A stretch of DNA of 40,696 nucleotides from Holophagae bacterium (GTDB taxonomy: Bacteria > Acidobacteriota > Thermoanaerobaculia > Thermoanaerobaculales > Sulfomarinibacteraceae). Below, piece by piece: positions 1-40,696 of this stretch (within the stretch, counting starts at the first letter, position 1; every line of letters begins with the position of its first letter). The position numbers were made by a program, and so were the translations under genes. The notes under the pieces are model-generated. The model was given only the letters and a program-made list of their open reading frames with translations. It did no database searches and had not been told where the DNA came from. Location: contig JAUXDC010000003.1 in the NCBI GenBank assembly GCA_030618605.1, forward strand, positions 1-40,696, given 5' to 3'.

Positions 1-677
1 TACTGCTCCTCTATGTGAAGACGACCGTCGGGGACAACCGCCCCCTGGTCCGCAAGGGTTGCGAGGGCCTGTTGCGGATTGATGCCAAGTTGTGCCATCT
101 TGGCCCTCGACATCTCCACATACACAGCCTCGGTCTGCACGCCCCACAGCTCAACCGCGCCGACACCATCCTCGAGCAGAAGCTCCCGCCGCAAGAGCTT
201 TGCGTAGTCCTCGATCTCGGCCAGGCTGTAGCCGTCACCGGTGATGGCGAAGAGGCCACCATAGACGTCGCCCCAGTCATCGTTGACCACAGACCGTCCG
301 GCGCCGGGCGCCAGTGCTCTCTGAATGTCGCCGACCTTTCTACGCAGTTCGTCCCACGCCTGGGGAATCTTTTCCTGGTCGGTGTGTGAATAGAGGTCGA
401 CGATCACCAGGGAGAGGCCGGCCCGTGAGATCGATGTGACGTGCTCCACCTGGCCCATCGTTTGAATGGCTGTCTCCAGACGATCGGTGACCTCCAACTC
501 CACCTCTTCGGGCGAGGCGCCTGGGTAAGAGGTCTGGACGATGGCAGTGAAGATCGTGAACTCCGGATCCTCGAGCTGGCCGAGCCCCATGAAAGACACC
601 ACGCCCCCGATCGCGATGGCAGCCGTCAGCACCAGGGTGACGGTTTTTTTCTGAATGGCAAAACCTGCGATGTCCAT
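1..677 (-). CDS. RND efflux transporter permease, N-terminal part (runs off window)
   Basis: Inner-membrane permease of the RND (AcrB/hydrophobe-amphiphile efflux) superfamily, which uses proton import to extrude drugs or lipophilic compounds. The reading frame is open from ATG at 677 to the window edge, about 225 residues. It begins MDIAGFAIQKKTVTLVLTAA, the usual first transmembrane helix, and continues with the porter-domain signature around SYPGASPEEVE and the later GLFAITGDGYSLAEIEDYAK. Full-length members have over 1000 residues, so most of the protein lies outside the window. It starts 3 nt after the stop of the membrane-fusion gene, so the two are co-transcribed. Family is clear; substrate is unknown. 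Confidence 0.93.
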   Translation of the reverse strand, partial: MDIAGFAIQKKTVTLVLTAAIAIGGVVSFMGLGQLEDPEFTIFTAIVQTSYPGASPEEVELEVTDRLETAIQTMGQVEHVTSISRAGLSLVIVDLYSHTDQEKIPQAWDELRRKVGDIQRALAPGAGRSVVNDDWGDVYGGLFAITGDGYSLAEIEDYAKLLRRELLLEDGVGAVELWGVQTEAVYVEMSRAKMAQLGINPQQALATLADQGAVVPDGRLHIEEQ

Positions 678-680
678 GCT

Positions 681-1814
681 TTAGTCCTTCGAATCCAACG
701 AACGGACTCTCTGCCCCTCGGTGACGAAGTGCACACCAGCCGCCAGAATTTGGTCTGAGGCATCGAGACCCTCAACGATCTCCAGACCCGACTCGGTCAG
801 GGCGCCGGTGGTCACCGGAACCCTCGAGATCTTCATGGTGGCGGCATCGACTCGCCATACGGAAGTTTGCCCCGTGTCGTCTGCCACCACTGACCCGAGC
901 GGCACCACGAGCACCTTGTCATCGCCATTACCCTTTCCCGTCAACCATTGCACCGACGCTGTCATGCCGGGCAGGAGATCAGCCGAGGGTTCGCCTTCAA
1001 GCTCCAGAGTTACCGAAAAGGTCTGGGTCTGGGGATCGGTCTCGGTGGCGAACTCCTTGACCCGGGCGGGAATAGCTTCCCCTCCCTCCACAGCCTCAAA
1101 ACGCACCACTATGCCCTTCGGGGCTTTCCTGGTCAGCTCTGCCACTTCCCGTTCGGGAACGTCAATCAACACCTCGATGCCTTGTGCCCCCTGGAATTGA
1201 ACAACCGGCTGCCCGGCTGCCACCGTTTGGTAGGCCTCCACAAAGCGGTCCGCAACGGTTCCGGCATAAGGCGCCCTGAGTTCGGTGTCCGCGAGAGAGA
1301 GGCGTGCCGCCTTGAGGGCCTGCTCGGTCGCCTCCACCTGGGCCTGACCGACGTCGACGGCCGCCTTCGCCCGGTCGAAATCCGACTTCGATGCATTATC
1401 GTGCTCGAACAACCCACGCACCCGTTGATACTCCTCGCCGGCCTGGAGCTGCTGAGCACGGACCGCTGCCAACTGGGCCTCGAGATTCTTGACCTGAACC
1501 TCGTAGTCGCGGGGATCAATACGAGCCAGGAACTCACCTGCGACGACGCGCTGCCCTTTGCTGACGGAGACTTTGACCACCGGTCCCGCGACGCGGAAGG
1601 ACAGTGACACTCTCTGTGCAGCCTGGACACGCCCCGGGTAGGTACGGGCCGTTGAACCCTGCTGCCCAACCGTGATGATCTTGGCGGGCTTGATCAGCTC
1701 GCTCGTCTCCGTGTCCAGGGTTGAATCTTGACTACACCCAGTCGGTATCACCAAAGAAACAGCGGCCAGACCTCCGAGTCCAAGAGCGATTGCGTACCGT
1801 TTAATGTGGTTCAT
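681..1814 (-). CDS. RND efflux membrane-fusion protein (HlyD/AcrA family lipoprotein)
   Basis: Periplasmic adaptor of 377 residues linking the RND permease to an outer-membrane channel. The N-terminus is a lipoprotein signal peptide with a lipobox ending IPTGC (Cys27), followed by the biotinyl-lipoyl half motif (VAGPVVKVSVSKGQRVVAGE), a coiled-coil hairpin rich in Ala, Gln and Glu (about residues 105-165), the second lipoyl half (LRAPYAGTVADRFVEAYQTV) and beta-barrel/membrane-proximal domains. GGGAGAA lies a few bases upstream of the ATG. It sits between the TetR gene (75 bp upstream) and the permease (3 bp downstream), the standard regulator-adaptor-pump order. Confidence 0.93.
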   Translation of the reverse strand: MNHIKRYAIALGLGGLAAVSLVIPTGCSQDSTLDTETSELIKPAKIITVGQQGSTARTYPGRVQAAQRVSLSFRVAGPVVKVSVSKGQRVVAGEFLARIDPRDYEVQVKNLEAQLAAVRAQQLQAGEEYQRVRGLFEHDNASKSDFDRAKAAVDVGQAQVEATEQALKAARLSLADTELRAPYAGTVADRFVEAYQTVAAGQPVVQFQGAQGIEVLIDVPEREVAELTRKAPKGIVVRFEAVEGGEAIPARVKEFATETDPQTQTFSVTLELEGEPSADLLPGMTASVQWLTGKGNGDDKVLVVPLGSVVADDTGQTSVWRVDAATMKISRVPVTTGALTESGLEIVEGLDASDQILAAGVHFVTEGQRVRSLDSKD

Positions 1815-1888
1815 TTACGTATTTCTCCCGTGTTGTACTTTTCGTTCCCCGGAACAGAAAATGGCCGATCAAGGAATCGACCGGACGG

Positions 1889-2494
1889 TCAATCGGATTT
1901 GCGGAGCCCTCCGAGAATAATCTCCATCATCGTTGGAACAATCTCTTCGGCAGCTTGGAACTCTCCATTGAAGACCATCGATTCGATCATTGCGGTGACC
2001 GCACCGAGGAAGAGCTCACTGACCAACAGGGGAGAGAGGTTCTTGAATCCCTCGGCTGCGATGCCTTCATTGACAACGACCTTGATCGCCTCGAGAGCGC
2101 TGGTGCGCCGCCGCATCTGACACTCCCGTTTGGCGCCGGAGTGTTTGTTGGGAGTCAGAGCGATCACCAAGGCACGATCTTCGTAGATACCGGTGAATAT
2201 TGATTCCAAAATCTTGGTGAGCTTTTCTTCCGGCTGCCGATCACTCGCGGCGACCTCCTTGATGGCCGCCAGTAGCGGGCCGAAGGTCCTTTCCTCTACG
2301 TAGTCGAGAACGGCGTCTCGATCATCGAAGTAGTTGTAGAGGGTACCCCGTGAAACACCAACGTCGCTCGCGAGCCGTTCCATGGTCAGTGACCCCAACC
2401 CCTCATCCGTGATGATCTTCATCGCGTGCTCGTACACGGCGTCCTTCATCAGGATGTCGAGCGCTGCTTTCTGCTTCTCCGTGTATCGCGCCAT
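1889..2494 (-). CDS. TetR/AcrR-family transcriptional regulator
   Basis: A 201-residue repressor. The N-terminal helix-turn-helix is plain: GLGSLTMERLASDVGVSRGT followed by LYNYFDDRDAVLDYV (residues about 32-66). The C-terminal two thirds is helical and is the expected ligand-binding and dimer domain. The ATG is preceded by GAAGGGAG. It is the first gene of the efflux operon, and a large perfect inverted repeat lies just upstream (2515-2551), so autoregulation together with control of the pump genes is likely. The inducing ligand cannot be read from sequence. Confidence 0.93.
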   Translation of the reverse strand: MARYTEKQKAALDILMKDAVYEHAMKIITDEGLGSLTMERLASDVGVSRGTLYNYFDDRDAVLDYVEERTFGPLLAAIKEVAASDRQPEEKLTKILESIFTGIYEDRALVIALTPNKHSGAKRECQMRRRTSALEAIKVVVNEGIAAEGFKNLSPLLVSELFLGAVTAMIESMVFNGEFQAAEEIVPTMMEIILGGLRKSD

Positions 2495-2514
2495 GATGAG
2501 CTCCCTTCAACAAT

Positions 2515-2551
2515 GCGTCAGAATATAAACATGTCGTTTTTATTCTGACGC
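2515..2551. promoter_or_regulatory. Candidate TetR operator (11-bp perfect inverted repeat)
   Basis: GCGTCAGAATA at 2515-2525 is repeated in perfect inverse complement as TATTCTGACGC at 2541-2551, with a 15-bp AT-rich centre that itself contains AAAC/GTTT symmetry. It lies 21 bp upstream of the TetR-family start codon, where a promoter for the minus-strand efflux operon is expected. Binding by the adjacent regulator is inferred from position and symmetry. Confidence 0.7.
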
Positions 2552-2681
2552 TATGTGTAATTTAAATAAGAAAAAGGCGTATGTCAACCCCTCAGATGGA
2601 CCCCTCCGCGCAACAAGGCCGGAAGCTGGGACGTGCGCCTCCACGATTCCGCATCGTCTGACGGCAACGAAATCGCCTCGG

Positions 2682-3368
2682 TTACTTTCGTAGTTGAGTA
2701 GCGGCCGGCGCCTCTTCGTGAAGATCCTCGAGTCGGACCGCCACGTACTCCTGAAAGCCGTGGCGAAGGACGACAGACTCGTCAATGGTGAATCCCACGA
2801 GCAATCTCGCGAAAGGTGCGGGGTTGAGGGGGACGGAACGGGTGTCCAGTCGCCTGGTGGGGCGATACTCGAGGGTGTCGTGATTGCAGATGGTGAAGTC
2901 GAGCCCTCCAGCGCCGGCACGGTGGCCGGTGGCGACGATGGCGAAGAGGCGGGCGCCCGCGGGTGTCAGCCGAGCCAGGTGGGATGCGAGGTGACGGGCC
3001 GCGTCACCTTCGAGGTTGTCAAACACGTTCCAGACGAGAACCAGGTCGAACTGTTCTTTTTCGATTGACAGCAGTTCGTCAAAAAATGCCTTCGGTGCAA
3101 CTTCAAGTTGTACGGCATTCTCGGGTTCATCGGCAAGACGGCCGAGCAGGTCGACAATGTGCAGCCGGCACGGGTAACGGGAAAAGAAGGTGATATTCCC
3201 GGCAACGGCAGGGCCGAGGTCCAGAATTTTGCAAGGACGGTCTTCGTGGAGATGTGAAAGGGCCGCATCCAAGCCCGGCGAACGATGAATTTCGATCGTC
3301 GGCTCGTTTGAATCCCCTTCTATTTCCCGGGATGGCTCGACCTCATCTTTGGCAAAACGCCAGTGCAT
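2682..3368 (-). CDS. SAM-dependent methyltransferase-like protein
   Basis: Protein of 228 residues from ATG at 3368; a GTG at 3374 overlapping the bactofilin stop is an alternative start. A class I methyltransferase fold is suggested by motif I KILDLGPAVAGNITFFSRY (about residues 46-64), an acidic strand end RLHIVDLLGRL, and the post-motif strand FDLVLVWNVFDNLEG. The glycine-rich loop reads GPAVAGN rather than GxGxG, so activity is uncertain. It follows the bactofilin gene without a gap, suggesting co-transcription. There is no signal peptide, so it is probably cytoplasmic. Substrate is unknown. Confidence 0.7.
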   Translation of the reverse strand: MHWRFAKDEVEPSREIEGDSNEPTIEIHRSPGLDAALSHLHEDRPCKILDLGPAVAGNITFFSRYPCRLHIVDLLGRLADEPENAVQLEVAPKAFFDELLSIEKEQFDLVLVWNVFDNLEGDAARHLASHLARLTPAGARLFAIVATGHRAGAGGLDFTICNHDTLEYRPTRRLDTRSVPLNPAPFARLLVGFTIDESVVLRHGFQEYVAVRLEDLHEEAPAATQLRK

Positions 3369-3373
3369 GACCA

Positions 3374-3946
3374 CTACGGTTTCTTGCCGCCCGCCTTTGC
3401 CGCATTCGAAGAGTCGCTAGTCTGAGTCACCGGCGGTCGAAGGACCGAAGGCTGCTCGGCCGGGGGTCGAAGGACCGCAGAAGTGTCGGCGCCGGAATTC
3501 GCCTCCATGTCGATCGTGCCGCGAAAATTGGCCCCGTCCTCCAGCGCCACCCGAGGCGCCGTGATGTTGCCGCTAACTCGACAGGATGGACGGAGGATGA
3601 CTTGCTCTCCACCAAACAGATCACCCTCGACATGCCCCTGGACTGTGATTGTCCGACCGTGGACATCGGCCTTGACCCGACCTTCCGGGGTGATCGTGAC
3701 GTTGTGCTCCTTGAGGTTCACGGAGCCGTCGACCGTGCCCTGAATGTGCAGGTCTTCGTCGCCTGAGATGTCACCCTTGATCGTGATCGAACGTCCGATA
3801 TTGGCAGGGTCACCCGTGGTCCCCGTCCTCGCGGCCTCGCTCCGTACGAACGTTTTGGGTTCGGCCTTCCGGTCGACCGGCCTGGTGCTTTCGGTCTGGC
3901 TCTGGGTTGCTGTTTCGGTGCCTTGGGACTCGTCTTTCTTCCACAT
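3374..3946 (-). CDS. Bactofilin (polymer-forming cytoskeletal protein)
   Basis: Bactofilins assemble into filaments at the membrane and act in cell shape, stalk or motility organisation. Residues about 50-135 of this 190-residue protein carry the right-handed beta-helix repeats of the family: SITIKGDISGDEDLHIQGTV, DGSVNLKEHNVTITPEGRV, KADVHGRTITVQGHVEGDL. Both flanks are low-complexity and Thr/Pro/Ser-rich, as usual. ATG at 3946 is chosen because GGGGGC precedes it; an upstream TTG in frame would add 13 unlikely residues. The methyltransferase-like gene follows directly. Confidence 0.9.
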   Translation of the reverse strand: MWKKDESQGTETATQSQTESTRPVDRKAEPKTFVRSEAARTGTTGDPANIGRSITIKGDISGDEDLHIQGTVDGSVNLKEHNVTITPEGRVKADVHGRTITVQGHVEGDLFGGEQVILRPSCRVSGNITAPRVALEDGANFRGTIDMEANSGADTSAVLRPPAEQPSVLRPPVTQTSDSSNAAKAGGKKP

Positions 3947-4131
3947 AGGTGCCCCCGTTGTATTTTCCAACCCAACGTACAACAAATCTGTCCGTCAACG
4001 ACTCTCCGGCATCACTCATTTCGGGTCCTTCAGGGTCAACTGTGCGCACGGTCACGAATCACCCTCGTTTGCGCGAAGGTGTATTCTCTATTGAAGCGGC
4101 ATCGGCGCCTCGGGCCGGCCCGCAGCAAACG

Positions 4132-6330
4132 ATGCGCAAATTGCACTTCTCATCTCTTCTGCTTACCGGTTTATTGATGCTGGCGGCAGGTCTCGTTCAT
4201 GTGGCGCCGGCAACGGCCCAGGTGACTCCTCCCGTGATCGAAAGTCCGATCACCGAAGGTACGATCAGAATTGACGGTCTTCTTGACGAGGCCGCATGGC
4301 GCGGTGCAGGTGTGATCTCAGAGCTGGCACAGCAGGACCCCCACCCTGGGGAATTGACGCCTTATCACACCGAAGTCCGAATCCTGGTTGATCAGCACTC
4401 TCTCTACGTGGCCTTCATCTGCCACGACCCTGAGCCGACAGGGATTGCCGTCCACACCATGCAGCGGGACGGAAATCTCTACGGGGATGACACCGTGGCG
4501 GTCGTTTTGGATACCACGGGAGATGGACGCCGGGGCTACCTCTTCCGGGTCAATTCTGCGGGCGCCCGGTTGGACGGGCTGATCGCGGGGCCTGAATCCT
4601 TCTCCGCCGACTGGGACGGGATCTGGGATGCCCGAACCCGGCGCACCCCGGATGGGTGGACGGCTGAAATACGGATTCCGGCACAGACGCTTCGTTTCAC
4701 CTGGGGATTGGACCGCTGGGGCTTCAATGTGGAACGCTTCATCGCCCGTGAGAGGATGACCCTTCGCTGGTCCAGCCCTACGCTGGATTCCCGCCTGGTG
4801 GACCTTCAGCGTGCCGGGGTCTTGGCCGGGGTGGGAGATCTTCGCCAGGGACTGGGCCTCAGCATCAGCCCCTTCGGCCTGATCCGGTCGGAGCGTGATC
4901 TCGAGGCAGACGAGACAACCTTCGAAGGTGATGCCGGAGGGGACATTACCTGGAACGTGACCCGAGACCTGACGAGTTACTTGACGATCAATACCGATTT
5001 CGCCGAGACGGAGGTGGATACCCGCCAGATCAATTTGACGCGCTTCCCCCTCTTTTTCCCCGAGAAGCGCTCTTTCTTTCTGGAGGGCTCGGACCTCTTC
5101 GAATTCGGCCTCGGCTCAGGCCACGAGTTCATCCCTTTCTTCTCACGACGGGTGGGTCTTTTCGAGGGCGAACAAATTCCCATCCTTGCAGGGGTGAAGG
5201 TCCTGGGGCGAATCGGTCCGTGGAGCGTCGGGTTGCTGGACACCGTGATGGATGAAACCGGCGGAACCGACACGACCAATCTCTTCGCCGGCAGGGTGAC
5301 CTACGATGTCAACGAGCACCTGACGGTTGGAACGATCGTCACCGACGGTGACCCCGAGGGGGCTCGGGACAACACTCTGGTGGGGCTGGACGCCGTGTGG
5401 CGCACCTCTACCTTCATGGGTGACAAAAATTTCTCAGTCGGCGCCTGGGCCGCTTCGAGCCAGGGAGATCTCGCCGACGGCTCCCGGACAGGGTGGGGGC
5501 TCAAAGTGGACTATCCCAACGATCTCTGGGACGTCTTTTTGATCGTCAAGGAGTTTGGTGATGCCCTGGATCCGGCGCTGGGTTTCCTGCCCCGCCCCGG
5601 AACGCGGTGGTATCAGGGAGGTGGCTCCTACCAACCTCGGCCGGCCTCAGATGGTGCTTTCGGCTGGGCCCGGCAGTTCTATTTCGAGCTCTACAATACA
5701 TACGTGACGGACCTTGACGGGAATGTCGAGTCCTGGAGGGTCTTCACCGCGCCCCTCAACGTGCAACTGGAAAGCGGCGAACACCTGGAAGCCAACGTCG
5801 TACCGCAGTTCGAATATCTGGCCGAACCCTTCGAGGTGGCCGACGGGGTCGTGATCCCAGGTGGCGCATACCACTTCACCCGCTACCGCGTGGAGGCACA
5901 GACCTCCAGGCATCGGTCCTGGCGGGTAGGCGCCGAGTATTGGTTTGGCGATTTCTTCACCGGAGACTTGGAGCAGTTGGAGGCGTTCGTATCGTGGACA
6001 TCCCCCTCCGGCCGACTCCAGACGGAAGTGACCGCGGAAAACAACTTCGGCCATTTGCCGGAAGGTGATTTCATCCAGCGCCTCTGGCAGTTCAAGCTGG
6101 TCTGGGCCTTCACGCCGGACCTGATTCTTTCCAGCTACTCTCAGTACGACTCCGAGTCCCGGGAAGTCGGCGTGAACAACCGGTTTCGGTGGACGATCCG
6201 GCCCGGTCGGGACCTCTTCGTCGTGTGGAATCATGGATGGAAGCGCCCGGTGGGGACGCGGGGAGACTGGTCCTTGAATCCGGTCGATGACAGCCTGGTG
6301 GTCAAACTGAGGTGGACCTGGCGATGGTAA
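4132..6330 (+). CDS. DUF5916 protein with N-terminal CBM9-like domain
   Basis: Exported protein of 732 residues. ATG at 4132 begins a signal peptide (MRKLHFSSLLLTGLLMLAAG ending near ATAQ). The upstream in-frame codons are not protein-like. Residues about 35-215 resemble the family 9 carbohydrate-binding module (IRIDGLLDEAAWRGA, then SLYVAFICHDPEP). The rest is the DUF5916 region: alternating beta strands rich in aromatic residues, with TRFPLFFPEKRSFFLEGSDL as a recognisable block, ending in the aromatic LRWTWRW typical of an outer-membrane barrel. Such proteins are common in Acidobacteriota and Bacteroidota. Substrate and catalytic role are unknown. It is divergent from the bactofilin gene. 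Confidence 0.85.
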   Translation: MRKLHFSSLLLTGLLMLAAGLVHVAPATAQVTPPVIESPITEGTIRIDGLLDEAAWRGAGVISELAQQDPHPGELTPYHTEVRILVDQHSLYVAFICHDPEPTGIAVHTMQRDGNLYGDDTVAVVLDTTGDGRRGYLFRVNSAGARLDGLIAGPESFSADWDGIWDARTRRTPDGWTAEIRIPAQTLRFTWGLDRWGFNVERFIARERMTLRWSSPTLDSRLVDLQRAGVLAGVGDLRQGLGLSISPFGLIRSERDLEADETTFEGDAGGDITWNVTRDLTSYLTINTDFAETEVDTRQINLTRFPLFFPEKRSFFLEGSDLFEFGLGSGHEFIPFFSRRVGLFEGEQIPILAGVKVLGRIGPWSVGLLDTVMDETGGTDTTNLFAGRVTYDVNEHLTVGTIVTDGDPEGARDNTLVGLDAVWRTSTFMGDKNFSVGAWAASSQGDLADGSRTGWGLKVDYPNDLWDVFLIVKEFGDALDPALGFLPRPGTRWYQGGGSYQPRPASDGAFGWARQFYFELYNTYVTDLDGNVESWRVFTAPLNVQLESGEHLEANVVPQFEYLAEPFEVADGVVIPGGAYHFTRYRVEAQTSRHRSWRVGAEYWFGDFFTGDLEQLEAFVSWTSPSGRLQTEVTAENNFGHLPEGDFIQRLWQFKLVWAFTPDLILSSYSQYDSESREVGVNNRFRWTIRPGRDLFVVWNHGWKRPVGTRGDWSLNPVDDSLVVKLRWTWRW

Positions 6331-6369
6331 AGCAGTTCATAATGGAACTGAATTTCTGGGGAGGAGCTG

Positions 6370-7365
6370 ATGGGGCTGTTTAACCGGCTGTTGAAACCAA
6401 ATATCACCAAGCTCGAGAGCCACGGAGATGTCGAGGCTTTGGCAAAACTGGTGGAGTCCGATGATCGTCGGGATCTCCGCTGTACCGCAATCGAGGCCTT
6501 GGCCAGAATTGGTGGTCCCGCTGCCGCAGAGCCCTTAGTCAGGGCTCTTTCCGATGACGATTCGGACGTTGCCCGGATAGCGAAAAAGGTGATTGCCGGC
6601 CTTGGTCTTGAATCGGGAACTTGGCTGATTGGGGCGTTGGGCGGTCCAGGAGGCGATGCTGCCAAGGACCTTCTCTTGAATCTCGGCCCTGAGGCCGTCA
6701 AATTGTTACGCGGCGCCTGCTCCGATCAGGACGAGGCAATCAGGCTTCAAGCCCTCGGCGCCCTGGTCGATCTGGACGCCGGACTGAACAATGACGAGGT
6801 CCGAGAGAGCCTCTTCAGAGCCCTGCTCGCCGCTCTGGGTGACCGATCGGCTGGCTGCCGGGTGCTCGCAGCAACACGGCTCGAGACCCTGGGTAATGCC
6901 AAAGCGGGCCGCGCTCTCGCCTCACAACTCAAGGACGGGGACGACGCTGTGCGCACCGCCTGCCGGCAAGCCCTGTTGGCGATCGGTGAGCCGGCGGTGC
7001 CGTACCTTCTCGACGCCCTCCAAGATCGCAACATGAACTCCCGGCGGCTCGCCGCCGAGCTGCTCGGTGAGGTCTGCGGCGGTGAAGCCGCCGTCGACAG
7101 CCGGAGGGTTGCCCTGTTGGGGCTGATCGACCGAGCCTCGGACTCCAATGCCGAACTCGCTGCGGCCGTACATTCGGCTCTCGAGATGATTCCCAGTGAC
7201 GCAGTGATCGCCGAACAGCTCGAGTGGCTGGCCGACCAGGAACGCTCCGATCACGAGGATATTGAGGAATTCCTCACACAGATGCTGGCGCACGGTGGAC
7301 TCAGACCGGAGTTCAAGAATCGAATCGTCGAGAGGATGAATGCCCTTGGATGCCACCTTGGGTAG
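6370..7365 (+). CDS. HEAT-repeat protein
   Basis: A 331-residue cytoplasmic protein made almost entirely of helical HEAT/PBS-lyase-type repeats. Examples are CTAIEALARIGGPAAAEPLV, LQALGALVDLDAG, AATRLETLGNAKAGRALASQL and ACRQALLAIGEPAVPYLLDA. There is no signal peptide. The start ATG follows a strong GGGGAGGAG ribosome-binding site. Repeats of this kind form a protein-binding superhelix, so a scaffold role is likely. It lies 39 bp downstream of the DUF5916 gene and directly upstream of the damaged ferredoxin gene. Confidence 0.85.
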   Translation: MGLFNRLLKPNITKLESHGDVEALAKLVESDDRRDLRCTAIEALARIGGPAAAEPLVRALSDDDSDVARIAKKVIAGLGLESGTWLIGALGGPGGDAAKDLLLNLGPEAVKLLRGACSDQDEAIRLQALGALVDLDAGLNNDEVRESLFRALLAALGDRSAGCRVLAATRLETLGNAKAGRALASQLKDGDDAVRTACRQALLAIGEPAVPYLLDALQDRNMNSRRLAAELLGEVCGGEAAVDSRRVALLGLIDRASDSNAELAAAVHSALEMIPSDAVIAEQLEWLADQERSDHEDIEEFLTQMLAHGGLRPEFKNRIVERMNALGCHLG

Positions 7366-7383
7366 GACATCGTTGGTCAGAGT

Positions 7384-8242
7384 CTGAGATTTAGCATCTC
7401 CCGAGACACGGTTTTACAGATCGGCACTTTTTCCGAGCACGAGGCGGAGTTGGTGGCCAAACTGCCCATCCGACCGTTCACTGCCGAAAGGGCAGCCAAG
7501 ACGTGGAAAATGCCCGTCGCTTCGGCAAAGGCGAAACTCAGCTCGGCAGGATATTCGTGTCCGAAGAATCGCTGTCGTCGGACCCCGCTCTCGAGGTGCT
7601 CACCTACGAACGGGCCAGTCAGGTCATCGAAACCGCCACCCACATCGGTGTGGGGCTCTGCTACTGCCGGCACAAGATGGAACACCTCGACCGCGCCTGT
7701 TCGGCCCCCATGGACATCTGCATGACCTTCAATACATCCGCTGCCTCTCTGACCCGACACGGGATCGCACGCACGGTTGATGCCGTTGAGTGCCTCGACT
7801 TGTTGCAGGAGGCGCGTGATCACGGACTCGTTCAGTTCGGCGAAAACGTGCAACGCCACGTCAATTTCATTTGTAATTGCTGGGGTTGCTGCTGTGAAGC
7901 GATGAGCCTGGTATCCGCCAACGATCCCCTGAAGCCCAAGCGCAAAACTCTCAGACTGCATGAAGATCTGTGTCTCGGTTGCGGCGTCTGCGTACCGGCG
8001 TGCCCCACGAATGCCATCAGGCTCAAGACCCGCGACCGGAGAGTGATTACCCCGGTCGACTCCACCCGCCGGACGGTGGCCATGGCTGTCGAACGGGGGA
8101 CCCTGCAGCACCTGATCTTCGACAACCACGGCTTGGCGAGTCACCGCGTGATGGCCGCAGTGCTCGGCACAATCCTTCGCCTGCCGCCGGCCAACTGGGG
8201 TCACGCTACCTGGACAAACTGATCGAGCGGAAGACCCACTGA
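7384..8242 (+). pseudogene. 4Fe-4S ferredoxin-family protein, probably frameshifted and internally deleted
   Basis: Pieces of one recognisable family lie in three frames. Frame 1 (from about 7402) gives DTVLQIGTFSEHEAELVAKL and then PIRPFTAERAAKTWKMP with no ATG. From about 7505 the reading passes to the frame of 7503-8222: ETQLGRIFVSEES, VGLCYCRHKMEHLDRAC, FICNCWGCCCEA, then one ferredoxin motif CLGCGVCVPACP. Near 8195 the expected C-terminus SRYLDKLIERKTH lies in a third frame. From memory, relatives have about 60 more residues after the N-terminal helix-turn-helix-like part and a second CxxCxxC motif between CCCEA and MSLVSANDP; both are missing here. Alternatively, 7503-8222 may be a working 239-residue short form with a GTG start. 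Confidence 0.62.
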
Positions 8243-8294
8243 GAGACAGCGTGATTCATTGTCTTGTTGAATACGAACCCGCCACATCTCAAAC

Positions 8295-8310
8295 TGGAAC
8301 GGGAATTGCC
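8295..8310 (+). promoter_or_regulatory. Candidate sigma-54 promoter
   Basis: TGGAACGGGAATTGCC matches the sigma-54 pattern TGGCACG-N4-TTGC with one mismatch in the -24 box and exact spacing of the GG and GC doublets. It lies 74 bp upstream of the YceI start codon, in the right orientation and in non-coding DNA. No enhancer-binding protein gene is seen in the window, so support is from the motif only. Confidence 0.4.
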
Positions 8311-8383
8311 ATAGCCCCACCCAGGTTTACTGAGACCAGTAACCTGTTGGATCCACGATTCATATCCCTCATGAGGAGGATAC

Positions 8384-8953
8384 ATGTTCACGAAAATCCT
8401 GTTGATCGCACTGACACTCATCACCACGACGCTTCCCCTCGAGGCAGCCGAGCAGAGGCTGGAACTGGATCTCGACTCAACCGCCGTGACCTTCACCCTC
8501 GGCAGCACGATGCACACTGTTGAAGGCATCATGTACCTCTCGGAGGGCACGATTCTCTTCGACCTCGAAAACGGCTCGGCCTCGGGCCGGGTGGTTTTCA
8601 ACGCCACTTTGACCGAGACGGGCAACGCCAAACGCGACAAGAAGATGCACAAGAAGGTCCTTGAGAGCAATGCTTTCCCCGAGATCATCTTCACGCCCGA
8701 GACAATCGAGGGCGCACTGACCGAGAACGGCAGCAACGATCTCACTCTTCGCGGCACGGTCTCGATCCACGGCTCGAAACACCAGGTGACGCTGAAGGCC
8801 CAGGTCACACGAGAGGGCCAGGAGATTTCAGCCGCATCGGCACTGACAATCCCCTTCGTTGACTGGGGTATGCACGATCCCAGCGTTTTCGTCTTCCGCA
8901 CCGACAAGTCGGTCGAGGTCTCGCTTCAGATCCACGGTACCCTGGACAACTGA
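8384..8953 (+). CDS. YceI-family periplasmic protein
   Basis: A 189-residue secreted protein with a signal peptide (MFTKILLIALTLITTTLPLEA, cut near EAAEQ). The YceI lipocalin-like barrel is recognisable: LDSTAVTFTLGSTMHTVEG, NAKRDKKMHKKVLESNAFPE, IIFTPETIEG and the C-terminal VDWGMHDPSVFVFRTDKSVE. Family members bind polyisoprenoid or other amphiphilic molecules in the periplasm. GAGGAGG lies just upstream of the ATG. It precedes the lipid-like polyketide cluster by 14 bp, so an accessory role with that product is possible but not shown. Confidence 0.9.
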   Translation: MFTKILLIALTLITTTLPLEAAEQRLELDLDSTAVTFTLGSTMHTVEGIMYLSEGTILFDLENGSASGRVVFNATLTETGNAKRDKKMHKKVLESNAFPEIIFTPETIEGALTENGSNDLTLRGTVSIHGSKHQVTLKAQVTREGQEISAASALTIPFVDWGMHDPSVFVFRTDKSVEVSLQIHGTLDN

Positions 8954-8967
8954 GTCTGGAGATCGAA

Positions 8968-10017
8968 TTGAAAATAGCTTCTGTCGGGAGCGCACTCCCA
9001 CCTCATTTCTACGACCAGGAGACGCTCCTGGCCGCTCTGCGGACAAACTGGTCAGAACGCCACCACAATATCGATCGACTGGAGGCCCTCCATCGCAACG
9101 TCCTGGTCGGCGGACGCCATCTTGCCCTGCGGATCGAGGAATACGACACTCTCAAGACCTGGGGCGATGCCAACGACGCCTGGACACGGGTCGCCCAGGA
9201 TGTAGGAGAAACGGCGATCCGAAGGGCGTTGGGAAAGGCCGGACTCGGGTTCGATGACGTCGATGCCTTGATCTTCGTCACCGTCACCGGCGTGGCCACA
9301 CCTTCTATCGACGCCCGCTTGATGAACCGACTTCACCTGCCGCCACGCGTCAAACGAATGCCGATCTTCGGCCTCGGCTGTGTCGCCGGGGCGGCGGGAG
9401 TGGCCCGAGCTGCCGATTACGTGCGAGCCTATCCCGACCAGGTGGCGGTCCTCTTGTCGGTTGAGCTATGTTCTTTGACGCTTCAACGACAGGATCTCTC
9501 AATCCCCAACCTGATCGCTTCCGGGCTGTTCGGTGACGGCGCCGCCGCCGCGGTCATCGTTGGCGCGGAACGACAGGCCGACGGTCCGCAGATCATCGAC
9601 TCTCGCTCCATCTTCTATCCCGACAGTGAAGAGGTGATGGGCTGGGATATTTCGGAGTCCGGGTTCAAGATCGTTCTTTCCGCCGGCGTGCCCGAGGTGG
9701 TCAAACACTATCTGGGTCGGGACGTCGATCAATTCCTCAGTGACCACGGCCTGAGCCGCTCAGATATTCGATCCTGGGTTTCTCATCCCGGAGGCCCCAA
9801 GGTGCTGACGGCCATGGAGGAAGCGCTGGATTTGCCCGATGGGGCCCTGGATGTCACCTGGAACAGCCTGCGATCAGTGGGCAACCTCAGCTCAACCTCG
9901 GTCCTGATGGTCCTGGAAGACACGATGAGAGACCACCGTCCCGAGCCCGGGAGCCTGGGTTTGATGTTGGCAATGGGCCCGGGTTTTTGCTCCGAACTGG
10001 TGCTGCTGCGATGGTAG
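8968..10017 (+). CDS. Type III polyketide synthase (chalcone-synthase-like)
   Basis: Homodimeric ketosynthase of 349 residues that extends an acyl starter with malonyl units and cyclises the chain to a resorcinol, pyrone or quinone precursor. The Cys-His-Asn triad is visible: Cys138 in FGLGCVAGAAG, His273 in WVSHPGGPKV and Asn306 in RSVGNLSSTS, plus the C-terminal GPGFCSE loop. It probably begins at TTG 8968, with GGAG upstream. Its stop overlaps the start of the methyltransferase gene. The neighbouring FAAL and carrier protein imply a fatty-acyl starter, as in bacterial alkylresorcinol synthases such as SrsA. Confidence 0.93.
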   Translation: MKIASVGSALPPHFYDQETLLAALRTNWSERHHNIDRLEALHRNVLVGGRHLALRIEEYDTLKTWGDANDAWTRVAQDVGETAIRRALGKAGLGFDDVDALIFVTVTGVATPSIDARLMNRLHLPPRVKRMPIFGLGCVAGAAGVARAADYVRAYPDQVAVLLSVELCSLTLQRQDLSIPNLIASGLFGDGAAAAVIVGAERQADGPQIIDSRSIFYPDSEEVMGWDISESGFKIVLSAGVPEVVKHYLGRDVDQFLSDHGLSRSDIRSWVSHPGGPKVLTAMEEALDLPDGALDVTWNSLRSVGNLSSTSVLMVLEDTMRDHRPEPGSLGLMLAMGPGFCSELVLLRW

Positions 10018-10541
10018 GCGCGATCGACACCCGGATCCTTTTCACCATCATCGTCGCCCTGGTGGGCGTGGAGCGTATCTTCGAGCTTGTGCTCTCCGAG
10101 CGCAACGCCCGCCGCACTCTGGGGCGCGGCGGGATTGAGCACGCCCAACCCATCCATTGGACGGTCGTGGTATTCCACATTCTTTGGATGGCGGCAATGC
10201 CAGTCGAGGTATGGTTCTTTGATCGACCATGGTTTCCTCTCCTCGCCGGAGTCTGCGCCTTTCTCGTGGTGGGATGCATGATTCTGCGGTACTGGGCCGT
10301 GACCACCCTCGGCGATCGATGGAATACCCGCATCATCACGGTCCCCGGCGAACGACCCGAAACCGGCGGACCCTTCAGACTCTTTCGTCACCCCAATTAT
10401 GTGGCGGTCTATGTGGAACTATTCGCTCTGCCGTTGTTACATGGCGCCTGGTTGACTGCCGCCATTATCGGCACGATAAATTCGATCCTCATCCTCATCA
10501 AGGCCCGCGCGGAAGACAGTGCGTTGGAGAGCACGCCATGA
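10011..10541 (+). CDS. Isoprenylcysteine carboxyl methyltransferase-like membrane enzyme
   Basis: Integral membrane protein of 176 residues with about four hydrophobic segments and the ICMT-family C-terminal signature GPFRLFRHPNYVAVYVELFA (RHPxY). ATG at 10011 overlaps the polyketide synthase stop by 7 nt; an in-frame start at 9987 would run back into the synthase. SrsB, encoded beside the Streptomyces griseus alkylresorcinol synthase, belongs to the same family and O-methylates the phenolic lipid. The same role is inferred here. The stop overlaps the ATG of the acyl carrier gene (ATGA). Confidence 0.85.
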   Translation: MVGAIDTRILFTIIVALVGVERIFELVLSERNARRTLGRGGIEHAQPIHWTVVVFHILWMAAMPVEVWFFDRPWFPLLAGVCAFLVVGCMILRYWAVTTLGDRWNTRIITVPGERPETGGPFRLFRHPNYVAVYVELFALPLLHGAWLTAAIIGTINSILILIKARAEDSALESTP

Positions 10542-10831
10542 ACGACGCCTACATCCTCGCCGGCATCCGAGATGTCGCCCGCAAGCATGTTGGATGGGAA
10601 GGCCCCATCGAGCCGGACATGCGCCTGGTCGAAGACCTCTCTCTGGATTCCATCAAGCTACTGACCCTGGCGATCGAGGTGGAAAACCGCTTCCAGATCT
10701 GCCTTGACCCGGAGAGGGACCACGAGCTGATCACCGTGGCGGACCTTGTTGCGGCGATCAGCCAGCAAACCTCCGCCAAGCTTAGAGCTGAAGAAGGGAA
10801 TGACCGTAGAGGCACAGAGGACACACAATGA
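10538..10831 (+). CDS. Acyl carrier protein
   Basis: Carrier protein of 97 residues. ATG 10538 overlaps the previous stop (ATGA). The phosphopantetheine attachment site is Ser38 in EDLSLDSIKLL, followed by helix III (AIEVENRFQI) and the closing segment ITVADLVAAI. It is placed between a methyltransferase and a fatty acyl-AMP ligase, so it probably receives the fatty acid from the ligase and hands it to the type III synthase. The last dozen residues (NDRRGTEDTQ) lie in a dispersed repeat and are probably an added, non-functional tail. Confidence 0.88.
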   Translation: MNDAYILAGIRDVARKHVGWEGPIEPDMRLVEDLSLDSIKLLTLAIEVENRFQICLDPERDHELITVADLVAAISQQTSAKLRAEEGNDRRGTEDTQ

Positions 10832-10863
10832 ACACAACAAAGACAAAAACGCAGAGGCACGTT
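10803..10863. repeat. CACAGAG/GCAGAG dispersed repeat between ACP and FAAL genes
   Basis: The segment contains CCGTAGAGGCACAGAGGACACA and AAAGACAAAAACGCAGAGGCACG, variants of a short purine-rich repeat that recurs at 12661, 13018, 31338, 31457, 38741 and 38915. Here it overlaps the coding end of the acyl carrier protein and provides the start region of the ligase gene. Confidence 0.6.
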
Positions 10864-12610
10864 GAACCTTAACACCATGCTCGACCGGGCGGCGGAGATC
10901 CCCGGACACGGACTGCGGCTGTTGGATCGCTCAGAGCGAGAGACCTGGCTGTCCTGGTCCGACGTGCGATTACGGGCCGGCCGGGTCTGCGGCAGTCTTC
11001 GCCGGCTCGGCATCAAACCGGGCGAACGGGTCGCCTTGATCTACCCGACAGGCCCTGAGTTCTTCGACGCCTTCTTCGGAATCCTCCTGGCGGGCGCAGT
11101 TCCAGTGCCCCTCTACCCTCCTGTCAGACTCGGCCGATTGACCGAATATCACGAACGTACGGCGCGCATGCTTCAAGCGGTCGATGCCCGCCTGGTCCTC
11201 AGCGATCGATGGGTTGGACGGATCCTCGGCCGGACAATCGCTCTCGCCCGGCCCGCCCTCGGTTGCCGGAACCTCGATGAACTGGAAGACTCGACTCTGG
11301 GTCCTGTCGATATCACTACCGATGACCTGGCGTTGGTCCAGTTTTCCTCCGGAACGACCGTTGACCCCAAGCCGGTCGCCCTCTCTCATCGAGCCCTGTT
11401 GGCCCAGACATTGACCCTCAACTCGTTCTGGCCAGAGACGGAGACCCAGAACCACACCGGCGTCAGCTGGCTCCCCCTTTACCACGACATGGGACTGATC
11501 GGCTGTGTTCTTCCGGCCCTCGAGCGGCCTGCGACGTTGACTTTGATTCCACCCGAGGTCTTCGTGGCCCGGCCGGCCGTCTGGTTGCAGACGATCTCCC
11601 GCTACCGCGCAACGATTTCACCGGCACCCAATTTTGCCTACGGCCTCTGCGTCGACAAGATCTCCGACGAAGACCTCGAGGGTGTTGATCTCGGATCATG
11701 GAGAGTGGCCCTCAACGGCGCCGAACCAGTGGCGCCAAGGGTTCTGCGCGCATTTCTGAAACGCTTCGGGACCTATGGTTTTGCCGCCGAGGCCTTGACT
11801 CCGGTCTACGGCCTTTCGGAGGCGGCCCTTGCTGTGACCTTTTCCGATCTCGACCGCGTCTTCACGACGACCCGTTTCGATCGCCACGACCTCGCTGCAG
11901 ACGGCACGGCAAAAGAAACACCTGACGGCATCGAGTTGGTTTCCGTAGGTCGACCCCTGCCCGGTTTCGATATCCGGATAGTGGATGATAACCGCAAGGA
12001 AATTTCTTCAAGTCGGGTAGGCCGGATACATGTCCGTGGGCCATCTTTGATGGAGGGCTACCTCGGATGCCCGAAAGCCACCTTCCAGGTCCTACGAGAC
12101 GACTGGCTCGATACCGGCGACCTGGGATTTCAATATGAAAACGAACTCTACCTGACGGGCCGAGCCAAGGACTTGCTCATTTTGCGCGGACGTAACCACG
12201 CTCCGTCCGAGGTCGAACAGGCCGTCGATACCGTCGAAGGGGTGCGCACCGGGTGTGCCGTGGCCGTCAGCCATCTTGAGGAAGGCACGGATGGGGAGGT
12301 CCTCCTGGTCTTTGTCGAGGCACGCGGCAACACCTCGGGTGACAGTTATCACAGTATCGGCATCTCCTGTAGCCAGGCCATTCTTGCCGCCACCGGTCTC
12401 TACGCCGAACGAGTGGTCGTACTTGAACCCGGCACCCTTCCCCGAACCTCGTCAGGCAAGCTCCGTCGCCAGGAAACTCTGCGTCTCCATCAGTGCGGCG
12501 AACTCGAACCATCCAAGCCGGTGACCCCGCTCCGAGTGGCCGGGGCCATGGCACAATCGGCCGTGGCATACGCACAGCTGAACTGGAATAACCGTGGTCG
12601 TAAGAGTTAG
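10862..12610 (+). CDS. Fatty acyl-AMP ligase (FAAL)
   Basis: Adenylate-forming enzyme of 582 residues that activates a fatty acid as acyl-AMP and transfers it to a carrier protein rather than to CoA. Seen: the P-loop QFSSGTT (160-166), FAAL-typical VSWLPLYHDMGLIG (201-214), TPVYGLSEAAL, VSVGRPLPGFDIRIVD, the hinge aspartate in DWLDTGDLGF, and a C-terminal LPRTSSGKLRR with the catalytic-type lysine. TTG 10862 is the probable start; ATG 10877 is possible. It directly follows the acyl carrier gene, which supports carrier loading for the type III synthase. Confidence 0.92.
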   Translation: MNLNTMLDRAAEIPGHGLRLLDRSERETWLSWSDVRLRAGRVCGSLRRLGIKPGERVALIYPTGPEFFDAFFGILLAGAVPVPLYPPVRLGRLTEYHERTARMLQAVDARLVLSDRWVGRILGRTIALARPALGCRNLDELEDSTLGPVDITTDDLALVQFSSGTTVDPKPVALSHRALLAQTLTLNSFWPETETQNHTGVSWLPLYHDMGLIGCVLPALERPATLTLIPPEVFVARPAVWLQTISRYRATISPAPNFAYGLCVDKISDEDLEGVDLGSWRVALNGAEPVAPRVLRAFLKRFGTYGFAAEALTPVYGLSEAALAVTFSDLDRVFTTTRFDRHDLAADGTAKETPDGIELVSVGRPLPGFDIRIVDDNRKEISSSRVGRIHVRGPSLMEGYLGCPKATFQVLRDDWLDTGDLGFQYENELYLTGRAKDLLILRGRNHAPSEVEQAVDTVEGVRTGCAVAVSHLEEGTDGEVLLVFVEARGNTSGDSYHSIGISCSQAILAATGLYAERVVVLEPGTLPRTSSGKLRRQETLRLHQCGELEPSKPVTPLRVAGAMAQSAVAYAQLNWNNRGRKS

Positions 12611-12660
12611 GCCGAAAAGGGTGAAGGCTGTCAGCTATGGGCTTGGTCGTATGCAAGATC

Positions 12661-13071
12661 CACCACAGAGACGCAGAGAACACGGAGGAACACAGAGGGC
12701 AGGCCCAAGGCGCTCCGGGCGTCCGCCCGCCCGCTGTGCGAGCTCGCCTGATGGCCTACCGGTCGCCTCGTGCACAAGCGTCCCGTTCGACGGCCCGGCC
12801 ATCAGAACGCAAATTTCACTCGCTTCGGCGGACCACACCGACAAATGTGCTCTTCAAAGGGTTCCGACAGCGTGCGCCCGAGTCCAGCTGCACGCGAAGC
12901 GTGTCAGGCAGAGGAGAGGCGGGCGACAAGAACAAGTTCTTGGAGGCCGTTTCTCTTTCTGCCGTGTGCGGACGGAGTCCGCATGCCGGGCGTGGAACTG
13001 GGGTGATGTCAGAATCACACTCTGTGTTGTTCTTCTCTGTGTTCTCTGTGTTCTCTGTGTCTCTGTGGTTA
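12661..13071. repeat. 411-bp non-coding element bounded by inverted CACAGAG repeats
   Basis: The 508 bp between the FAAL and oxidoreductase genes hold no convincing gene. They contain a segment starting ACCACAGAGACGCAGAGAAC (12662 on) and ending in its imperfect inverse complement (13018-13071, GTGTTCTCTGTGTCTCTGTG and flanks). Over about 39 bases the arms differ at only a few positions. The interior is GC-rich with short hairpins and no coding signature. A MITE-like or repeat-bounded insertion is possible. The cluster genes on both sides run in the same direction. Confidence 0.6.
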
Positions 13072-13118
13072 TTGTTTTCGGGAACTATGTCTCACGAATC
13101 AAAGCCATGGGCACCTAA

Positions 13119-14228
13119 GTGGCCACGTTTTACGACCTCGTCATCGTGGGGGGCGGCCCAGCAGGGCTTGCGGCCGCCATCGAAGCGCAGATGGCCGGCT
13201 TGAACGTCGTCGTTCTCGACCGCAGCCGACCGCCGATTGACCGTGCCTGTGGAGAAGGCATCATGCCGGACGGCATTGCTCGTCTCCACTCTCTCGGCGT
13301 GGAACCGCCTCCGAAGGGCAGTTCACCTTTCAGAGGTATCCGCTATATCGACGGCGACACCGTAGCCGAAGGCCTTTTCCCCAGCTCTGCCGGTTACGGA
13401 ATCCGCAGAACCCATCTCCATCAAGCACTGGTGGATCGAGCCGAGGTCGTGGGTGTTGAGCTTCACTGGGACACGGAGGTCACGGGTCTTCATGCCGACC
13501 ATGTTCAGACGTCAAAAGGCCCGGTCTGCGGCCGATTCCTGATCGGGTCCGACGGGCGCCACTCGAAGGTACGAAAATGGGCAGGTCTCGACCGCGGTCC
13601 CGCCCCCGGCGCTCGATTCGGCATCCGGCGCCATTTCACCATCGAACACTGGACCGATCTGGTCGAGGTCTACTGGGCCGACGGGTCCGAAGCCTACGTC
13701 ACTCCGGTGGGTCCCAACACGGTTGGGGTCGCCATCTTGTGGCACAAGCAGGCGACGTCCTTTGATCAACTCCTGACACGCTTCCCACGGCTCAGCGACC
13801 GGCTTCAGGGGGCGCCCGTCACAACAATCGATCGCGGCGCCGGACCTCTGGAACAACGGAGCCGGGCCGTCGTTCGTGGAAATCTGGCCCTGCTTGGAGA
13901 CGCCTCAGGTTCGCTTGACGCCATCACCGGCGAAGGTCTGACTCTGGCGTTTCACCAGGCTCACGCCCTCGTGGAGGCGATCAAGACCAGCAATCTCAAG
14001 TCATACGGGAACGCCCATCGCAAACTGCGCCGCCAAGCACGTCTGGTGACCTGCTTGGTGCTCTTTGCCGAAGCTCGCCCCCGCTTGCGGCGGCGCATGG
14101 TTCGGGCACTGGCCGCCGAACCCGCTCTTTTCTCCCGCTTTCTCGAAATCCTGGTGGACAGACTCCCCCTTTCCAGCCTGGGCGCCGGAAATATCTTCCG
14201 GTTGGCACGACGTCTGGTCGCGCCATGA
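13119..14228 (+). CDS. FAD-dependent oxidoreductase (geranylgeranyl-reductase/monooxygenase type)
   Basis: Flavoprotein of 369 residues starting at GTG 13119. The FAD-binding Rossmann motif is VIVGGGPAGLAAAIEA (8-23), the middle motif is LIGSDGRHSKVRK (141-153) and the ribityl-binding GD motif is LLGDASGSLDAITGEG (258-273). It belongs to the group containing aromatic hydroxylases and geranylgeranyl reductases. By analogy with SrsC beside SrsA/SrsB, it may hydroxylate the aromatic ring on the way to a quinone, though reduction of a lipid chain is an alternative. Its stop overlaps the exporter start (ATGA). Confidence 0.87.
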   Translation: MATFYDLVIVGGGPAGLAAAIEAQMAGLNVVVLDRSRPPIDRACGEGIMPDGIARLHSLGVEPPPKGSSPFRGIRYIDGDTVAEGLFPSSAGYGIRRTHLHQALVDRAEVVGVELHWDTEVTGLHADHVQTSKGPVCGRFLIGSDGRHSKVRKWAGLDRGPAPGARFGIRRHFTIEHWTDLVEVYWADGSEAYVTPVGPNTVGVAILWHKQATSFDQLLTRFPRLSDRLQGAPVTTIDRGAGPLEQRSRAVVRGNLALLGDASGSLDAITGEGLTLAFHQAHALVEAIKTSNLKSYGNAHRKLRRQARLVTCLVLFAEARPRLRRRMVRALAAEPALFSRFLEILVDRLPLSSLGAGNIFRLARRLVAP

Positions 14229-16396
14229 AAATCCGAGATCTTGCGGCGGTTCTTCTGCTGGCGATGGTCATTCCGGCCCTGTTTTTCGTCAATCAGGTGA
14301 CTGTGGACAATCGGCTCGAGCGGTGGCAGGGCAGCAATCCAGCAGACGCCAGGGTGTATAACGATTTCAAAGAAACATTCGGCAGCGACGAGTTTGTCCT
14401 GATCGCACTCTGGGACGGGCCGCTCTTTGAACCTGAAGCCCTGGACATCATGGTGGAAGTTGCCGAGACGATCGAAAGGATCCCAGGCATCATCCGGGTC
14501 CAGGGTCTGCCCGTGATCTACCGGGACCTCTTCGGGGGCGAAGATGCCGAGGCTCTCAAAGAAGAAATGACCTCGACACCCTTCTATCGTGACCTCTTCA
14601 TCTCTTCAGGCGGCGAGACGACCGCCATCGTGGCGACCGTCACCCCCCCCGATGACCCACGGGGACGACGGATGATCATGGCCGGCATCCGTGAAGCGGT
14701 GAAGCCTCTGGAAGCGGCCGGTTTTACGACGGGCCTGGTGGGTTCGACGGCTCTGATCGACACTCTGGACCGGATGTCGGAAACTGAGAGCCAAAGAGCC
14801 TTTGTCGTGGCCCTGCTGATGTCTCTTCTGGCACTGGCCGTGCTCTCACGATCGGTCCGCGTGATGATGGTGGCCGCGACATGTGCCGCAATCGCTGTCA
14901 TCCTGACGATAGCAATCCTGGTGCTCACCGGCCACACGCTCAACATGATCACCTCCGTACTGCCGGCGCTGCTGTGGGTGCTTGCCCTGTCGGGCATCAT
15001 TCACCTGATACGCCGGTTCCGCCACCACCGTGTCGATCTCGGAATGGATCAGGCCGTGCAGATGGCCCTGAGCGATACCACCCGCCCGATGATGCTCGCC
15101 TCGATCACGACCGCAGCGGGCTTCCTCTCACTGGTGGCAGCCGGCATGGAACCGGTACGGGAACTGGGTCTCTTCGCGGCCGTAGGTATTCTCGTGTCCC
15201 TGGCCATCAATCTCCTGGTGGGCCCCTTCCTGATTCGCCTTCTGCAGGTGCCCCAGGCCGCCACGGCTGCGGATCCGGAATTCCACGGTCGATGGCTTCA
15301 CCTGGGGTCCTCCCGGCCACGCACCGTCATCGCCGCCGCCCTGCTGCTGATCCTCGGCGCCCTCGCCGGGCTGCCCTTCGTTCAGGTCGCTTCGAATCCC
15401 ATCGGCTTCCTGCCTGAGGACCATCCGACCTCGGTCGACTACCGGAGAGTCGCCAAAAGTCTTGGAGGTTTCTACACCCTTGAGGTCATCCTCAATCTAC
15501 CGGGGACTTGGACTGACCCCGCTCAATGGGCACCCATCGACACCATCGTTGGAGACCTCGGCGCATCGCCCATTGTTGCCCGTGTCATCTCCCCGCTGGA
15601 CGTCTTGCGGAAGCTCCATCAATGGGATGAGGCTATGAACCCTGCTGCGTATCGCCTACCGCACTCGCTCACCGCCGCCGAGGCCCTTCTCGAGAATCTC
15701 AACCAGGAAGGTCGGGAGATGCTCGACAGCCTCGTCACGGGGGACGGAACCACGATCCGTCTGTCGGCAATCGTCAACGAAATGGATGAACTGAAATTCC
15801 TGGATCTCGTTGAGCAGACCCGGCAGGCCTTGGGTGATATGCCGACCGGTTTTTCCGGTTGGGTCACCGGCCAGGTACTGCAGTTGGTCAACGCCCAGCA
15901 GGCCCTGATCACCAGCCAACTGCGGAGCCTGGGCCTGGCCCTGCTGGTGGTATTCACAGTCATCGCGATCGGTCTTCGTTCAGCCCGGTTGACGGCACTC
16001 TCCGTGCTGCCCAACGTCATACCGTTGCTGGCTGCATTCGCCCTGATGGCCGTCGCCGGCATCACACTCGATGCAGCTACTGTCATGGTGGCGTCCATCG
16101 CCCTGGGTATTGCGGTCGACGACACCGTGCACCTCCTGGTGGCCATCAGTCGAGAGGAAAAGAACGGCGCCGCCACCGATCGTCTGCGTCACGCCCTCGA
16201 ACACGTCGGGGCCGCGATGGTCTTGACCACCGTCGCCGCCTGTATCGGCTTTTTTGCCCTGATGACCTCCGCATTCGTTCCCATCCGGTCTTTCGGTTTG
16301 CTTTCGGGAACAGCGATGATCGTAGCTCTCGCCGCCGGTCTGTGGTTGGTTCCGGCGCTGTTGGTTTCTTTTTTCAGAGAAAGAGGGATTGAATGA
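14225..16396 (+). CDS. MMPL/RND-family lipid exporter
   Basis: Inner-membrane protein of 723 residues with two repeated halves: a TM helix, a periplasmic loop, then five TM helices in each. Residues 1-24 are the first helix. The periplasmic part has TVDNRLERWQGSNP and FGSDEFVLIALWDG. The second half holds the family motif GIAVDDTVHLLVAISRE, with the aspartate pair used for proton relay. Members (MmpL, HpnN) move hydrophobic lipids toward the outer membrane. Its start overlaps the oxidoreductase stop, so export of the cluster product is the most economical role. Confidence 0.9.
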   Translation: MKIRDLAAVLLLAMVIPALFFVNQVTVDNRLERWQGSNPADARVYNDFKETFGSDEFVLIALWDGPLFEPEALDIMVEVAETIERIPGIIRVQGLPVIYRDLFGGEDAEALKEEMTSTPFYRDLFISSGGETTAIVATVTPPDDPRGRRMIMAGIREAVKPLEAAGFTTGLVGSTALIDTLDRMSETESQRAFVVALLMSLLALAVLSRSVRVMMVAATCAAIAVILTIAILVLTGHTLNMITSVLPALLWVLALSGIIHLIRRFRHHRVDLGMDQAVQMALSDTTRPMMLASITTAAGFLSLVAAGMEPVRELGLFAAVGILVSLAINLLVGPFLIRLLQVPQAATAADPEFHGRWLHLGSSRPRTVIAAALLLILGALAGLPFVQVASNPIGFLPEDHPTSVDYRRVAKSLGGFYTLEVILNLPGTWTDPAQWAPIDTIVGDLGASPIVARVISPLDVLRKLHQWDEAMNPAAYRLPHSLTAAEALLENLNQEGREMLDSLVTGDGTTIRLSAIVNEMDELKFLDLVEQTRQALGDMPTGFSGWVTGQVLQLVNAQQALITSQLRSLGLALLVVFTVIAIGLRSARLTALSVLPNVIPLLAAFALMAVAGITLDAATVMVASIALGIAVDDTVHLLVAISREEKNGAATDRLRHALEHVGAAMVLTTVAACIGFFALMTSAFVPIRSFGLLSGTAMIVALAAGLWLVPALLVSFFRERGIE

Positions 16397-16430
16397 GGGA
16401 AGAAATAGATACTGGATACCGGAGGTGAGG

Positions 16431-16589
16431 AGCGTGTAGGGCATTAACGGCGGATGGATTTCGGAGGGTCGTGAAGTGCCATTTTGAGACGAATTCGAGG
16501 CGCTGTACTCTCTGTACGGGCAGAGGATACAACGAAAAAGGGCCTTCACGACACCCGAAAGGCACCGGTGATTTAATGCCCTACACCCT
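16431..16589 (+). repeat. Dispersed structured element, copy A (possible structured RNA)
   Basis: This 290-bp gap holds an element closed by a perfect 14-bp inverted repeat: GTGTAGGGCATTAA (16434-16447) and TTAATGCCCTACAC (16573-16586). Inside are TTTCGG/CCGAAA (16459-16464, 16555-16560), GTCGTGAAG/CTTCACGAC (16468-16476, 16544-16552) and a hairpin CTGTAC-TCTCT-GTACGG (16503-16519). A second copy at 20744-20907 shares the loop sequences but has different, still complementary helices. The downstream 100 bp (16590-16686) hold further short palindromes such as ACCCGCGAAGCGGGT. Confidence 0.65.
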
Positions 16590-16686
16590 CCGAGGAACCG
16601 ACGCCGGGCCGAAGGCCTGCCGAGCCGAAGGCTTGGACCCGCGAAGCGGGTGGCGTGGGCAAGGAACTGGACTCCCAAGCCTGCAG

Positions 16687-17436
16687 GTGCTCCCTGAGCT
16701 GAAGCATTCCACAAGGTGGTTCAAAATCCACCTGCTGACCCTGTGCTTCATCCTCGCATCCCTGGGTGCGTCGGCCGAGAGTCCGTGCAATCCGGAATCC
16801 ATCACCGCCGCCCAGTTGACGTACGACCTTGAGGCGGCAATCCCGGTCCTTGAGGCCTGTGAACTCGAGGCGCCGGTCAGAACCGGCGATGCCCACCGTG
16901 AACTGGTGGCCCGAGCAGCCCTACTGGTCGCTGAGTTGCACCGCATCGATTTTGAGGCGGCGCCCAAATCGGAACGACCCGAACGGAGGGCTCTCGGCAT
17001 ACTGATCGACGATGCAGCCGACACTGGACTGAAAAGCCTCAAAGACCTCCCGGAGACCTCGGAGCGACTTCGGCTCGAGGCCGATCTGCTGGCCACCAAG
17101 ATCCGTTCGGACTTCCGTGCCAAAAAGTACGGCAAGAAGATGAAGGCCGCTGCCGCCAGAGCTCTTGAACTCGATCCCTCAAGCGCCTGCGCCATCGTCT
17201 CCCAGGCCAAACCCTTCCTCTTCGCCGAGACCCGCCACGGCGGGGATCTCGATGAGGCAATCCGGCTGTTGGGAGAGGCGCTGGCACTTGAGCCCGCGCT
17301 CGAGAGCGCCCTACTCCTCCGGGCGTTGGCCTACGAACGAAATGGAAAGACCGAGGCCTCCCGGAAGGACCTGACAGCCGCCTTGGCCACCAATCCACAG
17401 TGCCGACCCGCGCGCGAGCGCCTCAAAGACCGGTAG
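16687..17436 (+). CDS. Secreted TPR-like protein
   Basis: Protein of about 249 residues. The best start is GTG 16687, which gives a basic stretch and a signal-like helix (HLLTLCFILASLGASAES); no strong ribosome-binding site is seen, so the start is uncertain. The C-terminal third has tetratricopeptide-like helical pairs: ARALELDPSSACAIVSQAKP, AIRLLGEALALEPALESALL and LRALAYERNGKTEASRKDL. The family is otherwise unrecognised. It probably resides in the periplasm and mediates protein contacts. It follows the exporter by 290 bp, with structured element copy A between them. Confidence 0.7.
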   Translation: MLPELKHSTRWFKIHLLTLCFILASLGASAESPCNPESITAAQLTYDLEAAIPVLEACELEAPVRTGDAHRELVARAALLVAELHRIDFEAAPKSERPERRALGILIDDAADTGLKSLKDLPETSERLRLEADLLATKIRSDFRAKKYGKKMKAAAARALELDPSSACAIVSQAKPFLFAETRHGGDLDEAIRLLGEALALEPALESALLLRALAYERNGKTEASRKDLTAALATNPQCRPARERLKDR

Positions 17437-17514
17437 GAACCTCTGCGTCGTACGGCTACCCGGTTTGTGTCTGCTACCCTCAAAATCGATTCTTCAAATC
17501 CCGGAGGTTGAATT

Positions 17515-18033
17515 ATGAAAAAACTCGTTGGTTTCATGCTGGCTTTGGCCGCCATGGCTGCTGTGCCCGCTAACGCTCAAAGCAGCAATGTTTTTTACGG
17601 CGGCGGTATCGGCCTGAGCTTCGGCACGATCGACTACATCGAGGTGGCGCCGATGATCGGCATCCAGGTGACGGATGAGTTCTCGACCGGCATCAATCTC
17701 CTCTACCGCTACCGGGACGACTCCAGATACAGCCCCAGCCTGTCGACCAACGATTACGGAGGCGGGTTATTCGCTCGTTATCGATTCCTTCCTAGCCTTT
17801 TTGCCCAGACAGAGTACGAATACCTCAGTTTCGAGTATTACGACTTCGACGGGAACACGGAGAGAGACACTTACTCCAGCTTTCTTGTTGGGGGCGGGCT
17901 ATCCCAGCCAATGGGCCACAATGTTGCGCTCAACGCCGTCGTCCTCTACAACATCTCCTACTCCGACTCTGATTTCTACCGGCCGTACGACAGCCCCTGG
18001 GTGGTCAGGGTCGGTGTTTCGGCCGGGTTTTGA
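17515..18033 (+). CDS. Small outer-membrane beta-barrel protein
   Basis: Exported protein of 172 residues: signal peptide MKKLVGFMLALAAMAAVPAN cut at NAQSS, then alternating aromatic strands (VFYGGGIGLSFGTIDYIEVA, YGGGLFARYRFLPSLFAQTE, SFLVGGGLSQPM) and a C-terminal GVSAGF ending in Phe, the usual BAM recognition residue. Length and strand count suit an eight-stranded OmpA/OmpX-like barrel. ATG follows GGAGG with 7-nt spacing. It converges with the nonaheme gene, leaving 9 bp between the stops. Confidence 0.8.
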   Translation: MKKLVGFMLALAAMAAVPANAQSSNVFYGGGIGLSFGTIDYIEVAPMIGIQVTDEFSTGINLLYRYRDDSRYSPSLSTNDYGGGLFARYRFLPSLFAQTEYEYLSFEYYDFDGNTERDTYSSFLVGGGLSQPMGHNVALNAVVLYNISYSDSDFYRPYDSPWVVRVGVSAGF

Positions 18034-18042
18034 GGAGGACCC

Positions 18043-20049
18043 TCAATCCCAGCCGGAAGTGTCTCCAGTTTCGAAGCCGTTGCTGAAGATTCCGCTGCCA
18101 CCGGTTACGTTGATGGTGACCAGGCCGAGGTTGGAATCTTCTTTGCCGTCCCAGGCAGCAAACGTGAAGTCGTCAACGCCGGAGAAGGCGGCGATCGGCC
18201 GGTAGTGGGCCTCGGATCCAACGATCCACGCCACACCCTGGTGTGGCTGGGATACGACTCTCAGCTCGAGCGCGTCGCCGTTGGGATCAACCGCACTCAG
18301 CGCGATGACTACCTCCATACCGGTAGTTGCCTCGGCAGTCTCATTCCCGACCGCCGCCGGCTGGTTGGTGCTGGGGTCTTCGCTGTCGGGACCGTTGTGG
18401 CAGGAGTAACAACCCACCCGGTAGCCCCGCCAAACATTCTTGTTGCCGAAACTGTCAGCATCAAGGATCCGATCTGCATGTGACTGCGAAAGAATGGTCC
18501 CTCGATTATCCACGCCATGACAGGCCTGGCACTGGGAGAGGGTTGCGCCGCCGCTGTCCTCAAAGGCATCAGGATGATTATCAACCCAGCTCTGGCCGAC
18601 TGGATGCATGCCGTGCGGGCCACCGTCGATGGTATTGGGCTCTGTACCGTGACAGCTAGCACACTCGACAAGTGTTCCGATGTGCCCCTGAAGTGCCGAA
18701 CTTTGTACGTTGTCGTTCCCGTGAGAAGCAGGAAAAATTGCATGGGTCGAACCGTGACAGGCGGAACACTGGAGCCCGCCATGCCCCGTCGAAAAACGGT
18801 AGAGGGAGGTGCCCGGAAGGGGCGTATTGGGGTCGGTCGCGAAAGTGTCGTCAACGGCCTCTCTTAACACGCCGGGAGAAGAAAATGCATCGGTATACCG
18901 GATCTGTCCGTTGTTGAGGACAGCCGTTCCTGTATGGCAATTCTGGCAGGTCGGTTCGTCGAACCAGCCCTCTCGGGTGTCGGCGCCGACGGTGCTCATC
19001 CCACCGTGGCAGCTCTGACACTGCATCGACAGGGCGCCGTCATTGCCGACCGCAGCGCCCATTGCGCCGCGGAGGCAGGCGGTATCTGAACCCGGGTGGC
19101 AGGTGTAGCAGGCTGTGCGATTTGACGAATCACCCAGGGCCATTCCGGTCACCGGATCGCTGACCTCTGAATGGAGACTGTGAATCGCCTCAGTCAGGGG
19201 CGAGATCCCCGCCACGCCGGTTCCAGGCAGGGCGTTACTCGAATGGCATGAGGCACACAAGATTGACCGGCCGCCAACAGCGGTAGCCTCCAGCCCAGCC
19301 GGATCAAATGACAGCGTTGCCAGCGCGTCGATGAAAACCGGGTTTCCACCTTCCGTCTCGTCGTGCAACCGAAGGAGGTTGAGACGGTAGTCCCGTTCAA
19401 CATCCCCATCCCACACCCACCCGCCGATCGGCTCGGCATCAGGTCCTGAACCCGAGGCATGACAGCTGCGACAGTCCATCTCGTCGGACACCGGAAGAAC
19501 GACATCGGTTGAGGCCAACACCAGTCCGGCCCCGTCGCGTGCCACCAAACGCATCATAGGATAGTAGTTTTTCGAAAATCCATCGTCGTAGGGCGTGATC
19601 GGCACACCTTCAGCCGTAAACCACTGGTGCCCGTCCTCCCATACCATTTCCTGGGGTGTATTACCGTCCCCCGGCATGTCAAACCCTGCCAGGCCCTCAT
19701 CCGGCAAAAGAGAAGCCCCGAAGAGGCTTCCGACATGATCCCAGAAGTTGCTCTTCCCGATCGACGTGACGTTGACCGAGCCGCCGGGATCGGCGACCGA
19801 TTCATACGTAACCGTAACTCCGGCAGGCACATCGACGAGATTCCCGCCAGGGTCGATCAACTGGGCGTGGACCGTATTGTACGGCGGCAGGATCGCCATG
19901 ACCGAATAGTCGGCGTCCATGCAGTGCATCCCGAGGTCATTCCATCCGACCAGCGTCCAGCCGCTGCTCCCGCCTCGCACTACCATTGCCGACATTCCTG
20001 CCACAAGGGCCAAGATCCCAAACCACACTGCCGAGGTCCTTCTGAACAT
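18043..20049 (-). CDS. Multiheme cytochrome c-type protein with nine CxxCH motifs
   Basis: Exported protein of 668 residues (signal-like MFRRTSAVWFGILALVAGMS). Nine heme-binding motifs are visible in order: CRSCH, CASCH, CYTCH, CQSCH, CQNCH, CSACH, CASCH, CQACH, CYSCH. An N-terminal region with WNDLGMHCMDADYSVMAILP precedes them. After the hemes comes an Ig/cadherin-like beta domain (VDPNGDALELRVVSQPHQG, FSGVDDFTFAAWDG). The end FSNGFETGDTSGWD resembles a sorting-tail motif common in Acidobacteriota-type secreted proteins. AAAGGAGAG precedes the ATG. A role in extracellular or periplasmic electron transfer is inferred; the redox partner is unknown. Confidence 0.9.
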   Translation of the reverse strand: MFRRTSAVWFGILALVAGMSAMVVRGGSSGWTLVGWNDLGMHCMDADYSVMAILPPYNTVHAQLIDPGGNLVDVPAGVTVTYESVADPGGSVNVTSIGKSNFWDHVGSLFGASLLPDEGLAGFDMPGDGNTPQEMVWEDGHQWFTAEGVPITPYDDGFSKNYYPMMRLVARDGAGLVLASTDVVLPVSDEMDCRSCHASGSGPDAEPIGGWVWDGDVERDYRLNLLRLHDETEGGNPVFIDALATLSFDPAGLEATAVGGRSILCASCHSSNALPGTGVAGISPLTEAIHSLHSEVSDPVTGMALGDSSNRTACYTCHPGSDTACLRGAMGAAVGNDGALSMQCQSCHGGMSTVGADTREGWFDEPTCQNCHTGTAVLNNGQIRYTDAFSSPGVLREAVDDTFATDPNTPLPGTSLYRFSTGHGGLQCSACHGSTHAIFPASHGNDNVQSSALQGHIGTLVECASCHGTEPNTIDGGPHGMHPVGQSWVDNHPDAFEDSGGATLSQCQACHGVDNRGTILSQSHADRILDADSFGNKNVWRGYRVGCYSCHNGPDSEDPSTNQPAAVGNETAEATTGMEVVIALSAVDPNGDALELRVVSQPHQGVAWIVGSEAHYRPIAAFSGVDDFTFAAWDGKEDSNLGLVTINVTGGSGIFSNGFETGDTSGWD

Positions 20050-20215
20050 AAATTCTCTCCTTTTTCATTTCGATATTGGCACACATATTCAATAATTAAT
20101 GTGACCGCGATCATCAATGGAACAGGGGAAAGACCCGACAAATCGGGAGAGTGGAAATATCAAGCGTCAACAGAGTGTTCTTGTAATGGCAACGCGATTT
20201 TGAAAGGGAGACATC

Positions 20216-20596
20216 ATGCCGAAAATTAACCGTTACGTCGACATCGACACCGTAGAGCGAGAGGCCAAGAAGGACTACATCGACCGCCACTCGCCGTTCA
20301 TCCACTGTGGGGACTCGGCCACCGCCGGCGAAAAATTCGCCGTCACCGTCAAGGTCGGCAACGAGTACGACCACCCGGACGACTTCGACCACTTCATCAA
20401 CAACGTTGCGCTCTACAATGGCGAGACGCTGTTGGGTCGGGCCGACTTCCCGCCGGGAACCCTGGGCAATCAGAAGTCTCAGGTTGAAGTTGTTTTCAAC
20501 ATCATCCCGACGAAGAAGCTCAAACTCGTGGCCCACGCCTACTGCACCAAGCACGGTCTGTGGGAGAGTGATCCGATAGAAGTAAGCGTCAGTTAA
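20216..20596 (+). CDS. Desulfoferrodoxin/superoxide reductase-like protein
   Basis: Protein of 126 residues of the neelaredoxin (class II superoxide reductase) fold, which reduces superoxide to peroxide at a non-heme iron. Candidate iron ligands are His25 and/or His30 in DRHSPFIHCGD, His53 and His59 in YDHPDDFDHFINN, and Cys110 and His113 in AYCTKHGLWES. The usual catalytic lysine next to the first histidine (EKHxP) appears to be replaced by Arg24, so superoxide chemistry may be altered. It starts at ATG with AAGGGAG upstream. It is divergent from the multiheme gene and followed by two terminators. Confidence 0.85.
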   Translation: MPKINRYVDIDTVEREAKKDYIDRHSPFIHCGDSATAGEKFAVTVKVGNEYDHPDDFDHFINNVALYNGETLLGRADFPPGTLGNQKSQVEVVFNIIPTKKLKLVAHAYCTKHGLWESDPIEVSVS

Positions 20597-20598
20597 AG

Positions 20599-20638
20599 CC
20601 GGCACTCGGGCGGGACGAACCCCGCCCTCCGGTTTTTC
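20599..20638 (+). terminator. Rho-independent terminator 1 after desulfoferrodoxin gene
   Basis: GGGCGGG (20608-20614) pairs with CCCGCCC (20621-20627), extended by outer CCGG/CCGG, and is followed by five T residues (20633-20637). It begins 2 bp after the stop codon. Confidence 0.85.
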
Positions 20639-20643
20639 TTGCA

Positions 20644-20670
20644 GGGGAGGGGTTTATCCCCTCCTTTTTT
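20644..20670 (+). terminator. Rho-independent terminator 2
   Basis: GGAGGGG (20646-20652) pairs with CCCCTCC (20658-20664) around a TTTAT loop, followed by six T residues. It backs up the first terminator, so the downstream operon probably has its own promoter within 20671-20948. Confidence 0.85.
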
Positions 20671-20691
20671 GTTCCACCTCTGCCCGGTTAG

Positions 20692-20757
20692 GAGTACACT
20701 ATCCGGACGCCTCTTGGCGCCACCGTTTTCGGTGGCCCGCTCCAGGAGCGTGTACTC
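20692..20757 (+). promoter_or_regulatory. Upstream hairpin competing with structured element copy B
   Basis: GAGTACAC (20692-20699) is complementary to GTGTACTC (20750-20757), and the loop contains a perfect hairpin GCCACCG-TTTT-CGGTGGC (20719-20736). The right arm overlaps the left arm of the closing helix of copy B, so the two pairings exclude each other. This could act as a switch ahead of the operon starting at 20949. Transcription through this region has not been shown. Confidence 0.4.
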
Positions 20758-20907
20758 ATAGATGGCGGATGGGTTTCGGAGGGCTGTTATGCCGTTCGAG
20801 GCACATTCGAGGCGCTGTACTGTGACCGGTACGGGCCGAGAATGGAACAAAGAACGGCCTTAACGGCACCCGAAAGGCGTCGCTGATTCTGTTCGGTACA
20901 CGTTCCT
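20744..20907 (+). repeat. Dispersed structured element, copy B (possible structured RNA)
   Basis: Second copy of the element at 16431-16589, in the same orientation. Closing helix AGGAGCGTGTAC (20744-20755) with GTACACGTTCCT (20896-20907); inner helices TTTCGG/CCGAAA (20774-20779, 20870-20875), GCTGTTA/TAACGGC (20783-20789, 20861-20867) and hairpin CTGTAC/GTACGG (20815-20820, 20829-20834). ATTCGAGGCGCTGTACT is identical in both copies, whereas paired positions change together. It ends 41 bp before the next start codon. Confidence 0.65.
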
Positions 20908-20948
20908 GACCCATCGGGGTGTGTCACGAGGTGGGAATGGAGACCACA

Positions 20949-22409
20949 ATGAAAAGCCACGAGATTCGCGCCCGTGCGGTTGAGCGCTGCCATGAAAAGG
21001 GCATCCTGATACCGACCCTGGCCCAACAGAAAGATCCCTCACTGATCCCCGACGCCGTCACCAGGCGACTCCCCAACATCGACATCCAGGATGTCGATCC
21101 CCTCAATCTCTTCCGGATCACCTGGTACAACGACCCCTCAAGCCACGGGTTTGGCGCGGTCAACACTTTCGAGCTGCCATCGGAGCTGACCGGGGTCGAG
21201 GCCCGCATCGTCGGCCTGGTCGGCCGCCACTTTCCCACGGGGACCCATAAGGTCGGAGCGGCTTTCGGATGTCTCGTGCCCCGCCTGGTGCATGGAGAGT
21301 TCGATCCGATCAACCAGGTGGCAGTCTGGCCGTCAACCGGCAACTACTGCCGCGGCGGCGCCTTCGACAGCGCCCTCCTGGGGTGTCATTCGGTAGCAAT
21401 CCTCCCCGAAGAAATGAGTCAGGAGCGCTTCCGCTGGCTGGAGGACATCGGCGCGGAGGTGTTCGCCACTCCGGGCTGCGAATCCAACGTCAAGGAGATC
21501 TTCGACAAATGCTGGGATCTGCGCGCCACCCGGCCTGAGGCGGTGATCTTCAATCAATTTGACGAGTTCGGGAACTATCTCTGGCACTGGTCCGTCACCG
21601 GCGCCGCGGTCGAGGACTGGCTCAGGAACAACGCCGGACCCAACGGCCGGCTAGCCGGCTGGGTTGGCGCCACGGGATCGGGCGGAACCCTGGCTGCGGG
21701 CGACTATCTCAAGGGCCGCTTCCCAGGAGCAACCATCACCGCGGCCGAAGCCCTCCAGTGCCCGACTCTCCTGGCCTGCGGCTTCGGCGGTCACCGCATC
21801 GAGGGCATCGGCGACAAGCATGTCCCCTGGATTCACAACGTGCGCACCACCGATGTCGTCACCGCCATTGACGACGAGGCCACAATGCGGCTCATGCGAC
21901 TGTTCAACGAAGACGTCGGACGAGACATCCTCGCCGACCGTGGCGTCCCGGATGCCGTCATCAGCCGGCTGGATGACCTCGGTATTTCCTCCATTTGTAA
22001 TTTACTGGCCGCAATCAAGACCGCGAAGTACTACGACCTCGGTCCAGACGACATCCTGGTGACGTCCTTCACGGACTCGGTCGAGATGTACCGTACCCGC
22101 CTTGACGAGATGAACGAGGCCCACGGCGTCTACACGGCAACCGACGCGGCAGTCGATTTTGAACGCCGACTGCTGGGCGCAACTACGGATCACCTGCGGG
22201 AACTGACCTATCGTGATCGCCGGGCCATTCACAACTTCAAGTATTTCACCTGGGTCGAACAACAGGGGCGCTCCGTCGAAGAGCTGGAAGAGCTGTGGAA
22301 TCCCTCCTTCTGGACCGATCTGACCGACGGCGTACCCGAATGGGACGAGGCGATCAATAAATTCAACCAGGACACCGGGGTGAAGGAACTGCTGGAGCAA
22401 ACAAAATGA
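20949..22409 (+). CDS. PLP-dependent fold-type II enzyme (YgeX-like/ammonia-lyase candidate)
   Basis: Cytoplasmic pyridoxal-phosphate enzyme of 486 residues. The Schiff-base lysine is Lys101 in HFPTGTHKVGAAFG, and GATGSGGTLAAGDYL is the phosphate-binding loop. It is related to the tryptophan-synthase-beta/cysteine-synthase group. ATG 20949 is preferred (GGAG 7 bp upstream); ATG 20937 is also possible. It is the first of four closely packed genes and overlaps ygeY by ATGA. In the E. coli ygeW-ygeX-ygeY set, YgeX is a 2,3-diaminopropionate ammonia-lyase, so a lyase acting on a diamino acid is plausible here, but substrate is not established. Confidence 0.78.
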   Translation: MKSHEIRARAVERCHEKGILIPTLAQQKDPSLIPDAVTRRLPNIDIQDVDPLNLFRITWYNDPSSHGFGAVNTFELPSELTGVEARIVGLVGRHFPTGTHKVGAAFGCLVPRLVHGEFDPINQVAVWPSTGNYCRGGAFDSALLGCHSVAILPEEMSQERFRWLEDIGAEVFATPGCESNVKEIFDKCWDLRATRPEAVIFNQFDEFGNYLWHWSVTGAAVEDWLRNNAGPNGRLAGWVGATGSGGTLAAGDYLKGRFPGATITAAEALQCPTLLACGFGGHRIEGIGDKHVPWIHNVRTTDVVTAIDDEATMRLMRLFNEDVGRDILADRGVPDAVISRLDDLGISSICNLLAAIKTAKYYDLGPDDILVTSFTDSVEMYRTRLDEMNEAHGVYTATDAAVDFERRLLGATTDHLRELTYRDRRAIHNFKYFTWVEQQGRSVEELEELWNPSFWTDLTDGVPEWDEAINKFNQDTGVKELLEQTK

Positions 22410-23599
22410 ACGCAACTGGAAAACAGGCTCTCGAGGCCGCACAACTGATTGAACGAGATATCGTCAGCTTCCTTCGCCGCATGATCGCCATCCCGGCGGA
22501 GAGTCTGCAGGAGAAGGAGCGCTGCGAGCTGGTCAAGGCCGAGTTCGAGAAACTGGGCTTTGACGAAGTCTTTTTCGACGGGCTGGGCACAGTCGTCGCC
22601 CGCATCGGCAACGGCCCCTTCAAAATACTGATGGACGGCCACATCGACTGCGTCGGCGTCGGCAATCCGGCCTCGTGGGACTACGATCCCTTCGAGGGCA
22701 AGGAAGAAAACGGTGAGATCTGGGGTCGGGGTGCAGTGGACGAACTGCCCGCGATCGCTGCGATGGCCTTTGGCGCCCGACTCCTGATGGACCGCGGTTG
22801 GCCCGAAGGCATCACCCTCTACCTCTCCGCCTCGGTGATGGAGGAAGACTGCGACGGCCACTGCATGCTCCACTTGATCGAAAAAGAAGGCATCAAGCCC
22901 GACGTCGTCATTCTGGGAGAACCCACCGATTTGGATATCTACCGCGGTCACCGGGGTCGGATGGAAGCGACGATCACAACAAGGGGCCGCTCGGCCCACG
23001 GCGCCCACGCCCACCACGGTGTCAATGCCCTCTACAAGATGGCGCCGATTATCCTGGATGTCGAGAAGCTCAACGAGAACCTCGCCCACGACGAGTTCCT
23101 GGGTTCCGGTTCGATCATCGTCTCCCACATCTCAGTCGACACCCCGTCCCTCAACGCCGTCCCTGACCGCGCCACGATCACCCTGGACCGTCGAATGACG
23201 GTCGGCGAGACAGTCGAGATCGTGCTGGCAGAGCTTCGAGCCTTGCCCCATTTGGGCGATGCCGAGGTCGAACTGCTCCACTATGACGAGACCAGCTGGA
23301 CCGGAGCACAGGCCACCCAAGAGAAGTACTTCCCCACCTGGGTGCTCGATGAAGACCATCCGTTGGTTCAGGGCGCCGCCAAGGCCGCTGCCGCAGTGCT
23401 CGACGAGCCGCCTGAAATTTCTCGCTGGCATTTCTCGACCAACGGCGTCGCCACCATGGGCCGCCTGGGTATCCCGTCGATCGGCTTCGCCCCCGGCCTC
23501 GAAGAGCTGGCCCACACCACCCAGGAACACGTCAAAATCGAGGATCTTGTCAAGGCTGCCGCTGTCTATAGTTTGATGCCGGAAGCCCTTCTCAAATGA
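22406..23599 (+). CDS. ygeY: YgeY-family M20 metallohydrolase
   Basis: M20-type zinc hydrolase of 397 residues. Metal-site features: DGHIDCVGVG (His and Asp), the WGRGAVDELPAIAAM block with a bridging aspartate, VMEEDCDGHC with the catalytic glutamates, and ILGEPTDLDIYRGHRGRME. These are characteristic of the YgeY 'selenium metabolism-linked hydrolase' group, which has been linked to anaerobic purine and ureido catabolism. Its ATG overlaps the previous stop. It probably cleaves an amide or ureido bond of an intermediate used by the neighbouring enzymes. Confidence 0.88.
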   Translation: MNATGKQALEAAQLIERDIVSFLRRMIAIPAESLQEKERCELVKAEFEKLGFDEVFFDGLGTVVARIGNGPFKILMDGHIDCVGVGNPASWDYDPFEGKEENGEIWGRGAVDELPAIAAMAFGARLLMDRGWPEGITLYLSASVMEEDCDGHCMLHLIEKEGIKPDVVILGEPTDLDIYRGHRGRMEATITTRGRSAHGAHAHHGVNALYKMAPIILDVEKLNENLAHDEFLGSGSIIVSHISVDTPSLNAVPDRATITLDRRMTVGETVEIVLAELRALPHLGDAEVELLHYDETSWTGAQATQEKYFPTWVLDEDHPLVQGAAKAAAAVLDEPPEISRWHFSTNGVATMGRLGIPSIGFAPGLEELAHTTQEHVKIEDLVKAAAVYSLMPEALLK

Positions 23600-23710
23600 A
23601 CCCCCCTTTCCTTTTTATTGATTTGGATTTCCAGTGGAGTCGCTGGACGAAACGAACCCCTTCAACAGGGAATCCAAACCAAAAAAAAGGACCCACGGAA
23701 AGGTCAGAAA

Positions 23711-24688
23711 ATGCAAACAAAGCTTAAGGGCAAAGACTTCATCACAACCCAGGACTGGACTGTCGAGGAGATTGAGACGATCATTTCCCTCGCCGAAGAA
23801 CTCAAGCTGGCCAAGGCCACCGGTCGCAAGACGCCGTGGCTCGACGCCAAGACCCTCTACATGATCTTCTTCGATTCCTCGACGAGGACCCGAAATTCCT
23901 TCGAGACCGGCATCACGCAGCTCGGCGGCCACGGGATCTTCCTTTCTCCGGACAAGATGCAGATCTCCCACGGCGAGAATGCCCGTGACACCGCTAACGT
24001 CTTGTCCCGATACGGCGATGCAATCGCCGTCCGCCACTGTGCTCTCAACGAGGGCAACCCCTACATCCGCGACCTTGCCGAGCACGCCGACATACCGGTG
24101 ATCTCGATGCAATGCGACGTCTACCACCCCTGTCAGATCCTGGCGGACTACCTGACGATCAAGGAGAAGTTCTCCGGCCGGACCAAGGGTCTCAAATTGG
24201 GGGTCGCCTGGACCTCGGCGCCCAACTACGTGCGGCCGTTGTCGGTTCCTCAAAGCCTGATTCTGATGATGCCCCGGATGGGCATCGACGTCACTCTGGC
24301 CTATCCGCCGGAGTTCAAGCTGATGCCGGAGATCGAGGAACAGGCCCGGGCGAATGCCAAGGCAGCCGGTTCGTCGTTTGAGATCACCAATCAGTTTGAA
24401 AGCGCCTTCGAAGATGCAGATATGGTCATTCCAAAGTCGTGGGGTCCCTTGATGACCACCACCGACACGCCCGAGGGCCTCAGTCTGATCGAGAAATACC
24501 CCTCGTGGCGCTGTGATGCCGAGAAGATGGCCCTGGCCAAGGACCACTGCCTCTACATGCACCCACTGCCCGCCGACCGCGGCCGCGAGGTGACCAATGA
24601 GGTGATCGACGGACCCAACTCCGTCGTCTACGATGAAGCCGAAAACCGGCTTCACGTGCAGAAGGCACTGATGGCTCTGACCATGTAG
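23711..24688 (+). CDS. ygeW: Knotted carbamoyltransferase, YgeW type
   Basis: Aspartate/ornithine-carbamoyltransferase-fold enzyme of 325 residues starting at ATG 23711 (AAGG upstream); longer in-frame starts give an implausible N-terminus. Carbamoyl-phosphate-binding motifs are FFDSSTRTRNSFE and MHPLPADRGREV, with QCDVYHPCQILADYL between them. E. coli YgeW is about 70 residues longer and has HCLPAD, so equivalence is by neighbourhood and general similarity. The likely role is phosphorolysis of a ureido compound to an amine plus carbamoyl phosphate, giving an energy-yielding route with a carbamate kinase, which is not encoded in this window. Confidence 0.8.
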   Translation: MQTKLKGKDFITTQDWTVEEIETIISLAEELKLAKATGRKTPWLDAKTLYMIFFDSSTRTRNSFETGITQLGGHGIFLSPDKMQISHGENARDTANVLSRYGDAIAVRHCALNEGNPYIRDLAEHADIPVISMQCDVYHPCQILADYLTIKEKFSGRTKGLKLGVAWTSAPNYVRPLSVPQSLILMMPRMGIDVTLAYPPEFKLMPEIEEQARANAKAAGSSFEITNQFESAFEDADMVIPKSWGPLMTTTDTPEGLSLIEKYPSWRCDAEKMALAKDHCLYMHPLPADRGREVTNEVIDGPNSVVYDEAENRLHVQKALMALTM

Positions 24689-24742
24689 CGACGAAGACGA
24701 AGGCAATGAACCACAGTAATTTTTCTCATGCTGGAGGTCGCC

Positions 24743-25981
24743 ATGGCTCGTTTTGAACTGCGATGCAGCAAGTGCGGGGGGGTCTTCTCGGAGGACCCCA
24801 AACTTCTGGTATGCCCGGAATGCTCCAAAAAACAGGTCCAAGGTGGGTCCCTGCGGGGTGTGCTCGAGATCAATATCCTCGATCCTCCCGTTGGGTGGCC
24901 CGAGGAGCCTCTCGGAAGTCCACAGTTCCTGCGCCGGGTCCTACCGCTCGGTGATCCGAGCCATCTGGCGCCACTGCCCGTCGGCGATACACCCTTGCTT
25001 GAAGTTCCCCGACTGCGGAGAGAACTGGGAATGCAGCACCTGTGGCTCAAGGATGACAGCCGCAATCCCTCAGGCTCGACCAAGGACAGGGCCTCCTTCC
25101 TGGTCGCAGCCAAGGCTGCGGAGTACGGATTCGAAACGATTGCGACGGCCTCGACAGGCAACGCCGCGACTGCCCTGGCCGCCGTCTGTGCCGCCTCAGG
25201 GCAACGGGCCGTCGTGCTGGTCCCCGCCGGAGCGCCCCCTGCCAAGTTGACCCAGATGCTGGCCTACGGCGCCGAGGTCGTGCCGGTCGACGGATCGTAT
25301 GACGACGCCTTTGAACTTTGCATGGAAGCCTGCGCCGAATTCGGGTGGTACAACCGCAACACAGCACTCAACCCCTTCACTCTGGAGGGCAAGAAGACCC
25401 TGGCTCTGGAGATCGCTCGTCAGTTGGCCCCGGAAACGCCGGACGCCATAATCATTCCGACGGGAGACGGCGTCATCTTGAGCGGCATCGCCAAGGGCTT
25501 TGCAGACCTTCTGGCGTGGGGCCTGACCGACCGCGTTCCGCGGCTGATCGCCGTGCAGCCGGAGGGCGCTTCGAGCCTGGTTTCGGCGCTGGCCGACGGC
25601 GACAACGACGTCATCCCCATGCCCGGGGCCGCCAGCATCGCCGACTCCCTGGTCGTCGAAGCGCCTCGCAACGCCCGCCTGGCCCTCCGCAGAATCCGGG
25701 AGTCCGGAGGTGGAGGCGTTACGGTCTCTGACGAGGCCATCATTGGAGCGATCGCCCGATTGGCCCGCCTGACCGGGGTATTCGCCGAACCGGCAGCTGC
25801 GGCTTCCCTCGCCGGGCTCGAAGCGGCCCTCACGGCCTCCTTGGTCGAAAAGGGAGAACGGGTGGTCCTACTGGTCACAGGAACCGGACTCAAGGACCGA
25901 GATGCCGCCACACGGGCCGTCACGATGCCCTCGGCTATTCCACCGGACCTCGATCACTTGGCCGAACACCTTCACCAGTAA
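24743..25981 (+). CDS. Threonine-synthase-like PLP enzyme with N-terminal zinc ribbon
   Basis: Fold-type II PLP enzyme of 412 residues. ATG 24743 is chosen since GGAGG precedes it by 6 nt; ATG 24728 lies before that site. Residues 8-27 form a Cys4 zinc ribbon (CSKCG, CPEC). The lysine is Lys114 in NPSGSTKDRAS; the substrate loop is ASTGNAATALAAV and the phosphate loop IPTGDGVILSG. It resembles threonine synthase, yet no homoserine pathway gene is nearby and it is downstream of ygeY/ygeW. It may therefore serve the same catabolic route, for example as a diaminopropionate or threonine lyase. Confidence 0.8.
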   Translation: MARFELRCSKCGGVFSEDPKLLVCPECSKKQVQGGSLRGVLEINILDPPVGWPEEPLGSPQFLRRVLPLGDPSHLAPLPVGDTPLLEVPRLRRELGMQHLWLKDDSRNPSGSTKDRASFLVAAKAAEYGFETIATASTGNAATALAAVCAASGQRAVVLVPAGAPPAKLTQMLAYGAEVVPVDGSYDDAFELCMEACAEFGWYNRNTALNPFTLEGKKTLALEIARQLAPETPDAIIIPTGDGVILSGIAKGFADLLAWGLTDRVPRLIAVQPEGASSLVSALADGDNDVIPMPGAASIADSLVVEAPRNARLALRRIRESGGGGVTVSDEAIIGAIARLARLTGVFAEPAAAASLAGLEAALTASLVEKGERVVLLVTGTGLKDRDAATRAVTMPSAIPPDLDHLAEHLHQ

Positions 25982-26024
25982 TGAAGGAGGCACACGCCTG
26001 AAAAAATAGAGTTAATATCGTCCG

Positions 26025-28742
26025 ATGACTGAAGACACACTCTCTCCCCTGCGCGAAGATGTCCGTCTGCTGGGTGCAATCCTCGGTGACGTCCTCAAAG
26101 ATCAGGAAGGACAGGCAGTCTATGAACTGGTCGAACGAGTGCGCACACTTTCCAAGGCGGCTCGCAATGGTGACGGGAAGGCCGAGGACGACCTCAATGT
26201 TATCTGTCAGAATCTGCCGACCGAGGATGCCCACCGCGTCGCACGTGCCTTCGCCCACTTTCTGGCCCTGGCCAATATTGCCGAACAACACCATCGCATA
26301 AGACGCCGCCGATGCTACGAGAAAGACGCCGGACGCCCCCCACAAAGGGCCAGTCTGAACGAGACGTTCGCTCGCCTGATCGACACAGGAGTGTCCCCTC
26401 AAGAACTCCACCGCACTGTGACGAGCCTCAACATCGGCCTGGTTCTGACCGCTCACCCCACGCAGGCACAGCGCCGCACCATCATTCGAAAGTACGGACG
26501 GATCGCCGATCTCCTCAACATCCGGGACCAGGGAACCAAGGACAGCAACACCGTTCGGGTCGAACTCGAGCGGGTCATCACCGAAAGCTGGGGAACCGAC
26601 GAGGTTCGTCTTCGCAAGCCGACGCCGGAGGATGAGGTCCGCAACGGACTCGCCTGGTTCGAACAGGTGCTCTGGGATGCCGTTCCCGCCCACCTCCGTG
26701 CCCTCGATCGAGCACTTACGACTCACACCGGCCTGCCTCTTCCTCTGGAGAGCTCGCCCATTCTTTTCGGTTCGTGGATGGGCGGCGACCGCGACGGCAA
26801 CCCCAACGTCACTCCGGAAACAACGCGAAGGGCAATCCTCCTGGCTCGCTGGCAGGCGGCAGCTCTCTACCTTCAGGAGATCAAGACCCTCAGGGAGGAA
26901 CTCTCGATCAACAGGGCTTCCGAGGAGTTGCTTGGCCACGTCGGCCCCGTGTGGGAACCCTACAGAGAAGCCTTGCGACCGTTGAAGGTGCAGCTCGAGG
27001 CCACCCTCGAGCACTGTGAGAGAGCCCTGCCCGACCCATCCATCGAACCAGGTCCTGAAGTCCTTTTCGACCCTTCCAGGATCAAGGCGCCTCTCGAGCT
27101 GTGCCGTCGTTCATTGTTGGCCTGCGGCTACGACGTGATCGCCGAAGGACGCCTGGAGGACCTGCTCCGCCGAGTCGCAGTCTTTGGTCTGACTCTGGTT
27201 GAACTGGACCTCCGACAGGAGGCCGACCGCCACACCGAGGCTCTCGACTTCCTGTGCCGGGTAGCCGGCCTCGGCGCCTATCAGCAGTGGGACGAGGACC
27301 AGCGCCAGGCCTTCCTCATCGAGCGTTTGCAGAAGAAAACGCCACTGGTCGGCATTGAATACTGGAGAGAATCAGACGGCCGGACCCCGGAGTCGGTTGC
27401 CCAGGTCCTCGGAGCCTTTGCCGTGGCGGCGCGTCAGGGACAGGGGGCTCTCGGCGCCTACGTGATCTCCATGGCGTCAAAGCCGTCGGATGTGCTCGCG
27501 GTCGAGTTGCTGCAACGAGAGGCTCGGGAATTCTTTTCCGACGAGGCCTCCGGGCCTCCAATGCGAGTCGTACCTCTTTTTGAAACGTTGGCCGATCTCG
27601 AGGGCATCGAAGGGGCCGTCGAGCGACTGTTGGCCGTACCGTGGGTTGTCAATCGGTTGCGCAAGGTCCACGGGGGGCGACTGGAGATCATGCTGGGCTA
27701 TTCGGACTCGGCCAAAGATGCCGGTCGACTGGCAGCCTCTTGGGCTCTCTACAAAGCTCAAGAAGCCGTCGTTGACGCCGGGCGCCGCGCCGGAATCCGG
27801 GTCACCCTCTTCCACGGTCGGGGCGGAACCGTCGGCCGGGGTGGCGGACCGACTCACGCCGCCATCCTCAGTCAACCGCCTGGCTCGGTCGACCACACAA
27901 TCAGGGTCACCGAACAGGGCGAAATGATCGTCGCCAAATTCGGCCTTCCTGAACTGGCCGGGCGGAACCTCGAACTCTACGTCACCGCCGTGACCGAGAG
28001 CAGCCTGCGAACCGAAGGTCGGTCTACGACCGCGTGGCGTGGCGTGATGGATCGGTTGGCGGAGCACTCGACACAGGCGTATCGTAACGTCGTCCGGGAC
28101 GACCCCCGGTTTGTGCCCTACTTCAGAACCGCGACCCCCGAGACGGAACTGGCCCGGCTCAATATCGGCTCCCGGCCCGCGCGGAGACCCTCGGCCGTGC
28201 CCCTTGCCGAACAGGGGATCGAGACGCTCCGCGCCATCCCGTGGATCTTCGCCTGGACCCAGATTCGTCTGATGCTCCCCGCCTGGCTGGGCCTGGGCCA
28301 GGCATTGAAGGCAATCAATGATGGGGACGACCGCCAGACCCTGGAAACCATGGCACGGGAATGGCCCTTTTTCTCGACCTTCCTCGATCTGATCGAAATG
28401 GTCCTGGCCAAGACCCTTCCCGATATTGCTGCCCATTACGACACCCTGCTGGTGCCGCCGGAATTGAGAGACATGGGGACCGAGCTCCGGGACAGGCTCA
28501 AAACGACCCGCTCTGAGGTCTTGGGCCTCAGACAGCGCAAGGAGCCACTGATCGACAACCCGGTTCTCAGCCGTTCGATCGATGTCCGCAATCCCTACGT
28601 CGACCCGATCAACCGTTTGCAGGCCGAATTCCTTCGCCGCCTTCGGACGGCGCCGGAGGGGAATGGAGAATTCGAGAGACTTCGGGCCGCCTTGCTGACA
28701 ACGATCAATGGGGTTGCTGCGGGCATGCGCAACACCGGCTAG
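26025..28742 (+). CDS. ppc: Phosphoenolpyruvate carboxylase
   Basis: Cytoplasmic anaplerotic enzyme of 905 residues that carboxylates PEP to oxaloacetate. Signatures: LTAHPTQAQRR with the catalytic His (141-151), GSWMGGDRDGNPNVT, the glycine-rich FHGRGGTVGRGGGPTHAAI, and the C-terminal PEPcase end INGVAAGMRNTG. Length is usual for the bacterial form. It lies 43 bp after the threonine-synthase-like gene in the same direction and could be co-transcribed with it. Confidence 0.97.
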   Translation: MTEDTLSPLREDVRLLGAILGDVLKDQEGQAVYELVERVRTLSKAARNGDGKAEDDLNVICQNLPTEDAHRVARAFAHFLALANIAEQHHRIRRRRCYEKDAGRPPQRASLNETFARLIDTGVSPQELHRTVTSLNIGLVLTAHPTQAQRRTIIRKYGRIADLLNIRDQGTKDSNTVRVELERVITESWGTDEVRLRKPTPEDEVRNGLAWFEQVLWDAVPAHLRALDRALTTHTGLPLPLESSPILFGSWMGGDRDGNPNVTPETTRRAILLARWQAAALYLQEIKTLREELSINRASEELLGHVGPVWEPYREALRPLKVQLEATLEHCERALPDPSIEPGPEVLFDPSRIKAPLELCRRSLLACGYDVIAEGRLEDLLRRVAVFGLTLVELDLRQEADRHTEALDFLCRVAGLGAYQQWDEDQRQAFLIERLQKKTPLVGIEYWRESDGRTPESVAQVLGAFAVAARQGQGALGAYVISMASKPSDVLAVELLQREAREFFSDEASGPPMRVVPLFETLADLEGIEGAVERLLAVPWVVNRLRKVHGGRLEIMLGYSDSAKDAGRLAASWALYKAQEAVVDAGRRAGIRVTLFHGRGGTVGRGGGPTHAAILSQPPGSVDHTIRVTEQGEMIVAKFGLPELAGRNLELYVTAVTESSLRTEGRSTTAWRGVMDRLAEHSTQAYRNVVRDDPRFVPYFRTATPETELARLNIGSRPARRPSAVPLAEQGIETLRAIPWIFAWTQIRLMLPAWLGLGQALKAINDGDDRQTLETMAREWPFFSTFLDLIEMVLAKTLPDIAAHYDTLLVPPELRDMGTELRDRLKTTRSEVLGLRQRKEPLIDNPVLSRSIDVRNPYVDPINRLQAEFLRRLRTAPEGNGEFERLRAALLTTINGVAAGMRNTG

Positions 28743-28804
28743 GAACCTGTAGGGCATAGGCCGCCGAAGCGACTGCAGAGTTGAGTTGATCCTCGGCCTC
28801 TTCC

Positions 28805-30667
28805 CTATTGCGAAGGAATCCCCAACCATGCCTCCACCATCGGCGCCACGTCGACGGCCTGCATCTCCTTGAGCTTACCGCGACCTGCAGGGGTTCCTCT
28901 GGCCAGGAAGATCCCGCACAGGGCGTCGTGGTGGTTGAGATAACCGTGTTGACCGTAATACCGGCTGGGACGGATGATCTTCCCCTCGAGTCTCGATGAT
29001 GCGGCGTATCCCGGTTTGAGAAAGACGACCAGATCACCAGCATTGGGGTGATCCAGACCGAGGGCGGCCAACTCGTCTCGTGCGGCAATTTTTTCAATGA
29101 CCGGCTCACCCTCGACACCAATATCTGCCAGAGCTCGCGCAGCCCGTCTCAAGAGTTGGTTTGCTTCTTCCGCCGGTACGACGCCTCCAGGGTCACGACC
29201 CTCGAGATTAAGGTAGATGTGGCCCATGCCGCCGCTGGTGACGGCTGCCATCGGGCTTGAGTCCGACACCCGCAACCGGCCATGCTTCTCGACGGTCTCC
29301 ACCAGCCCGGCATCGGCCAACGCCCGATTCAAGAGGACCTCATCGTGGATCGGCAGGAGCCCATGATCGGACACGACGACCAGAACATCCTCCCTCGGAT
29401 TGAGTCCGGACCACAGGCCTGCGACCGAACGATCGATCGATCGACCGCACCGTTGCTGAGCCTCGCGAGCGGCAAACGCCGTGCCGTAGGACCACGCCCA
29501 CTGTTTTTGGTTGACGATCAGGCCCACATGGAGGAACTCGTCCGGGCTGGGGTGATAGGCCAGGAGCAAATCAAAATCCTCGTTGTCCATCACCCACCGG
29601 GCAACGTCGTCAAGGTAACGATCCAGGCGTTCCACCTGTTCGACGAAGGTGTCCAGGTCGATGCCATCCCCCATGTCCAACCACCAGGCCTCCAGCCCCT
29701 TCTGGTCAGGAACCCCGGGCCAGGGACCGACCACCGGCGTCAACCGGTCGGAAAAGTCCTGGGGAAATGCCAACAGCCGGTTGAAAGCCCCACGGTAGAG
29801 GCGCAGGCCACCCCGATGGACATCCAGTTGCAGAATCTTCGACCACGCTCCATAGCGCTCTTTTGGCTCATCCGAAGGTCCTCGGGTCTCAAAAGTGGTC
29901 TCAAACCAATCCCATTTCTCAACGTATCTCCAGGACACCTCGCCCTGGGTTCGAACGGCGACGGTTTGATACCGGGGGCGTCCGTCGGGCTCGACATCCA
30001 TCACGGCAACCTCGAGGGTCACGATTTCTTCATTGGAGGCTGTCACCGGTATTCGCCAGCGAAGGGGCTGCAGTCCGTCGACCGGAGGCAGCTCCGGCTC
30101 AGGCGAGGCCTGCGCGGGATCTAACTCGATGATCTCAGTCTGAACCAGTGGCCTGGTCGGCCACGAAATACCGAAGTCTCCGCTGAGTTCAGGGGTCGAA
30201 AAGTCCGCACCCGGCCACAGCAGAATCCCCGTGCGTCGGCCGGCAGCTTGGGCTTTGACCCACAGCGGCCTGATCTCGGAGGTGGTCCTGAAACCGTTCG
30301 TTCGTTGGTTTAAGGCATCGCCTTGCGCCCGATAGCCGTTACTGACGATTCCGGTCTGAGACGGCAAGGCGCCGGTGATCAACGAAGCGTGATTGACTGA
30401 GGTCAGCGTCGGATTGACCATGCGAAGCCGTTCGGCCTTGAGGCCCTCAGTCGCCATACCACCCAGGCCGGCAGGTGTTGCGATCGTCGGGTCAGAGAGC
30501 CAACTCTCCAACAAAGGGGCGCCCAGACCGTCGTACGAAACCATCACCACCCGTGCCGCTCGAGTTCCTTCCGGCGCCCCGGTCCTGCATGCCGGTACGG
30601 CCAGAGAAAGGCTCGCTGCAGCTACGGCAGCAACCAGAAAGCGGATACCGCCAATATTCCTCATCAT
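28805..30667 (-). CDS. Alkaline-phosphatase-superfamily lipoprotein (type I phosphodiesterase/nucleotide pyrophosphatase)
   Basis: Lipoprotein of about 620 residues: signal peptide IRFLVAAVAAASLSLAVPAC with the lipobox VPAC. The metal/nucleophile features of the superfamily are MVSYDGLG (first aspartate), NPTLTSVNHASLITG (threonine nucleophile) and VVSDHGLLPIHDE (Asp-His pair), plus a later GQHGYLNHHDALCG block. It is predicted to hydrolyse phosphodiester or phosphonate substrates in the periplasm. ATG 30667 (or 30664) overlaps the rlpA stop (ATGATGA), so the two genes are translationally coupled. Convergent with ppc across 62 bp without a clear terminator. Confidence 0.88.
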   Translation of the reverse strand: MMRNIGGIRFLVAAVAAASLSLAVPACRTGAPEGTRAARVVMVSYDGLGAPLLESWLSDPTIATPAGLGGMATEGLKAERLRMVNPTLTSVNHASLITGALPSQTGIVSNGYRAQGDALNQRTNGFRTTSEIRPLWVKAQAAGRRTGILLWPGADFSTPELSGDFGISWPTRPLVQTEIIELDPAQASPEPELPPVDGLQPLRWRIPVTASNEEIVTLEVAVMDVEPDGRPRYQTVAVRTQGEVSWRYVEKWDWFETTFETRGPSDEPKERYGAWSKILQLDVHRGGLRLYRGAFNRLLAFPQDFSDRLTPVVGPWPGVPDQKGLEAWWLDMGDGIDLDTFVEQVERLDRYLDDVARWVMDNEDFDLLLAYHPSPDEFLHVGLIVNQKQWAWSYGTAFAAREAQQRCGRSIDRSVAGLWSGLNPREDVLVVVSDHGLLPIHDEVLLNRALADAGLVETVEKHGRLRVSDSSPMAAVTSGGMGHIYLNLEGRDPGGVVPAEEANQLLRRAARALADIGVEGEPVIEKIAARDELAALGLDHPNAGDLVVFLKPGYAASSRLEGKIIRPSRYYGQHGYLNHHDALCGIFLARGTPAGRGKLKEMQAVDVAPMVEAWLGIPSQ

Positions 30668-31389
30668 CCACACTCCACAATTCGGGCCGAAGCCCACTCG
30701 TCTACCAAACGTCTCAGGGCCTCGGCAGCCTCTTTTCCCGATTGAAAAGGTCCGACCCGAACCCGCTCCAGCCCATCGGGGCCTTCCATTGCCAATGCCT
30801 TTTCACCGCTGTCCTTGAGACGCTCCACAGCCCGCGCTGCGTTACTCGAACTCGAGAAGGCCCCCACTTGAACCCAAAGACATTGATCGCCATCGGATGA
30901 CTGTGAAGGACGGATAGTCGTGCCCGACCTCAGGTTTTGGGACTGACCGAGGACCTTGATTTTCACCGGCGCCACACCGTCGATGTCCAGGCCAATCACC
31001 TTGGCAGCGGCAAAACTCAGATCAATGATTCGTCCCTTGATAAAGGGTCCCCGGTCGGTGATTCGGACCTCGACCTCGGCGCCGGTATCACGCCTTTGCA
31101 CTCTGACCTCCGTACCAAAGGGCAAAGACCTGTGGGCGGCCGTCATCTGATGCATGTCGTAGATCTCTCCGGAGGCCGTTCGGCGGCCGTGATAGGGCTT
31201 ACCATACCAGGACGCATCACCCTTTTCGGTCCACCCTTCCGATCGAGGCTTGGTTGACTCGGTCGGAACAGTCTTCGGACCGCTCGAGGCACAACCAATC
31301 ATGAGCCCTTGAGAAGCCAGGGCGCCAACACAGCAAAAATAAACCGCAAAGACGCGAAGAGTGCGAAGGAAAGACAAAGAAAATCTCAT
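30664..31389 (-). CDS. rlpA: RlpA-like lipoprotein with SPOR domain
   Basis: Septal-ring lipoprotein of 241 residues that cleaves glycan strands lacking peptides. After a lipobox LMIGC (Cys33) it has the double-psi barrel (GDASWYGKPYHGRRTASGE, FGTEVRVQRRDTG, VRITDRGPFIKGRIIDLS) and a C-terminal SPOR domain (CLWVQVGAFSSSSNAARAVE). ATG 31389 is the best start because it gives a full lipoprotein signal; no strong ribosome-binding site is seen. The signal helix RFSLSFLRTLRVFAVYF is encoded by a dispersed purine-rich repeat read on the minus strand. Confidence 0.88.
   Translation of the reverse strand: MRFSLSFLRTLRVFAVYFCCVGALASQGLMIGCASSGPKTVPTESTKPRSEGWTEKGDASWYGKPYHGRRTASGEIYDMHQMTAAHRSLPFGTEVRVQRRDTGAEVEVRITDRGPFIKGRIIDLSFAAAKVIGLDIDGVAPVKIKVLGQSQNLRSGTTIRPSQSSDGDQCLWVQVGAFSSSSNAARAVERLKDSGEKALAMEGPDGLERVRVGPFQSGKEAAEALRRLVDEWASARIVECG
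31338..31386. repeat. Dispersed repeat encoding the RlpA signal helix
   Basis: AAATAAACCGCAAAGACGCG and the following AAGAGTGCGAAGGAAAGACA belong to the same purine-rich repeat type as the CAGAGACG arrays elsewhere in the window. On the minus strand it is translated as the hydrophobic core of the RlpA signal peptide. Confidence 0.55.
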
Positions 31390-31390
31390 T

Positions 31391-31416
31391 GTAGCGGCGG
31401 GCGTCTCGCCCGCTGC
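31391..31416. repeat. REP-like GTAG palindrome
   Basis: GTAG is followed by a hairpin GCGGGCG-TCT-CGCCCGC (31397-31413) that extends by three further pairs. A GTAG head plus a GC palindrome is the classic form of REP sequences mobilised by RAYT transposases; no such transposase gene is in the window. It lies between the rlpA start and the purB stop. Confidence 0.55.
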
Positions 31417-31456
31417 ACCCACCGAATCAACGCCTGCCGGGCTCCCAGAAGAAAAC

Positions 31457-31490
31457 AAACGCAGAGACGCAGAGACGCAGAGACGCATCA
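31457..31490. repeat. Tandem CAGAGACG array
   Basis: The 8-bp unit CAGAGACG is repeated three times from 31462, followed by CATC. It abuts the purB stop codon and is one end of the repeat-rich purB-rlpA junction. Spacing and unit length exclude a CRISPR array. Confidence 0.65.
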
Positions 31491-32927
31491 AACGTCGAGA
31501 TCCCGGCTTTTCGGAAGGTCCCCGGCCGTTTTCAAAAGGGGTCGAATCTCCGCTTCCAGGAACTCCTCGACCTGCTGCGGCGCCCGACCGACGAAGGCGG
31601 CCGGATCCAGGAGCCCCTGGAGTTCATCACGATCGAGCGGAACCTCGCCATCCTCGGCAATCAGTTCGAGAAATGGATTGGCCTCGCCTCGCTCAAATAC
31701 TGCCGCAGTCGCCGCCCGGGCGTGAACCCTCAGGCGCTCGTGGACCGCCTGCCGGTCTCCACCACGGCGCACGGCCTCCATCAAGATTGCCTCCGAGGCC
31801 ATGAAGGGCAGCTCGGCGAGGAGATTGGCCTCGACCATCGCGGGAAAGACCACCAAGCCGTCGGCCAGATTGTGCAGGATGCGCAGGATTGCATCGATGG
31901 TCAAAAAGGCCTCGGGCAGGGCCATACGGCGGTTGGCCGAATCGTCAAGTGTGCGCTCGAGCCATTGGTTTGACGCCGTGTCGGCCGGGTTTCTAGCGAC
32001 ATTGATCAGCCAACGAGCCAGCGCCCCTACCCTTTCCGAGCGCATCGGGTTGGCCTTGTAGGGCATCGCCGAGGAACCGATCTGCCCCTCGGCAAGGGGT
32101 TCGCGCATTTCCTTCAGACGCGCCAGCAGGCGGATATCCGTCGTCATCTTGGCCGCAGATTGGCCGATGCCGGAGAGGACTTCCAGAACGAACGCGTCGA
32201 TCTTTCGAGGGTATGTCTGGCCGGTCACCGGATAGGTGGAGCCAAACCCCAGCTTGGCCGCCACCTTGAGGTCGAGTTGTTGCACCTTTTCGTGGTCGCC
32301 TTCGAACAGATCGAGAAACGTGGCCTGGGTACCGGTGGTGCCCTTGACGCCCCGTGCCCTCAGGCGGCCGGACTCGAAGCGAAGGCGTTCGAGGTCCAAC
32401 ACCAGATCCTGCAGCCAGAGGCAGGCCCGTTTCCCCACCGTCGTCGGCTGTGCCGGCTGAAAATGCGTGTGGCCCAGGGCCGGTTCGTCGGCCCATCTCC
32501 GAGCGAAGGCCGCAAGGGCGCCGATCACCGCCACCAGGCGCTGCTCAACCAGATCCAGAGCGTCACGAGTGATCATCAACTCCGCGTTATCCCCGACAAA
32601 ACACGAAGTCGCACCAAGGTGAAGGATTGCTCGGGCCGCCGGGGCCCGATCGGCAAAGGCATGGAGGTGAGACATCACGTCATGGCGGGTCTTCTTCTCG
32701 TACTCCTTGACGCGCACAAAGTCCTCTTCAGTGACCTCGAGGTTGGCCCGCATCTGTTCCAGAGCCTCCTCCGGAATCGGCAGCCCCAAATCACGCTCAG
32801 CCTCGGCCAATGCCAGCCAGGTCCGCCGCCACATCGTGTATCGGTTCCGGGGCGAGAAGAGCCGTAACATCTCGGGCGAGGCATAACGCCCGGCCAGCGG
32901 ATGATCGAAGCCGTCAAGATCAGCCAT
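31488..32927 (-). CDS. purB: Adenylosuccinate lyase
   Basis: Fumarase/aspartase-superfamily enzyme of 479 residues that cleaves SAICAR and adenylosuccinate in purine synthesis. Seen: the N-terminal RYASPEMLRLFSPRNRYTMW, LGATSCFVGDNAEL, the general-acid region LGHTHFQPAQPTTVGKR, and the superfamily signature GQIGSSAMPYKANPMRSER with the catalytic serine loop. AAGGAGGT lies 10 bp upstream of the ATG, and TATACT at 32949-32954 could be the -10 box. It is encoded on the same strand as purA, 4.4 kb away, but is not in an operon with it. Confidence 0.96.
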   Translation of the reverse strand: MADLDGFDHPLAGRYASPEMLRLFSPRNRYTMWRRTWLALAEAERDLGLPIPEEALEQMRANLEVTEEDFVRVKEYEKKTRHDVMSHLHAFADRAPAARAILHLGATSCFVGDNAELMITRDALDLVEQRLVAVIGALAAFARRWADEPALGHTHFQPAQPTTVGKRACLWLQDLVLDLERLRFESGRLRARGVKGTTGTQATFLDLFEGDHEKVQQLDLKVAAKLGFGSTYPVTGQTYPRKIDAFVLEVLSGIGQSAAKMTTDIRLLARLKEMREPLAEGQIGSSAMPYKANPMRSERVGALARWLINVARNPADTASNQWLERTLDDSANRRMALPEAFLTIDAILRILHNLADGLVVFPAMVEANLLAELPFMASEAILMEAVRRGGDRQAVHERLRVHARAATAAVFERGEANPFLELIAEDGEVPLDRDELQGLLDPAAFVGRAPQQVEEFLEAEIRPLLKTAGDLPKSRDLDV

Positions 32928-32959
32928 AAGAATCGGACCTCCTTGGAGAGTATAGCGGT

Positions 32960-33437
32960 GCGATGAGCGGGATGGGTTGTTGGGAAGGCCCGGCTGTTGG
33001 GGAGGTGGCGTTCAGCCCAGGCTACGGATCGCAAGGGGGGTTTTGCGCTTGGTGGGTGGGGGTTGACGGGGTAACGGCAGAATGTAAGGCGTCGCGGTCC
33101 GGGTTGCTGATGTATGGCGCTGTCTCCTGACGCTGTCGTTGCCACCCGACGCGGACACTGAATCTGTTCGTTGATGGCGTTACTGCGACTCGCGACTATT
33201 CAGACAAGTTCAACAGTGTCCCCGATTTTCTGATTTTCTTGGGCGCTCTCGGGTTTGTATGTCGGCGTTCGCTGTTCGGACGCTGAGACCAACATCCGTG
33301 CCAGGAGGGTCGTTCCCGTCATTGTGGACTTATATGGGACGCTATTCTTCTCTTCGCTACAATGACCACATGACCACGAAGACGACCTCTCTCTTGATTG
33401 CTTTGAGCTTTCTCCGCTCTATTTTCAAAAAGAGATC
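32960..33437. other. Gene-free stretch upstream of the DUF4143 gene
   Basis: About 480 bp with no credible coding region, no tRNA and no clear insertion-sequence ends. The only odd item is a 23-codon frame at 33370-33441 (MTTKTTSLLIALSFLRSIFK followed by three codons), preceded by TACAATGACCAC in the same arrangement as the leaderless start of the next gene. The short peptide is hydrophobic with a basic end. Whether it is expressed is unknown. Confidence 0.4.
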
Positions 33438-33466
33438 TTGAAAGACGCACGAGTTACAGCTACAAT
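33438..33466 (+). promoter_or_regulatory. Promoter giving a leaderless mRNA for the DUF4143 gene
   Basis: TTGAAA (33438-33443), a 17-bp spacer and TACAAT (33461-33466) form a near-consensus sigma-70 promoter. The ATG of the gene starts at 33473, 7 nt after the -10 box, where transcription should begin, and there is no Shine-Dalgarno sequence. Confidence 0.7.
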
Positions 33467-33472
33467 GAAATC

Positions 33473-34666
33473 ATGATCTCTCGGCACCTGGAACAAGAGC
33501 TTCACGCTTCAATGAAAACGATGCCGGTTGTGACGTTGATCGGCCCGCGTCAATCCGGGAAAACTACCCTTGTACGATCTGTGCTTCCGAAAGCCCGGTA
33601 CGTCAACCTCGAACGGCCAGACCTTCGGCAGCGAATCGCAGCCGATCCTGCCGGTTTCCTGGCGGAGCTCGACGGTCAGGTGATTCTGGATGAGGTGCAA
33701 CGTCTGCCAGAGTTGTTATCGTGGATTCAGGTCGCAGTCGATGAAGATCCTACTCCCGGCCAATTCGTGCTCACCGGATCACACAACCTCCTGCTGATGG
33801 ATTCGGTTGCCCAGACCCTTGCGGGGCGCACACGTCTTTTGACCTTGCTTCCCCTGTCGGTGGCAGAGGTTCTCGGACGCTCGCCACTGGAACCCGAAAA
33901 ATTGGGCCAAGCCGGCATGGCCGAGGCGCCGGTATGCCGGGATCTCTGGCCGTTGGTGTTCAGAGGAATGTACCCGCGCCTTCACGGCCGCGACCTCGAT
34001 CCGACGAGGTGGCTCGCCGACTACCGGCGCACCTACGTAGAACGAGACCTTCGAGAGGTGCTGCGAGTAATGGATCTTGAGGCATTCGACCGCTTTCTTC
34101 GGCTCGTGGCCGCCAGGACTGCCTGCGAGCTCAATCTATCGGCGCTTGCCGGTGATGCGGGTATCAGTCAGCCCACGGCTCGGCAATGGTTGGGCGCCCT
34201 CGAGGTGGGATTCATCACAACCCGGACCCCAATGCACGCGGCCAACTATCGCAAACGCCTGCGACGCCGGCCAAAAATGCACATGCTTGACAGCGGCCTG
34301 ACTTGCCACCTGCTCGGTATCTCTACGCCAGAGATGCTCCGTTCACACCCACTCCGCGGCGCAATCTTTGAGTCATTCATTGTTGCTGAACTGATGAAGG
34401 CGTTCACCAATCGCGGTCTTGAGCCACCAATTTTTACGTGGCGCGATTCTCGTGGTCGAGAGATCGACATCATTCTTGACATGGGTTCCGAACTGTTACC
34501 TATTGAGGTGAAGTCGGGTCGTACGGTTGCATCGGACGCGACGCGGACCCTTCGTTGGTGGCTCCAGTTGCCAGGTAATCACTCTGAAAGTGGGGTGCTG
34601 GTCCATGGGGGCCAGGAATGTTACGGTCAAAATGCTATTCAGATCCGGCCTTGGTGGATCCGTTAA
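33473..34666 (+). CDS. DUF4143-family AAA-type ATPase
   Basis: Protein of 397 residues of the common ATP-binding/DUF4143 family found in many bacterial accessory regions. Walker A is LIGPRQSGKTTL (22-33) and the Walker B strand is GQVILDEVQRLPEL. A sensor-like FVLTGSHNLLLM follows. The C-terminal DUF4143 half has a winged-helix-like portion (DAGISQPTARQWLGALEVG) and an endonuclease-like fold stretch GREIDIILDMGSELLPIEVK resembling the PD-(D/E)XK core. The cellular role of the family is not settled. It shows leaderless expression signals. Confidence 0.9.
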   Translation: MISRHLEQELHASMKTMPVVTLIGPRQSGKTTLVRSVLPKARYVNLERPDLRQRIAADPAGFLAELDGQVILDEVQRLPELLSWIQVAVDEDPTPGQFVLTGSHNLLLMDSVAQTLAGRTRLLTLLPLSVAEVLGRSPLEPEKLGQAGMAEAPVCRDLWPLVFRGMYPRLHGRDLDPTRWLADYRRTYVERDLREVLRVMDLEAFDRFLRLVAARTACELNLSALAGDAGISQPTARQWLGALEVGFITTRTPMHAANYRKRLRRRPKMHMLDSGLTCHLLGISTPEMLRSHPLRGAIFESFIVAELMKAFTNRGLEPPIFTWRDSRGREIDIILDMGSELLPIEVKSGRTVASDATRTLRWWLQLPGNHSESGVLVHGGQECYGQNAIQIRPWWIR

Positions 34667-34692
34667 CCTCCTCCACGACAGTGCGGCCGCCG

Positions 34693-35181
34693 TCACGACT
34701 TGGATTCCGGCATCCGAATTTCAACCTCTCGTCTATCCGACACGAAGAGCACCCGAAGGCGACCCCCCAATGCCTTGACATGGGCTCTGAGCGTGGAGAG
34801 CCGCACATCCCCTCGCCGCTCAAGTTTGGAGAGATCCGACTGGGACATCCGGCGTCGACCGGCCAGTTGCACCTGTGTGAGACCGAGCTCAACCCGTAAC
34901 GCAGCAAGGCCAACCGAGGGTCTTTGTCTCCAGCTTCCTTCGGCCCGAGCCCGGCAACGGTCGATCCAGGAGCGCCAGAGGGGCGAAGTCCCGTACAACG
35001 GATGCGCATCGAGCAGGTGCATGACTCTCTCGGCGAACTCACCGTTGGGATCGTGGGCGATTGCAGCGGCGATCGGGCGCCAGTCATGCAAATCGCCACG
35101 CTCGAGAATGTCGATGACAGCGGCTGACGGCATTCCCTCCGCCGGGACGCCATGCCGAACCGACAGGTGACGATGGATCAT
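34693..35181 (-). CDS. XRE-family HTH protein, probable antitoxin
   Basis: Protein of 162 residues from ATG 35181, overlapping the stop of the nucleotidyltransferase gene (ATGA). The C-terminal part carries an XRE-type helix-turn-helix, LRVELGLTQVQLAGRRRMSQ then SDLSKLERRGDVRLSTLRAH (about 95-134), followed by a short strand RLRVLFV. The N-terminal 90 residues are helical and could contact the toxin. The coupling and the palindrome over the operon promoter suggest an autoregulating antitoxin. The order toxin-then-antitoxin is the reverse of the AbiE layout. Confidence 0.75.
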   Translation of the reverse strand: MIHRHLSVRHGVPAEGMPSAAVIDILERGDLHDWRPIAAAIAHDPNGEFAERVMHLLDAHPLYGTSPLWRSWIDRCRARAEGSWRQRPSVGLAALRVELGLTQVQLAGRRRMSQSDLSKLERRGDVRLSTLRAHVKALGGRLRVLFVSDRREVEIRMPESKS

Positions 35182-35867
35182 GGTGACCCTCCGACGACTA
35201 GATCGAGCACCTTGACCGCGACCCTGCGGCACAGGTCGGCCACAGCATCCCAGTCCTGCCAGCGATTGTCGAGCTTGCGATAGGCCCCGAGATCGATTCC
35301 CGAAAGATCAAACGGACGCGGCTCAGCGAGTTGCTTGGCGACTTGGGTCGCGATGCGGCGGCCTTCAGGCCCAACCTGATCCTCGTAGTAATCATCCATG
35401 GCGCCGACAACTACGGCGGCCTGGACTTCACCCAAACGTTTGGCAAGCGCTGCGAAGTCGATATAGTCACGGGTCGCATTTCGCATCAGGCAGAGCCATG
35501 CCTTGATCCTCGCGATCTCTGCCAAAGTGGGAATCCGCATCATACGTGCCCCAACGGCGATTTCCTCAACTTCGAGGGGCCGTGTACGGATCAGATTCCG
35601 AATTCCTGTTTCGATGCCGTCCAAACTCCCCAAGATGAGAACCGGGCGTTTGACTCTTGAGGTGACCCAACCATCGGTCTCCTCAAGCGCTGAGAGAACT
35701 TCGTCGAACCTGCTACAAAGATCCACCAATACATGGTCGTCATCAAACGACACCCGATGACCTGCGTGGAAGGCCGCCGCAGAGCCACCCACGAGCACGG
35801 CATCAGGCACCAATTCCTGAAGGTGCGCAGCGGCTTCAAAAACGACGTTGAGATCGGGGTCGTGCAT
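35178..35867 (-). CDS. AbiEii-like nucleotidyltransferase, probable toxin
   Basis: Protein of 229 residues with the minimal nucleotidyltransferase core: VLVGGSAAAFHAGHRVSFDD followed by DHVLVDL, giving a G-G-S helix and an acidic pair, and the family segment IPTLAEIARIKAWLCLMRN followed by RDYIDFAALAKRLG. AbiEii/MenT-type toxins use this fold to modify tRNA or other targets. It is the first gene of a two-gene unit with the XRE gene. The ATG lies 10 nt from the -10 box with no ribosome-binding site, indicating a leaderless mRNA. Toxicity is inferred. Confidence 0.72.
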   Translation of the reverse strand: MHDPDLNVVFEAAAHLQELVPDAVLVGGSAAAFHAGHRVSFDDDHVLVDLCSRFDEVLSALEETDGWVTSRVKRPVLILGSLDGIETGIRNLIRTRPLEVEEIAVGARMMRIPTLAEIARIKAWLCLMRNATRDYIDFAALAKRLGEVQAAVVVGAMDDYYEDQVGPEGRRIATQVAKQLAEPRPFDLSGIDLGAYRKLDNRWQDWDAVADLCRRVAVKVLDLVVGGSP

Positions 35868-35872
35868 CTAAT

Positions 35873-35904
35873 AGTGAGTATAGTCACTTAATTGGAAAAG
35901 TAAA
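35873..35904 (-). promoter_or_regulatory. Promoter with overlapping palindromic operator
   Basis: On the minus strand TTTACT (35899-35904), a 16-bp spacer and TATACT (35877-35882) form a promoter. The -10 box sits inside a perfect inverted repeat AGTGA-N6-TCACT (35873-35888). The start codon at 35867 is 9 bp beyond the -10, so the transcript is leaderless or nearly so. The XRE protein encoded in the same operon is the likely ligand of the palindrome. Confidence 0.65.
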
Positions 35905-35919
35905 CCGTTGACATTCCCT

Positions 35920-36000
35920 TCTCTGTAGGGCACACGGCGGACGGCTCGCTGCTCACGGACGCCGTCGCGGTACCGGCCCCGGATCTCGGAATGAAGAATC
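35920..36000. repeat. Possible diverged fragment of the GTAGGGCA element
   Basis: GTAGGGCACACGGCGGACGG here resembles GTAGGGCATTAACGGCGGAT at the left end of copy A. It is followed by a hairpin ACGGC/GCCGT extended by GCG/CGC and then GTACCGGCCCCGGA. The internal core of copies A and B is absent, so relationship is tentative. The rest of 35868-36117 shows no gene. Confidence 0.3.
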
Positions 36001-36117
36001 CCAAGCGCCCAAACCGCCTCAAATCCCGTACGTCTCGTCGTGAGGGCCTCGCTCACCCTTCTTCCGACAAAAACGACAGTGATGATGAAGTTCTTCTTGA
36101 CCGGACAGGAACAAGAG

Positions 36118-36801
36118 TCAATCTATCGGTGACAGTTCAGACGGATCGCAAAATGCCTCGAGTTCCGCCAAGCCGTCGATGACTTCGTCATGGGGCAGGT
36201 TTCCCTTTTCCAAATCTGCGGCGGGAAGTGTGAGGAGTCGGCGATAGAACGCCTTCCCTTCGTCAATCACGTCATTTCCGGCAAGGTCTCGTTCGATCAA
36301 TTCAAACAGAGCATTCTCGGCGTCACCGAATCGACCCGTTGCGGCCCGGTAGCGAAACAGTCTGAGCACGGTTTCCCCAGGCAGGTCGATGGTTTTGAGT
36401 TCAGCGATCAGTTCCTCGGCTCGGCTTTCGGCCTCCGCCAAAGCCTCGTGCCGAAAGAGCGAAAACGCTTCAAGGTACAAGGTCAGGGCGGTCACCCGAG
36501 CTCTGAAGGCTGTGTCTGCCTTGTCATCAGCGTCGGCAAGCCGGGCTCGGACGAATGAGCACTCGGCGATTGCCAGAATTCGGGCAGGATCTGGATCAGC
36601 ATATGAGTTGAGGATCGTCAGTATTGCCGGGAGGGGCAACGAGTCCAGAACATCGAAGCTCAACCCGGTCAAATCTTTGAGAGCTTCCTCCAACTCGTGA
36701 TGAACGACGGCCGGGTTCTCCGTTTTGACCCGCGCCATCACTCGCCTGAGTGCCTGGGCCAGCTGTTCGATCATTCGCAGGATGTAGTCCTGTTTGAGCA
36801 T
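36118..36801 (-). CDS. DUF6483-like helical protein
   Basis: Cytoplasmic, nearly all-helical protein of 227 residues starting MLKQDYILRMIEQLAQALRR, a beginning typical of the DUF6483 group. TPR-like helices follow (ALTLYLEAFSLFRHEALAEA, RLFRYRAATGRFGDAENALF). There is no signal peptide and no catalytic motif. It stands alone downstream of the tRNA-Glu gene with its own start; no clear ribosome-binding site is visible. Function is unknown for the family. Confidence 0.72.
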   Translation of the reverse strand: MLKQDYILRMIEQLAQALRRVMARVKTENPAVVHHELEEALKDLTGLSFDVLDSLPLPAILTILNSYADPDPARILAIAECSFVRARLADADDKADTAFRARVTALTLYLEAFSLFRHEALAEAESRAEELIAELKTIDLPGETVLRLFRYRAATGRFGDAENALFELIERDLAGNDVIDEGKAFYRRLLTLPAADLEKGNLPHDEVIDGLAELEAFCDPSELSPID

Positions 36802-36944
36802 CAGGCCGATGGTATCGCACCCGGCGTTCGGTCATGCCATGAGACAGCAAATATGTGATCAATGTTTGGGAAAAATCATTATCGCCTCTTTCTCCTGAAC
36901 CTGCCACTGCCTACTGCCGTGAGACCACGAAAAAACTCAGCATC

Positions 36945-36971
36945 AAAAAAAGCCCCAGAAACTCCGGGGCT
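36945..36971 (-). terminator. Rho-independent terminator after tRNA-Glu
   Basis: On the minus strand AGCCCC (36966-36971) pairs with GGGGCT (36951-36956) and is followed by a run of T residues (36945-36950). It lies 27 bp downstream of the 3' end of tRNA-Glu. Confidence 0.8.
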
Positions 36972-36997
36972 CAATCGCCTTAAGGGCGAAATTTTGA

Positions 36998-37074
36998 TGG
37001 TGACCCCAACGGGATTCGAACCCGTGTTGCCGGCGTGAAAGGCCGGTGTCCTGACCGGACTAGACGATAGGGTC
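36998..37074 (-). tRNA. tRNA-Glu (TTC)
   Basis: A complete cloverleaf of 77 nt including the encoded CCA. Acceptor GACCCTA pairs with TGGGGTC, the anticodon arm CCGGCCTTTCACGCCGG presents TTC, and the T arm is ACGGGTTCGAATCCCGT. Together with tRNA-Lys upstream it forms a small tRNA cluster on the minus strand, ended by the terminator at 36945-36971. Confidence 0.97.
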
Positions 37075-37165
37075 GTATTGTTTCCTTCCATCGGCGGCAT
37101 CAGCCGACGGTTGGGAATTCTACCCTAAAATCTCGTTCAAGGGTAGTTCGTTCCAAAAAAGTGAG

Positions 37166-37241
37166 TGGTGAGCCGTGCTGGATTTGAACCAGCGACCTGC
37201 GGATTAAAAGTCCGATGCTCTACCAACTGAGCTAACGGCCC
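37166..37241 (-). tRNA. tRNA-Lys (TTT)
   Basis: A complete cloverleaf of 76 nt with encoded CCA. Acceptor GGGCCGT pairs with ACGGCTC (one G-U pair), the D arm is GCTCAGTTGGTAGAGC, the anticodon loop CTTTTAA gives TTT, and the T arm is CTGGTTCAAATCCAG. It lies 38 bp downstream of the purA stop and may be transcribed with it. Confidence 0.97.
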
Positions 37242-37279
37242 ACACCGGTCGGCAAAAATACCGAAAAAGGAGCTCAGGG

Positions 37280-38614
37280 TCAAGCCTCTGACAGAATCTC
37301 CGAGATCCTGCGGGCCATCGGAGACCTGCCCCGCGCCATGGTCTCCTCGCGCCGCGGCCCGGTTGACACCAAAGCGATCGGCACACCCAGGCGATCCTCG
37401 AGGAATTTGAGATAGGCCCGTGCGCCTTCGGGGAGGGCTTCCTCGGAGACCAAACCCTCCGTTGCACCTTCCCAACCGGGAATATCGACATAGCGCGGCG
37501 TTATCTCAGCCAACAGTTCGGCGTCGGCCGGTATGGTCTCTACCAGCTCTCCACCAGGCCCTTCGTAGGCCACACAGACCTTGAGTGTCTTCAGCCCATC
37601 GAGCACGTCGATCTTGGTCAAGGCAAGGGCATCGATTCCCGCCGTCTCCACCGCATGACGAGCTGCGACCACATCGAACCATCCGCACCGCCTTGGGCGT
37701 CCTGTCGTCGTACCGTACTCGGCGCCACGGTCCCGGAGACCGTCACCGTCCGGCCCGAAGTCCTCGGTCGGAAAGGGACCACTCCCCACCCTTGTAGCAT
37801 AGGCCTTCATGACACCGAGAACCGGCCCAAGGTACCCGGGGCCGACGCCACAGCTTGCGGCAGCAAAGCCCGGCAGGCAGGACGACGAAGTGACAAATGG
37901 GTACGTCCCCCAATTAATGTCCAGCAAAACGCCCTGTGCTCCTTCAAATAAAACCGAATCACCACCGTCAACGTGGCGTCGGATCTCAGGGCCGACCTCT
38001 CGAATAAGTGGCGCGAGACGTTGTGCTGCGGCCATGACTTCATCAACCGCAGCGTCAAGTTCGACGGGCTCGACACCATAAAGAGTAACCAACTCTTCGT
38101 TGTGCTGCTCCATCAAGCGCCGAGCCGATTCTTTGAGCTTTGCGGGTGACGCCAGAGTCCAGGCCCGAAGACAGCGCCGCTGAGCGATGTCCTGATAGGC
38201 GGGCCCAATGCCGCGTCCGGTTGTGCCGATCTTGCTTTCGCCCCGACGCCCCTCACGAGCCAAATCCAGGGCTCTATGAGTCGGCAGGAGGATTGCAGCT
38301 CGCGGTGAAAGGCTGAGTCGCTCCTCCACCTCGATACCCTCGTCCCTCAGCCGATCGATCTCGGTCAGTAATGCGGTCGGATCAACGACCAATCCAGCGC
38401 CCATGTAACAACGAGTTTCTGGATGAATGATCCCCGAAGGCACCAGGTGCAGCGCAAACTTTCGCTCCCCAACTCGGACGGTATGGCCGGCATTGTGGCC
38501 GCCGTTGTATCGAACGACAGCCGGGAAAGCCCTGGACAGAAGGTCCACGACCTTGCCCTTGCCCTCATCACCCCACTGACCGCCAATGACCATCATCGAT
38601 CTCTGATCACCCAC
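37280..38614 (-). CDS. purA: Adenylosuccinate synthetase
   Basis: GTP-dependent enzyme of 444 residues converting IMP and aspartate to adenylosuccinate. Signatures: the P-loop GGQWGDEGKGKVVDLL, NGGHNAGHTVRVG, GTTGRGIGPAYQD, the QGVLLDINWGTYPFVTSS block and the C-terminal GVPIALVSTGPRREET. GTG 38614 is chosen as start because GGAGG lies about 8 bp upstream; ATG at 38596 would leave too long a spacer. Length is near the usual 430. Followed by two tRNA genes on the same strand. Confidence 0.97.
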   Translation of the reverse strand: MGDQRSMMVIGGQWGDEGKGKVVDLLSRAFPAVVRYNGGHNAGHTVRVGERKFALHLVPSGIIHPETRCYMGAGLVVDPTALLTEIDRLRDEGIEVEERLSLSPRAAILLPTHRALDLAREGRRGESKIGTTGRGIGPAYQDIAQRRCLRAWTLASPAKLKESARRLMEQHNEELVTLYGVEPVELDAAVDEVMAAAQRLAPLIREVGPEIRRHVDGGDSVLFEGAQGVLLDINWGTYPFVTSSSCLPGFAAASCGVGPGYLGPVLGVMKAYATRVGSGPFPTEDFGPDGDGLRDRGAEYGTTTGRPRRCGWFDVVAARHAVETAGIDALALTKIDVLDGLKTLKVCVAYEGPGGELVETIPADAELLAEITPRYVDIPGWEGATEGLVSEEALPEGARAYLKFLEDRLGVPIALVSTGPRREETMARGRSPMARRISEILSEA

Positions 38615-38740
38615 ACCTACCTCCGGCTCCTGGAGCTCGTCTCCAGCATTGGATCATACAAGAAAACCGCCAACTATGATCATCGTTCACAGCACAACTC
38701 ACCTCTCGAAAGCTTCAACGGAATGGGGGAACACGAATTC

Positions 38741-38945
38741 AACGCAGAGGCGCAGAGACGCAGAGAAGAACTAGCCACAAAAAGACACCAAAAACTCAGA
38801 AGGACAAAAGGTTGAAGACGTCAACATAATTGAAAGGGCAGCCTCATGCGGCTGCCCTTCTCACGGATCATTTACCCAGTCTGAGGCCAGATCTCTGGAT
38901 CCTGCGACTCTAATCCCTCTGCGTCTCTGCGTCTTTTCCCTTCGA
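38741..38945. repeat. Inverted pair of CAGAGACG repeats around a hairpin
   Basis: In the 334-bp gap between the sigma factor gene and purA, ACGCAGAGGCGCAGAGACGC (38742 on) faces its inverse complement CCCTCTGCGTCTCTGCGTCT (38915 on). CCACAAAAAGACACC and further purine-rich variants follow the left arm. The pair encloses the hairpin at 38834-38859. No coding region is supported. Confidence 0.65.
38834..38859 (-). terminator. Hairpin, probable weak terminator of the sigma-factor gene
   Basis: A perfect 10-bp stem AAGGGCAGCC/GGCTGCCCTT with a 6-nt loop. On the minus strand the stem runs into TTTCAATT, so it could end transcription of the sigma factor gene located 90 bp upstream. The T tract is short. 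Confidence 0.5.
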
Positions 38946-38948
38946 ATC

Positions 38949-39599
38949 TTATGAAACCAGAGCAACTTCCGTGCCGGTCCCAAAATATTCGCTGACGTCG
39001 ATCTCGCCGTCACGGAGCTTTTCAGGCGCCTGGCTGAGATAGTTGTAGCGTTTGCCAAAGCTCAAAAGGGCTCTCTCCATCATCCGACGTCCTCGATAGA
39101 GACGAGACATGACAGTTCCGACGGGCACCTCGAGAATCTCTGCGATTTCCTTGTAGGCGAATCCCTCGAGATCTGCCAACAAAACGACCATCTTGTAGTC
39201 GTAGGGAAGCGAAACCAGGGTATCCCGGACTTCGTGGTCGACTTCGTCGAAGAGGAAACCCTCCTCGGGGTTGGCATTAAGCACTGTGCCTCTTTCCATC
39301 AGCGTCTCTTCAAGACCCTCACGCACATCGTCAAAATCCACCTTGGTCGGCTGGAGCTTGCGCTTCCGATAGGTGTTGATGAAGGTGTTTTTCATGATTT
39401 TGAACAACCAGGCCTTGAGGTTCGTGCCCTCGGCAAAACGCCCATAGTACTTATAGGCCTTGAGAAAGGTCTCCTGAATCAGGTCCTCTGCGTCTTCAGC
39501 CGAACGAGTCATGCGCAAGGCGCTCTTGTAGAGCTGGTCCCTGAAGGGCAGTTCTCCAGTGCTGAAATCCCACTGCGTCGGTTCGGTCGTGGTTGCCAT
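38949..39599 (-). CDS. ECF-type RNA polymerase sigma factor
   Basis: Sigma-70-family factor of 216 residues. Region 2: [20 protein letters not shown] and [17 protein letters not shown], then [20 protein letters not shown]. Region 4: [20 protein letters not shown] and [20 protein letters not shown]. An acidic linker separates the two. ATG 39599 follows GGAGAGAG; an earlier TTG overlaps that site. The C-terminal 35 residues beyond region 4 are unusual for short ECF factors. No anti-sigma gene is adjacent. A strong vegetative promoter precedes it, so it seems to be expressed by the housekeeping sigma factor. Confidence 0.93.
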
Positions 39600-39620
39600 A
39601 TCTCTCTCCAATGCCCGGCA

Positions 39621-39649
39621 ATGCTACAAAATTGAAACGCTACTGTCAA
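39621..39649 (-). promoter_or_regulatory. Sigma-70 promoter of the sigma-factor gene
   Basis: On the minus strand TTGACA (39644-39649) is a perfect -35 box, with a 17-bp spacer and TAGCAT (39621-39626) as the -10 box. Transcription should begin near 39614, giving a leader of about 15 nt that contains the ribosome-binding site. Confidence 0.8.
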
Positions 39650-39711
39650 GGAAATTTCTCAAAGAGATTTTTTGGGGCGCGTGATTCAATAATGAAACAC
39701 TGAATAATAAA

Positions 39712-39873
39712 ACCTAACCTGAGCGATTCTGGCGGATGAGATGCGTCAAGTCCTTGAGGCTCTGGTGCTTGAAAAAAACGTAGGCATACCTGTTTGTCTG
39801 TCGAGGCTTTTTGAAAGTGCCCAGGGCCCAAGGACTTGATGCAGGTCGCCGATGAGAATCGCTCAGTTTAGGT
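39712..39873. repeat. 162-bp near-palindromic element
   Basis: ACCTAACCTGAGCGATTC (39712-39729) is matched by its inverse complement at 39856-39873 with one mismatch. A second helix TGCGTCAAGTCCTTG/CAAGGACTTGATGCA (39742-39756, 39829-39843) has only one G-U pair, and further pairing continues inward to AAAAA/TTTTT. It lies between the sigma factor promoter and the secF terminator and has no coding signature. It could be a MITE-like element or a long hairpin RNA. Confidence 0.7.
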
Positions 39874-39877
39874 AGAA

Positions 39878-39903
39878 ATAAAAACCCCGGGCGAACCCGG
39901 GGT
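39878..39903 (-). terminator. Rho-independent terminator of secF
   Basis: On the minus strand ACCCCGGG-TTCG-CCCGGGGT (39884-39903) is followed by TTTTTATT. It has a tight tetraloop and a strong T tract, starting 21 bp after the secF stop codon. Confidence 0.93.
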
Positions 39904-39924
39904 AAGAACTCAAAAAGTTGGGTG

Positions 39925-40696
39925 TCAGCGCTGACGTTTCCGACGACGCCGAGCCACCAGAGCATTGTTCATGGCCAACGCGACCGGTGAGGCAACAAAG
40001 ATCGAAGAGTATGTGCCGACGATGATGCCGATCAACAGGACGAAGGCGAATGTATTAATGACATCGCCACCGAAGAGATAGAGGGTCAGAACGACCATCA
40101 GGGTCGTTCCCGAGGTAATGAACGTCCTGGAGAGAGTCTGGTTGATGGAATCGTCCATCAGTTTTTCCAGATCTTCTCCCCGGCGGAGTTTGAGATTCTC
40201 CCGAACCCGGTCGAAGACTACGACGGTATCGTTGACCGAGTACCCGACCAGGGTCAAGAGGGCCGCAATTGTCGGCAGGTTGATCTCACGATGGAACAGC
40301 GCCAATGCCGACAAAGTGATCAAGACATCGTGGAAGAGAGCCGCGACCGCTCCAATTCCGTAAGGCAACTGAAAACGCAGCCAGATATAGCCCAACATTC
40401 CAAGCAACGAGAACACCATCGCCAACTGCGCTTTGTTCTTGAGGTCGGCGCCGACAGTCGGCCCAACGTTTTCCGCCCCGAGCAGGGCAAACTCACCGGC
40501 GCCGGCAATGGTCTTGATGTGGGCCAGGACCTCAGAACTGAGGCCCTCGACCTGGTCGAGGGCGTCCACCGATGCAAACATCCCCTGACGCTTTCGGTAT
40601 TCGAGGACGGCCTGCGCCTGGGCGCGATAATGCTCTTTTCGGCTCTCGAGATCTCCCAAGACACCCTCGGGATCAGCATCCACGAGACGGTTGGCC
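39925..40696 (-). CDS. secF: Protein-export membrane protein SecF, 3' part
   Basis: At least 257 residues of SecF, which with SecD uses the proton-motive force to help Sec-dependent export. The 5' part lies outside the window. Recognisable: ENVGPTVGADLKNKAQLAMV ahead of TM2, YGIGAVAALFHDVLITLSAL, LTLVGYSVNDTVVVFDRVRE (the D-x-x-V-x-FDR motif) and SINQTLSRTFITSGTTLMVV. The stop is followed by a strong terminator, so it ends its operon. The periplasmic part contains YRKRQGMFASVDALDQVEGL followed by SSEVLAHIK, which resembles a helix-hairpin-helix insertion. Confidence 0.95.
   Translation of the reverse strand, partial: ANRLVDADPEGVLGDLESRKEHYRAQAQAVLEYRKRQGMFASVDALDQVEGLSSEVLAHIKTIAGAGEFALLGAENVGPTVGADLKNKAQLAMVFSLLGMLGYIWLRFQLPYGIGAVAALFHDVLITLSALALFHREINLPTIAALLTLVGYSVNDTVVVFDRVRENLKLRRGEDLEKLMDDSINQTLSRTFITSGTTLMVVLTLYLFGGDVINTFAFVLLIGIIVGTYSSIFVASPVALAMNNALVARRRRKRQR

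Follow-up and report, generated by a model that had tools for sequence, protein, structure and literature searches.

A probable MITE-like palindromic mobile element with a conserved fold in Thermoanaerobaculales and more distant Acidobacteriota

The window, i.e., the whole stretch of 40,696 nucleotides of Holophagae bacterium DNA analyzed here, carries two hairpin repeats that are very likely copies of a non-autonomous palindromic (MITE-like) mobile element of ~165 bp, present in Thermoanaerobaculales and in more distant Acidobacteriota. Like palindromic MITE-like elements in general, the repeat is shorter than 200 bp, occurs in scattered copies, encodes no transposase, has terminal inverted repeats, and shows empty and filled sites between relatives. 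The element is both mobile and fold-conserving, and the covariation of its arms is a property of a mobile element. Compensatory base change alone thus does not tell a structured RNA and a mobile palindrome apart, and the element should not be listed as an independent regulatory RNA when new RNA families are compiled. Its hosts are a group of uncultured Acidobacteriota, a phylum that has received little study, and the family seems not to have been described before. No match was found in Rfam 15, either at the gathering threshold over the whole window or at E values up to 1 over 16400-20950, nor in plasmid, phage, and viral collections, and a limited literature search returned nothing on this family.

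Copy 1 extends over 16426-16594 on the + strand, full length by the covariance model (cmsearch R1, 184.5 bits). Its left terminal inverted repeat is AGGAGCGTGTAGGGCATTAA (16428-16447, +; from the sequence) and its right one is TTAATGCCCTACACCCTCC (16573-16591, +; from the sequence and the alignment). Copy 2 lies at 20742-20909 (+; cmsearch R1, 145.4 bits), with the sequence giving a left terminal arm AGGAGCGTGTAC (20744-20755, +) and a right terminal arm GGTACACGTTCCT (20895-20907, +). An earlier note on this DNA had placed two matching + strand copies at 16431-16589 and 20744-20907; both are present, and their true ends lie slightly outside these limits. The loops that it listed as common, ATTCGAGGCGCTGTACT, GGCGGATGG, and ACCCGAAAGGC, were found in both copies, and the inner helix it described (GTCGTGA/TCACGAC against GCTGTTA/TAACGGC) does differ by two double substitutions and one change to G-U. 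Copy 2 represents a diverged subfamily, with arms that differ from those of copy 1 and the same loops. Each copy is predicted to form a single long hairpin, with energies of -83.8 kcal/mol for copy 1 (z -6.95 against shuffled sequences) and -89.2 kcal/mol for copy 2 (z -6.09). A different repeat of ~70-75 bp, comprising three small hairpins with GAA loops and an outer closing stem, abuts copy 1 at 16593-16667; dozens of copies, at times in tandem, occur in genomes G000-G003, and the 16400-20950 search of Rfam at E up to 1 gave no match for it. On the 3' side of copy 2, genes for a PLP-dependent enzyme, an M20 peptidase, and an OTCase-like protein stand in a row at 20919-24688, resembling a ygeX-ygeY-ygeW cluster.

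At least 15 copies of the hairpin repeat (165-170 bp) occur in its own draft genome, where a DNA search gave 15 matches. Among the relatives searched, three genomes of the same genus and G004 have similar copy numbers, and copies in other genera of the family are fewer or diverged. With a covariance model built from 63 copies, G004 and G016 each yielded ~30 copies. The model also matched two full-length copies in each of two further families of the class and six in the single-contig genome G446, which belongs to another class of Acidobacteriota. Such a search of the genome and its relatives had been proposed in the earlier note, and it returned many further copies with helices maintained by covariation. 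When 84,980 species genomes were scanned for a conserved core pattern and the matches were checked with a profile, all true copies came from assemblies of Thermoanaerobaculales or Acidobacteriota, and the remaining pattern matches were due to chance. The distant copies keep the length of 167-170 bp (one is cut by masked sequence), the ends CTAGGAG...CTCCTAG, and the full hairpin with different arms, and those of G446 and G110 also retain an apex-proximal motif with tandem G-A mismatches. Since the distant alignments were fitted to the model, the evidence there is each copy's own fold and not the pair counts. Shortened derivatives of ~64-70 bp that retain both ends of the 165-bp element were seen at L266:1007-1070 and L103:1282-1349. 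Two copies in G446 (L363:8013-8462 and L364:7924-8373) have a further 280 bp in common on one side at 98.9% identity, and other repeats adjoin them.

The fold was evaluated on alignment A2, comprising 63 copies and 49 model pairs. Standard pairs fill 94.8% of the model-pair cells against 88.5% after shuffling, and pairing falls to 38-47% when the partner is slid by 1-3 columns, a comparison that favors the unslid version because the structure was derived from the same sequences. Double changes occur in 21 of the 49 pairs, and both sides are changed in 152 cells against a shuffled mean of 42. The observed pairing and double-change values were reached by none of 500 shuffles; related copies inflate this test, but the gap is large. 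The compensatory changes noticed in the two window copies are real and hold across the 63 copies and the relatives. In the outer stem, pair 8-179 is a C-C mismatch in some young copies, so perfect pairing is not required. Quasipalindrome correction perfects imperfect palindromes, and such template switching within the inverted repeat could keep the arms complementary without selection on the fold. Internal mismatches, namely GGAGGG against ACCCGAAA and the tandem G-A, nevertheless persist across families where correction should erase them, and adjacent pairs covary; this explanation is very unlikely.

The fold could also be that of a structured non-coding or cis-regulatory RNA, as the earlier note held, with the copies serving as regulatory sites whose transcribed hairpin acts on the neighboring gene. 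The strong covariation and the conserved loops agree with this, as does the recurrence of the tandem G-A motif (ATTCGAG opposite CGAGAAT) in distant families. The excess of G-U over A-C cells in pairs (193 vs. 102) does not decide between the strands or between RNA and DNA, because unpaired columns show the same substitution direction (231:164 against 142:94, p = 0.74). Against the RNA explanation, the element is missing from the same loci in close relatives. Copy 1 corresponds to an empty orthologous site in G003, where 4 bases separate the matches to query bases 825 and 1001, and the site of copy 2 is empty in G002 and G004 and filled in G003. Joined-flank searches found empty sites in relatives for at least 11 further copies, while G000 and G003 both carry the element at four loci. 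Empty sites at matching loci of relatives mean that the element moves, and it is not regarded as a gene-specific RNA switch. The earlier argument that covarying arms speak for RNA rather than for transposon ends is not supported, in view of the fixed terminal inverted repeats, the scattered positions, and the empty sites, which indicate insertion. At L137 (G001:C283), which has no element where G000 carries copy L012, a different insertion of ~180 bp lies ~35 bp downstream.

The location of the copies bears on the same question. A simple and approximate codon-usage gene caller placed none of 84 copies within a gene. Of 61 gene 3' ends facing the element, 43 fall within -22 to +15 nt of it, compared with 14 of 61 facing starts. 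In 19 cases, the terminal TAG of the element is the stop codon of the upstream gene. Both window copies are on the + strand as first described, but preceding a gene is not the rule, since most copies abut a gene 3' end and both orientations occur. An RNA acting on the adjacent gene would be favored by a slight tendency of copies to share the orientation of both neighbors (28 against 15, p = 0.07) and by the slow change of the four copies common to G000 and G003. The neighbors, however, differ between copies, the usual place is at 3' ends and not in 5' leaders, and Rfam holds no match, so that the RNA explanation is judged unlikely. An orthologous insertion at L009:1502-1669 and L089:1771-1938 follows the third codon of a miaA-like gene; by reading of the sequence, the right end of the element supplies an ATG that can restore the start and frame of that gene.

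The four copies in question differ at 22 of ~666 positions (3.3%) against ~10% in partly coding flanks, a comparison that covers four loci and for which gene conversion is a possible cause. This change, ~3 times slower than that of the flanks, indicates that some copies may be useful to the host, and it hints at constraint on the retained copies. Identity of 94-99% in copies whose flanks are 85-92% identical is not what would be expected of a purely selfish repeat undergoing decay.

The ends of the element are fixed as C-YAGGAG...CTCCTR-G, and the terminal inverted repeat has the consensus AGGAGSGTGTAGGGCATTGA at both ends in the 63 copies. Conservation is ~0.96 for GGAG and CTCC and 0.6-0.94 for the outer C-YA and TR-G. 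The tetranucleotide CTAG is very rare in the window (9 observed vs. 147 expected), so its presence at most element ends is not due to chance. No target duplication of 3-9 bp was found, and none longer than 2 bp is detectable. Of 79 copies, 26 have TA at each end, and the clearest junction, AAAAT-TA-[element]-TA-GCGGC in the filled site L088 vs. AAAAT-TA-ACGGC in the empty site L248, is a clean TA case. Other empty sites read C-TN-G; since N, the base after T, is often not A, an exact TA duplication is not proven, and a duplication of TA at insertion is regarded as likely from these junctions. A second hairpin family of ~77 bp (L280:2449-2545, L281:2301-2397, L282:2567-2663, L283:2294-2385, and L272:2883-2976) has the same terminal repeats as the 165-bp element (AGGAGCCTGTAGGGCA), often followed by TAATGCGCTGCGCGCATTGT. 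These common ends suggest that one transposase may serve several elements.

The mobilizer search covered three transposase families in draft genomes in which many copies lie at contig ends, so a mobilizer not being found is weak evidence. Among accepted elements of this class, moreover, some have no autonomous partner with the same ends. No IS630-type transposase (PF13358) was detected in G000-G005, G016, and G019, copy-rich genomes included, and an IS630/Tc1-mobilized MITE was rejected because the carrier genomes searched lack this family. None of the PF01609 and PF01797 (DDE_Tnp_1 and Y1) genes in copy-rich genomes is flanked by element ends, and a longer element framed by these ends was not present in 1.57 Mb of sequence. 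A REP/RAYT system was also rejected, as the element is 165 bp long and not a 20-40 bp palindrome, and the Y1 genes examined have no adjoining copy. A related idea is that an HUH (Y1) transposase or tyrosine recombinase mobilizes a single-stranded DNA hairpin in a REP- or attC-like manner. The folded strand would then be the substrate, which would account for the conservation of fold rather than sequence; most genomes of the family have Y1_Tnp genes, insertion leaves no clear duplication, and the fold is kept in full. Y1 genes are, however, also present in element-free genomes and were not found in three carriers, and no Y1 gene is flanked by the element. Its ends are symmetric inverted repeats, unlike those of IS200/IS605, and lack the GTTRRRY cores that attC sites possess, which leaves such single-strand transfer improbable.

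For the non-autonomous mobile element preferred here, a transposase acting in trans would recognize ends of the AGGAGNSTGNNGGGC type and insert copies at TA-centered, CTAG-like sites. If an autonomous partner exists, its mobilizer gene would be bounded by CTAGGAGNCTG...CAGNCTCCTAG. Copies would survive chiefly next to a stop codon; there, the upstream reading frame can terminate at the TAG of the element, and a stable hairpin would form the 3' end of the transcript. Better tolerance or propagation of copies with folding transcripts (or single strands) is the probable reason for the conservation of the fold. A more far-reaching proposal, given only a slim chance, is a phylum-wide mobile lineage that inherits a folded molecule and not a sequence. 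In this view, a structured RNA (or folded single strand) would be transposable and would settle at gene 3' ends, where it brings along both the stop codon and a protective hairpin, and the host would keep some of its copies. The copy number, divergence, and empty sites of the element make it a natural test case for selection on a fold and for the stage at which it acts, whether transposition, transcript stability, or host use.

The family is of the ERIC, Correia, and YPAL kind (PMC2229807, PMC10969869). ERIC (IRU, RU-1) of enterobacteria is a palindromic intergenic repeat of 127 bp with terminal TA and a stem-loop transcript, and at gene 3' ends it can alter mRNA decay, according to a review (PMC2229807, PMC10969869). 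The present element is likewise a short palindromic intergenic repeat with TA termini and a long (predicted) stem-loop, mobile without a protein of its own, but it is 165 bp long, not A+T-rich, and unrelated in sequence, host, and arms. YPAL (RU-2) of Yersinia has ~168 bp, internal inverted repeats, no terminal TA, and duplications of 3-26 bp (PMC2229807, PMC2759123). It resembles the present element in its near-equal length, palindromic nature, base composition that is not A+T-rich, and empty and filled sites between relatives, whereas the inverted repeats are terminal here and no long duplication was seen. Correia (NEMIS) elements of Neisseria, the long hairpin transcripts of which are cut by RNase III (PMC2229807, PMC10969869), are also intergenic, with 100-160 bp and terminal inverted repeats ending in TA, but their sequence is unrelated. 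RUP of Streptococcus pneumoniae and IS630/Tc1 elements have a similar TA-centered target (PMC2229807, PMC2170065), and the title of Tenzen & Ohtsubo 1991, as cited in PMC2170065, gives the target preference of IS630 as TA within CTAG; in contrast, the copy-rich genomes here carry no PF13358 gene. MITEPsy1 of Pseudomonas syringae, likely derived from IS5, inserts at CTAG or YTAA (PMC3189936). Its CTAG-type insertion and a terminal repeat starting GGAAGGT, similar to GGAGGGT here, resemble the present element, which differs from the 100 bp and 4-nt duplication of MITEPsy1 in having ~165 bp and no duplication longer than 2 bp.
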